This document shows, piece by piece, positions 1-64,000 of a stretch of 64,000 bases of DNA. Source of the DNA: Yersinia alsatica (lineage in GTDB: Bacteria; Pseudomonadota; Gammaproteobacteria; Enterobacterales; Enterobacteriaceae). The position numbers and the translations under genes are program-made. The notes below the pieces were generated by a model. That model did no database searches. It saw only the letters and a list, made by a program, of their open reading frames with translations, and was not told the DNA's origin. The stretch lies in contig NZ_CABHWW010000023.1 of assembly GCF_902170305.1 (NCBI RefSeq), positions 1 through 64,000 of the forward strand. The letters run 5' to 3'. Numbering within the stretch: position 1 is the stretch's first letter; each line of letters begins with the position of its first letter.

Positions 1-70
<70 letters not shown>

Positions 71-96
71 AATTTTTTCATTCAATTCAGTTTTAA

Positions 97-332
97 TTAT
101 CCACAGCCAAGTTACGCGCTGCACCCCGTTTCACATACATTGTATTAACTTCTTCAACAGAGTTATCCACAGATTCTGTTCTTTTTGTGTTCGGCTCATA
201 ATTTGACCGATTTAATTTCTTGTTTTATATCCATTTGATTTAATTGCATATATTTTTATGTGAAAACGTTATGCCGATCACTTGTGCTTTTTTTTGCACT
301 TGATTGACAAGGTGTTTTTATTTTTATGCACA
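97..332 (+). other. datA: datA-like cluster of DnaA boxes
   Basis: The gene-free stretch between the glycine tRNA and queG holds two perfect DnaA boxes, TTATCCACA at 97-105 and 163-171. A third, TTATGCACA at 324-332, fits TTATNCACA. All three face the same way. A sequence at 228-240 differs by one base from the IHF consensus read on the minus strand. In E. coli the datA locus, which binds DnaA and with IHF promotes DnaA-ATP hydrolysis, lies in this same place between glyVXY and queG. Boxes and position are seen; the function is inferred. No coding sequence is supported between 71 and 412. Confidence 0.7.
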
Positions 333-412
333 GGAAAACTCTGAGTTCATTGATTACAAAAATAGTTTAAAAAACTGCACCAAAAGTCATTCGACCTCAG
401 GTAAAAGTGGGG

Positions 413-1579
413 TTAGGCGTCTCGCGGCAGACCCTTTTCAATGGCTCTCACCAGCCGTTTTTTCTGCGGCGTTTGCACGTCCACAATCAGTGTAGACCGT
501 CTTTTCAATTGTTGTGATATTGCCCATTCAATATGTTCATCCAGCATGGGATGAATACCTTTGCGAGCTTCCAGCGCTAATACAATGCGGTCAAGATAGG
601 GCGCATTACCTAGTGCGACCGATATATTGCGCAACCAGCGCAGATGACCAATACGCCGAATGGCAGAACCTTCCGTTACCCGTAAAAATTTCTCTTCATT
701 CCAGGCAAATAAATCCAATAACTGTGGTGTGTGCAGCACTGCCCGCGGGCTGAAATCTTCTTCATCGGTTAATTGTGAGAAGCGGTTCCACGGACAAATT
801 AGCTGGCAATCATCACAACCATAAATCCGATTACCCATTAATGGTCGAAATTCTTCGGGTATTGCGCCCTCCAACTCAATAGTCAGATAAGAGATACAGC
901 GGCGCGCATCAACAGTGTAGGGGGCGACAATCGCCCCGGTCGGGCAGGTGGTGATACAGGCGACACAGCGCCCGCATTGCTCTTCTTGTGGTTTATCGAC
1001 AGGGAGTGGCAGGTCAATGAGCAACTCGCCAAGAAAGAACCAGGAGCCCGCATCGCGATTCAAAATCAGTGAGTGCTTACCAACCCAGCCAATCCCGGCT
1101 TTTGCTGCCAGTGACCGCTCCATTATCGGGGCCGAGTCCACAAACGGGCGAAAATTAACTTCACTGCCCGCCCCAGATTCCTGCTGCTCAAGACAATAGC
1201 TTTGGATTTGATCGCCTAATTTTTTCAGACGCTGGCGCAATAACTTATGATAATCACGGCCCAATGCATAACGGCTGACATAACCTAGTGCTGAATTTTT
1301 TAAGGTGCTGGCAAAGGCCGCCTTGGCAGGCAGATAATTCATGCGCACGCTGATTACCCGCAACGTTCCCGGTAATAGTTCATGGGGGCGCGCGCGCAGC
1401 ATACCGTGGCGGGCCATCCAGGCCATTTCGCCATGATATTGTTTATCAAGCCAAGCTTGTAACCGCGGTTCTTCCGTAGACAAATCCGTATCGCAGATAC
1501 CGACTTGCTGGAAACCTAGCGATTGCCCCCATTGCTTGATATGTTGGGCTAATTGATTCAGATCGAGGGGGTGTGCCAT
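413..1579 (-). CDS. queG: Epoxyqueuosine reductase QueG
   Basis: QueG carries out the last step of queuosine synthesis in tRNA, reducing epoxyqueuosine at the wobble base of GUN-anticodon tRNAs with cobalamin and two 4Fe-4S clusters. The 388-residue protein has the two ferredoxin-like cysteine clusters, CGRCVACITTCPTGAIV near residue 202 and CDDCQLICPWN near 256, plus the conserved VDSAPIMER segment with the likely catalytic aspartate. Length matches the family (about 379 in E. coli). It is transcribed away from nnr, and the two start codons share the four bases CATG at 1577-1580. Its promoter must therefore lie inside nnr. Confidence 0.96.
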   Translation of the reverse strand: MAHPLDLNQLAQHIKQWGQSLGFQQVGICDTDLSTEEPRLQAWLDKQYHGEMAWMARHGMLRARPHELLPGTLRVISVRMNYLPAKAAFASTLKNSALGYVSRYALGRDYHKLLRQRLKKLGDQIQSYCLEQQESGAGSEVNFRPFVDSAPIMERSLAAKAGIGWVGKHSLILNRDAGSWFFLGELLIDLPLPVDKPQEEQCGRCVACITTCPTGAIVAPYTVDARRCISYLTIELEGAIPEEFRPLMGNRIYGCDDCQLICPWNRFSQLTDEEDFSPRAVLHTPQLLDLFAWNEEKFLRVTEGSAIRRIGHLRWLRNISVALGNAPYLDRIVLALEARKGIHPMLDEHIEWAISQQLKRRSTLIVDVQTPQKKRLVRAIEKGLPRDA

Positions 1580-3092
1580 GACGGACCATAGTAAGAAACA
1601 AATCGGTGTTAGTTTACCACACTCTGTTTTTTCTGCGGATTGGGTGCGTCAGAATGAGGCCATCGCTGCCGCACATTTCTCCCTGACCCTATTTGATTTG
1701 ATGGTCAGAGCAGGAAATGCTGCATTTGACCTGGCACGCAAGCAATACCCCGCGGCACGTCACTGGCTGATTTTGTGCGGTCACGGCAATAATGGGGGTG
1801 ATGGCTATATCGTTGCCAGCCGGGCATTAGCGGCGGGTCTGAATGTTACACTGATCGCCTGTCCGGGCAACCGCCCACTCCCGGCAGAAGCTCATCAGGC
1901 CCAAGCCCAATGGTTGGCGGCGGGGGGTATTATTCATCAGCCAGATATTCCGTGGCCACAGCATGTTGATTTGATTATTGATGGCTTACTGGGTATTGGC
2001 CTGCGCGCCGCGCCACAAGGTGTTTATGCCACGCTGATTGATACCGCGAACCGCCATCGGGCAGCCAAGATTGCGTTGGATATTCCTTCTGGCTTGAGTG
2101 CCGACAGCGGTGCTGCACCTGGCTCAGTGATTCGCGCCGACCACACCCTGACTTTTGTCACCTTAAAACCCGGCTTACTCACGGGGCAGGCGCGTGACTG
2201 GGTGGGGCATTTGCACTGCAATGATTTGGGACTCACGCCATGGTTAGCTGCTCAACCGGTGCAAATTGAACGCATGACTGCGGCACATCTACCGCAGTGG
2301 CTAAAACCCCGTCGGCCTTGTGCACACAAAGGTGAACACGGGCGTTTATTGCTGGTTGGCGGCGATAAAGGGCTGGGAGGCGCTATTCGAATGGCAGGGG
2401 AAGCCGCTTTGCGCACCGGCGCGGGATTGGTGCGAGTACTCACTCACATTGAGCATGTCGCGCCGATTCTGGCCGCTCGTCCAGAGCTGATGGTGCAGGA
2501 ATTAACCGATGAAACGCTCGAGCAAAGTATTCGTTGGGCTGATGTATTGGTGGTTGGGCCGGGGTTAGGTCAGTCCGACTGGAGCCGGAATGCTCTGAAT
2601 TTATTGCAACAAAGTGATAAACCAGCATTATGGGATGCAGATGCACTCAACTTACTGGCATTAAATCCGCATAGGCGTCAGAATCGAGTATTGACTCCTC
2701 ATCCTGGCGAGGCTGCTCGTCTGCTCGGTTGCAACGTCGCTGATATTGAGAGTGACCGCTTACTTTCCGCCCGTAACATTGTTAAACAATATGGTGGTGT
2801 GGTGGTATTGAAAGGGGCTGGTACCCTTATAGCCAGTGAACAGGGCGAGATGGCGATTGCCGATGTAGGTAATGCCGGTATGGCCTCTGGCGGTATGGGG
2901 GATATTCTGTCCGGCATTATTGGTAGTTTGATAGCACAAAAGCTGGTGCTGTATGATGCTGCCTGCGCGGGTTGTGTTGTGCATGGCGTTGCCGCAGACA
3001 AACTGGCTGAAGTTCAAGGCACCCGGGGTTTACTGGCGACAGATTTACTGCCGGTTATTCCGAAGTACGTTAATCCTGAGTTAGCAAGATAG
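1578..3092 (+). CDS. nnr: Bifunctional NAD(P)HX epimerase / dehydratase
   Basis: Nnr repairs hydrated NADH and NADPH: the N-terminal YjeF domain (about residues 10-225) epimerises R-NAD(P)HX and the C-terminal ribokinase-like domain (about 230-500) dehydrates the S form using ADP. Visible signatures are [11 protein letters not shown] in the epimerase half, and [10 protein letters not shown] and [12 protein letters not shown] in the dehydratase half. At 504 residues it is close to the E. coli protein (515). It heads a long forward cluster; tsaE follows after a 10-base gap. The MTDH start matches E. coli and overlaps the queG start codon. Confidence 0.96.
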
Positions 3093-3102
3093 ATATCATA
3101 GA

Positions 3103-3573
3103 ATGAAAGAACTCGTTTTACCTCTGCCTGATGAGGCAGCGACAGTTGCATTAGGGGCCGCTTTGGCCCATGCCTTCAATGGTGCCAGCGTGATTTATCT
3201 GTTCGGCGATTTAGGTGCCGGAAAAACGACTTTCAGCCGCGGCTTTCTTCAAGCCCTCGGCCATTCAGGGCATGTTAAAAGCCCCACTTATACTTTGGTT
3301 GAGCCCTATGCGCTGACGCCAAGGCCGGTTTACCATTTTGACCTGTATCGTCTGGCTGATCCTGAGGAGCTGGAGTTTATGGGTATTCGTGATTATTTTG
3401 ATAAGCAGGCAATCTGTCTGGTGGAGTGGCCGCAACAAGGGGCTGGATTCTTGCCTCAGGCAGACGTAGAGCTGCATTTGGCTTATCAGGACGAAGGGCG
3501 TGAAGCTCGCCTGATGGCTATTTCTGATGCGGGTGCTGATGTGTTGCGCCGTTTAGCTGCTGTGCAAGGATAA
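3103..3573 (+). CDS. tsaE: tRNA threonylcarbamoyladenosine biosynthesis ATPase TsaE
   Basis: TsaE is the P-loop ATPase that, with TsaB and TsaD, is needed to form t6A at position 37 of ANN-decoding tRNAs. The 156-residue protein has a Walker A motif GDLGAGKTT near residue 36, a following KSPTYTLVE segment and the LVEWPQ motif near 105, all typical of the family. It sits in the conserved order nnr-tsaE-amiB-mutL, with amiB starting a few bases beyond its stop, so cotranscription is likely. Confidence 0.96.
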
Positions 3574-3580
3574 TTTGATA

Positions 3581-5494
3581 ATGACGCATAGCTTGACGCG
3601 AATAAGAATAAATTGTTTAACGCAAAAAATGCGCTGGAAACGAACATTGACCACGGTAATGCTGGTGCTAGTGAGTTTGTTCACTCTGCCTGCTGCATTT
3701 GCCATGAAACTCACCGATATCAAGGTCAACAATGGCCCGACCGAAAGCCGGGTTACGCTCAGTTTTGATGGGCAACCGATTTACGCCTTCTTCTCTTTAA
3801 ACGCCCCAGAAAGGGTGGTATTGGATGTACGTCAGAGCGGCAACCTCTCGGGATTGCCACTGGAGTTTAGTGGACAAAACCTGCTGAAAAGAATTCGCTC
3901 CAGTACCCCTAAAGATGAGCAAAGCACCCGGCTGGTGCTGGAACTGACGCAAAAAGTGAAAACCCGCGCTGTCACACAGCAGTCGGGTAATAATTACACG
4001 GTGGTGATTACCATGACCGCCGTGGGTGGCGCTCCAGTTCGTCAGGTTCAATCCACACCAAGTCCGAACAGTACATCATTAGCCCAAAATAATACGCCAC
4101 TCAGCCAAACCAATACGCCTAGCCCTAATGCTGGGCGGCTGGCATCACAGGCGGCAAGTGCAAATACCGAGTCGCGGGTGACCAGCGTTAATACGGCGTC
4201 AGTGGCTAAAAATCCGTTTAACAATAAGCCAACTGTGGTGATGAGTAGCGAAAGCACCACCACGAATACCGCTCGTCCGATTAAAACTACCCGCGTGGCA
4301 AATAGTGATCGCGTCGTGGTCGCCATCGATGCTGGGCACGGTGGTCAGGACCCAGGGGCTATTGGGCAAAATGGTCTGCAAGAGAAGAGTGTCACTATTG
4401 CTGTGGCCCGTCGGCTTGAGGCTCTACTTAACAGTGACCCGATGTTTAAACCGGTGTTGACCCGTAATGGCGATTACTTCATTTCAGTCATGGGCCGTTC
4501 TGATGTGGCGCGTAAGCAGGGTGCAAACGTGTTGGTTTCCATCCATGCTGATGCCGCGCCGAACCGCAGCGCGACGGGGGCGTCGGTCTGGGTGTTATCA
4601 AATCGTCGCGCCAACAGTGAAATGGGTAACTGGTTAGAGCAGCATGAGAAGCAATCTGAGCTACTCGGTGGTGCGGGGGATGTGCTGGCAAACACGGCAT
4701 CAGACCCTTATTTGAGTCAGGCAGTGCTGGACTTACAATTTGGTCACTCGCAACGCGTGGGCTATGACGTGGCAACGAAAGTGCTGAATGAGCTGCAATC
4801 AATCGGGGACATTCATAAACGTCGCCCTGAACACGCCAGTCTTGGGGTGTTACGTTCACCGGATATTCCCTCGTTGTTAGTGGAAACCGGTTTTATCAGT
4901 AATAGTACGGAGGAGCGGCTGCTTGGCAGTAGCGCGTATCAGGAGAAAATTGCGAATGCCATTTATAAAGGCTTACGCAGTTATTTCCTGGCGCATCCGC
5001 TACAAGCCGACCCAAAGGTCGAAAACCGCCCGCTCATTGAAACAGCGGCGGTTGATTCTTCTTCACGGCGATCTAGTGTTAATCAGCCAGAGCCGGTTGT
5101 TAGTAACGCACAAAGCGGCAGGTCAACTGCCACCAAGCCAGTCGCTACGGGAAAAACCCAGATCCATAAAGTGCAGCGTGGCGAAACCTTATCCGGCATT
5201 GCCAGCCAATACGGTGTCAGCATGGCGGTATTGCGGCAAAATAACACTCTGAAAAATGATGTGGTCTGGGTTGGTCAGCGGTTAAAAGTTCCGGCATCGG
5301 GCAGCGCAGTCGCCGTTAGTGCACCCAAAGCAGTCGCGAAGGCCAAACCGGTGAAACATCAGGTAAAACGCGGTGATACGTTGTCGGCCATTGCTGCCAG
5401 ATATGGCGTGTCGATGAGTGAGATTGAGCGGGCGAATAAGATAAAGTCAGGTAATGTCCAACTGGGGCAAACTCTCACGATCCCACAGTCATAA
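3581..5494 (+). CDS. amiB: N-acetylmuramoyl-L-alanine amidase AmiB with two LysM domains
   Basis: AmiB is a periplasmic zinc amidase that splits septal peptidoglycan during daughter-cell separation and is activated by EnvC. A Sec signal peptide ends near AAFA (about residue 41), then come an AMIN domain, a Ser/Thr/Asn-rich linker and the Amidase_3 domain with zinc ligands in DAGHGG, the E of LQEKS, SIHADA and VETGF. The insert [12 protein letters not shown] to RVGYD matches the autoinhibitory helix region. Two LysM repeats end the protein. I chose the ATG at 3581 because AAGGA lies ten bases upstream; 3629 would give a shorter signal peptide but lacks a ribosome site. It gives 637 residues, against about 445 in E. 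coli. Confidence 0.94.
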
Positions 5495-5509
5495 GCGAAA
5501 GGAACTGCT

Positions 5510-7444
5510 ATGCCAATTCAGATTCTGCCACCACAGCTCGCCAACCAAATTGCCGCCGGTGAAGTGGTAGAGCGGCCTGCGTCGGTAGTGAAAGAGTTGG
5601 TGGAAAATAGTCTGGATGCGGGTGCTACGCGGATTGATATTGACATCGAACGTGGTGGGGCGAAATTGATTCGCATCCGTGATAATGGCTGTGGCATTAG
5701 TAAAGACGACCTGACATTGGCATTGGCGCGCCATGCCACCAGCAAGATAAGCTCGTTAGAAGATCTGGAAGCTATCCTCAGTATGGGGTTTCGCGGCGAA
5801 GCCTTAGCCAGTATCAGTTCCGTCTCTCGGTTGATGCTGACGTCGCGCACCGCGCAGCAGAATGAGGCCTGGCAAGCTTATGCCGAAGGCCGCGATATGG
5901 CCGTGACCATTAAGCCCGCGGCCCATCCAGTGGGTAGCACTCTTGAAGTGCTGGATCTGTTTTATAATACCCCTGCTCGCCGCAAATTTATGCGCACTGA
6001 AAAAACTGAGTTTGGTCATATTGATGAAGTGGTGCGGCGCATTGCGCTGGCGCGCTTTGATGTGGCGATTAATCTCAGTCATAACGGTAAGTTAATGCGC
6101 CAATATCGCGCAGCACCAGACCCTTCCCAGCATGAGCGCCGTCTGGCCAGTATCTGTGGTCCGGCGTTTTTGCAGCATGCATTAGCCATTTCCTGGCAAC
6201 ATGGCGATTTGACCATCCGAGGTTGGGTGGCCGATCCTGCCGCCAGCCGAACACTCAGTGAAATGCAATATTGCTACGTCAATAACCGCATGATGCGTGA
6301 CCGGCTGATAAACCACGCAATCCGTCAGGCTTATCAGGATTTACTCAAAGACGACCAACAACCGGCTTATGTTTTGTATCTGGATATCGACCCACATCAG
6401 GTTGATGTTAATGTTCACCCAGCAAAACATGAGGTGCGCTTCCATCAGGCACGGCTGGTGCATGATTTTATTTATCAGGCAGTGACCACTGTCTTGCAGC
6501 AAGCTGCCACTCCGGCATTAAATATTAATGGAGATGGCGAAGAGATAGAGGCTCCGCGCTGGCAGCCGGAAAATCGTGTGGCGGCGGGAGTTAATAAATA
6601 TGCTCAACCAGAACCGGCAACAGTAGAGCGAGCATCATCGTCACCAGCACGGCCTTCGCAAACAGGTTCTTCAGAACGGGCACCCACTGCGGGGCAGCTA
6701 ATAACAACTGGGCGCTCCTCTGCTCGCGAACCTATTCCGGCCTATCAACCGGGCCAGCCTTATCAAAAGCAGCAAGGCGAATTATATCGTCAACTGGTGC
6801 AACCGGCGACTGAGAGTAAACCGGTTGGCACAGCCACTCCGGCCCCAGTTGCGCGTCAGATACCAGCGGAAGAGCCACTTCATGGTGATAACTACAGCTT
6901 TGGCCGAGTATTAACGGTATTTCCCCCTTCCTATGCTTTGATTGAATATAAGCAAGGTCTGGCATTACTGGCACTGACAGTTGCCGAACGCTGGTTGAAA
7001 CAAGCCCAATTGAACCCGCCAGCCGAAGGACTGCGTCCTCAACCCTTATTAATCCCACTAAAACTGACATTAGATAAAAATGAGGCCGCTGCATGTCAGC
7101 GCCATCAGAAATTGTTAGCAACCATGGGGATAGAATTGGCGGTTGAACACGCAAGAGCGACCTTACGTGCAGTATCTTTACCATTACGCCAACAAAATTT
7201 ACAAAAACTGATACCGGAACTGTTAGGCTATCTGTCGCAACATGAAGAGATATCGCCAGATGCTCTGGCCACATGGATTTCTCGCCATCTTGGCAGTGAA
7301 CATGAGGTATGGAATGTGTCTCAAGCGATACAGTTATTGACGGATGTTGAACGTCTTTGTCCACAGTTGGTAAAATCACCGCCTGCTGGGCTATTACAAC
7401 CTATTGATATAAAGGCTGCATTGGCAACCCTGAAACATGAATGA
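5510..7444 (+). CDS. mutL: DNA mismatch repair protein MutL
   Basis: MutL links MutS mismatch recognition to MutH incision and UvrD unwinding. The N-terminal GHKL ATPase is clear: ENSLDAGA near residue 33, DNGCGI near 62 and [11 protein letters not shown] near 92, followed by the transducer domain containing [14 protein letters not shown] Pro/Ala/Thr-rich linker (about 340-450) leads to the C-terminal dimerisation domain. Length is 644 residues (615 in E. coli), the difference being mostly linker. An AAAGGA ribosome site precedes the ATG. The gene ends eight bases inside miaA, so translational coupling is likely. Confidence 0.97.
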
Positions 7445-8378
7445 CATTGAAAATCTAGACCGGCCACCGGCAATCTTTATTATGGGGCCAACTGCCTCGG
7501 GTAAAACAGCGCTCTCCATTGCGCTGAGACAGCGGCTACCTGTTGAACTTATTAGCGTCGACTCAGCCCTGATCTACCGTGGCATGGATATCGGCACGGC
7601 GAAGCCCAGCGCTGAAGAGCTGGCATTAGCACCGCACCGGCTGATTGATATCCGTGATCCTGCGCAATCCTACTCCGCAGCCGATTTCCGTAAAGATGCA
7701 TTAAAAGAGATGGCCGAGATTACCGCCGCCGGGCGCATTCCGCTGCTGGTGGGGGGCACTATGTTGTATTTTAAAGCCTTATTAGACGGGCTATCGCCGT
7801 TGCCGTCGGCTGATCCTCAAGTGCGCGAGCACATTGAGCAGCAGGCAGCAGAACTGGGTTGGGAAGCATTGCATCAGCAGTTGGCCGAAATAGATCCGGT
7901 CGCAGCGGCGCGAATTCATCCTAATGATCCCCAACGGCTCTCCAGAGCACTGGAAGTTTTTTTGATTTCAGGTAAAACTCTAACAGAACTGACTAAAATC
8001 TCAGGTGAAACCTTACCTTACCGGGTTCACCAATTTGCGATTGCGCCTGTTAGCCGGGAACTCTTGCACCAGCGGATTGAATTACGTTTTCATCAGATGC
8101 TGGATGCCGGGTTTGAAGCAGAGGCTAGGGCGCTTTTTGACCGTGGTGATTTGCATACGGATATGCCTGCCATTCGTTGTGTGGGATACCGGCAGATGTG
8201 GTCTTATCTGGCTGGTGAGATTGATTACAACGAAATGGTTTACCGCGGAATTTGTGCGACACGTCAACTGGCAAAGCGCCAAATGACCTGGTTGCGGGGC
8301 TGGGGCTCAGTCCAGTGGCTCGACAGTGATAAGCCGGGAGAGGCTTTAGACTCTGTAATACAGGTTGTTAGTGCATAG
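7437..8378 (+). CDS. miaA: tRNA dimethylallyltransferase MiaA
   Basis: MiaA transfers a dimethylallyl group to A37 of tRNAs reading UNN codons, the precursor of ms2i6A. The 313-residue protein has the P-loop GPTASGKTA near residue 17, [18 protein letters not shown] shortly after, the [10 protein letters not shown] motif near 104, and the [10 protein letters not shown] and ATRQLAKRQ segments typical of the family. It overlaps the end of mutL by eight bases and lies upstream of hfq in the order also found in E. coli, where this region carries several promoters including heat-shock ones. Confidence 0.97.
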
Positions 8379-8494
8379 GTTGAATGATTGTGTACAATTG
8401 ATTAGTACTCAACGCGCGGATTTTTTTTACGCAGTTTATTTTCGAGCCGATAGGTTCTTAGTTAATAACAACAAGCAAATAAGGAAAATATAGA

Positions 8495-8800
8495 ATGGCT
8501 AAGGGGCAATCTTTGCAAGATCCGTTCCTGAACGCATTGCGTCGTGAACGGGTTCCGGTTTCTATTTATTTAGTGAATGGCATTAAACTGCAGGGCCAAG
8601 TTGAGTCTTTTGATCAGTTTGTCATTCTGTTAAAGAATACAGTTAGTCAGATGGTTTATAAGCATGCCATTTCTACTGTAGTGCCTTCTCGCCCGGTTTC
8701 GCATCACAGCAATAATCCGAGTGGTAGCACCAATAATTATCATGGTAGTAATCCATCTGCGCCGCAACAGCCGCAGCAGGATAGCGATGACGCTGAATAA
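8495..8800 (+). CDS. hfq: RNA chaperone Hfq
   Basis: Hfq forms a hexamer that pairs small RNAs with target mRNAs and affects their stability. The 101-residue protein has the Sm1 and Sm2 motifs (about residues 7-65), with Q8, the FD and VILLKN surface residues, and [12 protein letters not shown] at the Sm2 end. The tail is rich in Asn, Ser, Gln and His and ends in the acidic DSDDAE tip. An AAGGAAA ribosome site precedes the ATG. The gene lies 116 bases after miaA and 98 bases before hflX. Confidence 0.98.
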
Positions 8801-8898
8801 AGCGCATTGCTGGTCAACCATGACGGGGAACATAGGCAACGGATTCGGGCTTATGTTCTCCGCACTAGCGGTTTTGATCCGTTTGAGAGGTTGCACGT

Positions 8899-10182
8899 TT
8901 GTTTGACCGTTATGAAGCCGGTGAGCAGGCCGTACTGGTTCATATCTATTTCTCACAAGACAAAAACACAGAAGATCTGCGTGAATTTGAAGCGCTGGTA
9001 TCTTCTGCGGGCGTAGAGGCTTTGCAAATTGTGACGGGTAGTCGCAAAGCTCCGCACCCTAAGTATTTTGTTGGTGAGGGAAAGGCCGAAGAAATTGCTG
9101 ACGCGGTGAAAGCCAGTGGCGCGTCTGTTGTCTTGTTTGATCATGCCCTTTCTGCGGCGCAAGAGCGAAATCTCGAGCGTTTATGCGAATGCCGGGTTAT
9201 TGATCGTACCGGACTTATTTTAGATATTTTTGCCCAACGAGCCCGTACCCATGAAGGTAAATTACAGGTCGAATTAGCGCAATTGCGCCATATTGCGACC
9301 CGTTTAGTACGCGGCTGGACGCATCTTGAGCGTCAAAAAGGGGGGATTGGCCTAAGAGGGCCAGGTGAAACCCAGTTGGAGACTGACCGTCGTTTGTTAC
9401 GTGACCGAATCAGCTTGATTTTAAGCCGGTTGGAGCGAGTAGCAAAGCAGCGAGAGCAAGGGCGGCGTGCGCGTACCCGTGCTGATATTCCGACAGTATC
9501 TTTGGTGGGTTATACCAACGCCGGTAAATCCAGCCTGTTTAACAAAATTACGGCAGCTGATGTTTATGCAGCTGACCAATTATTTGCCACCCTGGACCCT
9601 ACTTTACGCCGTATCAACGTGGCTGATGTGGGCGATACAGTGTTGGCGGATACGGTAGGCTTTATCCGGCATTTGCCGCACGATCTGGTTGCTGCTTTTA
9701 AAGCGACATTACAAGAAACGCGGCAAGCCTCATTACTGTTACACATTATTGATGCAGCTGATCCTCGGGTAGCCGAGAATATGGCCGCAGTCGATTCTGT
9801 ATTGGCAGAAATCGAGGCGGATGAAATTCCTACATTATTAGTAATGAATAAAATTGATTTGTTGGATGACTTTGTCCCGCGAATTGATCGCAACGAAGAA
9901 AATCTGCCAGTCAGAGTTTGGCTTTCAGCCCAAACCGGCGCAGGTATCCCGTTGCTCTTTCAAGCGTTGACGGAGCGCCTTTCAGGTGAGATCGCACACT
10001 TTGAATTGCGTTTGCCACCTCAGGCAGGCCGTTTGCGTAGCCGTTTTTACCAGCTTCAGGCAATTGAAAAAGAGTGGATAGACGAGGACGGGAACGTCGG
10101 TATGGTGATAAGAATGCCTATCGTTGATTGGCGTCGTCTCTGTAAACAAGAGCAGGAGTTGATCAGTTATATTATTAATTAA
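8899..10182 (+). CDS. hflX: Ribosome-associated GTPase HflX
   Basis: HflX is a GTPase that binds 50S subunits and splits stalled or heat-damaged 70S ribosomes. The 427-residue protein has the HflX N-terminal nucleotide-binding domain, a glycine-rich [18 protein letters not shown] linker helix region and a G domain with G1 GYTNAGKSS near residue 204, DTVGFI (G3) and NKID (G4). The start is a TTG at 8899, giving [11 protein letters not shown] as in E. coli. It is followed by an ERIC repeat and hflK. Confidence 0.95.
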
Positions 10183-10205
10183 TCCGTTGTGGCTAATTAA
10201 TTGAT

Positions 10206-10332
10206 TATTCCCAAAGAGTTTGGGGTTGCAGGTCGGCAGCAAGTGAATAAATCCCGATGAGTTTACACAAGTAAATGATTCAGGTGAATGAACGGTGCTA
10301 AGACCTCTGCAATTTCAAATGCGAAGGGAATA
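10206..10332 (+). repeat. ERIC element between hflX and hflK
   Basis: A 127-base imperfect palindrome begins TATTCCC and ends GGGAATA. Its centre (AATCCCGATGAG then CAAGTAAATGATTCAGGTGA) matches the enterobacterial repetitive intergenic consensus. It lies 23 bases after the hflX stop and 90 bases before hflK, so it would be carried on an hflX-hflK read-through transcript as a long hairpin. Confidence 0.88.
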
Positions 10333-10422
10333 TCTGATCTTTCTTGTGAGATTGAGAGCCAGCTTCTTTGGCATGTGCTCTTGGCCTGAAGAAAACCAAT
10401 CATAGAAGAATGGAGCTAAAAC

Positions 10423-11697
10423 ATGGCGTGGAATCAGCCCGGTAATAACGGACAGGACCGCGATCCGTGGGGGAGCAGCAATAATAATGGCGGCAACTCT
10501 GGCGGAAATAACAATAATAAAGGTGGTCGTGACCAAGGGCCGCCTGATCTGGATGATATCTTCCGTAAACTGAGCAAAAAGCTGAGTAGCCTCGGTGGCA
10601 AAGGTGGCGGAAACGGCAATGATAATGGTGGTACCACAAGAGGCCCTGGTTTCAGTGGTCGTATTGTTGGCATCGCCGTGGTTGCGGTTGTGGTTATCTG
10701 GGCAGCAAGTGGTTTCTATACAATTAAAGAAGCTGAGCGCGGTGTTGTTACACGCTTGGGTAAATTAAGCCACATCGTGCAACCTGGTTTGAACTGGAAA
10801 CCGACCTTTATCGATGAAGTGACTCCGGTGAACGTCGAATCCGTACGTGAATTGGCCGCTTCAGGTGTCATGCTGACCTCTGATGAGAACGTCGTTCGCA
10901 TCGAAATGAACGTTCAGTATCGCGTGACTGACCCGGCCGCTTATCTGTTTAGCGTGACGAATCCGGATGACAGCCTGCGTCAGGCAACTGACAGCGCAGT
11001 ACGTGGTGTTATTGGTAAATACACCATGGATAAAATCCTGACCGAAGGCCGTACCATCGTTCGTAGCGATACTCAGCGTGTACTGGAAGAAACTATTCGT
11101 CCATACAACATGGGTATCACTCTGCTGGACGTTAACTTCCAGGCAGCACGACCGCCTGAAGAAGTTAAAGCGGCATTTGATGATGCGATTGCTGCTCGTG
11201 AAAACGAACAACAATATATCCGTGAAGCAGAAGCCTACACCAACGAAGTTCAGCCACGTGCTAATGGTCAGGCGCAGCGTCTGTTAGAAGATGCTCGTGC
11301 TTATGCCGCACGTAAAGTGTTGGAAGCGCAAGGTGAGGTTGCCGGTTTTGCCAAGTTGCTGCCTGAGTATAAGGCTGCACCGGAAATTACCCGTGAACGT
11401 CTGTACATCGAAACCATGGAGAAGGTCCTCGGTCATACCCGCAAAGTGTTGGCTAATGACAAAGGCAACAGTCTGATGGTGTTACCGCTGGATCAACTGA
11501 TGCGCGGACAAGGCACAGATAAAGCGGATGGCAGCAAAGACACAAGTCTGATTCGTTTGAATCCGCCTTCCTCTGCTAATAGCAGCCAAGAGTCTAGTGC
11601 CAGTAACTCAAGCACCGGCTCAACCAGTGGCTCTATCATGGATCAGCGCCGGGCGAATGCTCAGCGTGATACTTCCACTCGCGTAGGGAGAGAATAA
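10423..11697 (+). CDS. hflK: FtsH protease modulator HflK
   Basis: HflK and HflC form a large SPFH-family cage in the inner membrane around FtsH and limit its access to membrane substrates. The protein (424 residues, 419 in E. coli) starts with a cytoplasmic Gly/Asn-rich stretch (about 1-70), has one membrane segment near residues 78-98 (IVGIAVVAVVVIWAASGFY), then a periplasmic SPFH domain with TRLGKLSHIVQPGLNWK and a long helical region AFDDAIAARENEQQYI. The tail is rich in Ser/Asn. hflC begins three bases after its stop. AGGAGGT-type pairing is weak, with GGAGC ahead of the ATG. Confidence 0.96.
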   Translation: MAWNQPGNNGQDRDPWGSSNNNGGNSGGNNNNKGGRDQGPPDLDDIFRKLSKKLSSLGGKGGGNGNDNGGTTRGPGFSGRIVGIAVVAVVVIWAASGFYTIKEAERGVVTRLGKLSHIVQPGLNWKPTFIDEVTPVNVESVRELAASGVMLTSDENVVRIEMNVQYRVTDPAAYLFSVTNPDDSLRQATDSAVRGVIGKYTMDKILTEGRTIVRSDTQRVLEETIRPYNMGITLLDVNFQAARPPEEVKAAFDDAIAARENEQQYIREAEAYTNEVQPRANGQAQRLLEDARAYAARKVLEAQGEVAGFAKLLPEYKAAPEITRERLYIETMEKVLGHTRKVLANDKGNSLMVLPLDQLMRGQGTDKADGSKDTSLIRLNPPSSANSSQESSASNSSTGSTSGSIMDQRRANAQRDTSTRVGRE

Positions 11698-11700
11698 CCA

Positions 11701-12711
11701 ATGCGTAAGTCTTTTTTACTTATCGTCGTTGTGGTGTTGGTAGCACTCTACGCTTCGCTGTTTGTGGTACAAGAAGGTGAGCGCGGCATCGTGCTGCGCT
11801 TTGGTAAGGTATTGCGTGATAGTGATAACAAGCCATTGGTGTATGCACCGGGCCTGCACTTCAAGATACCGTTTATCGAAACAGTGAAGACCTTGGATGC
11901 CCGTATTCAAACTATGGACAACCAAGCTGACCGTTTTGTGACCAACGAGAAGAAAGACCTGATTGTTGACTCATACTTGAAATGGCGTATCAGCGATTTC
12001 AGCCGTTACTATCTGGCCACCGGTGGTGGTGATGTTTCTCAGGCTGAAGTGCTGTTGAAACGTAAATTCAGTGACCGTTTGCGTTCTGAAATTGGTCGCC
12101 TGAATGTTCGCGATATCGTCACTGACTCCCGTGGTCGTTTGACTTCAGATGTTCGTGATGCGCTGAACACCGGTAGTGTGGGTGATGGTGAGGAAGCCGT
12201 GACGACTGAAGCTGATGATGCTATTGCCTCTGCGGCAGCGCGTGTTGAACAGGAAACCCGTGGCAAACAGCCGGCGGTTAACCCAAACAGCATGGCGGCA
12301 CTCGGGATTGAAGTGGTTGACGTTCGAATCAAGCAAATCAACTTACCGGCTGAAGTTTCTGACGCTATCTTCCAGCGTATGCGTGCTGAACGTGAAGCGG
12401 TAGCCCGTCGTCACCGTTCACAAGGTCAGGAAGAAGCCGAGAAGTTGCGTGCAACTGCTGACTATGAAGTGACACGTACACTGGCAGAAGCAGAACGTCA
12501 GGCGCGTATTACTCGCGGTGGCGGCGATGCAGAAGCGGCTCGTCTGTTTGCTGATGCATTCAGTAAAGATCCAGACTTCTATGCTTTCATTCGTAGCCTG
12601 CGTGCTTATGAAAACAGTTTCAGCAGCGGCAATGATGTGATGGTTCTGAGCCCGGATAGCGATTTCTTCCGCTACATGAGATCGCCGGATAACTCTAGCA
12701 AACGCCCATAA
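11701..12711 (+). CDS. hflC: FtsH protease modulator HflC
   Basis: HflC is the partner of HflK in the membrane complex that regulates FtsH. The 336-residue protein begins with a membrane anchor (residues 4-24, a run of Leu/Val/Ile), followed by the SPFH domain (FVVQEGERGIVLRFGK) and a long charged helix (AEREAVARRHRSQGQEEAEK). Length agrees with E. coli (334). It starts three bases after hflK and is followed 37 bases on by a strong terminator, which ends the cluster. FtsH itself is encoded about 45 kb away in this window. Confidence 0.96.
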   Translation: MRKSFLLIVVVVLVALYASLFVVQEGERGIVLRFGKVLRDSDNKPLVYAPGLHFKIPFIETVKTLDARIQTMDNQADRFVTNEKKDLIVDSYLKWRISDFSRYYLATGGGDVSQAEVLLKRKFSDRLRSEIGRLNVRDIVTDSRGRLTSDVRDALNTGSVGDGEEAVTTEADDAIASAAARVEQETRGKQPAVNPNSMAALGIEVVDVRIKQINLPAEVSDAIFQRMRAEREAVARRHRSQGQEEAEKLRATADYEVTRTLAEAERQARITRGGGDAEAARLFADAFSKDPDFYAFIRSLRAYENSFSSGNDVMVLSPDSDFFRYMRSPDNSSKRP

Positions 12712-12747
12712 CGGTGATTGTGACAGCCCATTTTTGACCGTAACAGT

Positions 12748-12774
12748 AAGGCCCGTTCACGCGGGCCTTTTTTA
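12748..12774 (+). terminator. Rho-independent terminator after hflC
   Basis: The stem AAGGCCCG / CGGGCCTT with a short loop is followed by TTTTATTT. It closes the forward cluster that ends with hflC. Confidence 0.9.
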
Positions 12775-12806
12775 TTTGAGGCAGCCTTTTCCCGCTGAGA
12801 TAAACA

Positions 12807-13007
12807 ATGAATTCGACTATCTTGTTAGCATTGGGTTTGGTTTTGGTGCTTGAAGGGCTTGGCCCGATGCTTTATCCCAAAGCCTGGCGCAAAATGATTC
12901 AAGCGATGACTCAATTACCTGATGCCACTTTGCGCCGTTTTGGCGGAGGATTAGTGGTTGCTGGCGTGGTTATCTACTACATGTTGCGTAGCCGCATGGG
13001 TGGCTAA
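12807..13007 (+). CDS. yjeT: Small membrane protein YjeT (DUF2065)
   Basis: A 66-residue protein with two hydrophobic stretches (about 4-21 and 45-60) separated by a basic loop (KAWRKMIQAM). It matches the DUF2065 family and is found in the same place, between hflC and purA, in E. coli. The function is not known. It starts 32 bases beyond the hflC terminator, and purA begins 100 bases downstream. Confidence 0.9.
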   Translation: MNSTILLALGLVLVLEGLGPMLYPKAWRKMIQAMTQLPDATLRRFGGGLVVAGVVIYYMLRSRMGG

Positions 13008-13073
13008 ATGTAAGCACAAAAATTGTGCAGTTATGTGTTAAAAAGTACTGAAAGCAGCCGAATGAGATGTTAG

Positions 13074-14405
<1,332 letters not shown>

Positions 14406-14445
14406 TTGACAGCATTATCGTCAAATCTACGTTATCAAAACATCC

Positions 14446-14473
14446 AAACCGGGCTAATGCCCGGTTTGTTGTT
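14446..14473 (+). terminator. Terminator after purA
   Basis: The stem AAACCGGGC / GCCCGGTTT with loop TAAT is followed by the T-rich GTTGTTCCTT. Confidence 0.82.
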
Positions 14474-14662
14474 CCTTCGGTAAGCTGTTTTTACATCAAA
14501 AGACCTACCCTTCACCTAAATGATTAGCCGCAAGCTTTGTGGCTGGTTTATCATTCAAAGTATAAGTTTTCTAAATAGCACTTAGAATCGCACTTATAAC
14601 CTATCCAAAACGTGTCATCTTAGATGGGTTTAAGCCGGGTAAACTGATACTCAGGGGTATAC

Positions 14663-15088
14663 GTGCAGTTAACAAGTTTTACTGATTATGGTTTGCGGGC
14701 GCTTACTTATATGGCCTCGCTACCTGAAGGCCAAATGACCAGCATTTCTCAGGTGACTGAAGTCTATGGCGTGTCTCGCAATCATATGGTTAAAATAATC
14801 AATCAGTTGAGCCGCGTAGGGTTGGTCACTGCTGTAAGAGGGAAAAATGGCGGGATACGGCTGGGTAAACCGGCTGATCAGATTCGGATTGGCGATGTGG
14901 TACGCCAGTTGGAACCTCTTTCTCTGGTGAATTGCAGTAGTGATTTTTGCCATATAACACCCGCTTGCCGTCTGAAACAAGTGCTTAATCAGGCGGTACA
15001 AAGTTTCCTAAACGAGTTGGATAACTATACTTTGGCCGATATGGTTCAAGATAATACTCCGCTCTATAAGCTATTATTTATTGAGTAA
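14663..15088 (+). CDS. nsrR: Nitric-oxide-sensing repressor NsrR
   Basis: NsrR is an Rrf2-family repressor whose iron-sulfur cluster is destroyed by nitric oxide, releasing genes such as hmp. The 141-residue protein starts with GTG and has the Rrf2 winged helix (residues 1-70, [14 protein letters not shown]) and the three cluster cysteines C91, C96 and C102. It lies between purA and rnr as in E. coli, separated from rnr here by an ERIC repeat. The 257-base stretch before it holds the purA terminator and no clear NsrR box. Confidence 0.96.
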
Positions 15089-15111
15089 TTTTTTTCTTAA
15101 TCAAAGAAATA

Positions 15112-15238
15112 TATACCCAAAGAACTTGGGGTTGCAGGTAGACAGCCCGCAAACGAATCCTGATGAGCTTACACCAGCAAGTGATTCGGGTGAGAGCGCG
15201 CAGCTAACACCCTTGTAACTTCAAGTACGCAGGGTAAA
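15112..15238 (+). repeat. ERIC element between nsrR and rnr
   Basis: A 127-base element begins TATACCC and ends GGGTAAA. Its centre, AATCCTGATGAGCTTAC then AGCAAGTGATTCGGGTGA, is close to the ERIC consensus. It ends 29 bases before the rnr ATG, just upstream of the ribosome site, so in an nsrR-rnr transcript it would sit in the rnr leader. Confidence 0.92.
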
Positions 15239-15267
15239 GACCTGCTGATGACAACGGAGGAACCGCA

Positions 15268-17814
15268 ATGTCACAAGATCCATTCTTGGAACGAGAAGCA
15301 GAGAAATATGAGTCGCCGATCCCTAGCCGGGAATTCATTTTGGCTCATCTCGCGAAGCGCGAAACACCTGCCAGCCGTGAAGAGCTGGCCAATGAACTTA
15401 ATTTATCCGGTGAAGAGGCTTTAGAAGCGCTGCGCCGTCGCCTGCGCGCAATGGAGCGCGATGGGCAGTTAGTCTTCACCCGTCGTCAGTGCTATGCCTT
15501 GCCGGAGCGCCTGGACCTATTACGCGGTACTGTTATTGGTCACCGTGATGGTTTTGGTTTCTTGCGGGTAGAGGGAAGTAAAGAAGATCTGTACCTTTCT
15601 GCCGAGCAGATGAAAATGGCCATCCACGGTGACGTGGTGCTGGCCCAAGCCATGGGGGCTGATCGTAAAGGCCGCCGTGAAGCGCGAATTGTGCGGGTCT
15701 TGGTACCGAAAACCAGCCAAATTGTCGGTCGCTACTTTACCGATGCTGGCGTGGGTTTCGTGGTGCCGGATGACAGCCGTCTGAGCTTTGACATTCTGAT
15801 CCCGCCAGAATTTATCAGCGGTGCTCGTATGGGCTACGTGGTGGTGGTTGAACTGACACAGCGCCCGACCCGCCGTACGAAAGCGGTTGGTAAAATAGTG
15901 GAAGTGCTCGGTGAGAACATGGGCACCAGTATGGCCGTGGATATCGCGCTGCGTACCCATGAAATTCCGCATACCTGGCCGCCGCAAGTTGAAAAACAAG
16001 TGGCAGACTTGAAAGAACAGGTGCCGGAAGAGGCGAAAAAAGGCCGGGTAGATTTACGTAATTTGCCATTGGTCACCATTGATGGTGAAGATGCCCGCGA
16101 CTTTGATGATGCGGTGTATTGCGAGAAAAAACGCGGCGGTGGCTGGCGTTTATGGGTTGCCATTGCGGATGTCAGCTATTATGTGCGCCCGCGTACGGCA
16201 CTGGACGATGAAGCCCGCAGCCGTGGTAACTCGGTTTACTTCCCATCGCAAGTGGTTCCTATGCTGCCGGAAGTGCTGTCAAACGGCCTTTGCTCTCTGA
16301 ATCCGCAGGTAGACCGCCTGTGTATGGTGTGCGAGATGACTATCTCCTCACAGGGCAAGCTTTCGTCTTATAAGTTCTATGAAGCAGTAATGAGCTCCCA
16401 TGCTCGTCTGACTTACACCAAAGTGTGGCGCATCATCGATGGTGAAGAATCACTGCGTGAGCAATATAAGCCGCTAGTGCCGCATTTGTTAGAACTTCAT
16501 GCGATGTACAAAGTACTGGATCAGGCGCGTGCGGAACGTGGTGGTATTGCCTTCGAAACAGAAGAAGCCAAGTTTATCTTTAATGCTGAACGCCGCATTG
16601 AACGCATTGAACCAACTATGCGCAATGATGCGCACAAGCTGATTGAAGAGTGCATGATTCTGGCGAACATTGCTGCCGCGCGGTTTGTGGAAAAGCACAA
16701 TGAGCCAGCGTTATTCCGTGTGCATGACCGCCCAAGTGACGACCATATCTCAGCGCTGCGCAGTGTGCTCAGCGAGTTGGGGCTGACGTTAGGCGGCGGT
16801 CTGAAGCCTGAGCCGAAAGATTATGCGGTGTTAATGGATGAAGTTGCCGATCGCCCGGATCATGAAATGCTGCAAACGATGTTGCTGCGCTCCATGAAAC
16901 AAGCGATTTACGATCCAGAAAACCGTGGCCACTTTGGTCTGGCATTGGCCTCTTATGGGCATTTCACCTCGCCAATTCGTCGTTATCCAGACTTGGCAAT
17001 GCACCGCGCTATCAAATATCAGTTAGCGAAAGAGCACGGCAATGTTAAAGAGCGCTGGACACCTACCGGTGGCTGGCACAGTGAATACGAAGACATGCTG
17101 CAATTGGGCGAACACTGCTCAATGACCGAACGTCGTGCCGATGAAGCCACCCGTAATGTGGCCGATTGGCTGAAGTGTGACTTTATGCAGGATCAGGTGG
17201 GCAAGGTCTTCACCGGTATTATCGCCAGTGTCACCGGCTTTGGTTTCTTCGTGCGGCTGGATGACCTGTTTATTGACGGTCTGGTGCATGTTTCCAGCCT
17301 GGACAATGACTATTACCGTTACGACAACATTGGTCAGCGGCTTATCGGCGAATCTTCGGGCCAGGTTTACCGCTTGGGCGACACCGTCGAGATCCGGGTG
17401 GAAGCGGTACATATGGACGAGCGCAAAATTGACTTTGCACTGGTTTCCAGTACCCGCAAGCCACGGGGGGAAGGTAAAACGGCGCGTGACAAAGCCAAGA
17501 AAGCTGATGGTCAACGAACTATGCGCGATACTTCCACTGGCCGTGGTGGTCGTAGCAACTCATCGAGTTCGCCGCGTCGTGATAGTGCGCCAGCAGGGAG
17601 CGGGCAAAAACGCCCTCGTCGCGCTAAAAAACCAGCGAACTTTGAGCCAGACAGTGCTTTCCGCCCCGCGGATGCCGCTGCCCAGTTAGATGAGAAAGCG
17701 CAGGCCGAGAAAAAGGCCAAAGCCAAGGCGAAAAGAGCCTCTGCCAAGACCAAGAAAATTGCCGCCGCCACTAAGGCTAAGCGTGCGAAGAAAAAAACCA
17801 GCAGCGACCAGTAA
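15268..17814 (+). CDS. rnr: Ribonuclease R
   Basis: RNase R is a processive 3'-5' exoribonuclease that digests structured RNA and takes part in trans-translation and rRNA quality control. Domains in order are an HTH-like N-terminal region (residues 20-85), cold-shock domains (about 85-230), the catalytic RNB domain with [16 protein letters not shown] near 272, an S1 domain (about 645-730) and a basic Lys/Ala-rich tail from about 735 to 848. E. coli has 813 residues; the extra length is in the tail. A GGAGGAA ribosome site precedes the ATG. rlmB follows after 112 bases. Confidence 0.97.
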
Positions 17815-17926
17815 TGGCCCACTGCATGATTTGACTACTGAATTGTCGGGTGGCTCCGGTCGCCCGCATTAATTTAATCATTGGCAAGCAAATTATTTTG
17901 TCTGCCGACACATGTAAAAGAGCATC

Positions 17927-18667
17927 ATGAGCGAAATTATTTACGGCATTCACTCCGTCAAAGCCTTGTTAGACAATGATCCACAACGTTTTCTGGAAGT
18001 TTTTATTCTGAAAGGTCGTGACGATCGTCGCCTACAGCCGTTGATTGCCGAATTGGAAGCTGCCGGTTTGGTGATTCAGGTTGCCAGCCGCCAGTGGTTG
18101 GATTCACAGGTTGAGGGCGGAGTCCATCAGGGTATCGTGGCGCGAGTCCGTGAAGGGCGTCAGTATCAGGAAAATGATTTACCGGCGTTGCTGGAAAGCG
18201 TGGAAACGCCGTTCTTGCTGGTGCTGGATGGAGTCACTGACCCGCACAATTTAGGTGCCTGCTTACGTAGCGCCGATGCCGCTGGTGTTCACGCGGTCAT
18301 CGTGCCACGGGATCGCTCTGCACAGCTTAATGCGATTGCCAAGAAAGTGGCCAGTGGTGCTGCTGAAAATGTGCCATTGATTAAAGTCACTAATCTGGCG
18401 CGGACTTTGCGCGTGTTGCAAGAGCACAATGTATGGATTGTCGGGACGGCCGGTGAAGCAGACCATACGCTGTATCAGAGCAAGATGACGGGCCCAATGG
18501 CATTAGTGATGGGAGCCGAAGGCGAGGGTATGCGCCGCTTAACCCGCGAACACTGTGATGAGCTGATCAGTATTCCAATGGCCGGCAGTGTTTCCTCACT
18601 GAATGTGTCAGTCGCGACGGGCGTCTGTTTATTTGAAGCGGTACGTCAGCGAGCACTGAAAGTCTAA
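17927..18667 (+). CDS. rlmB: 23S rRNA Gm2251 methyltransferase RlmB
   Basis: RlmB methylates the 2'-hydroxyl of G2251 in the peptidyl-transferase loop of 23S rRNA. The 246-residue protein has the N-terminal substrate-binding domain (1-75) and the SPOUT knot domain with [19 protein letters not shown] near residue 101, [11 protein letters not shown] near 195 and SLNVSVATG near 225. It follows rnr as in E. coli. Its stop codon TAA at 18665-18667 is directly followed by an ERIC repeat, and a likely terminator lies at about 18816-18850. Confidence 0.97.
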
Positions 18668-18793
18668 TATTCCCGTCGCCCTTCAAAATGCAGGGGTGTT
18701 GGCTGCCTTCACTCATCCCAGTCACTTACTGGTGTAAGCTGCTGGGACTTGCTCATTTGCCGCCTACCTGTACCTCGAAATAACTTGGGTATA
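18668..18793 (-). repeat. ERIC element abutting the rlmB stop codon
   Basis: A 126-base element in reverse orientation starts TATTCCC on the base after the rlmB stop and ends GGGTATA. The centre TCACTTACTGGTGTAAGC is the reverse of the ERIC core. On read-through it would form the 3' end region of the rlmB mRNA. Confidence 0.9.
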
Positions 18794-18815
18794 TGCATTT
18801 CATTCCTGCATTTCA

Positions 18816-18850
18816 AAAAGGCCACATTTTCGGATGTTGGCTTTTTTTTC
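18816..18850 (+). terminator. Likely terminator downstream of rlmB
   Basis: AAAAAGGCCACAT pairs with ATGTTGGCTTTTT with one bulge on each side, and the hairpin runs into eight Ts. It lies just beyond the ERIC element. The remainder up to aidB at 19001 shows no gene. Confidence 0.7.
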
Positions 18851-19000
18851 GGATAGAGGAATTTTTCACCACTATCAGTCATATAGAGTAGATTAATCTC
18901 TATTTGTGATAAGCCCGCCAGCAAAAAGCTTCGTCTGCACCATACTTAACCCTGATTTATGGATACTGGTTTCGTAATGAGTACCGAAATGGAGGAAGGT

Positions 19001-20632
19001 ATGGAGTGGCAGACTCACTTGGTTTTCAATCAGCCAGAGCCTTTATCGAACAGTAATTTATTTCTGTCTGATACCGCCTTGCGGGAAGCAGTGATGCGGG
19101 AACATGCTGGCTGGGATGGCGAGGATCTCTCGCGGATTGGACTACAACTAGGTTCGCAAGAATCACTTGAGTTAGGGCGGCTGGCGAACGCCAATCCTCC
19201 AGAGTTATTACGTTACGATGCTGCAGGGCAGCGCTTGGACCAAGTGCGCTTTCATCCCGCCTGGTATGTGTTGATGCAAGAGCTGGTCAATCACCGGGTA
19301 CATAATTTGCCTTGGCAGGAAGATGCCCGGATAGGTTCTTTTGTGGCACGCGCAGCCCGGTTTATTTTGCATGCACAGGTAGAAGCGGGCTCGTTATGCC
19401 CAATCACCATGACATTTGGCGCGATTCCACTGCTGCAACAAACCCTTCCCTCTCAATTCCGTAGTTGGTTACCGCCACTGCTTTCAGACCGCTATGACTC
19501 TCATCAAGTTACGGCCAGCCAGAAACGGGGTTTGCTGATTGGCATGGGCATGACAGAAAAACAGGGAGGATCTGATGTGCTCAGCAATACCACCAAGGCA
19601 GAACCGCTGGAGGTGCGCGGCAATGGCGAGGCTTATCGACTGGTGGGGCATAAATGGTTTTTCTCCGTGCCGCAAAGTGATGCGCACCTTGTTTTGGCGC
19701 AGGCTGAGGGCGGATTATCCTGTTTCTTCCTACCTAAAATATTGCCGGATGGCAGCTATAATGCTGTTCGATTAGAGCGCTTAAAAGAGAAACTCGGCAA
19801 CCGCTCCAATGCCAGCAGTGAGGTTGAGTTCGATAATGCCACCGCCTGGCTATTGGGCGAGGAGGGCGACGGTATTCGCCAAATTCTGAAAATGGGTGGA
19901 TATACCCGTTTTGATTGCGCTTTGGGCAGCCACGGCTTGATGAGACGCGCTTTCTCAGTGGCGCTGTATCACGCCTGGCAGCGGCAGGCCTTTGGTAAGG
20001 CACTGGTAGAGCAACCTTTGATGCGACAAGTGCTAAGCCGCATGGCATTGCGTTTAGAGGGCCATACTGCATTGCTGATGCGCTTAGCCAGTGCATGGGG
20101 AAAAACCGGCGACCCTCAGGAGCAGATATTCAGTCGGTTACTGACCCCGGCGGCTAAATATCGAGTCTGCGGGTTGGGTAGCGCCTTTGTTGCGGAGGCG
20201 ATGGAAGTGCTGGGGGGCATTGGGTATTGCGAGCAAAGTGAGTTGCCGCGGCTCTATCGTGAAATGCCGGTAAACAGTATTTGGGAAGGCTCCGGCAATA
20301 TTATGTGCCTGGATGTGTTGCGCACATTGCGTAAGCTGCCCGCCGCGCTAGAAATACTGCAGCAAGAGTTTTACCCCGTACGTGGGCAAAATCGGCTATT
20401 TGATCGTGCATGGCGACAGTTGCAGCAGCGGCTAAAAAATCCAAAGGAAGAGCAGGGGCGGGCGCTAACCCAGCAACTGTTTGATTTGTGCTGCGCGGCG
20501 CAATTATTGCGTTTTGCTTCGCCACCATTAGCCGATGCCTGGTGCCGTATGACGCTGGACCACCGTGACCAGTACATGCTGCCGGAAGCGGTTTGTTCAT
20601 TGCTACTGAGCCGGGCATCCGGCTCACGTTAA
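19001..20632 (+). CDS. aidB: AidB-like acyl-CoA dehydrogenase family protein
   Basis: AidB is a flavoprotein of the acyl-CoA dehydrogenase fold that binds DNA and belongs to the adaptive response to alkylation in E. coli; its exact reaction is uncertain. The 543-residue protein keeps family segments such as GMGMTEKQGGSD near residue 180, LVGHKWFFS and MEVLGGIGYCE near 405, and GSGNIMCLDVLR. I start at the ATG at 19001, which follows GGAGGAAGG and gives the E. coli-like beginning MEWQTHLVFNQPEPL; an upstream in-frame ATG at 18959 has no such support. No Ada-binding site was recognised upstream. Confidence 0.93.
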   Translation: MEWQTHLVFNQPEPLSNSNLFLSDTALREAVMREHAGWDGEDLSRIGLQLGSQESLELGRLANANPPELLRYDAAGQRLDQVRFHPAWYVLMQELVNHRVHNLPWQEDARIGSFVARAARFILHAQVEAGSLCPITMTFGAIPLLQQTLPSQFRSWLPPLLSDRYDSHQVTASQKRGLLIGMGMTEKQGGSDVLSNTTKAEPLEVRGNGEAYRLVGHKWFFSVPQSDAHLVLAQAEGGLSCFFLPKILPDGSYNAVRLERLKEKLGNRSNASSEVEFDNATAWLLGEEGDGIRQILKMGGYTRFDCALGSHGLMRRAFSVALYHAWQRQAFGKALVEQPLMRQVLSRMALRLEGHTALLMRLASAWGKTGDPQEQIFSRLLTPAAKYRVCGLGSAFVAEAMEVLGGIGYCEQSELPRLYREMPVNSIWEGSGNIMCLDVLRTLRKLPAALEILQQEFYPVRGQNRLFDRAWRQLQQRLKNPKEEQGRALTQQLFDLCCAAQLLRFASPPLADAWCRMTLDHRDQYMLPEAVCSLLLSRASGSR

Positions 20633-20660
20633 CAATATTGCTCTCTGTTGCGAGGGCCAA

Positions 20661-20969
20661 TTACTTATATAGCAGGGCATTGGCATACCAGATACCGGGG
20701 TAAACACTGTCGGACATCATGATAATCAAATAATAAGGCGCACCGCTGGCATTAGCTTTGCGCTTAATTTCTGCTTCGATATCCATCGGGCTACCAAATA
20801 CCTGAGCCGAAATTGTGCCTACTTTTTGTAAGTTAACACTTTGGGCTCGGGTGATTTCTTGCGCATAAGGCTGAACCGCGGGAGGAGGAACCGGGGTAAC
20901 GTAAAAAACACTGCAAGCCGAGAGCCCGAGAGTGATCAGTAAGAATATCATCGCACGCTTTATATTCAT
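20661..20969 (-). CDS. bsmA: DUF1471 lipoprotein, BsmA-like
   Basis: A 102-residue protein with a lipobox-type signal peptide (LGLSACS, cleavage before Cys near residue 20) and a C-terminal DUF1471 (YdgH/BhsA/McbA) domain ending ANALLYK. It resembles E. coli BsmA, linked to biofilm and peroxide stress, and lies between aidB and yjfP as there. The start at 20969 has AGAGG upstream and opens the signal peptide directly; a longer frame to 21035 would place 22 hydrophilic residues before it. It is divergent from yjfP. Confidence 0.87.
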   Translation of the reverse strand: MNIKRAMIFLLITLGLSACSVFYVTPVPPPAVQPYAQEITRAQSVNLQKVGTISAQVFGSPMDIEAEIKRKANASGAPYYLIIMMSDSVYPGIWYANALLYK

Positions 20970-21168
20970 TTTTGCCTCTTTATCCGTAGGGCTGTCGCTA
21001 CCAAGCCCATTATTGCTCAAGTGTAACTCTGCCACTGCCCGTCTGTGGGTAATATCTTGGAAGAAATTGATTTAAGACTTTATATCTTGGTTTTGGCACA
21101 CTGAATTTATGCGGTATAAATCGGTTTTTCCTGTTTATGCTCGGCCTAATAAACAAAGGGTTTTCGCC

Positions 21169-21918
21169 ATGATTGAGATGTCGCTGGAAAATATTAATGG
21201 TATTGAGGTCATCCATGCGGCCCCAGCAGGTAAGCGCCAGCAGCCGTTACCGACTATTTTCTTTTATCACGGCTATACCTCGTCCAAAGAGGTTTACTCC
21301 TACTTTGCCTATGCTTTTGCCCAAGCTGGTTTTCGTACCATAGCGCCAGATGCGGATATGCATGGCGCGCGGTTTAACGGCAATGAAACTCAACGGCTAT
21401 CGCATTTCTGGGAGATCTTAAAATCAAATATTGATGAGTTGCCAGCCCTTAAACAACATTATCAGCAGGCGGGGTTAATTGAGGGCGAGCGTATTGGCGT
21501 CGCGGGCGCATCGATGGGGGGAATGACCACTCTGGGAGCTTTTGCCCGCTATCCATGGGTCAGTGTTGCTGCCGATTTTATGGGGTCCGGCTATTTTACC
21601 TCGCTGGCACAGACACTATTTCCGCCATTAGAGGCGGGGCACGAGGTTAGCCCGGCGGAGTTTGAGCGCCGCTTGTCTCCTTTGGCTGATTACGAACTCT
21701 CCCATCAGTTGGGCAAAATCACTGACCGCCCATTATTGGTGTGGCATGGCGAAGTTGATGATGTCGTGCCAGCGGCAGAGAGTGCGCGGTTGGTACAGGA
21801 ACTGAGAGCGAGCGGAGGGGATAAGCACCTGACATATCTTACCGAAGTGGGCATTGGCCATAAAATCACCCCGAGCGCTTTGGCTGCCGGGACGCGGTTT
21901 TTCAGTCAGTATCTATAA
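21169..21918 (+). CDS. yjfP: Alpha/beta-hydrolase YjfP (esterase)
   Basis: A 249-residue alpha/beta hydrolase, the same length as E. coli YjfP, which has carboxylesterase activity. The nucleophile elbow is GASMGG, with HGYTSS near residue 37 forming the oxyanion region, and a late LLVWHGEVDDVVP segment with the acid residue; the catalytic histidine is probably in IGHKITP. I use the ATG at 21169 (MIEMSLENING), preceded by AAAGGG, not the in-frame ATG at 21109. The natural substrate is unknown. Confidence 0.93.
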   Translation: MIEMSLENINGIEVIHAAPAGKRQQPLPTIFFYHGYTSSKEVYSYFAYAFAQAGFRTIAPDADMHGARFNGNETQRLSHFWEILKSNIDELPALKQHYQQAGLIEGERIGVAGASMGGMTTLGAFARYPWVSVAADFMGSGYFTSLAQTLFPPLEAGHEVSPAEFERRLSPLADYELSHQLGKITDRPLLVWHGEVDDVVPAAESARLVQELRASGGDKHLTYLTEVGIGHKITPSALAAGTRFFSQYL

Positions 21919-21966
21919 AAAAAGCCCCCGACAGGCGGGGGAAATTGAGTATGGGCTTTCTTTTTT
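21917..21966 (+). terminator. Bidirectional terminator between yjfP and yjfY
   Basis: Read on the minus strand, CCCCCG / CGGGGG is followed by seven Ts and would end yjfY. Read on the plus strand, an outer stem AAAGCCC / GGGCTTT is followed by CTTTTTT and would end yjfP. Confidence 0.75.
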
Positions 21967-22004
21967 GTCGGTATTTCTCTGGTGTTGTATTTGTCTATTG
22001 AATC

Positions 22005-22280
22005 TTAGCGATACAGAACTGCATTAACGTGTATAGAACTATTGTCGCCGGGTTCATGCATAGCGATTATCTGATAAGAGCTTGCCCCGCGTTCATCCGC
22101 TAATTTACTGACTTGTGCCGTGGCATCATCAGGGGAAACGACATTGTGGCCCAGTGACAGAGCACCAATACTGACGCGCTGTTGCTGCATAGCTTGCTGG
22201 GCGGTTATTTCATTAGCAGCGAACGCACTGGTTGATAATACCAAGCCGAGTGCAGCTGCGATGGCGAGTGTATGTTTCAT
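22005..22280 (-). CDS. yjfY: Periplasmic DUF1471 protein, YjfY-like
   Basis: A 91-residue protein with a Sec signal peptide (MKHTLAIAAALGLVLSTSAFA, cleaved near residue 21) and a DUF1471 domain with ERGASSYQIIAMHEPG and a final HVNAVLYR. The ending and the place just upstream of rpsF match E. coli YjfY. Members of this family are small secreted proteins linked to stress and biofilm; this one has no defined role. It is transcribed away from rpsF across a 412-base gap that also carries the rpsF leader. Confidence 0.87.
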   Translation of the reverse strand: MKHTLAIAAALGLVLSTSAFAANEITAQQAMQQQRVSIGALSLGHNVVSPDDATAQVSKLADERGASSYQIIAMHEPGDNSSIHVNAVLYR

Positions 22281-22630
22281 AGGTGACTCCAGAATCTTAT
22301 TTATATACTTTGAATAAGTTATCTATCTGCTGCGCCGCTTGTTTTGCGGTGGATGTAAATAATTCTAGTCGCTTTTGTTAATTTAAAAATACCTGGCAAT
22401 TGATTCACTTTGTCAAAAAAAATGAATAACATTTATGCTGAGCTAATGATTTTATTGAAAGATTTATCAGACTAATGGATCTACATCCATTGGTTGTCGA
22501 ATGAACAAAAAGTGCGGTTTTAGCTGAGTAATGGTTAGAACCAGAATAAATCCCCGCCAGTCCTTGAGTTTCCAAGCGCCCGCAAGTATAGTTACGCGTC
22601 ATTTTTCAGCCGCACACAAATACGTTCCTT

Positions 22631-22665
22631 GCCTCCATGGGCCGCGGTTGACCCTATCAGGAGGC
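22631..22665 (+). promoter_or_regulatory. S6:S18-binding leader motif of the rpsF operon
   Basis: GCCTCC at 22631-22636 pairs with GGAGGC at 22660-22665, enclosing GGGCCGCGGTTGACCC. The CCG bulge and GAC near the loop are the hallmarks of the mRNA element to which the S6:S18 complex binds for feedback control of rpsF and rpsR. It lies 27 bases before the rpsF start. The rest of the gap from 22281 shows no gene. Confidence 0.8.
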
Positions 22666-22692
22666 TGAATAATCCGTAAGGAGCAATAATCG

Positions 22693-23085
22693 ATGCGTCA
22701 TTACGAAATCGTTTTTATGGTCCATCCTGACCAAAGCGAACAGGTTCCGGGCATGATCGAGCGCTATAGTGCAACTATCACTAATGCTGCTGGTACGATC
22801 CACCGTCTGGAAGACTGGGGCCGCCGTCAACTGGCTTACCCGATCAACAAACTGCACAAAGCTCACTACGTTCTGCTGAACGTTGAAGCTCCGCAGGAAG
22901 CGATCGATGAGCTGGAAACAAACTTCCGCTTCAACGACGCCGTTATCCGTAGCATGGTTATGCGCGTTAAACACGCGGTAACTGAAGCATCACCAATGGT
23001 TAAAGCGAAAGACGAACGCCGTGAGCGTCACGACTTTGCGTCAGAAGCCAATGATGATTCTGAAGCTGGGGATTCTGAAGAGTAA
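22693..23085 (+). CDS. rpsF: 30S ribosomal protein S6
   Basis: S6 binds S18 and joins the central domain of 16S rRNA during 30S assembly. The 130-residue protein begins [18 protein letters not shown] and contains the typical [12 protein letters not shown] and [10 protein letters not shown] segments. It ends in an acidic Glu/Asp/Ser-rich tail, the part to which RimK adds glutamates in E. coli. A GTAAGGAG ribosome site precedes it. It is first in the rpsF-priB-rpsR-rplI operon. Confidence 0.98.
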
Positions 23086-23090
23086 TTGCC

Positions 23091-23643
<553 letters not shown>

Positions 23644-23682
23644 TCGGCCACTGTCCATTAACGACTTTGAGAGGATAAGGTA

Positions 23683-24135
23683 ATGCAAGTTATTCTGCTT
23701 GATAAAGTAGCAAACCTGGGCAGCCTGGGTGACCAAGTGAATGTTAAAGCGGGCTACGCTCGTAACTTCCTGGTTCCACAAGGTAAAGCTGTTCCGGCAA
23801 CTAAGAAAAACGTAGAGTTCTTTGAAGCACGCCGTGCAGAATTGGAAGCCAAATTGGCTGGCGTTCTGGCTGCTGCTGAAGCTCGCGCAGCTAAAATTAA
23901 CGAACTGGGCAGCGTCACCATCGCATCTAAATCTGGCGATGAAGGCAAACTGTTCGGCTCTATTGGTACTCGCGACATCGCTGATGCTGTAACTGCAGCT
24001 GGCGTTGAAGTGGCCAAGAGCGAAGTTCGTCTGCCGAATGGCGTTCTGCGTACCACAGGTGATCATGAAGTTCACTTCCAGGTACACAGCGACGTGTTCG
24101 CGCAACTGAACGTGATCGTGGTTGCAGAAGCGTAA
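23683..24135 (+). CDS. rplI: 50S ribosomal protein L9
   Basis: L9 is a two-domain protein joined by a long helix that projects from the 50S subunit near L1 and affects frame maintenance. The 150 residues begin [19 protein letters not shown] with the PGYARNF-type segment [14 protein letters not shown], then the Ala/Glu-rich connecting helix and the C-terminal domain. GAGAGGA precedes the ATG. It ends the operon, with a terminator 23 bases on. Confidence 0.98.
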
Positions 24136-24157
24136 GTTACGCGGCTGTTAACCTGCT

Positions 24158-24190
24158 AAAACGCCAGCCTCGTGCTGGCGTTTTGCTTTC
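24158..24190 (+). terminator. Terminator after rplI
   Basis: AAAACGCCAGC / GCTGGCGTTTT forms a strong hairpin followed by GCTTTC. It ends the rpsF operon and could also act for the oapA gene coming from the other side. Confidence 0.88.
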
Positions 24191-24281
24191 TGGCGCCAAG
24201 GGAAATAGCCGTCGGAGCACTGAGTTAGACAGTACTAAAGAAGAGAATTGGTCGATAAAAGCGGGCGATGGGATATAGCGC

Positions 24282-25073
24282 TTAACGATCGCGGCGATAG
24301 CTGCCATCACTTTGTCGAGTAAACAGCACTTGCGCGTTACTGGTGGTTTCAATGGCCAGTGCAGCCACCACACCTTGAGCATCCAGCATAATTTTAACTT
24401 CCTGCCCGGCCTTGAGATTACTCAGCGGTTTATCGTTACCCTCAACTTGTGCCATCGCAAACACTTCGTTTACCGGTAAGTTATTATCACGGAACAGTTG
24501 CGCCAGTGTTTTCCCTGATTGAATCTGATAACTCTGCCAATTTCCCTGTACTGGGGGAGTGGCTTCAGGTGTCACGGAAGGCGCCACCGTAGGAGGTGGC
24601 GGAGCATCAAGATTGTTTTGTAAATGAAGGTCGCTTTGTAATTGGGCCTGTAGTGGAACCTCAGTTGACGGCGCGCTAACCGGGAATGAATTATTAGTGT
24701 TATCGCGTGATACTGGCCACAGCAGTGCTAGCAGCAATACCGTCGTCGCAATGATAATCCAGCGACGGTGGAAGAAAGGTAATGGCTCCATCCACTGAAA
24801 ATTGTCCGGCAAGTGCCAGATTTTCAGCAACAGTCCTTTAATACCTGTTTCCTGAGCCGGCGTAGCCGCAGATTCAGGGGAAACATGACTTTCAGTAGAG
24901 GCAATATCCTCAGCAGGAGCAATATGTTCAGATGCGCTGACTTCAGACATCAGATTTTGCTCATCCGTCGTTTTAGCATCCGGCAAAATCCGCTGCCTGA
25001 TATTCAGCCAGGTATGCAGCAGTGGCTGATAAACCCGGGTACTTTTCCTTCTCCTGGGCGCGATTCTGCCCAT
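24282..25073 (-). CDS. ytfB: OapA-family cell-envelope protein (YtfB)
   Basis: A 263-residue membrane protein with a cytoplasmic N-terminal part rich in acidic residues and Ser (about 1-105), one membrane segment near residues 107-125 (WIIIATTVLLLALLW), a Pro-rich linker and a C-terminal OapA/LysM-like domain (about 185-263, QIQSGKTLAQLFRDNNL). E. coli YtfB (212 residues) takes part in cell division and binds septal glycan; Haemophilus OapA affects colony opacity and adhesion. GAGAGG precedes the start, which supports the longer N-terminus. It faces rplI and diverges from fklB. Confidence 0.88.
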   Translation of the reverse strand: MGRIAPRRRKSTRVYQPLLHTWLNIRQRILPDAKTTDEQNLMSEVSASEHIAPAEDIASTESHVSPESAATPAQETGIKGLLLKIWHLPDNFQWMEPLPFFHRRWIIIATTVLLLALLWPVSRDNTNNSFPVSAPSTEVPLQAQLQSDLHLQNNLDAPPPPTVAPSVTPEATPPVQGNWQSYQIQSGKTLAQLFRDNNLPVNEVFAMAQVEGNDKPLSNLKAGQEVKIMLDAQGVVAALAIETTSNAQVLFTRQSDGSYRRDR

Positions 25074-25360
25074 GGTGACCTCTCTTCAACGACGTAAAAC
25101 TACATAAATAATAAAATGGTAATGCACTAGTAGGCTTCTAAGTATAACTCTTCTTACTTGAAGTTGGGCTGACTGGCTAACTGATTGATGCCAAAAGGCA
25201 GAACATTATAATACTTAAACAGGGAATTTCCCCGTTAGCCTGCTGCCATTGTTTCTTTTTCTTCGACAAAAGTCATCATTAGCGAAGCAAGATTTTACCG
25301 CGCTCCCCTGCTGCTGTTATGCTTGCGGCTTCGACATGATTAGCGACTAAAGGAAAATCC

Positions 25361-25981
25361 ATGACAACCCCTTCTTTTGAAAGCGTTGAAGCGCAAGCAA
25401 GCTACGGAATTGGTTTACAAATCGGGCAACAATTGCAAGAGTCCGGGCTGGAAGGTTTATTGCCAGAAGCATTATTGGCAGGTTTGCGTGACGCGATGGA
25501 AGGGAATACACCGACCGTTCCTGTTGATGTTGTGCACCGTGCATTGCGTGAAGTTCACGAGCGTGCTGATAAAGTCCGTGTTGAACGCCAGCAGGCTTTG
25601 GTTGAAGAAGGGAAAACTTTCCTGGAAGAGAATGCCAAGCGTGATGACGTTACCACGACTGAGTCTGGCTTGCAGTTCTCCGTGTTGCAGGCGGGTGACG
25701 GCCCGATTCCATCCCGCCAAGACCGCGTACGTGTGCATTACACCGGTCGCTTGGTTGACGGCACCGTATTTGACAGCTCAGTTGAGCGCGGCCAACCCGC
25801 AGAGTTCCCGGTTAGCGGCGTCATTCCCGGCTGGATTGAAGCTCTGTCTATGATGCCAGTGGGCTCTAAGTGGAAGTTGTACATCCCACACAACCTGGCT
25901 TATGGCGAGCGTGGTGCCGGTGCAACTATTCCACCATTCAGTGCGTTGATGTTTGAAGTGGAACTGCTGGAAATTCTGTAA
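25361..25981 (+). CDS. fklB: FKBP-type peptidyl-prolyl isomerase FklB (FKBP22)
   Basis: FklB is a cytoplasmic, dimeric FKBP-type prolyl isomerase. The 206-residue protein has the helical dimerisation domain (about 1-85) and the C-terminal FKBP domain with [18 protein letters not shown] near residue 124 and [13 protein letters not shown] near 173. Length equals E. coli FklB. AAAGGAAA precedes the ATG. It ends at a bidirectional terminator shared with cpdB. Confidence 0.96.
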
Positions 25982-26002
25982 TATCCCCGGCAGTGATATG
26001 AG

Positions 26003-26029
26003 AAAGGGCGACATAATGTCGCCCTTTTT
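26003..26029 (+). terminator. Bidirectional terminator between fklB and cpdB
   Basis: A near-perfect palindrome AAAGGGCGACAT / ATGTCGCCCTTT is followed by further Ts on the plus strand. It serves the convergent ends of fklB and cpdB. Confidence 0.88.
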
Positions 26030-26051
26030 GCATTTATAGCACTGACTTAGA

Positions 26052-28025
26052 TTATTTCTGCTGTAAATCGATTTGGTAAACCTCAAAACCGATGTCGTCA
26101 GTTCCCATCGCTTTCATCGGATATTGTGCTTTTTGCTTAATAAACTCAGCCGCTTTAGCACTTGGCGAGGTTTCAAAGCGGATATCCAGCGGTTGTTTGC
26201 TCTCAAGAGTTGCCAGACGCCAGTTATTGTCGGCTTGTGGAGTGACTTGCCCATGCTTTTTGGTTTCAGCGCTGATATAAGCCGATAAAACGGCCCGGTT
26301 CTCATCCGGGGAGGCGAAAGCAATATGGCTGTCACCAGTGCCAGCAAATTTACCGCTGTAGGCGCGGTAGTTATTGGTAGCAATCAGGAACGTCGCTGTT
26401 GGATCGATAGGTTTGCCGTTAAATGTCAGGTTTTTAATCCGCTCAGCTTTATCGTTAATCAATGCACATTCACCATCGTAGCGCGCCGGTTGGCTCACAT
26501 CGATTTCGTAATTAACCCCATCAATAACATCGAAATTATAAGTACGGAAACCATCCCAATTAATGAGTGATTGCGGCTTGCTGCTGTTCACATCGATTTG
26601 ATTAAATTGCGCAGCAGAACATTCGAGCCACTGCTTAACCTCTGCACCACTGGCTTTTACCACCACTAACGTGTTCGGGTAAAGGTACAGGTCAGCGGCA
26701 TTACGGAAGGTCAGCTCACCTTTCTCTACCTCGACAAAACTGGCCGGGTCATTTTTACGTCCACCCGCTTTAAACGGCGCGGCGGCAGAAAGCACCGGCA
26801 AGTCAGCTAAATCAGGATCGCCCTGAATAAAGTGTTCGGTATAGGCGCGCTGGGCGTTATTCACGATTTGTACGGTTGGGTCATCTTGGATCAACGCCAG
26901 ATAGCTGTACATATTATCTGATGCTTTGCCGATGGGTTGGCTGACAAAATCACGGGTGCCCTGATGATCAGCGGCCAGCACTTTCACTAATTTTGCATCT
27001 TCGGCAGCCAGCGATTTTTGCGCGGCTTTATCAAAGATAGGGCGCGCTTCGGCCTTGGCTTGAGTCACCTGCCATGGGCCTTGGTCATTATTCAGGACAA
27101 AATCTACCACACCCAGATGGTCGCCCCACTGGCCCGGCATCACCGCAGGAATACCATTCAATGTCCCCTGTGCAATATCCGCGCCTTTGATAGTGGCAAA
27201 ATCTTTGCTTGGGAAGACGGCATGGGCATGACCGAACATGATGGCATCGATACCCGGCACTTGGCTGAGGTAATAAACCGAGTTTTCAGCCATGGTTTTA
27301 TAAGGGTCACTGGAGAGGCCGGAGTGGGGGATCGCCACCACTAAATCAGCGCCTTGTTTGCGCATTTCCGGTACCCATTTTTGAGCGGTTTCGGTGATGT
27401 CGTTAACGGTGACTTTGCCGCTCAGGTTGGCTTTGTCCCATATCATCACTTGTGGCGGCACAAAACCAATGTAGCCGATCCGTAGATTGTGTGTTTTCCC
27501 CTCGCGATCTTTTACCGGAGTGTCGACAATTAAATAAGGCTGAAACAGTGGCTTACCCGTTTTGACATCAATGACGTTGGCATTTACATAGGGGAATTTG
27601 GCCCCTGCCAGCGATTTTTTCAGATAATCCAGACCATAATTAAACTCATGGTTGCCGATGTTACCCACTGCATAGTCCAGGGTATTCATTGCCTTATAGA
27701 CCGGATGAATTTCCCCGGCTTTGAGTCCTTTGGCTGCCATATAATCACCCAGCGGGCTGCCCTGAATCAGGTCTCCGTTATCCACCAGCACACTGTTGGT
27801 TGCTTGTTGGCGGGCGGCTTCAATTAGGTTGGCCGTGCGCACCAGACCGAACTTCTCGGTAGGCTTATCTTTGTAGTAATCGAAATCCATCATGTTGCTG
27901 TGTAAATCGGTGGTTTCCAGTACTCGCAAGTCAACGGTAGCGGCTTGTGTTGTGAACACAGACATGGATGTCGCGACAGCAATCAGGCTGGCAAGCAGGG
28001 ATAACGTCAGCGGACGCTTAGACAT
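26052..28025 (-). CDS. cpdB: 2',3'-cyclic-nucleotide 2'-phosphodiesterase / 3'-nucleotidase
   Basis: CpdB is a periplasmic enzyme that opens 2',3'-cyclic nucleotides and dephosphorylates 3'-nucleotides. After a signal peptide ending TTQAA near residue 26, the metallophosphatase domain carries [23 protein letters not shown] and [10 protein letters not shown]; a 5'-nucleotidase C-terminal domain follows, with [16 protein letters not shown] start at the ATG at 28025 ([10 protein letters not shown]), which gives 657 residues with GGAG upstream; 28037 is a possible alternative. The 5' extension to 28184 is not supported. Length and sequence match Yersinia CpdB. Confidence 0.96.
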
Positions 28026-28412
28026 GGCTTTCTCCATCGTGGCTTTTCCATTAAGAAAACAATTCGACATGTATCGCAAAAGAATATGTAAATTTAATAA
28101 ATTGTCATAATAAAGTGTGAAGTTTGGCAGAAAACGCATTGAGATAACGCGCAGGTGCTCACAGTTGCAGCAGGTTGATGCCACTGATTTTATTCAAAGT
28201 TAGATGACAAAGGTGGCTATTTGGCAGGGAAATTATTAGTCTGCCCAACCGGGGATAAGCATTGTGATGATTAATTTTTATTTTAGCTTTGCGTTCTAAA
28301 ATGAATGTAGAGTGGACAAAATGTCTTGAGGCCATTTCCGATCAACTGAGATCAATCAGATACATTCTGACTATCAATATTCGACATGACTCATAATACC
28401 AAGGGGTGGATG

Positions 28413-29153
28413 ATGTTAGAGCAAATTTGCCAGTTAGCCCGCGAGGCAGGCGTGGCGATTATGGCGGTCTATCAGGGTGATAAGCCCCTTGATGTGGCCC
28501 ATAAAAAAGATGATTCACCAGTCACTGCGGCTGATCTTGCGGCTCACCAAATTATCAAAGCTGGATTGGCGGCATTGACCCCCGATATTCCCCTGTTATC
28601 TGAAGAAGATCCGCCGACATGGGCGGTGCGCCAGCATTGGCAGCGCTATTGGTTGGTTGACCCACTGGATGGCACCAAAGAATTTTTGAACCGCAATGGT
28701 GAATTCACCGTCAATATTGCCCTGATTGACCAAGGGGTACCGGTGTTGGGGGTGGTCTACACCCCAGTGACTGAAGTGATGTACAGCGCCGAAGATGGCA
28801 AGGCGTGGAAGGAAGAGGGGGGCCGGCGTATGCAAATTCAAGTGCGAGATGCACTGCCACCGCTGGTAGTCGTAAGCCGCTCTCACAGTGATGCCGAGTT
28901 GGAAGATTATTTGTCGCAACTGGGCGAGCATCAGACGGTCTCGGTCGGCTCATCACTCAAGTTTTGTTTGGTGGCGGAGGGGAAAGCGCAATTGTACCCT
29001 CGCTTCGGGCCAACCAATGTGTGGGATACCGCAGCCGGGCATGCTGTCGCCATTGCTGCCGGGGCACTGGTTCATGATTGGCAGGGTAAGCCACTTTCTT
29101 ATACCCCGCGTGAATCTTTCCTGAACCCCGGCTTTAGAGTGTCGCTGTTTTAA
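28413..29153 (+). CDS. cysQ: 3'(2'),5'-bisphosphate nucleotidase CysQ
   Basis: CysQ removes the 3'-phosphate of PAP formed in sulfate assimilation. The 246-residue protein, identical in length to E. coli, belongs to the inositol-monophosphatase family: metal-binding EED in [17 protein letters not shown] near residue 87 and [10 protein letters not shown] near 207. The ATG at 28413 follows AAGGGG at good spacing; in-frame starts at 28386 and 28410 are less fitting. The gene diverges from cpdB across 387 bases with no visible gene, and its last four bases overlap the end of ytfJ. Confidence 0.96.
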
Positions 29154-29713
29154 GGCTTCAGTAATTGGTGCAGTTGGGCAATGACCTGCTGCACCTCTTC
29201 CGGCGTCAGTGCGCCATCTTTGACAAATTTAACGTTTCCTTGCTGATCCAGCACCACAATTGCCGAACCTTTCGCCGCCAGATCCCAGGCCTTTTGAACA
29301 TTCCCGTTACTGTCTACCACAAACTGTGACCAAGGGAATTCACGTTTATTACTTTCAATGCTGCTGCGCACAAACATGGCAGTGCCAATGATTGCATCAT
29401 CGGTGTTGACGATTGTCGTCGTTTGGTAACGATCGTGTGGCAAATTAGCGTGCTTGATGGCTTCTACTAGCGGCGCATTCAACTCCTTTGCCGAGGTGCG
29501 GCCAGCAATATGCTGGATGACTCTCACTTTGCCGGGCAATTGCGAGCTATTCCAGTTTTTATAGCTAAACTGATCAGTAGCCTTATCATAATTTAATTCG
29601 CCTTTATCGCTGACCCCCACCGGCGGTACACGCTGGTCAAGTTGGAGTGTATGAGCACTGGCGATGACGGGGGTGAACAGCAGCGATAGGATAAGCAGGC
29701 TATTTTTTATCAT
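29150..29713 (-). CDS. ytfJ: Periplasmic thioredoxin-like protein YtfJ
   Basis: A 187-residue exported protein (signal peptide [20 protein letters not shown]) of the YtfJ family. The fold resembles thioredoxin ([23 protein letters not shown]), but the CxxC motif is absent, so it is unlikely to be an ordinary oxidoreductase. The role is unknown. The neighbourhood cpdB-cysQ-ytfJ-ytfK-ytfL-msrA is the same as in E. coli. It converges on cysQ with a four-base overlap of the stop codons. Confidence 0.88.
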
Positions 29714-30055
29714 GGAATGTCCTTTAGGATCTTATGAGTCATGTTGGGCACTTATTCCTGTACCTTGGAAATTATTGGGTATCAGTTTTCCAATAATAGG
29801 TGCAGATCGGAGGTCTGTCCTGTTTGTTGAAAATAATTATTTCTGACATTTACTAGATGGTTATTCTGTCTCGATCTCTCATTTTCTCTGCGTGGCTCTG
29901 TAATTTTATGTAAATCCAGCATCAATGACTGATTTTGGGGGAACTTAAGCCCATACTCTAGGTCTATTACTCTGCAATTATCTTACGCTACCTGTGATCT
30001 TGGTCGCTAAGCCGCCAAAAGGTACGTATTGGTGCTATGGGAGGAAAGTAAAACA
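29714..30055. other. Gene-free stretch between ytfJ and ytfK
   Basis: This 342-base region separates two divergent genes. The 28 bases at 29757-29784 (CCTGTACCTTGG then ATTATTGGGTATCA) look like one end of a reverse ERIC element whose other end is missing. GGGAGGAAAG at the right edge is the ytfK ribosome site. Nothing else is recognised. Confidence 0.4.
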
Positions 30056-30262
30056 ATGAGGATCTTCCAACGTTACAACCCGGCAAAAATCGCGATGTAT
30101 GTCAAAACGTTATTCCGTGGTCGGTTGTATATCAAAGACATGGGGGCTTTTGAGTTTGATAAAGGCAAGATTTTAATCCCGAAAGTTAGGGATAAACGCC
30201 ACTTTGAGGTGATGTCAGAAGTTAATCGGCAGGTGATGCGTTTGCAAGCTGAGATGGGCTGA
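30056..30262 (+). CDS. ytfK: YtfK (DUF1107), stringent-response modulator
   Basis: A 68-residue protein nearly identical to E. coli YtfK ([25 protein letters not shown]), including the length. E. coli YtfK binds SpoT and favours (p)ppGpp accumulation during phosphate or fatty-acid starvation. I start at the ATG at 30056, six bases after GGGAGGAAAG; an in-frame ATG-like start at 30029 would add nine residues not present in E. coli. The final A of its TGA stop is the first base of an ERIC repeat. Confidence 0.93.
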
Positions 30263-30366
30263 TACTCTGCGTATTTGGAGTTGCAGCGTTGTTAGCCGCG
30301 AATCACTGACTTGAGTTAGTTCATCGGGATTCAGCCTAGCTGCAACATCAATGACTTTGGGTCATA
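30262..30366 (-). repeat. Shortened ERIC element after ytfK
   Basis: A roughly 105-base reverse ERIC starts ATACTC inside the ytfK stop codon and ends GGGTCATA. The core AATCACTGACTTGAGTTAG then TCATCGGGATTC is clear, but the usual CTCACC block to the left of the core and some right-arm bases are missing, so it is an internally deleted copy. Confidence 0.8.
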
Positions 30367-30384
30367 CCCTAGACTAATTTAATT

Positions 30385-30406
30385 GCGGCCCCTTAATCGG
30401 GGCCGC
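30385..30406. terminator. Hairpin between convergent ytfK and ytfL
   Basis: The stem GCGGCCCC / GGGGCCGC with loop TTAATC has moderately T-rich flanks on both strands (TAATGTTTC on plus). It probably ends both convergent genes. Confidence 0.65.
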
Positions 30407-30451
30407 TAATGTTTCAAACTATTATTAATTCAATCTATTAGGATGCATTAT

Positions 30452-31783
30452 CTATGCATCACTGCTTTCATGCGGGGCTTTTGGCAGTATCGGCGCAGGT
30501 TGGTCACTGAGCCGGGTTACCAATAACTGATCGATTTTGTAGCTATCGATATCCACCACTTCAAACTTATAACCGGCATATTTGACGAAATCAGTGCGCT
30601 TTGGAATTTTGCGCAGCATATACATCATAAAGCCGCCGATGGTTTCATAATTGCCGGACTGCGGGAATTCATCGATATGCAGCACGCGCATCACGTCTTC
30701 AATCGGCGTACCGCCCTCAATCAACCATGAGTTTTCATCACGGGCCACAATTTGCTCTTCTTGCCCCTGACCGACTAAATCCCCCATCAGGGTGGTCATT
30801 ACGTCATTCAGGGTAATTATCCCAACGACCAAAGCATATTCGTTAAGGATAACGGCAAAGTCTTCACCCGCCGTCTTAAAGCTCTCAAGCGCCTCAGACA
30901 GTGTCAGAGTATCCGGCACAATCAAGGCCGAGCGGATTTGCACACCGCTGCTCAGTACCAGGCTCTGGTTGCCCAAAACCCGATTCAATAAGTCTTTGGA
31001 GTCAACATAACCCACCACTTGATCGATATGACCATCACAAACCAGGAACTTCGAATGCGGATGCGTCGAAATCTTCTCTTTGATGCTGTCTTCACTTTCC
31101 CGCAGATCGAAATAAATCACACTTTCACGTGATGTCATTGAAGATGGAACCGTGCGTGATTCCAACTCAAATACGTTTTCAATCAGTTCATGCTCTTGCT
31201 TGCGTAGCACCCCGGCCAATGCGCCCGCTTCCACCACGGCGTAGATATCGTCCGAAGTTATATCGTCATTTCGAACCATTGGTAGCTTAAATAAGCGGAA
31301 GATCAGATTGGCCATTCCATTGAAGAACCAAACTAATGGACGACAAATCATCAGGCAGAAGCGCATCGGGTTGACGATTCGCACGGCAACCGCTTCAGGT
31401 GAAATCATACCGATGCGCTTCGGGGTTAAGTCGGCAAACAGAATAAATAAGCTGGTGACCAGAACGAATGAGCAAATAAAGCTCACTTGATCGGCAAGCT
31501 CAGGTGACATAAAGCGTTCGAATACCACTCTGAAGGACGGAGAGAATGCCGCATCACCGACAATACCACCGAGAATGGCAACGGCATTCAGCCCAATCTG
31601 GACCACGGTGAAGAAAATCCCCGGAGTCTCTTGTAGTTTAAGTACCCGTAAGGCGTTGATATCGCCTTCATCTGCCAGAAGTTTTAATTTAATTTTGCGT
31701 GATGCGGCCAGCGAAATCTCGGATAACGAGAAAAAGGCACTCACTGCAATTAAAAAAAGAATCAGTAAAATACTGTTTAACAT
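30452..31783 (-). CDS. ytfL: CNNM/CorC-type membrane protein YtfL
   Basis: A 443-residue inner-membrane protein (447 in E. coli). Three to four membrane segments form the DUF21/CNNM domain (about 1-185), followed by a pair of CBS domains (about 200-335) and a C-terminal CorC_HlyC domain (about 350-435). Relatives act in magnesium, cobalt or other cation export, and YtfL has been linked to cadaverine or acid homeostasis; the substrate here is uncertain. The start lies 50 bases downstream of an ERIC element, which may be part of the leader. Confidence 0.9.
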   Translation of the reverse strand: MLNSILLILFLIAVSAFFSLSEISLAASRKIKLKLLADEGDINALRVLKLQETPGIFFTVVQIGLNAVAILGGIVGDAAFSPSFRVVFERFMSPELADQVSFICSFVLVTSLFILFADLTPKRIGMISPEAVAVRIVNPMRFCLMICRPLVWFFNGMANLIFRLFKLPMVRNDDITSDDIYAVVEAGALAGVLRKQEHELIENVFELESRTVPSSMTSRESVIYFDLRESEDSIKEKISTHPHSKFLVCDGHIDQVVGYVDSKDLLNRVLGNQSLVLSSGVQIRSALIVPDTLTLSEALESFKTAGEDFAVILNEYALVVGIITLNDVMTTLMGDLVGQGQEEQIVARDENSWLIEGGTPIEDVMRVLHIDEFPQSGNYETIGGFMMYMLRKIPKRTDFVKYAGYKFEVVDIDSYKIDQLLVTRLSDQPAPILPKAPHESSDA

Positions 31784-31832
31784 AATCTATCCGTGTCGTA
31801 CCGACGATAGCGTCGGCGATCTTAAGGAAGGC

Positions 31833-31957
31833 CATACCGGTCATCTTTCAAGTTACAGATGCTTTGACTGCTCAACTCACCCAAATGACTGACTCGCGCA
31901 AGCTCATCGGAGGCTCTTGCTTGCCGCCTGCCTGCGCCTTGAAATATATAGGGTATA
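31833..31957 (-). repeat. ERIC element upstream of ytfL
   Basis: A roughly 125-base element in reverse orientation begins CATACCGG and ends GGGTATA. The core is ACTCACCCAAATGACTGAC then AAGCTCATCGGAGGCTC. It lies 50 bases before the ytfL start and 98 bases after the msrA stop. As both genes are on the minus strand, it separates msrA from ytfL and may lie in a joint transcript. Confidence 0.82.
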
Positions 31958-32055
31958 TAGTTCATGTTGAGTTTTAAGACAACGGAAGAAAACCGTTATC
32001 GGGCTGAGTGAACAGCCCGGCTAGTATAGCAGCAGCGATGAGAGCGCCGCCAGCC

Positions 32056-32697
32056 TTACAAATTGGGTGGCATACAAACCCCAATCCCGCCTAAGCCACA
32101 ATATCCATGTGGATTTTTGTATAAATATTGCTGGTGGTCATCTTCGGCGTAATAAAACGGCAGCGCGGGAGCGATTTCGCTGGTAATCGTCCGGTGGTCG
32201 CCCGCTTGTTCCATGGCTTGCTGGAACTGTACTTTGCTCGCTTGAGCCTGTGCTTCCTGCTCTGGCGTCAAGACGTAAATAGCTGAACGATATTGTGTTC
32301 CAACATCGCCCCCTTGACGCATTCCCTGTGCTGGGTCGTGATTTTCCCAGAAAATCTGCAATAGTTGCTTATAGCTGATGACCCTTGGGTCAAAAACCAC
32401 ACGAACCACTTCGGCATGGGCGGTACGCCCACTGCACACTTCATGGTAGGTTGGGTTTGGCGTATAGCCACCGCTGTAGCCCGCGGCGGTGCTATAGACC
32501 CCCGGTTGCTGCCAAAACAGGCGCTCGACGCCCCAGAAACAGCCCATGGCGAAGATAGCTACTTCCATACCTTCAGGGATATGCGTCATGGAGTGCCCAT
32601 TCACAACATGCAGAGTTGCAACCGGCATCGGTGTCAGTCGCCCCGGCAAAGCATTCGCCGCATCAATGACGGCGGTTTTATCAAAATTTTGCACCAC
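32056..32697 (-). CDS. msrA: Peptide methionine-S-sulfoxide reductase MsrA
   Basis: MsrA repairs oxidised methionine (S form). The 213-residue protein has the catalytic GCFWGVER near residue 52, the [21 protein letters not shown] region, and the C-terminal [13 protein letters not shown] with resolving cysteines. Length matches E. coli (212). It diverges from tamA across 275 bases that show no other gene, the same arrangement as in E. coli. Confidence 0.97.
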
Positions 32698-32972
32698 AAT
32701 AGACTCCGATGTTGACAGTGAATTTTAAGTTTACAGCAAATGACTAACAAGATGTTTACAGTGAATCGCGACAGACAGTTGTATCTGATTGCGAGTTTGC
32801 ACACAATAAGACCCATTCTGCGTTAATGTAGCGGCTTAAGGTGGAGTTTTAGGAGTAATAGGCTTAAATCAGTCTTTGAATGCGGAATGATAGTGTGAGT
32901 ATTGCCACTGAATTTTTGATCGTCCGCGAGGCCGTTTTACAGGAAAGTATAATTAATAAGCTAGGAGTACGC

Positions 32973-34709
32973 GTGCCACGATACCCCATTTTTTGTTTTT
33001 TGTGTGTATTGCTCGCTACACCTATTGCCTATGCTGCCAATGTTCGGTTGCAGGTTGAGGGTCTTAGCGGGGATTTAGAGCGAAACGTCAGGGCGCGTTT
33101 ATCAACAATTGGTACTGATGAAGTCACCGCCGACGGGCGTTTCCGCTCAAGGGTGGATGAAGCGATTCGTCAGGGGCTGCGGGCTTTGGGTTATTACGAC
33201 CCCACCATTACCTTTGATTTACAAGAGCGTCCGGCTCCGGCCCGCTCGGTTTTAATCGCCAAGGTGGTGCCCGGAGAACCGGTTTTGATTGCCGGTGTGG
33301 ATATCGTGCTACAAGGCGGGGCGAAAACTGATCCTGATTATCTGGCGCTGGTGCGCCGCGATACGCCAAAAATTGGCTCAGTCCTAAATCATGGCGATTT
33401 TGACAACTTCAAAAGCTCACTGACGGGGCTGGCTTTGCGTCGTGGTTATTTTGACGCCAATATGATCAAAAGCCAGTTAGGTGTAGCAGCCGAACTGCGC
33501 CAGGCTTTTTGGGATATTGATTTCGACAGCGGCGAGCGCTACCGCTTCGGTAAAGTTATCTTCCAGGGTTCACAAATCCGTGAGGATTTCCTGCAAAATC
33601 TGGTGCCTTTTCATGATGGGCAGCTGTATTCGGCTGATGATCTGGCCGAACTGAACCGCCGTTTGTCTGCCACTAACTGGTTTAACTCAGTGGTGGTTTC
33701 GCCGGATTTCCGCGATGCCAAAAAGACCAAAATTTTGCCGCTCGATGCGGTTGTCACGCCACGCACCGAAAATACTGTTGAGTTGGGGGGCGGTTATGCG
33801 ACTGATGTCGGCCCGCGCCTGACCGCCAGTTGGCGTAAGCCTTGGATGAACTCCTATGGCCACAGTCTGACGACCAGCACCACACTGTCGGCACCTGAGC
33901 AAACACTGGATTTCAGTTATCGCATTCCCCTGTTAAAAAATCCTCTTGAGCAGTATTACCTGTTGCAGGGCGGGTTTAAACGCACTGACCTCAATGACAC
34001 CAAATCAGATACCACCACACTTAACGTCGCTCGCTTCTGGGATCTTTCCAGTGGTTGGCAGCGGGCGATAAACCTGCGTTGGAGTCTGGATCACTTTACT
34101 CAGGGCAGTGTGACCGACACCACCATGTTGCTGTATCCGGGGGTGAGTATTAACCGTACCCGCCAGCGCGGTGGCGCTATGCCGGTCTGGGGCGACAGTC
34201 AGCGTTACTCGATTGATGTGTCGGATACCACGTGGGGCTCTGATGTTGATTTCGGCATTTTCCAGGCGCAAAACGTGTGGATACGCACCTTGGGTGAGAA
34301 AAACCGCTTTGTGGTGCGTGGCAACCTGGGCTGGATTGAAACCAATAATTTTGACCGTGTCCCGCCATCACTGCGCTTCTTCGCCGGTGGGGACCGCAGT
34401 ATTCGCGGCTATAAGTTCCGTGATGTTTCTCCGCGTGATAGCGAAGGTAAGTTAACCGGTGCCTCTAAATTGGCGACTGGCTCTGTGGAATATCAATATA
34501 ACGTCACTGGCCGTTGGTGGGGGGCGGTATTCGTCGATACCGGTGAAGCGGTAAATGATATTCGCAAGAGTGATTTAAAAACCGGTGCCGGGTTTGGGGT
34601 GCGCTGGGCTTCCCCTGTTGGCCCGATTAAGCTGGATATCGCGAAACCTATTGGTGACAACGAAGCACGTGGCGTGCAATTTTATATCGGTTTGGGGCCT
34701 GAGCTATGA
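32973..34709 (+). CDS. tamA: Outer-membrane translocation and assembly protein TamA
   Basis: TamA is an Omp85-family outer-membrane protein that works with TamB in outer-membrane protein assembly and lipid homeostasis. I take the GTG at 32973, five bases after GGAG, which gives 578 residues (577 in E. coli) and opens directly with the signal peptide ending IAYAA; the upstream part of the frame from 32880 has no such peptide. Three POTRA domains (about 25-265) precede a 16-stranded barrel with the lid-lock motif [15 protein letters not shown] near residue 470 and the terminal FYIGLGPEL. The stop overlaps the tamB start (ATGA). Confidence 0.95.
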
Positions 34710-37700
34710 CGCAAATAGAGGAACAGATGCCGGTAAAAAAACCGATGCCGGTAAAGAAACTAAGGTGGGTAAAGAGACTCAGTATTGCGTTTCTGCTCAT
34801 TATCCTACTGTTGGTAGGAACTGTGGTGGGCTTACTCGGCACCACCAGCGGTTTGCATTTTGTCATCAACAGCGCCGCACGCTGGGTGCCCGGCTTGGAT
34901 ATTGCCAGTGTCAGCGGTGGCTGGCGTGATCTGACACTCAAGGGTATTCAGTACCAAATGCCGGGTGTGACGGTCAAAGCGGGGCAATTTCATCTGTCAT
35001 TGCAGCTCTCTTGCCTAAAACGCAGCGAATTATGTGTTAATGCTCTGACAGCCCAGGATGTCGATGTGGTGGTGGATACCAAGGCCATGCCACCTGCGGC
35101 TCCGGCACCAGCCAGCACCGAGCCGATGGGCGAGCTGAGCACCCCGTATCCCCTTACTTTGCGCCTGTTGTCGCTCAATAATGTCAACGTCACTATTGAT
35201 GATACCGCAATTTCGCTGGATGAATTCCGAACTGGCGCACATTGGCAACAGCGTGCGCTGGACTTAATGCCAACTAAAATCAGCGGGTTACTGATAGCGT
35301 TGCCGAAAACGGTACCGGCTATTGTCCCTGATGCGGCGAAACCGGCGGTTGAAACCGCGATTGCCGCCAAACAAGCTATTGAGCAACAGGCCGCAGCCCC
35401 GGCCGAGCCAGAAACTCCTCTGGGAGAGACGCTAAAAGAGCTGTTCGCCAAACCTCTACTGCCGGACTTACCTGATTTTCGTTTGCCACTGGATTTGAAT
35501 ATTAAGGAGATTTCAGGGCAACAACTGCGGCTTACTGGTGATACCGATGTCCTTATCAGCAGTCTTTTGCTACGTGCCAGTACCCTGGATAACCGGGTCA
35601 CTCTGGATACGCTGGATGTTAAATCGCCACAGGGTGGGTTGTCTGCCCATGGTGAGGCACAACTTGCTGATAAGTGGCCGCTCAGTATGGTGGTTAACAG
35701 TGCGTTGAACATCGAACCACTGAAAGGCGAGAAAGTAAAACTGACGGTTGGCGGCGCATTGCGTGAGCAGCTCAAAGTCGATCTCAATTTATCTGGCCCG
35801 GTCAGTGCACAGCTAGCCGCAGAAACTGCGCTGGCTCAGGCGGGATTGCCTCTGGCATTAACCTTGCAAAGCAAGCAGTTGCGTTGGCCATTGAGTGGCG
35901 AGCCTCAGTTTCAGCTCGATAATCTCAGAATGCGTTTTAACGGGCAGGCGACAGATTACGCACTCTCAATTCGCTCTGATTTTAAAGGCACCGATTTGCC
36001 GCCAGCGGTATTCACTTTGGATGGTAAAGGCAATGTCGAGCAATTCAATCTGACGCGTTTGCGTCTGGCGGCACTGCAAGGTAACACTGACCTTACCGGT
36101 GTGGTGGATTGGAGCAAAGCCATTAGCTGGAACTCGGTGTTAACGCTGTCAGGTATTAATACCGCGAAGCAGTGGCCGGAGTGGCCAGCAAAACTGGATG
36201 GCAAGATGGTGACTCGCGGCAGTATCCATGGCGGTAGCTGGCAATTACAGGTACCAGAGCTGACGCTGGATGGCAATGTGAAGCAAAATCGCGTAACCGC
36301 GCGTGGCTCTTTGACCGGGAATGCGGCGGGTCAGTGGCATATTCCCGGCATCAAGCTGGCGTTAGGGCGCAATAATTTGGATGTGAAAGGCGACCTTGGC
36401 GATAACTGGCAGCTCGATGCCAATGTTGACGCCCCGCAGCTTGATGGCGCGTTACCGGGGTTGGGCGGCGTGGTGAACGGAACACTGAAATTACGCGGCA
36501 ACCTTAAAGCGCCACAACTGTTGGCCGATCTCACGGCGAGCCGCCTGCAATGGCAAGAATTGACCATTAATCGGGTTAAAATTGACGGTGACGTGCGTTC
36601 GACCGACCAAATCCAAGGCCAGTTAGCCATCAGGGTCGAGCAACTTAAACAAGCTGACTTGCTGATTAGCTTATTGACGTTGGAGGCGCGTGGCAGTGAA
36701 AGGCAGCATCAGTTGCGCCTGAATATGCAAGGTGAGCCGGTGTCTGGTCAGTTGGCACTGGAGGGGAGCTTCGACCGGCAGCAAGAACGCTGGCGCGGTA
36801 CCCTCAATAATACGCGCTTTGACACGCCGGTTGGTGAATGGCGTATCAGCCGTGCCATTGCATTGGATTACCAAAATACCCTACAGCAGGTCACTATTGG
36901 GCCACACTGTTGGCTTAACCCCAATGCGGAACTGTGTGTGCCGCGAGCGATAGAAGCTGGCCCGAGTGGGCAGGCGAGTGTGGTACTCAATCGCTTTGAT
37001 CTCGCCATGATTAAACCTTTCCTTGGCCCAGATACCACCATGAGCGGGGTATTCACTGGGCGCGCGGATGTCAGCTGGAGAGCGGGCGGCGCTTTGCCGG
37101 ATGTGCGGGTTTCACTCAGTGGCAATGGTGTCAAAGTGCAGCAAATGGTGCAGGGTAATCCGCTGCCGATAGCCTTTGAAACATTGAATTTGAATGGCGG
37201 CTTGACCAATGGCCAAGTGCGTGCGGACTGGTTGGTTAAGCTGGTCAATAATGGCCAGTTCTCCGGGCAGGTGCAGGTTGCTGATCCAGAAGGGCGGCGT
37301 AATCTATCCGGTAACATTGCTATCAGTAACTTCTCGCTGGCCATGATTAACCCGATTCTGAGTGATGGCGAAAAAGCCGCGGGTACTTTAAATGCTAATC
37401 TGCGTTTGGGGGGGAATGCGAAAAGCCCACTGGTCTTTGGCCGCCTGGCGCTGGATAACGTAGATGTTGACGGCAGTTGGATGCCATTTGATATCACCGA
37501 AGGGCGTCTGGTGATGAATTTTGACGGAATGACCTCAACATTAGAGGGCTTAATCCGCACTTCTCAAGGGCAACTCAATCTTTCTGGTGATGCTGACTGG
37601 CGTGATATCAATGCCTGGCGTGCCCGGATTGCCGCCAAAGGTAACAAGCTGCGGGTGACGGTTCCGCCAATGGTGCGGATAGATGTGTCCCCGGACATTG

Positions 37701-38572
37701 TCTTTGAAGCCACGCCACAGCTGTTTACTCTGAATGGCTCAGTCGATATTCCCTGGGCGCGTATTACCGTGCAGGAAGTGCCAGAAAGTGCCGTGGGGGT
37801 TTCACCTGACGAAGTCATGCTAAATAACGATCTGAAACCTATTTCGCCGCGCTCTACCAGTATCCCAATTAACAGTAATCTGGTGATTCACGTTGGTAAT
37901 GATGTTCGCCTGAATGCATTTGGCCTTAAAGCGCGCTTACAGGGCGACTTGAAAATGGTGCAGGACCAGCGCGGCTTAGGTTTGAATGGGCAGATTAATA
38001 TTCCGTCTGGTAGTTTCCGTGCTTATGGTCAGGATTTAATTGTTAACAAAGGGGTATTGCTGTTCTCCGGCCCACCGGATCAGCCGCTACTCAATATCGA
38101 AGCCATTCGAAATCCTGATGCTACTGCCGACGGTGTGACGGCTGGCGTGCGGGTGACGGGAATGGCGGACTCACCACGGCTGGAGATCTTCTCGGATCCG
38201 GCGATGTCCCAGCAAGAAGCATTATCTTATCTGCTACGTGGGCAGGGGCTGGGCAATTCTGGGGCTGACAGCGGCTTGATGACGTCCATGCTGGTCGGTA
38301 TGGGGGTTGCACAAAGTGGTAAACTTGTGGGTAAAATTGGCGAGGCATTTGGTGTAAGCAACCTGGCACTGGATACTCAGGGGGTTGGCGATAGCTCACA
38401 AGTGGTTGTCAGTGGATATGTCACTAAAGATCTGCAAGTAAAATACGGTGTGGGTATATTTGACTCGCTGGCTACGTTAACATTACGTTATCGGTTGATG
38501 CCCAGGTTGTATCTGGAAGCGGTGTCTGGTATTGATCAGGCATTAGATGTGCTTTATCAGTTTGAGTTCTAA
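34706..38572 (+). CDS. tamB: Inner-membrane anchored TamB
   Basis: TamB spans the periplasm as a long beta-taco groove and is thought to carry phospholipids, and to help outer-membrane assembly, together with TamA. The 1288-residue protein (1259 in E. coli) has an N-terminal membrane anchor near residues 24-44, an AsmA-like beginning, a very long beta-rich middle, and the C-terminal DUF490 domain with [17 protein letters not shown] and the final LDVLYQFEF. It overlaps tamA by four bases and is followed two bases on by ytfP, so the three genes are one operon. Confidence 0.96.
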
Positions 38573-38574
38573 CA

Positions 38575-38931
38575 ATGCGAATTATTGTCTACGGTAGTTT
38601 ACGACGCAAGCAAGGTAATAGTCATTGGATGACGGACGCCCAGTTATTGGGTGAACATGACCTGGAAGGTTTTGATATGTACGATTTAGGTCATTATCCG
38701 GCAGTTGTGCCCGGAGACGGCACCGTGCATTGTGAAGTTTATCGTATTAACTCGTCTATTATGAATGAGTTAGATGAGCTGAAAAGTAATACCAAAGATT
38801 ATCGGCGTGAGTTGATCCAGACGCCTTATGGCAGTGCGTGGATATACCTTTATCGTCTACCGATTGAAGGGCTACCGCGTATCTACAGTGGCGATTGGTT
38901 AAAGCGCCATGAAGAAAATAATAAGCTGTAA
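38575..38931 (+). CDS. ytfP: Gamma-glutamylcyclotransferase-fold protein YtfP
   Basis: A 118-residue protein of the GGCT-like (AIG2) family, with the substrate-loop motif YGSLRRKQGN near residue 5. The segment VHCEVYRI and the glutamate in NELDELKSN correspond to the usual catalytic region. The E. coli protein has a solved fold but no settled substrate. It follows tamB by two bases and ends at a terminator, so it shares the tamAB transcript. Confidence 0.92.
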   Translation: MRIIVYGSLRRKQGNSHWMTDAQLLGEHDLEGFDMYDLGHYPAVVPGDGTVHCEVYRINSSIMNELDELKSNTKDYRRELIQTPYGSAWIYLYRLPIEGLPRIYSGDWLKRHEENNKL

Positions 38932-38944
38932 AGTTAAATAGCCA

Positions 38945-38976
38945 TAAAAAAACACCGCTCAAGGGCGGTGTTTTTT
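38945..38976. terminator. Bidirectional terminator between ytfP and ppa
   Basis: AAAAAACACCGC / GGCGGTGTTTTTT has A and T runs on both sides and serves both convergent genes. Confidence 0.92.
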
Positions 38977-38996
38977 ATGACGTCCGCGACAAAGAA

Positions 38997-39524
38997 TTAC
39001 TTCTTCGCACGTTCGAAAGAGGACAGGATCTCGGCTTTAGCTGCTGCGGCATCTTCCCAACCGTCAACTTTCACCCACTTGCCAGTTTCCAGATCTTTGT
39101 AATGCTCAAAGAAGTGTTTGATCTGTGCTTTCAGCAGCTCTGGCAGGTCTTGCACGTCTTTAACGTGGTCATATTCTTTGGTCAGTTTGCTGTGTGGAAC
39201 AGCCACCAACTTGGCATCTTCACCCGCTTCATCGGTCATTTTCAGCACGCCAACTGGGCGGCAACGAATAACTGAGCCTGGCTGTAACGGATACGGCGTT
39301 GGCACCAACACATCAACTGGGTCGCCATCTAATGACAAGGTGTTATTGATGTAGCCGTAGTTGCACGGATAGAACATTGCAGTAGACATGAAACGGTCTA
39401 CAAACAGAGAACCGGTTTCTTTGTCGATTTCATATTTGATTGGATCGGCGTTGGCAGGGATTTCGATCACAACATAAATATCTTCTGGCAGGTCTTTACC
39501 TGCGGGTACTTGGTTCAAGCTCAT
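38997..39524 (-). CDS. ppa: Inorganic pyrophosphatase
   Basis: Ppa is the cytoplasmic family I enzyme that hydrolyses pyrophosphate and so pulls biosynthetic reactions forward. The 175-residue protein shows [16 protein letters not shown], the signature DGDPVDVLV near residue 66, and KWVKVDGWE near the end. It is nearly identical to E. coli (176 residues). It is divergent from the chemoreceptor gene, with 289 bases between them. Confidence 0.98.
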
Positions 39525-39706
39525 GTCGGTTTCCTTTTATCAAACCAGAAATGGAGTGCCGGCTATTATAGCCAAGTCTTATGTGAATTCCTGTCCTTTT
39601 CACTGCTTGATGGTGGTGAGATTGCCTGAATCAAGGCTATTCCATTGAGATAAAATACCGTCATTATCTAAATGTATCTATTTTAAGCTGTTTTTCTGGC
39701 GATGGT

Positions 39707-39733
39707 TCAAGACGACATTATTACAGCCGATAA
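39707..39733 (+). promoter_or_regulatory. Sigma-28 (FliA)-type promoter for the chemoreceptor
   Basis: A perfect sigma-28 -10 element GCCGATAA at 39726-39733 is preceded, at the canonical 15-base distance, by TCAA at 39707-39710 (consensus TAAA). The start codon of the chemoreceptor gene lies 80 bases beyond. The fit suggests flagellar class 3 expression. Confidence 0.72.
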
Positions 39734-39813
39734 CTAAATCAAACAATAAGACTGTCCGCTGTAATGCTAACGCTTTGTAATCTTAACCATTTGCACATAA
39801 CCGGAAAAAACCG

Positions 39814-41391
39814 ATGTTAAAAAAGATTACCATTAAGAATGGGCTTATTGCTCAACTAAGCCTTATGTCTTTGATTCTATTAATTGTCAGTGTGATTGGA
39901 ATAAATTCAATCCAGGAGAGTTCGCGCTCGCTACAAATAATAAATCAAATCCAGGGGGAGGAACTGGGATCGTTATCGAATAGCTTTAATGCCACCTTAA
40001 GTGCCAGAACTGAAGCGGCACTAGCCATCCATCAATTAGAGATAGGGCTGATTGATGAATCTTTGCAAACGGCAAAGCAGGCCGAGGATTCGCTGGCATT
40101 ATCACAAACAGAAATGGCACGTTTTGTCAGCGCAGTATCTGACCGGGGAGACGGGCAGGAACTGGCAACTAACATCCAGAAAAGTTATAAAAATTATGTT
40201 GATAAGGGCGTAGTTCCCATGCTGGCCGCCATCAAGGCGGGCTATGCCGATGAGTATTATGAGGTGCTGGAAAAGAGCATCACCGATATCAGCAAAGCAT
40301 TTAACAATGATGTCGCTACTTTTCGCAGCTATGCACTGGATGCGGGACAACTGCAAATTGATAAAGCCACCAGTGCAGCCAACATCAAATTGGCCATCAT
40401 TGTTGCGGCGGGGCTGATTACGCTGATTTCTGCGGTGCTGGCGTGGTTCGCGCTTAAGTACATTATTTTGCAGCCATTGGAGCAATCAATTCATCAGCTT
40501 GAATATATAGCCGATGGTGATTTAACTCATAACATTAACAGTGACGGCAATACGGAATTGGCGCGGCTGGCAAGAGCCTTGCAAACCATGCAGCAGTCGC
40601 TGGTGGAATCGGTCAGCAATGTACGTGATGTTGGCGGGCAAATTGGTGTCGGTTCGCGGGAGTTGGCTGCGGGTAACAGTCATTTGGCGGCACGTACTGA
40701 AGAGTCGGCCTCTTCATTGGAGCAGACGGCGGCCAGTATGGAACAGTTGACCGCGACGGTAAAAATGAATGCTGAAAACTCGGATCAGGCTAATCGTCTG
40801 GCGATGAGTGTGTCGGATATTGCCAATAAAGGGAGTGAAGCTGTTAGCCATGTGGTGGATAAGATGCAGGCGATCACCACCAGTTCGCGGCGTATCTCCG
40901 ATATTATTAGCGTGATTGACGGCATTGCATTTCAGACGAATATTCTGGCGCTTAACGCAGCGGTAGAGGCGGCCAGGGCCGGTGAACAGGGGCGTGGTTT
41001 TGCTGTGGTGGCGGGCGAAGTGCGCAATCTGGCACAGCGCAGTGCGCAGTCAGCCAAAGAGATTAAAGACTTGATTGTTGAATCACAACATCGGGTACGT
41101 GAAGGGGCGGATATGGCTGAATCCGCAGGGAAAACCATGTTTGAGATTGCGGGTGAGGTCAGTCGCGTGACCGCATTGATGCGCGAGATCTCCGCTGCGA
41201 CTTATGAACAAAGTAGCGGAATTGAGCAAGTGAATGTGGCTATTGCTCAAATGGATCAGGTTGCCCAGCAGAATGCGACTTTGGTTGAACAGGCCGCAGC
41301 CGCGACGCGTTCATTAGAGGAACAAGCCGATGCATTGTCCGCCAGCATGGCGGTATTCAAATTGCAGGGCGATAAACTGGCTGTCGTATAA
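39814..41391 (+). CDS. Methyl-accepting chemotaxis protein
   Basis: A 525-residue transmembrane chemoreceptor. Membrane segments lie at about residues 10-30 and 193-215, with a four-helix-bundle periplasmic sensor between. A HAMP domain spans about 216-268 and the signalling domain about 270-525, with the hairpin tip IDGIAFQTNILALNAAVE near 368 identical to the E. coli Tsr/Tar class. The C-terminal pentapeptide (NWETF type) that tethers CheR and CheB is absent; it ends GDKLAVV. The ligand cannot be told. In E. coli the region near ppa holds ytfQRT-yjfF instead. A sigma-28-type promoter lies upstream. Confidence 0.93.
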   Translation: MLKKITIKNGLIAQLSLMSLILLIVSVIGINSIQESSRSLQIINQIQGEELGSLSNSFNATLSARTEAALAIHQLEIGLIDESLQTAKQAEDSLALSQTEMARFVSAVSDRGDGQELATNIQKSYKNYVDKGVVPMLAAIKAGYADEYYEVLEKSITDISKAFNNDVATFRSYALDAGQLQIDKATSAANIKLAIIVAAGLITLISAVLAWFALKYIILQPLEQSIHQLEYIADGDLTHNINSDGNTELARLARALQTMQQSLVESVSNVRDVGGQIGVGSRELAAGNSHLAARTEESASSLEQTAASMEQLTATVKMNAENSDQANRLAMSVSDIANKGSEAVSHVVDKMQAITTSSRRISDIISVIDGIAFQTNILALNAAVEAARAGEQGRGFAVVAGEVRNLAQRSAQSAKEIKDLIVESQHRVREGADMAESAGKTMFEIAGEVSRVTALMREISAATYEQSSGIEQVNVAIAQMDQVAQQNATLVEQAAAATRSLEEQADALSASMAVFKLQGDKLAVV

Positions 41392-41416
41392 AAAAAACAG
41401 CGGCTTAGGGCCGCTG
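41390..41416 (-). terminator. Minus-strand terminator for fbp
   Basis: Read on the minus strand, CAGCGGC / GCCGCTG with loop CCTAA is followed by eight Ts. It lies 71 bases beyond the fbp stop and touches the chemoreceptor stop codon. Confidence 0.8.
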
Positions 41417-41442
41417 CTCTCTGGTCTTTGCCATAAACATCC

Positions 41443-41470
41443 AGCCACCAAACTAATCGGTGGCTTTTTT
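41443..41470 (+). terminator. Plus-strand terminator for the chemoreceptor gene
   Basis: AGCCACC / GGTGGCT with a nine-base loop is followed by TTTTTT. It lies 52 bases beyond the chemoreceptor stop, nearer to fbp than the fbp terminator is. Confidence 0.82.
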
Positions 41471-41486
41471 ACGGCACTCGCGCCAG

Positions 41487-42503
41487 TTACTTCGCTTCTT
41501 CATCATCCGGGAATTTAGCAATAAAGCCTTCTGCATCTTCAACCATGGATTTTGTGCCGACGAAGAAAGGTGCGCGCTGATGCAATTTCTCCGGCACGAT
41601 ATCCAGAATGCGGTTAACCCCATCAGTTGCTTTACCACCGGCTTGTTCTGCCAGGAATGCCATCGGGTTGCATTCGTACAGCAAACGCAATTTCCCTTGT
41701 GGATGGCTGGCAGTGCTTGGGTAAATATAAATGCCGCCTTTCAATAGATTACGATGGAAGTCGGCTACCAGTGAGCCAATATAGCGCGAAGTATATGGGC
41801 GCTTGGTGGCTTCATCCTGCTCTTGGCAATACTTGATGTATTTCTTCACACCCAGTGGGAATTTAATGTAATTCCCTTCGTTGATGGAATACATGCAACC
41901 GGTTGCGGGATAGCGAACTTTTTCATGGGATAAACAGAAAACACCCAGTGAAGGATCGTAAGTGAAAGCATGGACACCATAACCGGTGGTATATACCAGC
42001 ATGGTTGAAGAACCGTAAACCACATAACCTGCCGCAACTTGCTTGGTGCCCGGTTGCAGGAAGTCGGCTTCGGTAATTGGGGTGCCAAATGGGGTAATAC
42101 GACGATAGATGGAGAAAATAGTACCGACGGACACATTCACGTCAATATTTGAAGAACCATCCAGCGGATCCATCAGAACCACATATTTGGCATTTTCTGC
42201 TCGCCCGCCATCAAAGATAACAATGTCATCTTCTTCTTCGGAGGCGATACCAGCAACTTCGCCACGGGCTTTGAGGGCAGCTTTCAATTTTTCATTGGCA
42301 AACAGATCCAGTTTCATCTGGTCTTCGCCCTGAATATTAGAAACACCGCTGGCACCTAAAATATCAACCAGTCCTGCTTTATTGATATCGCGATGAATGA
42401 TTTTTGCGCCGAGTTTGATTGCTGAAAGTAATGCAGTTAATTCGCCGGTGGCGTGAGAGAAGTCTAGCTGTTTCTCAACGATGAATTCGCCTAACGTTTT
42501 CAT
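41487..42503 (-). CDS. fbp: Fructose-1,6-bisphosphatase class I
   Basis: Fbp carries out the key irreversible step of gluconeogenesis. The 338-residue protein begins [12 protein letters not shown] and has the metal and phosphate sites [29 protein letters not shown] (residues near 115) and KGGIYIYPS. The start at 42503 is set by similarity to E. coli (332 residues); the frame stays open to 42608 without family sequence. It diverges from mpl. Confidence 0.97.
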
Positions 42504-42673
42504 GACACAATCCCTGAATCTACGGTTAAATATCGATTTATTAACGAACAACTCACCCAATGGCAGCAGTGTAGCCCAAAGGTGAGAATGATTCATAGGC
42601 AATTCCATTTCTTCTCTTTGATTCTGAGCGGTAGAATGGCTACAAATTCGAAGCTTATTAATACGGAAAATTT

Positions 42674-44059
42674 ATGCGCATTCACATATTAGGTATCTGC
42701 GGCACTTTTATGGGCGGCCTGGCAATGCTCGCCCGTTCATTAGGGCATGAAGTGACGGGATCGGATGCTAACGTGTATCCGCCGATGAGCACCCTGCTGG
42801 AGAATCAAGGGATCGACTTGATCCAGGGGTATGATCCCGCGCAACTGAATCCAGCCCCAGATTTAGTCATCATCGGTAATGCCATGACCCGTGGTAATCC
42901 GTGTGTTGAAGCCGTATTAGAACAAGGCATCCCGTATGTTTCCGGCCCACAATGGTTACATGACCATGTGTTGCCAGAGCGCTGGGTATTAGCTGTTGCC
43001 GGGACCCACGGTAAAACCACCACTGCCGGGATGGTTGCCTGGATTTTGCAAGCTTGCGGTTATGAACCCGGCTTTGTGATTGGCGGTGTGCCGGGGAATT
43101 TTGAGGTTTCAGCCCGGTTAGGCAATAGCCCATTCTTTGTGATTGAAGCTGATGAATATGATTGCGCCTTCTTTGATAAGCGCTCCAAATTTGTTCATTA
43201 CAGCCCAAGAACCTTGATCATGAATAATCTTGAGTTTGATCATGCTGATATTTTTGACGATCTCAAAGCGATCCAGAAGCAATTCCACCATCTGGTTCGC
43301 ATCGTCCCAGGGCAAGGCAAAATCATTGTTCCGGATAATGACAATCATCTCAAGCAAGTGATGGCGATGGGGTGCTGGAGTGAGCAAGAGCTGGTTGGTG
43401 AAACCGGCAGTTGGTTTGCTCGTAAAGTGTCAATTGATGCCAGTGTCTATGAAGTGTTTCTCGATAATGAATTAGTGGGTGAGGTCAGTTGGTCACTGGT
43501 GGGCGAACATAATATGCATAATGGCTTGATGGCCATTGCTGCTGCCCGCCATGTGGGGGTCTTGCCAGCCGATGCTTGTCGGGTTTTGGGTGATTTTATT
43601 AACGCCCGCCGTCGGCTAGAACTTCGTGGTGAAGCTCATGGGGTGACTGTTTATGATGATTTTGCTCATCATCCAACCGCTATCCTTGCCACGCTGGCGG
43701 CACTGCGCAGCAAAGTGGGAGGAACGGCACGAATCTTGGCGGTGCTGGAGCCTCGCTCTAACACCATGAAACTGGGATTGTGCAAAAATGAGTTGGCACC
43801 GTCATTAGGTCGTGCCGATGAAGTGTTCCTGTTCCAGCCTCAACACATTCCTTGGCAAGTGGTGGAAGTCGCAGAGGCTTGTATTCAGCCTGCACATTGG
43901 AGTGCCGATATTGATACGCTGGTTGATATGGTCGTGAAGACAGCTCAACCCGGTGATCATATTCTGGTGATGAGTAACGGCGGTTTTGGTGGGATTCACG
44001 ATAAGCTATTGAGTGCCCTAACTAAAAAAGCCGAGCAAGACGCCCAACCTCAGGACTAA
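42674..44059 (+). CDS. mpl: UDP-N-acetylmuramate:L-Ala-gamma-D-Glu-mDAP ligase
   Basis: Mpl recycles murein by attaching the tripeptide released from old peptidoglycan to UDP-MurNAc. The 461-residue Mur ligase has the N-terminal Rossmann motif HILGICGTFMGGLA, the ATP loop GTHGKTTT near residue 114, NNLEFDHADIF, and the C-terminal YDDFAHHPTAI and LEPRSNTMKLG motifs. It works with enzymes of the recycling pathway encoded elsewhere. No clear plus-strand terminator directly follows: the hairpin at 44067 points the other way. Confidence 0.97.
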   Translation: MRIHILGICGTFMGGLAMLARSLGHEVTGSDANVYPPMSTLLENQGIDLIQGYDPAQLNPAPDLVIIGNAMTRGNPCVEAVLEQGIPYVSGPQWLHDHVLPERWVLAVAGTHGKTTTAGMVAWILQACGYEPGFVIGGVPGNFEVSARLGNSPFFVIEADEYDCAFFDKRSKFVHYSPRTLIMNNLEFDHADIFDDLKAIQKQFHHLVRIVPGQGKIIVPDNDNHLKQVMAMGCWSEQELVGETGSWFARKVSIDASVYEVFLDNELVGEVSWSLVGEHNMHNGLMAIAAARHVGVLPADACRVLGDFINARRRLELRGEAHGVTVYDDFAHHPTAILATLAALRSKVGGTARILAVLEPRSNTMKLGLCKNELAPSLGRADEVFLFQPQHIPWQVVEVAEACIQPAHWSADIDTLVDMVVKTAQPGDHILVMSNGGFGGIHDKLLSALTKKAEQDAQPQD

Positions 44060-44066
44060 GCTGGAT

Positions 44067-44091
44067 AAAAAAAGCCCCCGCAGAGCGGGGG
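44067..44091 (-). terminator. Minus-strand terminator beyond mpl
   Basis: On the minus strand CCCCCGC / GCGGGGG with a three-base loop runs into seven Ts. It is a textbook terminator aimed towards mpl. The nearest minus-strand gene upstream ends 200 bases away, so it may end a separate RNA. Confidence 0.85.
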
Positions 44092-44181
44092 TAAAAGGGT
44101 TCGTCGGATAGACGACGAGGGATTATTCTGTTGTGGTGCTGACGTGCCCCAAGGGGTCCATCAAGACCTTGTTTCAATCAA
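44067..44181 (-). ncRNA. Candidate small RNA between mpl and a DUF1471 gene
   Basis: About 115 bases on the minus strand lie between a possible promoter (TTGAAA at 44216-44211, 17-base spacer, TTGAAT at 44193-44188) and a textbook terminator at 44091-44067. The interior holds a TCGTCG / CGACGA hairpin at 44118-44101 and a CCC-CTTG-GGG hairpin near 44150. The -10 element matches only four of six positions. I do not recognise a known small RNA. It may instead be the 3' end of the DUF1471 mRNA at 44292. Confidence 0.35.
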
Positions 44182-44247
44182 TACTCTATTCAATATGCTG
44201 AAAATTAATGTTTCAACCGATTGGATAAACCATCGTGTTCGAAAGTA

Positions 44248-44270
44248 TGCCCCTCTAAATGGGGCATTTA
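44248..44270. terminator. Hairpin after the DUF1471 gene
   Basis: ATGCCCC / GGGGCAT encloses TCTAAAT, with T-rich flanks on the plus strand (TTTACTTTC) and ACTTTCG on the minus strand. It could end mpl transcription, the DUF1471 gene, or both. Confidence 0.55.
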
Positions 44271-44291
44271 CTTTCATGCTTATTGCTTAAC

Positions 44292-44555
44292 TTATTTGTA
44301 AATCTTCGCAGTGGCATGCCAGCCATTATCATCATTTATACCAATGATTTTGTAAGCGGTAGCGCCTTTGCTGTCTGCTTTATCTGCGATGGCTTGTTCA
44401 ATATCAGAAGGGGCACCAGTAATGCCGCTAACACTGATAGCACCTAAGTCAGTCATTTTGCTGGCTTGCGCAGCATCAATTGATTGTGCTGCTTGAGCAC
44501 CGAAAGCAACAACAGAAAGTAGGCTAAGAGCCGTCAGAGTCGTTTTGATTTTCAT
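44292..44555 (-). CDS. Periplasmic DUF1471 protein (tandem copy 1)
   Basis: An 87-residue protein with a Sec signal peptide ending FGAQA (about residue 22) and a DUF1471 (BhsA/McbA/YhcN) domain: GAISVSGITGAPSDIEQAI and KGATAYKIIGI, ending HATAKIYK. Relatives are small secreted proteins induced by stress and tied to biofilm and surface properties. It is about 60 percent identical by eye to the next gene, so the two arose by tandem duplication. A purine-rich GAGGAAAA lies before the start. No specific function can be given. Confidence 0.88.
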   Translation of the reverse strand: MKIKTTLTALSLLSVVAFGAQAAQSIDAAQASKMTDLGAISVSGITGAPSDIEQAIADKADSKGATAYKIIGINDDNGWHATAKIYK

Positions 44556-44696
44556 GATTTTTCCTCAATAGTTCACAACAACCCAAAAGTGCTTATCATG
44601 GATTTTGATACTTTCAGTTTGTTGTTTTTACTGGTTATTTAATTCGAATTTCGATGTTGTCTTACACATCTATTGCCAATAGTGGCGAGCAAAGAC

Positions 44697-44960
44697 TTAC
44701 TGGTAAATCTCGGCGGTGGCGTGCCAGTTATTATCTGCGCGTGCTTCGATAACTTTATACGCTTTTGCACCCATAGCATCGGCTTTATCAGACAGAGCCT
44801 GACGAATATCAGAGGGTGCGCCGTTGATACCACTCACAGTAATAGTGCCCATGGGTTTCAAATTAGCGGCTTGATTATCGCTGATGGAATCTGCTGCAAA
44901 AACGCCAAATGATAGTGCAGATAGAATGCTAATGGTTGCGATAGTAGTTTTAACGTTCAT
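44697..44960 (-). CDS. Periplasmic DUF1471 protein (tandem copy 2)
   Basis: The second of two adjacent 87-residue paralogues. The signal peptide ends FGVFA (about residue 22). The mature part has GTITVSGINGAPSDIRQAL and MGAKAYKVIEARADNNWHATAEIYQ. AGAGG lies before the start. The 416-base gap upstream, towards argR, holds a near-perfect CRP site 41 bases before the start codon; the rest of that gap shows no gene. Both copies read in the same direction, but 141 bases with no evident terminator separate them. Confidence 0.88.
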   Translation of the reverse strand: MNVKTTIATISILSALSFGVFAADSISDNQAANLKPMGTITVSGINGAPSDIRQALSDKADAMGAKAYKVIEARADNNWHATAEIYQ

Positions 44961-45000
44961 GTTTATGCCTCTAGTTATTCTTTTATCACTTCACAATAAG

Positions 45001-45016
45001 TGTGATTTACGTCACG
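45001..45016. promoter_or_regulatory. CRP-binding site upstream of the DUF1471 gene
   Basis: TGTGATTTACGTCACG matches TGTGA-N6-TCACA at nine of ten conserved positions. Its centre lies about 48 bases before the start codon at 44960. Whether CRP would activate or repress is not settled, as no confident -10 element was found. Confidence 0.65.
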
Positions 45017-45376
45017 AAAATGAGTATACATCTAGTAACTGAGAATATTAATAGCGGGCTAATAATATTTGATGTCACTTTATCGTTGGTTACTACTTTT
45101 TTAGAACGAAAAGGAATAAAAAGTGGTTAAAAAACAGCAACTTTTAGTAAAAGTATAATATTTTCAATGTGATAAGTGTTTTTGACTAAAAGTGCGAAAT
45201 AGAATGGCAGCTTTGACCATCTATCGGGGAAAGGCAGTGTTATCTAATGGTTTTAAAAGTAAGAAGCAGTGATATTTCCTGTTTCTTAGGTTGGTGTTAT
45301 GGGTTTGAGAGAGCAAATGCGGCATATCATATAGAGATATAGCCGCATCTTTAGATCAGATAGCAAGGTGCGGAGA

Positions 45377-45850
<474 letters not shown>

Positions 45851-45895
45851 TTATGCCCTGAGCAGTCAATAGTAAATGGGATTATTATGCATTTA

Positions 45896-45913
45896 AATGA
45901 ATTTTTATTCAAC
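45896..45913. promoter_or_regulatory. ARG box upstream of argR
   Basis: AATGAATTTTTATTCAAC contains the palindrome TGAAT-TTTT-ATTCA, which fits the ArgR consensus at all core positions. Only one good box is visible; a second at the usual three-base spacing is too degenerate to call. The following stretch to mdh at 46312 is AT-rich, without a gene. Confidence 0.82.
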
Positions 45914-46311
45914 ATGACTATGGAGTATTGGCGATAAAAGCCCTGATATCAAGGTGTATTGGAATTTTAACATCACCTTACTGTTACGATTATGCTAAAT
46001 CAGCCTTTTATTAGTATTCGGAATTGGTAACCAAAATGTTATTAAAATGATGTTGTTCTGATGTAACAGAAGGGTGTAATGTAACCGCCGATTAACCTGT
46101 CATGAATACTTCAGTAAATTTTAGAATAATGTGCGCTATATCATTAATGAATAAGCGATTTACTCTAAAATACATGCGCATTATGCGCCTTTTTGATGCG
46201 TGATATCTCAATCTGACTGTTAATAGATTGTGTTTAAAATCGCAATAAATTAAGGTGCGTAAATAGATGAATTCACGGCAAATTTAAATTAAATATAATA
46301 AGGAGTATAGG

Positions 46312-47247
46312 ATGAAAGTTGCAGTTCTCGGTGCTGCTGGTGGTATCGGCCAGGCCCTCGCTCTTCTACTCAAGACCCAGCTTCCTTCAGGTTCAGACCT
46401 CTCATTATATGATATCGCGCCAGTGACTCCAGGTGTCGCGGTTGATCTGAGCCATATCCCTACTGCTGTTAATATTAAAGGTTTCAGCGGCGAAGATGCT
46501 ACTCCAGCACTGCAAGGAGCAGATATTGTTCTGATTTCTGCTGGTGTTGCACGTAAGCCAGGCATGGATCGTTCAGACCTGTTCAATGTGAATGCGGGTA
46601 TTGTCCGTAATCTGGTTGAGCAAATCGCGCGCACTTGCCCGAAAGCGCTAATCGGTATCATTACTAACCCGGTCAATACCACTGTTGCTATTGCCGCAGA
46701 AGTACTGAAAAAAGCCGGTGTTTACGATAAGAACAAATTATTCGGTATCACCACACTGGATACCATTCGCTCAAACACCTTTGTTGCTGAACTGAAAGGG
46801 AAGCAACCTCAGGATATCGAAGTGCCAGTTATTGGCGGTCACTCTGGCGTTACTATCTTGCCATTGTTGTCGCAAGTCCCTGGTATCAGCTTCACTGAGC
46901 AAGAAGTGGCCGATTTAACTAAACGTATCCAGAATGCGGGTACTGAAGTTGTTGAAGCAAAAGCCGGTGGCGGGTCTGCGACTCTGTCCATGGGGCAGGC
47001 TGCGGCACGTTTTGGTCTTTCTTTGGTTCGCGCTCTGCAAGGCGAAAGCAATGTTGTTGAGTGTTCTTACGTTGAAGGCGATGGCAAATATGCCCGCTTC
47101 TTTGCTCAGCCAATCCTGTTGGGTAAAAACGGTGTTGCTGAACGTAAAGACATTGGCAAACTGAGTGCTTTTGAACAGCAGGCACTGGACAGCATGCTTG
47201 ATGTGTTACATAACGATATCAAGTTGGGCGAAGAGTTCGTCAAATAA
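46312..47247 (+). CDS. mdh: Malate dehydrogenase
   Basis: Mdh interconverts malate and oxaloacetate with NAD in the citric-acid cycle. The 311-residue protein has the NAD motif GAAGGIGQ at residue 7, substrate arginines in [10 protein letters not shown] (about 81 and 87) and DTIR (about 153), and the catalytic histidine in GGHSGVT near 177. The E. coli protein has 312 residues. AAGGAG precedes the ATG. A weak ERIC-like palindrome and then a strong terminator follow. Confidence 0.98.
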
Positions 47248-47255
47248 CACCTATA

Positions 47256-47355
47256 TCTGAGTTGTTTGATGTCGCAGTGGCTTTTGTTCACCTGAATCAC
47301 TGACCAAGGTTAATGATTCAGGTGTCTGCCATAGCGCTAATGACTTGGGCATAGA
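47256..47355 (-). repeat. Degenerate ERIC-like palindrome after mdh
   Basis: TTCACCTGAATCACTGAC with AATGATTCAGGTG resembles the ERIC core in reverse orientation, and GACTTGGGCATA resembles an ERIC end. The arms are diverged and shorter than usual. ACCTGAATCA / TGATTCAGGT forms a hairpin of its own and may protect the 3' end of mdh mRNA. Confidence 0.5.
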
Positions 47356-47418
47356 AAGTGATAATAGAGAGTATGGCCATTACAGAAGGCGAAAGTGACC
47401 TCTGAACATGGCCGCATC

Positions 47419-47448
47419 AACCGCCGACATTATTCATCGGCGGTTTTT
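47419..47448 (+). terminator. Terminator downstream of mdh, abutting nlp
   Basis: AACCGCCGA / TCGGCGGTT is followed by a run of Ts that enters the stop codon of the convergent nlp gene. It probably ends the mdh transcript, about 170 bases after the mdh stop. Confidence 0.85.
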
Positions 47449-47724
47449 TTATGCCGGTACATTGGCCTGGCGTATCCTTACTTTTCGGTCAAGAAGAACC
47501 CCTGTCTTTGCATCAAAATAGCGTGTTGGCCAGATTTCAGAAGGATGAATGTCCAGGCACTCAGCAATCAACCATTCCCCTTTTGGCCAAGGGCGTGTTA
47601 ACGCATTGGCAAGTGTAGATGAACTTAAGCCCGCTTTTCGAGAGAGGGCCGCCAGTGTGGTGTCTTTTTTACGTAGTGCCGCAATGATGTCGGCTGGATG
47701 CCAATCAGATTTCCTTAAAATCAT
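47449..47724 (-). CDS. nlp: Ner/Nlp-type DNA-binding regulator (SfsB-like)
   Basis: A 91-residue winged-helix protein related to phage Mu Ner and E. coli Nlp (SfsB), with DWHPADIIAALRKK, the helix-turn-helix LAALSRKAGLSSSTLANAL (about residues 24-42) and RPWPKGEWLIAECL. Ner represses transcription in Mu; E. coli Nlp affects maltose gene expression. In E. coli nlp lies next to ispB; here a further gene lies between. It is divergent from the MuA-type protein at 47908. Confidence 0.88.
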   Translation of the reverse strand: MILRKSDWHPADIIAALRKKDTTLAALSRKAGLSSSTLANALTRPWPKGEWLIAECLDIHPSEIWPTRYFDAKTGVLLDRKVRIRQANVPA

Positions 47725-47774
47725 CTTTAATCCTTTTTTTTTCTAAGCAGCTGACGTGTTAGTGATATAAATAA

Positions 47775-47796
47775 CGGTACATTGTTAATCGTACTG
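47775..47796. promoter_or_regulatory. Palindrome between nlp and the Mu-type gene (possible operator)
   Basis: CGGTAC and GTACTG flank a ten-base centre, forming a 22-base imperfect palindrome (CNGTAC / GTACNG). It lies in the 183-base gap between two divergent DNA-binding genes, close to the nlp side. The remaining gap is AT-rich and includes TTTTC-T-GAAAA at 47836-47846. Confidence 0.4.
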
Positions 47797-47907
47797 TGAA
47801 CATAAAGTAATCATTTAGAAGCATAGTAACATTTATTTTCTGAAAAATTTTAAATGTTTTCTAAATATTCCTGTTTTGTGTCACAACGCATATTAGGAAG
47901 CAACGCC

Positions 47908-48255
47908 ATGAAAAAAGAGTGGTTTGCCGCTAAGGAATTGGCAGGTCTTGATGGGCTACCGTCATCACCACAAGGAGTAAACCTCATGGCTAAACGTGAG
48001 GGATGGGAACAGCGCCGCCGCCGTGGTGTGCAGGGAAAGGCTGTTGAGTATCATATTGAGAGTTTACCCACTACGATACTGAATTCATTACAGTTAAGGG
48101 AAGATCCCGCCAAGTATACGCCGACGCGACAAGACCCGCTGTCTCTATGGGTTGAAGCCTATTATCGTTTTACCGAGACAGAAAGGGAGCAGGTCATTAC
48201 TTTCATTTTTCGCGAAGGTGCTAAAAGTCTTATAGAGCGACTGAAGACGGATTAG
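47908..48255 (+). CDS. Small protein with a Mu-type (MuA/repressor) DNA-binding domain
   Basis: A 115-residue protein. Residues 1-60 match the winged-helix domain at the N-terminus of MuA transposase and Mu repressor: WFAAKELAGLDGLPSSPQGV, then AKREGWEQRRRRGVQGKAVEY. The rest (DPLSLWVEAYYRFTETEREQV) has no catalytic DDE domain, so it is a regulator or relic rather than a transposase. I start at the ATG at 47908, after AGGAAG; the frame extends 18 codons further without support. No other phage genes are near. Confidence 0.85.
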   Translation: MKKEWFAAKELAGLDGLPSSPQGVNLMAKREGWEQRRRRGVQGKAVEYHIESLPTTILNSLQLREDPAKYTPTRQDPLSLWVEAYYRFTETEREQVITFIFREGAKSLIERLKTD

Positions 48256-48419
48256 TGCGAGTCAGTGGGGGCAATAATCAGCTCTCACCTTTATCAGCTA
48301 AAGTCGGCAATAAGCTATAAAATGGCTTAGATATGAAGTGGTTGGTAGGCTGGACTGTGTTTGGTTTGTTTGTGAGAAGGAAAACTCGGGCAGTTACGCC
48401 AGAGTTTCCTAATCATTTC

Positions 48420-49391
48420 TTAAAATGAGCGTTGCACGGCAATATGCGCTAACCCTTCCAGGGCTTGACGATAATGGCTTTCAGGTAAAATCTGTAATGA
48501 AGCAATCGCTTTATCTGCCTCTTCCTCAGCACGTTGGCGGGTATAGTCCAGAGAGCCGCACTGTTGCATGGCCTGCAAGACAGGCTCAAGTAAATGACGG
48601 CCATTACCCTGTTCAATTGCTTGCCGGATCATCGCTGTTTGCTCTGGTGTGCCATTATGCATTGCATGCAGTAACGGCAGGGTCGGTTTGCCTTCGTTTA
48701 GGTCATCACCGGTATTTTTACCCAAAGTGGTGCCATCAGAGCTGTAATCCAGCAAGTCATCAATAAGCTGGAAGGCAGTACCGAGATAACGCCCATAATT
48801 CTGTAATGCCAGTTCTTGTTCTTCACTGGCATCTGCCAGCACGGCAGCAGACTGTGATGCTGCTTCGAACAGGCGAGCGGTTTTGCTATAGATGACCTGC
48901 ATGTAATTTTCTTCAGTGATGTCAGGGTTATTGCAGTTCATGAGCTGCAAAACTTCGCCTTCAGCAATAACGTTAGTTGCTGCTGACATCAATGTAAGAA
49001 CCCGCAGTGATTCAAGGCTGGTCATCATTTGGAATGAACGTGTATAGATGTAGTCGCCCACCAATACACTGGCAGCATTGCCAAATGCAGCATTCGCTGT
49101 GGCTTTACCACGACGCATATCTGATTCATCGACAACATCATCGTGCAGCAGAGTCGCTGTATGGATAAATTCAATCAATGCTGCGACCGTGATATGTTTG
49201 TTGCCCTGATAATTCAGCGCTCGGGCTACCAAAACAGCAATCATTGGACGGATTCGTTTTCCACCGCCACTGATGATGTAATGGCCCAACTGATTGATAA
49301 GGACAACATCAGAGTTCAACTGGTCGAGAATTGTTGTGTTTACTGCCGCCATATCTGGCGCGGTTAACTCGATAATCTTTTCTAGGTTCAT
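48420..49391 (-). CDS. ispB: Octaprenyl diphosphate synthase IspB
   Basis: IspB extends farnesyl diphosphate with isopentenyl units to make the C40 side chain of ubiquinone and menaquinone. The 323-residue protein, the same length as E. coli, has GGGKRIRPM, the first Asp-rich motif LLHDDVVDESD near residue 83 and the second LIDDLLDYSSD near 210. It diverges from rplU across 259 bases that hold the rplU promoter. Confidence 0.97.
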   Translation of the reverse strand: MNLEKIIELTAPDMAAVNTTILDQLNSDVVLINQLGHYIISGGGKRIRPMIAVLVARALNYQGNKHITVAALIEFIHTATLLHDDVVDESDMRRGKATANAAFGNAASVLVGDYIYTRSFQMMTSLESLRVLTLMSAATNVIAEGEVLQLMNCNNPDITEENYMQVIYSKTARLFEAASQSAAVLADASEEQELALQNYGRYLGTAFQLIDDLLDYSSDGTTLGKNTGDDLNEGKPTLPLLHAMHNGTPEQTAMIRQAIEQGNGRHLLEPVLQAMQQCGSLDYTRQRAEEEADKAIASLQILPESHYRQALEGLAHIAVQRSF

Positions 49392-49548
49392 TGTTATATT
49401 CAGCTGTTTTTCTCTTTAACTGCGATGAGATTACCGCCCACATTATTACATGACGTTCCCTGAGACTATGATTGTACTTGAAAAATCTATCAAATAAACG
49501 AGATGTAAGAAACTGTGCTTTTTTTCTTCTCTTGTGCTGATTATATAC

Positions 49549-49577
49549 TTGTCATTCACTACATTTTTGCGTAGAAT
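49549..49577 (+). promoter_or_regulatory. Sigma-70 promoter of rplU-rpmA
   Basis: TTGTCA at 49549-49554 and TAGAAT at 49572-49577 are separated by 17 bases, each one mismatch from consensus. A transcript would start near 49584 and leave a leader of about 67 bases before rplU. Confidence 0.82.
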
Positions 49578-49593
49578 TCGCGCCCTATTGTGA

Positions 49594-49962
<369 letters not shown>

Positions 49963-49981
49963 GATTTAGGAGAGCGGATAA

Positions 49982-50239
<258 letters not shown>

Positions 50240-50265
50240 GTTTTTCGCGTCCTGTAAATAGATGT

Positions 50266-50296
50266 AAGCCCTGCAATTTCGTTGCGGGGCTTTTTA
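50266..50296 (+). terminator. Terminator after rpmA
   Basis: AAGCCCTGCAA / TTGCGGGGCTT with a short loop is followed by TTTACATTT. Read-through to yhbE and obgE is possible. Confidence 0.82.
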
Positions 50297-50325
50297 CATT
50301 TCTGGGTTAACCCCCCTGGTAAAAA

Positions 50326-51279
50326 ATGGATACGAAGCAGCAGGCTGGTTTAGGTATTTTTTTGGCACTAACCACTGCCGTATTCTGGGGTGCCTTGCCG
50401 ATTGCAATGAAGCAAGTGCTCGAAGTTATGGAGCCTTATACCATTGTTTGGTATCGCTTTATGATGGCAGCTATCGGCTTGGGGATTATTCTGGCTTCGC
50501 GTCGTCAGTTGCCCTCTCTTAAACTTTTTCGCCAACGTCGCTGGTTGGTATTACTGATCATTGCGACCTGTGGCTTGCTGGGGAATTTCATCTTCTTCAG
50601 CTCATCATTACAATATCTTAGTCCGACGACATCTCAGGTTATCGGGCAGCTTTCACCGGTTGGGATGATGGTTGCCAGTGTCCTGATTTTAAAGGAGCGG
50701 ATGCGCATCAGCCAAGTTATTGGCGCGGGTATGTTGATTTGCGGCCTGCTGTTATTTTTTAACACCAGTCTGCATGAAATCTTTACTCGGCTGACGGATT
50801 ACACTCTTGGTGTGGTATTAGGCATCTGTGCGGCGGTGGTCTGGGTCAGCTATGGTGTCGCTCAGAAGGTGCTATTAAGGCGTATGGCATCGCAACAAAT
50901 CTTATTATTGTTGTACACTTTATGTGCAATAGCACTGTTCCCATTAGCGAAGCCAGCCGTTATTTTGCAGCTAAATGGGTGGCAACTTGCCTGTTTACTG
51001 TTCTGTGGGGTTAACACCCTGGTTGGCTACGGCGCTTTGGCTGAAGCCATGGCGCGCTGGCAGGCAGCGCAGGTAAGCGCTCTCGTCACTTTGACGCCGC
51101 TGTTTACCTTGTTTTTTTCAATTTTATTGGCGCTGGCCTGGCCAGATATGTTTGCCGCACCTTCCCTCAACTTTGTGGGATACGTCGGCGCATTCGTGGT
51201 AGTGGCAGGTGCAATGTTTTCCGCAATTGGGCACCGTTGGTGGCCACGTCGGACAGAAATAAATCAGGTTGCTCGGTAA
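50326..51279 (+). CDS. yhbE: EamA/DMT-family transporter YhbE
   Basis: A 317-residue inner-membrane protein with ten predicted membrane segments in two EamA repeats (about 10-145 and 160-300). The first repeat has ALPIAMKQVLEVMEPYTIVWYRF, the second GVVLGICAAVVWVSYGVAQK. It corresponds to E. coli YhbE between rpmA and obgE. The transported substrate is unknown. obgE starts 37 bases beyond its stop. Confidence 0.9.
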   Translation: MDTKQQAGLGIFLALTTAVFWGALPIAMKQVLEVMEPYTIVWYRFMMAAIGLGIILASRRQLPSLKLFRQRRWLVLLIIATCGLLGNFIFFSSSLQYLSPTTSQVIGQLSPVGMMVASVLILKERMRISQVIGAGMLICGLLLFFNTSLHEIFTRLTDYTLGVVLGICAAVVWVSYGVAQKVLLRRMASQQILLLLYTLCAIALFPLAKPAVILQLNGWQLACLLFCGVNTLVGYGALAEAMARWQAAQVSALVTLTPLFTLFFSILLALAWPDMFAAPSLNFVGYVGAFVVVAGAMFSAIGHRWWPRRTEINQVAR

Positions 51280-51316
51280 AAATAGCAGCTTGATGAATGA
51301 GTTACGGAGAAAGTAA

Positions 51317-52489
<1,173 letters not shown>

Positions 52490-52528
52490 GTCCCACAGCA
52501 GTGATTGGTTAATAGCGTCAGATTTGAA

Positions 52529-52560
52529 CAAGGGCTGCCATTCGTGGTGGCCCTTTTGTT
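52529..52560 (+). terminator. Terminator after obgE
   Basis: AAGGGCTGCCA pairs imperfectly with TGGTGGCCCTT and is followed by TTGTTT. It lies at the convergent ends of obgE and pmrB. Confidence 0.75.
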
Positions 52561-52574
52561 TAATCTGCGGAGAG

Positions 52575-53639
52575 TTAACGATGAGTCGTTGTCGGTATCC
52601 AGCATTGTGCCACTAATCCGGAGCGGTCAAGGCGGTTCTCCAGTGTCAGCCGGCCTTGGTGCAATTGGGCAATGCGGATAACAATGTTTAGCCCTAAGCC
52701 ACTGCCACCATAGCGTTGGTCCATACGGCGAAATGCTTGTGTCAGTTCACCTGCTTGTTCCGGTTTTATTCCTGGACCTTCATCAATGACTTGCAATACT
52801 GTGCCCTGTGCATCAGCGGCAATATTGACGGATATTTGGCTACCAACCGGGCTATAGCGATGGGCATTTTCGACCAAATTACGCAGCATCAAACGTAGCA
52901 ATGTGGCGTCGCCCTGGGTTTGAGCATGGGGAGGAATTTTCCACTGCAAGGTCTGTTGGCGAAGCGCACACATCTCCGCGAGCTCCTCTTGCAATGGTTG
53001 CACCACATTTTCAACCCAGTCCAATGTCTGATAAAGCCCGCTGGCAAAATTTTGCCCAGCTCTGGACAGCATCAGCAATTGCTCAATGGTATGTATTAAT
53101 AAATCAATGCGGCTGATGAGCGGCTTACTTTCAGCAATACCTTGCTGCTCCATCAACTCAAGATGCAACCGAATACCGGCAAGAGGAGTGCGTAGCTCAT
53201 GTGCCGCATCGGCAGTAAACAGGCGTTCCTGCTGGATGGTATTGGCGAGCCGGGATAACAGTTGATTGAGTGTTGAGGTGACAGAGACTATTTCTTGCAT
53301 GTCACTGTTTACAACAACCGGGGTGAGATTATCAGCCGAACGCTCAGCTAATTTCTGCTGTAATTGATCCAGTGGCCGAATGATCCAACTGATCGCCCAG
53401 AACGAGAGCAATAGGGTGATGGCCATCATGATAAGTGACGGCGCAAGCAGTGAAGCAATAGCCTCGGCTATTTCGGTATCCACTCGCTCATTGCGCACTT
53501 TTGCACTGAGAGTTTCATCAACCAGGAAGCTAATTTGTTCTTGGCTTTCATGCCAGAGCCAGAATGCACTGATCAACTGAGTAACCAGTAATATTAACGC
53601 CAACATTAAAATAAGACGACGGCGCATACTGATCATCAT
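52575..53639 (-). CDS. pmrB: Sensor histidine kinase PmrB (BasS)
   Basis: PmrB senses ferric iron and related envelope signals and controls PmrA, which governs lipid A modification and polymyxin resistance. The 354-residue protein has membrane segments at about residues 8-28 and 63-85 around a short periplasmic loop, a HAMP region, the phosphoacceptor H147 (ADAAHELRTPL) and the ATPase N-box NLVENAHRYS. The loop keeps both ExxE pairs, E31/E34 and E56/E59, which in Salmonella bind iron. It overlaps the pmrA stop by four bases. Confidence 0.92.
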   Translation of the reverse strand: MMISMRRRLILMLALILLVTQLISAFWLWHESQEQISFLVDETLSAKVRNERVDTEIAEAIASLLAPSLIMMAITLLLSFWAISWIIRPLDQLQQKLAERSADNLTPVVVNSDMQEIVSVTSTLNQLLSRLANTIQQERLFTADAAHELRTPLAGIRLHLELMEQQGIAESKPLISRIDLLIHTIEQLLMLSRAGQNFASGLYQTLDWVENVVQPLQEELAEMCALRQQTLQWKIPPHAQTQGDATLLRLMLRNLVENAHRYSPVGSQISVNIAADAQGTVLQVIDEGPGIKPEQAGELTQAFRRMDQRYGGSGLGLNIVIRIAQLHQGRLTLENRLDRSGLVAQCWIPTTTHR

Positions 53640-54295
53640 AGAACTTCCAGTCGATAGCCGATGCCGCGCACCGTCCGGATACGATCTTTGCCCAATTTAC
53701 GTCGTAGGTTATGAATATGCACTTCCAGCGTGTTAGAACCGAGATCATCATTCCAGGTATAAAGATCCTGTTGCAGCATTTCACGATTGACGGTTTGACC
53801 GGCTCGCATAATTAACCGTGAGAGAATGGCAAACTCCTTGGGAGTCACTTCCAACGGTTGGCCCTGCAAACAGACCTGCTGCGTTGATAAGTTAAGACTC
53901 AGGTCATCTTGCTGCACCAGATTGTCACTCTGCCCTTGATAGCGGCGGATCAGCGCCCGGACGCGCGCCAGTAACTCGGCTAACGCGAAAGGTTTTATCA
54001 GATAATCATCAGCGCCAGCATCTAACCCATCAACCCGGTCTTCAAGTGCATCGCGGGCAGTGAGGATCAGCACCGGCAGTGTGATATGTTGGCGACGCCA
54101 TTGACGCAATAATGCGGCCCCATCCTGATCCGGTAATCCGAGGTCGAGGATCACCATGCTGTACTGACTGGTTAGCAATAAACTGTGCGCCTCGGCTGCG
54201 GTACCGGCACAATCGCAGGCGTAACCCCCGTTGGTCAGTGCCATCGCTATCCCTTGCTGCAGCAGTTCGTCATCTTCAACAATCAGTAGTTTCAT
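53636..54295 (-). CDS. pmrA: Response regulator PmrA (BasR)
   Basis: PmrA is an OmpR-type regulator of genes that add aminoarabinose and phosphoethanolamine to lipopolysaccharide. The 219-residue protein has a receiver domain with the phosphoacceptor D51 (VILDLGLPDQDG) and a C-terminal winged helix ending RTVRGIGYRL. It is clearly closer to E. coli BasR than to QseB. It begins five bases after dacB ends and overlaps pmrB, so dacB-pmrA-pmrB look like one transcript. No PmrA box was found before dacB. Confidence 0.92.
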   Translation of the reverse strand: MKLLIVEDDELLQQGIAMALTNGGYACDCAGTAAEAHSLLLTSQYSMVILDLGLPDQDGAALLRQWRRQHITLPVLILTARDALEDRVDGLDAGADDYLIKPFALAELLARVRALIRRYQGQSDNLVQQDDLSLNLSTQQVCLQGQPLEVTPKEFAILSRLIMRAGQTVNREMLQQDLYTWNDDLGSNTLEVHIHNLRRKLGKDRIRTVRGIGYRLEVL

Positions 54296-54300
54296 GGTTC

Positions 54301-55749
54301 TCAGTTATTCTGATAAATGTCTTTATACAGGCGACTTTCGAAACGAACCAAAGGTGCCCGGCGATTTTTTTGATCTTCGGGAGGCACTGCATAGCCCGAC
54401 AAGAATTGGACAAATGCCATACGTTGCCCACTGGCGGTAGTAATAAATCCAGCCAGATTATATACGCCTTGTAATGCCCCAGTTTTAGCCGAAACCTTAC
54501 CATCTACCCCCGCTTCGTGTAGCCCACCGCGATAACGTAATGTGCCGTCATAGCCTGATAATGGCAGCATCGAGATAAAGTTAAGCTCTTGGTCATGCTG
54601 AGCAATATATTGCAGTGCCTGCATCATGGTTGCCGGTGAAATCAGGTTATGGCGTGATAATCCCGAACCATCCACGACAATACTGTTCCCCAGATCCACA
54701 CCCGCTTTTTGGCGTAAAACCTGACGTACAGCATCAGCGCCGGCGCGCCATGTACCCGGCACCCCAAAACGCTGATGACCAATCGTTCTGAACACGGTAT
54801 CGGCAATCATGTTGTCAGATTTTTTCAACATGATCTTTAGCAAGTCATGTAGCGGCGCGGATTGTGCTTGTGCTAGCACGGTTCCTGCTGCATTTGGCGT
54901 AGTTTGGCGGCGCAAACTGCCGTCAATTTGGATCTCAGCTCTCTTCAGTTCATCTTTCAAAATAGCCCCGGCATAGCTGGCTCCATTTTGTACCGCAAAG
55001 GCCAATGGCAGCGGTTCGCTACGTTGTGTCAGGCAACCGGTAAGTGTGAAGCGGTTTAATTCACCTGGAACAACGTCTAACTCGCAATATTGTGCATCTG
55101 GCGAGCCTTTGGCTAAGGTACGAACTTCACTGAACATCTGCACTGGGTAATAGGAGGCAACACGAATAAATGCCATATCACCGGGATTGGGGGCGCTATA
55201 GAGAGAGACAGAAAAACAGTTACGGTCGACAATAGCCGCCGCTGGTGGGGCACTAAAGCATTGCGTCATGTCATTCCACGGCCAACCAGGGGCTTTGTCA
55301 TGACTGGCAAAAACCGACGTATCAATGATCAAATCGCCTGCTATTTGCTTCACACCTGCTTTTCTTAGCGTCGCTACCATATTACGCAACTGCTGACGTG
55401 TTAAGGTGGGGTCGCCATCAAAACGCGCAATTAAATTGCCACGTAATACCCCATCGGTGATCGTACCGTGGCTTTCTAATGTGGTATTGAAGCGAAAATC
55501 AGGGCCAAGCTGTAACAGCGCGGCCAGCGCCGTCAGGACTTTTTGTGTACTGGCGGGCAGGGCCATTTGCTGGGCGTGATAGTCTATTGCCGGGGTGGTG
55601 GCCCCGATTTTTTGTACGACTAACGCAAGATTTGCCCCATCAGGCAGATATTGTGTGTAATTCTCAACCTGAGCCGCATTGGCGTTAGATATGCTGATAT
55701 TGAGCGCAATAGCACAGGCCAATCCACTGACAATTCGTGAAAAATGCAT
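54301..55749 (-). CDS. dacB: D-alanyl-D-alanine carboxypeptidase/endopeptidase DacB (PBP4)
   Basis: DacB is a periplasmic class C low-molecular-mass penicillin-binding protein that trims and cuts peptide cross-links. The 482-residue protein (477 in E. coli) has a signal peptide ending ANAA near residue 25, the active-site SxxK motif STQK near 67, SDN (KKSDNMIAD) near 310 and KTG (SAKTGALQG) near 420. It diverges from greA across 260 bases, as in E. coli, but here it leads into pmrAB instead of standing alone. Confidence 0.96.
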   Translation of the reverse strand: MHFSRIVSGLACAIALNISISNANAAQVENYTQYLPDGANLALVVQKIGATTPAIDYHAQQMALPASTQKVLTALAALLQLGPDFRFNTTLESHGTITDGVLRGNLIARFDGDPTLTRQQLRNMVATLRKAGVKQIAGDLIIDTSVFASHDKAPGWPWNDMTQCFSAPPAAAIVDRNCFSVSLYSAPNPGDMAFIRVASYYPVQMFSEVRTLAKGSPDAQYCELDVVPGELNRFTLTGCLTQRSEPLPLAFAVQNGASYAGAILKDELKRAEIQIDGSLRRQTTPNAAGTVLAQAQSAPLHDLLKIMLKKSDNMIADTVFRTIGHQRFGVPGTWRAGADAVRQVLRQKAGVDLGNSIVVDGSGLSRHNLISPATMMQALQYIAQHDQELNFISMLPLSGYDGTLRYRGGLHEAGVDGKVSAKTGALQGVYNLAGFITTASGQRMAFVQFLSGYAVPPEDQKNRRAPLVRFESRLYKDIYQNN

Positions 55750-55938
55750 AATTTCGGTATAACTGCTGAATAACGTGTTGCCATACTACGGTGCAACGAG
55801 GGCGAAAGTAAACGATGACCCTAAAGGAACTCTACGTTAAAATGCATATCAAAATGCAAAATTGATCCTGACTTGGGGTTTTGGCTCCGGGGGTGATTTT
55901 TTTTGTTTATCGCCTGGAGGCGGGTAGGGCATTAGGCT

Positions 55939-55979
55939 AGCCGCATTTTCATTCGAAAACGTTAGGATGACGGCTTTTT
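55939..55979 (+). promoter_or_regulatory. Structured greA leader with terminator-like hairpin (GraL-like)
   Basis: AGCCG at 55939-55943 pairs with CGGCT at 55971-55975, followed by TTTTT. An inner hairpin CATTTTC / GAAAACG lies within. In E. coli an intrinsic terminator in the greA leader releases short RNAs called GraL. This element lies 30 bases before the greA start in the same position. Confidence 0.55.
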
Positions 55980-56009
55980 GAACAGGATAGATTTAGAGGT
56001 ATTTAAAAG

Positions 56010-56486
56010 ATGAAACAGATTCCGATGACGGTACGTGGCGCAGATAAATTGCGTGAAGAACTGGATTATTTAAAGGGCGTGCGTCGGCCTAAAATTATTT
56101 CTGATATTGCTGATGCCCGTGAGCATGGCGATTTAAAAGAAAATGCGGAATATCATGCAGCCCGCGAGCAGCAAGGGTTCTGTGAAGGCCGTATTCAAGA
56201 AATTGAAGCCAAGCTTTCTAATGCGCAGGTTATTGATATCACCAAAATGCCAAATAACGGCCGCGTTATTTTTGGCGCGACGGTGCGTGTATTAAATGTA
56301 GATAGCGAAGAAGAGCAGCAATACCGGATTGTGGGTGATGACGAAGCTGATTTTAAACAAAATCTTATTTCAGTTAACTCACCTATTGCTCGTGGCCTGA
56401 TTGGTAAAGAAGTCGATGATGTGGTTGTTATTCGTACTCCAGGCGGCGAAGTAGAATATGAAATTCTTCATGTAGATTATGTGTAA
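56010..56486 (+). CDS. greA: Transcription elongation factor GreA
   Basis: GreA enters the secondary channel of RNA polymerase and triggers cleavage of backtracked RNA. The 158-residue protein, the same length as E. coli, has the N-terminal coiled coil (residues 1-75) with the acidic tip [17 protein letters not shown] near 40 and the C-terminal FKBP-like domain. It has its own leader hairpin upstream and a symmetrical terminator downstream. Confidence 0.98.
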
Positions 56487-56547
56487 TACTTGTCCATCTG
56501 AATAGTAAGTACACATTTTTTATAAGAAATGAAGTTGTAAAGAAAAG

Positions 56548-56571
56548 TAAAAGGCCGCTCGCGGCCTTTTA
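56548..56571. terminator. Bidirectional terminator between greA and yhbY
   Basis: TAAAAGGCCGC / GCGGCCTTTTA around a two-base centre forms a near-perfect palindrome serving both convergent genes. Confidence 0.87.
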
Positions 56572-56614
56572 TCAGAACAAAGTGCATGGCACCTTTTCTA
56601 TAAAACAGGCGTCA

Positions 56615-56908
56615 TTAACGCGGTAAAATAATCTTGCGCTCTTTTGCTGGGCGATAGAGCACTAAAATATTACCGATGATTTGGACGTTAACGGCACCGG
56701 TCTCACGCACGATGGCATCAGCAATTAGGGCTTTGGTTTCACGCTCTTCAGCAGTGATCTTCACCTTAATAAGTTCATGATGTTCCAGCGTTTGTTCGAT
56801 TTCAGCCAGCACCCCTTCGGTTAGCCCGTTATTGCCCAGCATTACTACTGGTTTTAACGGATGGGCCAAGCTTTTCAGGTGCTGTTTTTGTTTGTTATTC
56901 AGATTCAT
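56615..56908 (-). CDS. yhbY: RNA-binding protein YhbY (CRS1-YhbY domain)
   Basis: A 97-residue single-domain protein of the CRM family, with the GxxG-type loop in VVMLGNNGLTEGV near residue 20. E. coli YhbY associates with pre-50S particles and is thought to help ribosome assembly. It is divergent from rlmE, which is a conserved pairing. The start at 56908 lies 22 bases from the heat-shock-type promoter that serves rlmE. Confidence 0.95.
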   Translation of the reverse strand: MNLNNKQKQHLKSLAHPLKPVVMLGNNGLTEGVLAEIEQTLEHHELIKVKITAEERETKALIADAIVRETGAVNVQIIGNILVLYRPAKERKIILPR

Positions 56909-56930
56909 CGTCTTTTTTGCTTAAGTTGGG

Positions 56931-56959
56931 ATTGAAAACGGTTCATTCTACCGCCATCT
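56931..56959 (+). promoter_or_regulatory. Sigma-32-type promoter of rlmE-ftsH
   Basis: ATTGAAA at 56931-56937, a 14-base spacer and CGCCATCT at 56952-56959 fit the heat-shock consensus CTTGAAA-N14-CCCCATNT with one mismatch in each half. In E. coli rlmE (ftsJ) and ftsH are sigma-32-dependent. The leader would be about 90 bases. Confidence 0.7.
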
Positions 56960-57055
56960 CATGTGTATCACCAAATCGGTCTACGTCGATTGGGGAGTTT
57001 ACGCGAGCTAAGCAATAGATGCGCGGGCTCTTAATTAAGATAGTTGGAAAAAGAG

Positions 57056-57685
57056 ATGTCTAATAAAAAGCGTTCGGCTAGCTCCAGTCGCTGGTTACAA
57101 GAACACTTTAGCGATAAATATGTAATTCAGGCGCAGAAAAAGGGGCTACGCTCCCGCGCCTGGTTTAAACTTGATGAAATACAACAGAGCGATAAGATTT
57201 TTAAACCGGGTATGACAGTCGTGGATTTAGGTGCTGCGCCTGGTGGTTGGTCCCAATATGTTGTAACCCAGATCGGTGGTAAAGGGCGGATCATCGCATG
57301 TGATCTTCTACCAATGGATCCTATCGTTGGTGTCGATTTCCTTCAGGGCGATTTTCGTGATGAACTGGTCCTGAAAGCTTTGCTTGAGCGTGTTGGGGAT
57401 AAAAAAGTTCAGGTGGTCATGTCTGATATGGCCCCGAATATGAGTGGTACTCCGGCAGTCGATATACCTAAATCAATGTATCTGGTTGAATTAGCATTGG
57501 AAATGTGTCGTGATGTACTTGCACCAGGCGGAAGTTTCCTGGTGAAGGTGTTCCAGGGAGATGGCTTTGATGAATACCTACGGGAAATTCGCTCCCTGTT
57601 TACGAAAGTTAAGATTCGTAAGCCAGACGCTTCTCGTGCGCGATCGCGTGAAGTGTACATTGTAGCGACAGGGCGGAAACTGTAG
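57056..57685 (+). CDS. rlmE: 23S rRNA Um2552 methyltransferase RlmE
   Basis: RlmE (FtsJ/RrmJ) methylates the 2'-hydroxyl of U2552 in 23S rRNA and is a heat-shock protein. The 209-residue protein equals the E. coli length when started at 57056 ([13 protein letters not shown]). It has the SAM motif [14 protein letters not shown] near residue 57 and the catalytic K-D-K-E set with MSDMAPN near 122 and LVKVFQG near 163. ftsH follows 47 bases on. Confidence 0.97.
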
Positions 57686-57732
57686 TACCCTAACGCTGTT
57701 TGTTAACACAGTTGTAATATGAGGTTAATCCC

Positions 57733-59676
57733 TTGAGTGACATGGCGAAAAACCTAATTCTCTGGTTAGTTATTGCAGTCGTATTGATGTCTGTATTCCA
57801 GAGCTTTGGACCCAGCGAATCGAATGGCCGTAGAGTGGATTACTCTACTTTCATGTCCGATGTAACCCAAGACCAGGTTCGTGAAGCACGTATCAATGGA
57901 CGTGAAATTAACGTCAGTAAGAAAGATAACAGCAAATATACGACTTTCATTCCGGTCAACGATCCAAAGCTGTTAGATGTCTTATTGACTAAAAATGTGA
58001 AAGTTGTTGGCGAGCCACCGGAAGAGCCGAGCTTGCTGGCCTCTATCTTTATTTCCTGGTTCCCAATGCTGTTGCTGATTGGGGTCTGGATCTTCTTTAT
58101 GCGTCAAATGCAGGGCGGTGGCGGCAAAGGGGCGATGTCCTTTGGCAAGAGCAAAGCTCGCATGCTGACAGAAGATCAGATAAAAACCTCTTTTGCTGAT
58201 GTCGCCGGTTGTGATGAAGCAAAAGAAGAAGTCAGTGAATTAGTTGAATACCTGCGTGAGCCAAGCCGCTTCCAGAAACTGGGCGGTAAGATTCCGAAAG
58301 GCGTGTTGATGGTCGGGCCTCCGGGTACCGGTAAAACCTTGCTGGCGAAAGCCATTGCAGGTGAGGCTAAAGTGCCATTCTTCACTATTTCCGGTTCTGA
58401 CTTCGTAGAAATGTTCGTCGGTGTGGGTGCATCCCGTGTCCGTGACATGTTTGAACAGGCTAAGAAAGCCGCGCCTTGTATCATCTTTATCGATGAGATT
58501 GATGCGGTAGGCCGTCAGCGTGGTGCAGGTCTGGGTGGTGGTCATGACGAACGTGAACAGACGCTGAACCAAATGTTGGTTGAGATGGATGGCTTTGAAG
58601 GTAATGAAGGCATCATCGTCATCGCGGCAACTAACCGTCCAGACGTTCTTGACCCAGCGTTACTGCGTCCAGGCCGTTTCGACCGTCAGGTTGTGGTTGG
58701 CTTACCAGACGTCCGTGGCCGTGAACAGATTCTGAAAGTTCATATGCGTCGCGTGCCATTAGATATCGATATTGATGCTTCAGTTATCGCTCGTGGTACC
58801 CCAGGTTTCTCTGGTGCCGACTTGGCTAACTTGGTAAACGAAGCTGCGCTGTTTGCTGCTCGCGGTAACAAGCGCGTCGTTTCGATGGTTGAGTTCGAGA
58901 AAGCGAAAGACAAAATTATGATGGGTGCGGAACGTCGCTCCATGGTAATGACAGAAGCGCAGAAAGAATCGACGGCATATCATGAAGCAGGGCATGCGAT
59001 CATTGGTCGTTTGGTACCTGAACATGACCCAGTACATAAAGTGACCATCATTCCACGTGGTCGTGCATTGGGTGTGACATTCTTCCTGCCGGAAGGTGAT
59101 GCTATCAGTGCCAGCCGCCAGAAACTGGAAAGCCAGATTTCTACTTTGTATGGTGGTCGTCTTGCTGAAGAAATCATTTATGGTCCGGAAAAAGTTTCTA
59201 CCGGCGCATCAAATGATATCAAAGTGGCTACGTCTATTGCGCGTAACATGGTGACACAGTGGGGCTTCTCCGAGAAACTGGGGCCATTGCTGTATGCTGA
59301 AGAAGAGGGCGAAGTGTTCCTTGGTCGCTCTATGGCGAAACCTAAGCATATGTCCGATGAAACCGCGCGTATTATCGATCAGGAAGTTAAAGTACTTATC
59401 GAGCGTAACTACGAGCGTGCACATAAATTGCTTTTAGAAAACATGGATGTATTGCACTCCATGAAAGATGCGCTGATGAAGTATGAAACCATTGATGCAC
59501 CACAGATTGATGATTTGATGAATCGCAAAGAAGTCCGTCCGCCAGCCGGTTGGGATGATGCGAACAAAAATAAATCAACTGACAATGATAGTACGCCAAA
59601 GGCTCCTACGCCGGTTGATGAACCGCGTACCCCAACGCCAGGCAATACAATGTCAGAGCAGTTGGGCGATAAGTAA
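57733..59676 (+). CDS. ftsH: ATP-dependent zinc metalloprotease FtsH
   Basis: FtsH is the membrane AAA+ protease that degrades LpxC, sigma-32 and damaged membrane proteins; HflK and HflC, encoded earlier in the window, modulate it. Membrane segments lie at about residues 8-27 and 98-120, Walker A GPPGTGKT near 198, the second region of homology after it, and zinc site HEAGH near 417. A TTG at 57733 has GAGG nine bases upstream and gives 647 residues; the ATG at 57742 gives 644, the length usually quoted for E. coli. Confidence 0.98.
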
Positions 59677-59713
59677 GTCTACTGTTGGCATCTAAAAGCG
59701 TTGTGATTAATAT

Positions 59714-59745
59714 AAACCCCGAGCTTGCTCGGGGTTTTTCTTTTT
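59714..59745 (+). terminator. Terminator after ftsH
   Basis: AAACCCCGAGC / GCTCGGGGTTT with a TT loop is followed by TTCTTTTTC. Confidence 0.9.
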
Positions 59746-59791
59746 CTGTTGTATAGAATCAAAGTGAATTGCCACTTTAAGGCGCTATTGC

Positions 59792-60625
59792 ATGAAATTA
59801 ATTGCCAGAGATCGGGTTTTGGATCTCACTCATCCGCAGGTTATGGGTATCCTGAATGTCACCCCGGATTCATTTTCGGATGGTGGGCATCACAATAATC
59901 TTGATAAAGCGCTGCAACATGCTCAACTGATGTTATCAGCAGGTGCTACGCTGATTGATATTGGTGGTGAATCTACCCGCCCCGGGGCTGCTGAAGTCAG
60001 TGAACAAGAAGAACTTGACCGAGTGGTGCCTGTGGTAGAAGCGTTGGCAAAACGTTTTGATGTCTGGCTATCGGTTGATACATCTAAAGCGGCTGTTATC
60101 ACCGAATCGGCTGGTGTTGGTGCTCACTTAATTAATGATATTCGTTCATTACAAGAACCCGGCGCGCTTGATGCCGCCGCAAAAACCGGGTTGCCGGTAT
60201 GCCTGATGCATATGCAAGGGCAACCACAAAGCATGCAGCAATCTCCCCATTACGATGACTTAATGGCCGATGTAAATCAGTTCTTTGAGCACCATATCGA
60301 GCGTTGTGTTGCGGCCGGTATCGCAAAAAGTAAATTGTTACTCGACCCAGGCTTCGGTTTCGGTAAAAATCTGGCGCATAATTACCAGCTATTGGCACAT
60401 CTGGCTGAACTTCACCATTTTGGATTGCCACTGTTGGTGGGGATGTCACGGAAATCGATGGTAGGTCAGCTGTTGAATGTCCCGCCACAACAGCGGGTCA
60501 TCGGGAGTGTCGCTTGCGCTGTTATTGCAGCAATGCAAGGCGCGCAGATTGTCAGAGTGCATGATGTCAAAGAAACTGTCGAGGCGATGCGTATCGTCGA
60601 GGCAACACTTTCAGCGAAGGGATAA
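59792..60625 (+). CDS. folP: Dihydropteroate synthase
   Basis: FolP joins p-aminobenzoate to hydroxymethyl-dihydropterin diphosphate in folate synthesis and is the target of sulfonamides. The 277-residue TIM barrel has GILNVTPDSFSDGG near residue 18, GGESTRPGA near 59, and LDPGFGFGK near 185. Its length is close to E. coli (282). glmM begins nine bases after its stop, the conserved folP-glmM pair. Confidence 0.97.
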   Translation: MKLIARDRVLDLTHPQVMGILNVTPDSFSDGGHHNNLDKALQHAQLMLSAGATLIDIGGESTRPGAAEVSEQEELDRVVPVVEALAKRFDVWLSVDTSKAAVITESAGVGAHLINDIRSLQEPGALDAAAKTGLPVCLMHMQGQPQSMQQSPHYDDLMADVNQFFEHHIERCVAAGIAKSKLLLDPGFGFGKNLAHNYQLLAHLAELHHFGLPLLVGMSRKSMVGQLLNVPPQQRVIGSVACAVIAAMQGAQIVRVHDVKETVEAMRIVEATLSAKG

Positions 60626-60634
60626 ACAAAAATT

Positions 60635-61975
60635 ATGAGTAACCGTAAATACTTTGGTACAGATGGCATTCGCGGCAAAGTGGGTGACAGCCCGATTACG
60701 CCAGATTTTGTATTAAAGCTCGGCTGGGCCGCCGGTAAGGTGCTGGCTCGACATGGTTCTCGTAAAATTATCATTGGGAAGGATACGCGTATTTCTGGCT
60801 ATATGCTGGAGTCCGCACTTGAAGCTGGCCTGGCTGCCGCTGGGTTATCTGCCTCATTTACTGGCCCAATGCCGACACCTGCAGTGGCTTATTTGACCCG
60901 AACTTTCCGCGCGGAAGCCGGTATCGTTATTTCGGCATCTCATAATCCTTTCTACGACAACGGCATTAAATTCTTCTCAATTGACGGCACTAAACTGCCG
61001 GATGATGTGGAAGAAGCCATTGAAGCCGAAATGGAAAAACCCTTAACCTGCGTAGAGTCCGCAGAGTTGGGTAAAGCAAACCGCATTGTGGATGCCGCGG
61101 GGCGTTACATTGAGTTTTGCAAAGGGACATTCCCCAGTGAACTCAGCTTAAATGAGCTGAAAATTGTGGTCGATTGCGCCAATGGCGCCACTTACCACAT
61201 CGCGCCAAGTGTCTTGCGTGAATTGGGCGCAACCGTGATTACCATTGGTTGTGAGCCTGATGGTATGAACATCAACGAAGAATGTGGCGCTACAGATGTT
61301 CGTTTGCTGCAACAGCGAGTGCTTGCCGAAGGTGCCCATGTTGGTTTGGCATTTGACGGTGACGGCGACCGGTTGATGATGGTCGATCACTTGGGTAACA
61401 AGGTTGATGGCGACCAGATCCTCTATATTATTGCGCGAGAAGGGCTGCGTCAGGGGCAACTGAAAGGTGGGGCGGTTGGCACACTGATGAGCAATATGGG
61501 GCTGCAATTGGCGCTGAAAGAACTAGGCATTCCTTTTGTTCGTGCCAAAGTTGGCGACCGCTACGTTCTGGAAGCTATGCAGGAAAAAGGCTGGCGTATT
61601 GGTGCTGAAAACTCAGGCCACGTCATCCTGCTGGATAAAACCACAACCGGTGATGGCATTGTGGCTGGCTTACAGGTGCTTACTGCGATGGTGCGTAACC
61701 ATATGAGTCTGCACGATCTGTGTAGCGGCATGAAGTTATTGCCACAAATTTTAGTGAATGTGCGTTTCTCGGGCGAACATAACCCACTGAAATCAGAGAA
61801 AGTTGAAGAAGTGACTCGCCAGGTTGAAAAAGAGCTGGGTGATCGTGGCAGGGTTCTGTTGCGTAAATCAGGTACTGAGCCATTAATCCGAGTGATGGTT
61901 GAAGGTGATGCGGAAGAATCACTGATTGCTGAAATGGCGAATCGAATTGCTGATGCAGTGAAAGCCGCAGGTTAA
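60635..61975 (+). CDS. glmM: Phosphoglucosamine mutase
   Basis: GlmM converts glucosamine-6-phosphate to glucosamine-1-phosphate on the way to UDP-GlcNAc for peptidoglycan and lipid A. The 446-residue protein has [12 protein letters not shown] at the start, the phosphoserine loop [12 protein letters not shown] near residue 98 (active serine in SASHN), the metal site FDGDGDR near 240 and the sugar-binding and phosphate-binding loops GAENSGH and [11 protein letters not shown]. The 222-base gap to secG shows a GGGGAAG / CTTCCCC hairpin but no gene. Confidence 0.98.
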
Positions 61976-62198
61976 CCATTTTTGCGGGGGAAGGGAGTTA
62001 CTCTTCCCCTCTAAATTATGCTGAAGTTGAATAACTTGACGCTTTTTTCCGCAAATGAACCTCTGTTGTGAAATTGCCCTTGCGTGTACTAGACGCTTTG
62101 GTTAGTATTCACACCCGCTTAAGTGGGTGAATAAGTCCCCGCTTGATGGGTGAGAAGCATTTGGCATGCGGTGAACCCGCAAGGATACAGGTACAAAT

Positions 62199-62534
62199 AT
62201 GTACGAAGCTCTTCTGGTTATTTTCTTGCTGATTTCGATTGGGCTAGTAGCTCTGATCATGTTACAGCAAGGCAAAGGCGCGGATATGGGAGCCTCATTC
62301 GGAGCAGGTGCTTCTGCAACTCTGTTCGGTTCGAATGGTTCCGGTAACTTTATGACCCGTATGACGGCTGTATTGGCGACGCTGTTTTTCGTCATTAGCT
62401 TGATTTTGGGAAATATGAGCACCAACCAGGGCAATAAAGGTAGCGAATGGGAAAACTTGGGTCAGCCAGCAAAAACTGAGCAGACTACAGCGCCTGTAGC
62501 TCCGACTAAGCCGAGTAGTGATATCCCGCAGTAA
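62199..62534 (+). CDS. secG: Protein translocase subunit SecG
   Basis: SecG is the small SecYEG subunit whose movement helps SecA-driven export. The 111-residue protein (110 in E. coli) has membrane segments at about residues 3-22 and 52-71, with the loop GKGADMGASFGAGASATLFGS between, and a hydrophilic Thr/Pro-rich tail. Leucine and methionine tRNA genes follow, as in E. coli. Confidence 0.97.
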   Translation: MYEALLVIFLLISIGLVALIMLQQGKGADMGASFGAGASATLFGSNGSGNFMTRMTAVLATLFFVISLILGNMSTNQGNKGSEWENLGQPAKTEQTTAPVAPTKPSSDIPQ

Positions 62535-62624
62535 TGTTTCAAAAGCAGTAAAATAGAAAAAAAGATAGAAAGTTTTAAAATGGTTGTGATGACTTAAACA
62601 GTAAAAACAACCATTTGAATCAGT

Positions 62625-62711
62625 GCCGGGGTGGTGGAATTGGTAGACACGCTACCTTGAGGTGGTAGTGCCCGATTGGGCTTACGGGTTCAAGTCCCGT
62701 CCTCGGTACCA
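62625..62711 (+). tRNA. leuU: tRNA-Leu (anticodon GAG)
   Basis: An 87-base class II tRNA starts GCCGGGG and ends with CCA at 62711. The anticodon stem CTACC / GGTAG encloses TTGAGGT, giving anticodon GAG, and the long variable arm is present. The position after secG matches E. coli leuU. Confidence 0.97.
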
Positions 62712-62771
62712 AATCAGACAGATAACTTGCTTTTTTGTCGTTATCAACGTAATATTTGCCACGTTTTCGGA

Positions 62772-62848
<77 letters not shown>

Positions 62849-62979
62849 CTTTCCTAAAGTGTTTTTTTTCAAATGTTGTATTCGGTAGACCTCAGATACT
62901 TTCGATTTCAATTTGAAAAAAATACTTGTCAGAAAGTTGTACCGAAGCCGCTTTGCGGCAAACAGGGTCCAGTTGCATA

Positions 62980-63007
62980 AAGCCCCGAATTTCGGGGTTT
63001 TTTGTTA
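62980..63007 (+). terminator. Terminator between metY and rimP
   Basis: AGCCCCGAA / TTCGGGGTT followed by TTTTTG forms a hairpin of high stability. Transcription into rimP-nusA must read through it or start after it. Confidence 0.82.
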
Positions 63008-63063
63008 TTTGACAGCAGAATCACTGGGCTATTAGGCCCTTTTTTTATGTCTTGGGGGTGGGC

Positions 63064-63516
63064 TTGTCCACATTAGAACAAAAGTTAACAGAGATAATTT
63101 CAGCACCGGTTGAGGCCTTAGGCTATGAATTAGTCGGCATCGAGTTCATCCGGGGGCGCCAATCGACGCTACGAATCTATATTGATAGTGACGACGGAAT
63201 CACTGTTGATGCTTGTGCTGATGTCAGCCACCAGGTCAGCGCTGTATTGGACGTAGAAGATCCAATTACGGTCGCTTACAACTTAGAAGTTTCCTCTCCG
63301 GGCCTTGATCGCCCAATGTTCACTGCTGAACACTATACTCGTTACCTTGGTGAAGAAGTCACTTTGGTGCTGCGTATGGCAATGCAGAACCGCCGTAAAT
63401 GGCAGGGCATTATCAAAGCCGTTGATGGTGAAATGATCACGGTTACTGTGGATGGAAAAGATGAAGTGTTCGCGCTGAGCAACATCCAGAAAGCGAACCT
63501 GGTACCCCACTTTTAA
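63064..63516 (+). CDS. rimP: Ribosome maturation factor RimP
   Basis: RimP assists maturation of the 30S subunit. The 150-residue form starts at TTG 63064 ([10 protein letters not shown]), just after GGGGGTGG, and equals E. coli in length; a TTG at 63052 would add four residues but has no ribosome site. Family segments are [29 protein letters not shown] and [11 protein letters not shown]. nusA follows 21 bases on. Confidence 0.96.
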
Positions 63517-63537
63517 AGTTTGGATGAGGCAACTAGG

Positions 63538-64000
63538 ATGAACAAAGAGATTCTGGCTGTTGTAGAAGCAGTTTCCAATGAGAAATCCCTTCCGCGCGAG
63601 AAGATTTTTGAGGCGTTGGAAACCGCTCTAGCGACAGCGACCAAGAAAAAATACGAACAAGAAATTGAAGTTCGCGTCAGCATCGACCGTAAAACCGGTG
63701 ATTTCGACACCTTCCGTCGTTGGGTTGCTGTTGACGAAGTCACGATGCCAACACGTGAAATCACAATAGAGGCAGCTCAGTTTGAAGATCCTTCGCTCCA
63801 GTTGGGCGATTATGTTGAAGATCAAATTGAATCTGTCACTTTTGACCGCATTACCACTCAAACCGCCAAGCAAGTTATCGTACAAAAAGTACGTGAAGCT
63901 GAACGCGCTATGGTGGTTGAACAGTTCCGCCAATACTTGGGCGAAATTGTTACCGGTACAGTGAAAAAAGTTAACCGCGACAGTATTGCCCTGGATTTGG
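63538..64000 (+). CDS. nusA: Transcription factor NusA, 3' end cut by window
   Basis: NusA binds RNA polymerase and governs pausing, termination and antitermination. Only the first 154 codons are in the window (about 495 in E. coli). They cover the N-terminal polymerase-binding domain ([20 protein letters not shown], residues 1-125) and the beginning of the S1 domain ([17 protein letters not shown]). The start follows TAGG and matches E. coli. The KH domains and acidic repeats lie beyond the window. Confidence 0.97.

What the first reader, a model, noticed from the sequence alone, without database searches (positions are those of the whole stretch)
97..332. A Yersinia counterpart of the datA DnaA-titration locus
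Two perfect DnaA boxes 66 bases apart, a third near-perfect one and a one-mismatch IHF site sit in the gap between a glycine tRNA and queG. E. coli datA lies in exactly this place and uses DnaA boxes plus IHF to promote DnaA-ATP hydrolysis. The box number and spacing differ from what is described for E. coli (five boxes over about 1 kb), so the Yersinia version may be a reduced form or may extend into the tRNA side outside the window.
Basis: partly seen in the sequence, partly recalled or inferred. Interest (0 to 1): 0.72.

Follow-up and report, generated by a model that had tools for sequence, protein, structure and literature searches.

The report
Yersinia copy of the datA switch
This stretch is the Yersinia version of datA, a small non-coding DNA element that in E. 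coli helps switch off the protein that starts chromosome copying, and its layout is kept almost base for base in related bacteria.

Summary
It is not a reduced or differently spaced form. The parts that E. coli datA needs are a weak box 7, box 2, one IHF site and box 3. Counted from box 2, the window has them at -12, 0, +65 and +161; E. coli K-12 has -12, 0, +65 and +162. Box 1 is present too, and no perfect box was found on the tRNA side. In 106 of 106 queG loci (94 distinct sequences) a perfect box 2 is paired with box 3 at +159 to +164. DnaA domains III and IV match E. coli at 332 of 333 residues and both IHF subunits are encoded. The mechanism is most likely DDAH, IHF-assisted hydrolysis of DnaA-bound ATP; this is inferred, not shown. 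Two leads go beyond the passages I could read: a 63-bp stretch between IHF site and box 3 is as conserved as the IHF core, and a Vibrionaceae-like family carries a different, conserved DnaA/IHF array at the same locus. New member of a known kind.

The parts
1..70 (+). 3' part of tRNA-Gly (GCC), cut by the contig start; left neighbour
   Evidence: Rfam tRNA 1-67, cut at 5' end; exact repeat at other contig ends
97..105 (+). DnaA box 1 counterpart, TTATCCACA (dispensable in E. coli)
   Evidence: -66 from box 2; E. coli -67; present with <=1 mismatch in 59 of 106 loci
151..159 (+). weak DnaA box 7 counterpart, TCTTCAACA
   Evidence: -12 from box 2 as in E. coli; 0 of 106 loci have a perfect box here, A at position 6 in 93 of 106
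163..171 (+). DnaA box 2 counterpart, TTATCCACA
   Evidence: perfect in 106 of 106 loci
228..240 (-). IHF core site, AATCAAATGGATA, one mismatch to WATCAANNNNTTR
   Evidence: +65 from box 2 as in E. coli; at +65..+67 <=1 mismatch in 94 and <=2 in 106 of 106 loci
241..260 (.). A/T-rich flank on the 5' side of the IHF core, moderately conserved
   Evidence: mean 0.91 bits per column in 42 loci
261..323 (.). unassigned conserved block with GATCACTTG at 276-284 and a T-rich run up to box 3
   Evidence: 1.18, 1.27 and 1.38 bits per column in its three parts against 0.39 in the spacer +10..+60; GATC at +113 in 33 of 42 loci; no consensus RNA fold on either strand
324..332 (+). DnaA box 3 counterpart, TTATGCACA
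   Evidence: +161 from box 2; E. coli +162; perfect in 105 of 106 loci
413..1579 (-). queG, right neighbour
   Evidence: TIGR00276, 496 bits

Best explanation
[quoted passage not shown] ATP-DnaA sits on strong boxes 2 and 3, all in one orientation, with a further molecule on the weak box 7 next to box 2. IHF bends the DNA between them so that the box-2 and box-3 DnaA molecules can touch. The head-to-tail oligomer hydrolyses its ATP, ADP-DnaA leaves, and re-initiation at oriC is held off. Shown here: presence, order, orientation and spacing of each element described as essential, their conservation, the neighbours, and a near-identical DnaA with both IHF subunits in the same genome. Inferred from E. 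coli: binding, bending, hydrolysis and the effect on initiation.
For: Offsets equal to E. coli within 1 bp and alignment of the conserved islands. 106 of 106 queG loci keep box 2 and box 3 at +159..+164, 80 at exactly +161. IHF core at +65 in 36 of 42 dereplicated loci against 0.12% elsewhere. Elements described as essential in E. coli are fixed; box 1 (59 of 106) and a box-4-like site (12 of 106), described as dispensable or only stimulatory, vary. Pattern of paired boxes in 175 of 295 family genomes, reversed control 0. DnaA R281, R285, L290, R334 conserved, domains III and IV 332 of 333 identical; IHF alpha and beta encoded. About 0.44-0.61 Mb from mnmG/oriC in 11 of 13 Yersinia genomes, near the 0.47 Mb that the positions in PMC5742627 give for E. 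coli.
Against: No binding or hydrolysis data. No box 4 within 1 mismatch at the E. coli place. The IHF core has one mismatch here and two in some Yersinia. In 2 of 13 Yersinia genomes the distance to mnmG is 33 kb or 1.03 Mb. The E. coli terminator hairpin after the tRNA has no counterpart in the window fold (z -0.3 against -2.2), and 29 of 106 loci have no tRNA gene within 900 bp, so the E. coli timing model need not carry over.
Confidence: 0.88

Rival explanations
1. A passive DnaA sink: the boxes only bind and hold DnaA (initiator titration), with no hydrolysis.
For: datA was first described as a titration locus, and a direct titration part is still accepted for E. coli (PMC5835720, passages).
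Against: A sink needs neither a fixed IHF site at +65 (36 of 42 loci) nor a box kept weak at -12 (0 of 106 perfect) nor one spacing for boxes 2 and 3.
Confidence: 0.07
2. A transcription block between the tRNA operon and queG: DnaA and IHF bound here stop read-through.
For: In E. coli, box 2 and the IHF site lower read-through into datA (PMC10950094, passages). The E. coli scan shows a terminator-like hairpin at the conserved block (849-871 of L089).
Against: 29 of 106 loci have no tRNA gene within 900 bp yet keep the array; G127 keeps it although queG is found only in three pieces. The block has no consensus RNA fold in 42 loci, and the window has no such hairpin.
Confidence: 0.03
3. A chance cluster of boxes.
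For: The number of boxes in the window equals the chance expectation.
Against: About 0.0065 such clusters expected per genome; geometry kept in 106 of 106 loci; 175 of 295 family genomes against 0 for the reversed control.
Confidence: 0.01
4. A DARS-type site that recharges DnaA with ATP.
For: Also a DnaA-box cluster with an IHF site.
Against: DARS cores have box I opposite to boxes II and III (PMC5742627, passages); here all three perfect boxes point one way.
Confidence: 0.01

Closest known systems
E. coli K-12 datA (DDAH locus between glyV-X-Y and queG)
   Same: Neighbours, box 1, weak box 7, box 2, IHF core on the minus strand, box 3, all in the same order and strand and within 1 bp in spacing
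   Different: No box 4 within 1 mismatch; box 1 is a perfect box here and one mismatch in E. coli; no terminator hairpin predicted after the tRNA
Array beside queG in family f21 (Vibrionaceae-like by inference; not described in the papers I read)
   Same: Beside queG, with tRNA-Gly upstream in 5 of the 6 loci first read; box-7-like ACA at the same place before TTATCCACA; IHF-like core on the minus strand; last box in the same direction
   Different: Inverted box 18-19 bp after box 2, IHF-like core near +122, last box TTTTCCACA at +262..+281, two GATC 22 bp apart in many loci
DARS2
   Same: DnaA boxes plus IHF; reported as conserved in gamma-proteobacteria including a Yersinia (PMC8682772, passages)
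   Different: Box I opposite to II and III, Fis sites, another locus (PMC5742627, passages)

Membership tests
datA (DDAH element) | Intergenic, between tRNA-Gly and queG | tested here: met
datA (DDAH element) | High-affinity boxes 2 and 3, same orientation, fixed interval | tested here: met
   163 and 324, +161; E. coli +162
datA (DDAH element) | Low-affinity box 7 next to box 2, same orientation | tested here: met
   151-159, two mismatches, -12 in both. Which E. [quoted passage not shown]
datA (DDAH element) | One IHF site between boxes 2 and 3 at the set distance | tested here: met
   228-240(-), +65 in both, one mismatch
datA (DDAH element) | Accessory box 4 after box 3 (stimulatory in vitro, not required in vivo in E. 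coli) | tested here: not met
   no minus-strand match with <=1 mismatch after box 3; 12 of 106 loci have one. Not a defining feature
datA (DDAH element) | Near oriC, so that its dose rises soon after initiation | tested here: inconclusive
   own genome: datA and mnmG on different contigs; relatives 0.44-0.61 Mb in 11 of 13
datA (DDAH element) | DnaA residues used in DDAH and IHF present | tested here: met
   R281, R285, L290, R334; IHF alpha and beta
datA (DDAH element) | IHF-dependent hydrolysis of DnaA-bound ATP | not testable with these tools
   needs a biochemical assay
DARS | Core of three boxes with box I in opposite orientation | tested here: not met
   all three perfect boxes on the plus strand

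The most novel reading that the evidence does not exclude
datA is not an E. coli speciality but an old control element tied to the tRNA-Gly/queG region, in two conserved designs: a short form (IHF site at +65, box 3 near +161) in Enterobacteriaceae in the wide sense plus at least two further families, and a long form (extra inverted box at +19, IHF site near +122, last box near +275, paired GATC) in a Vibrionaceae-like family. Both perform DDAH with different IHF-DnaA geometry, and the conserved 63-bp block before box 3 is a further working part (another protein or a set DNA path).
Probability: 0.5. Interest if true: 0.68.

Novelty: new member of a known kind. Interest (0 to 1): 0.46.

Why it matters
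datA/DDAH has been worked out in E. coli; the passages I read treat its conservation among E. coli strains and mention only analogous box clusters in B. subtilis and Streptomyces. That the geometry is kept to about a base pair in Yersinia, Serratia, Pectobacterium, Photorhabdus, Pantoea and Escherichia suggests strong selection on the IHF-bent contact of boxes 2 and 3, although deleting datA does not change the growth rate of E. coli (PMC5835720, passages). It gives a natural mutagenesis series: what may vary (boxes 1, 4), what may not (2, 7, 3, IHF site), and a conserved block without an assigned role. Lineages without the tRNA neighbour test whether tRNA read-through is a general timer of IHF release. 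The long-form array makes DDAH with another geometry directly testable.

Tried and rejected
Upstream extension of the array: looked for, not found among perfect boxes. Rfam RNA in the gap: only the tRNA; in E. coli only tRNAs and two sub-threshold matches outside the gap. Sigma-70 promoters and hairpin terminators in window 1-450: 0 and 0 found; in the E. coli stretch 0 promoters and 2 terminator-like sites. Conserved block as an RNA element: no consensus fold on either strand in 42 loci (column shuffles gave the same, so the test has little power on these AT-rich columns). Conserved block as the E. coli yjeV reading frame: the ATG is not kept in the window (alignment); no formal coding test was made. 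Conserved block as a second IHF site: at +130(-) 36% of 42 loci match at <=2 mismatches; at +145(-) 93% do, but that falls in the T-rich run. Of the six pattern hits outside the family, five were set aside: G318, G337, G404, G436 are not at queG and G479 has no queG match.

Limits. Not examined: IHF sites in the 14 family loci that missed the strict pattern; whether each of the 175 pattern matches lies beside queG (the list of places was capped); genomes under about 2.5 Mb beyond the pattern. The 106 loci (94 distinct sequences) are not independent; the set of 42 was taken only from the 80 loci with +161 spacing (<85% identity). The 25 genomes and the 80 loci overlap in species. The two primary papers on minimal datA (PNAS 2013, JBC 2017) are not held; E. 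coli genetics here comes from passages of reviews and later papers. That no earlier report of datA outside E. coli was found rests on searches of an open-licence library.

Full report
WHAT WAS CLAIMED. Two perfect DnaA boxes 66 bp apart, a third box and a one-mismatch IHF site between tRNA-Gly and queG, read as a possibly reduced Yersinia datA.

CHECK. The boxes are at 97, 163 and 324 (all plus) and are the only TTATNCACA in 64 kb. The total equals chance; the clustering does not. The genome holds 185 such sites, so about 0.0065 clusters of three in 236 bp are expected genome-wide. The IHF core is 228-240 on the minus strand. The window is the start of contig C23 of a 5.0-Mb, 40-contig Yersinia assembly and begins inside the tRNA gene, a sequence found again at other places and at a contig end. 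The gap is 93% identical to G009, whose contig has the same length, 4,900,185, as the Y. frederiksenii ATCC 33641 scaffold. The species of the window was not established.

COMPARISON WITH E. COLI. K-12 datA (L089) and the window were scanned alike. Offsets from box 2: box 1 -67 in E. coli, -66 here; weak box -12 in both; IHF core +65 on the minus strand in both; box 3 +162 and +161. [quoted passage not shown] In L089 the stretch from the site at -12 to the end of box 3 is 183 bp, the length one passage gives for minimal datA; the same review also writes 262 bp and PMC13036160 writes 187 bp (passages). I therefore take the site at -12 as box 7, as an inference.

CONSERVATION. One genome-contig scan with queG gave 80 named loci, the best 80 of 284; with K-12 and 25 Yersinia genomes that makes 106 loci, 94 of them distinct. 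All 106 have a perfect box 2 with box 3 (105 perfect) at +159..+164, 80 at exactly +161. The IHF core at +65..+67 has <=1 mismatch in 94 and <=2 in 106. Box 7 is never perfect (0 of 106), with A at position 6 in 93. Box 1 is in 59, a box-4-like site in 12. In 42 dereplicated loci the IHF core is at +65(-) in 36, against a mean of 0.12% at other offsets.

SPREAD. Pattern TTATCCACA-N150-155-TTATNCACA: 175 of 295 genomes of the family, reversed control 0. By my reading of the table, 173 of the 175 are genomes of at least 2.5 Mb; the two smaller ones are G074 and G144, the latter a 0.9-Mb genome whose two hits lie in a 20-bp tandem repeat and are not datA. Of the 21 genomes of that size without a match, 16 have a queG match; 14 of these have the array there with a one-mismatch box 3 or a spacing of 154-165, while G092 and G056 lack it; G121, G231, G304, G134 and G177 have no queG match. 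In the order, 26 of 295 matched, 6 of them outside the family; the reversed control matched twice, both in G447. Of 27 queG loci outside the family, judged by perfect boxes and by datA-spaced pairs with at most one mismatch in all, 2 have the canonical array (L133, f5, +161; L141, f11, +165), 6 have another array, 19 have neither.

THE LONG FORM. In f21 the gap holds TTATCCACA(+) preceded by an ACA at the box-7 place, an inverted box 18-19 bp on, an IHF-like core near +122(-) and TTTTCCACA(+) at +262..+281. A pattern for it matches 61 of 121 f21 genomes, 6 of 13 genera, reversed control 0. Of 17 queG loci from genomes that missed the pattern, 10 still have TTATCCACA and TTTTCCACA 273-281 bp apart; L219 and L221 lack a perfect last box, L218 and L230 a perfect plus-strand box 2, and L227, L229, L231 do not fit. 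In 31 dereplicated loci the IHF-like core (<=1 mismatch) falls in +117..+126 in 22, against 0-6% in 16 other windows of that width; 9 of 31 do not reach that score. GATC stands at -92 and at -70 from the last box in 22 of 31 each. f21 is Vibrionaceae-like by inference: two large replicons of 3.26 and 1.69 Mb in G335, and the oligoribonuclease of G436 scores highest with PDB 6n6a (340 bits, against 283 for 1yta), which I recall as V. cholerae and E. coli. Its function is unknown; DARS-like DNA is reported for V. cholerae (PMC6090056, passages), and no datA on Vibrio chromosome 1 turned up in searches (listings).

THE UNASSIGNED BLOCK. Mean bits per column in the 42 loci: spacer +10..+60 0.39, IHF core 1.23, +98..+127 1.18, +128..+147 1.27, +148..+160 1.38, box 3 1.82, after box 3 0.23. 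GATC at +113 is in 33 of 42, GATCACTTG in 27. It has no consensus RNA fold on either strand, although the E. coli copy alone can form a terminator-like hairpin there. The passages I read describe the interval only by its length. It may hold a further factor (one review says that unidentified factors might help DnaA assembly) or set the DNA path.

HOW IT WORKS. DnaA domains III and IV match E. coli at 238 of 239 and 94 of 94 residues, with R281, R285, L290 and R334 kept. IHF alpha and beta are encoded. The most economical reading is DDAH as in E. coli. The E. coli timing device, read-through from glyVXY past a leaky terminator (PMC10950094, passages), is less sure here: the window shows no comparable hairpin (-4.3 kcal/mol, z -0.3, against -14.3, z -2.2), and 29 of 106 loci have no tRNA gene within 900 bp; in 9 of 10 such loci checked there is none in the whole fetched locus. 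G127 keeps the array although its queG is found only in three pieces.

POSITION. The distance from datA to mnmG, which I take from recall to lie next to oriC, is 0.44-0.61 Mb in 11 of 13 Yersinia genomes with one large contig, 33 kb in G008 and 1.03 Mb in G021. Some of these contigs may be scaffolds.

VERDICT. Right locus, right idea, wrong about reduction and extension. A faithful datA orthologue and a new member of a known kind, with two leads (conserved block, long form) that are more novel than the finding itself.

Noticed in passing
L134, L142, L143, L149, L151, L153, L183-L214, L228 (family f21): A different, conserved DnaA-box and IHF array stands beside queG in a Vibrionaceae-like family: inverted box pair, IHF-like core near +122, TTTTCCACA near +275, two GATC 22 bp apart in 22 of 31 dereplicated loci.
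   Followed up: partly
window 261-323: A 63-bp stretch between IHF site and box 3 with GATCACTTG is as conserved as the IHF core and has no assigned role in the passages read.
   Followed up: partly
L138-L140 (G127:C1:616529-617601): queG is found only in three pieces, yet the datA array beside it is kept (box 2 to box 3 at +154).
   Followed up: no
29 of 106 loci, e.g. L042, L057, L059, L066, L075: The datA array is kept where no tRNA gene lies within 900 bp (Pectobacterium, Brenneria, Xenorhabdus, Photorhabdus and others).
   Followed up: partly
G008:C1:2808367 and G021:C1:1076725: Two Yersinia genomes have datA at unusual distances from mnmG: 33 kb and 1.03 Mb instead of about 0.5 Mb.
   Followed up: no
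G144:C4:10-198: A 0.9-Mb genome of the family has a tandem repeat of 20 bp, each unit holding TTATCCACA: a DnaA-box array of another kind.
   Followed up: no
E. coli collection: datA DNA has a match in 5375 of 5426 complete E. coli genomes; 51 had no match at megablast sensitivity and 2 places are on plasmids.
   Followed up: no
G121, G231, G304 (genus g98): Three of three genomes of one genus with 3.5-3.7 Mb lack both a queG match and the datA box pair.
   Followed up: no
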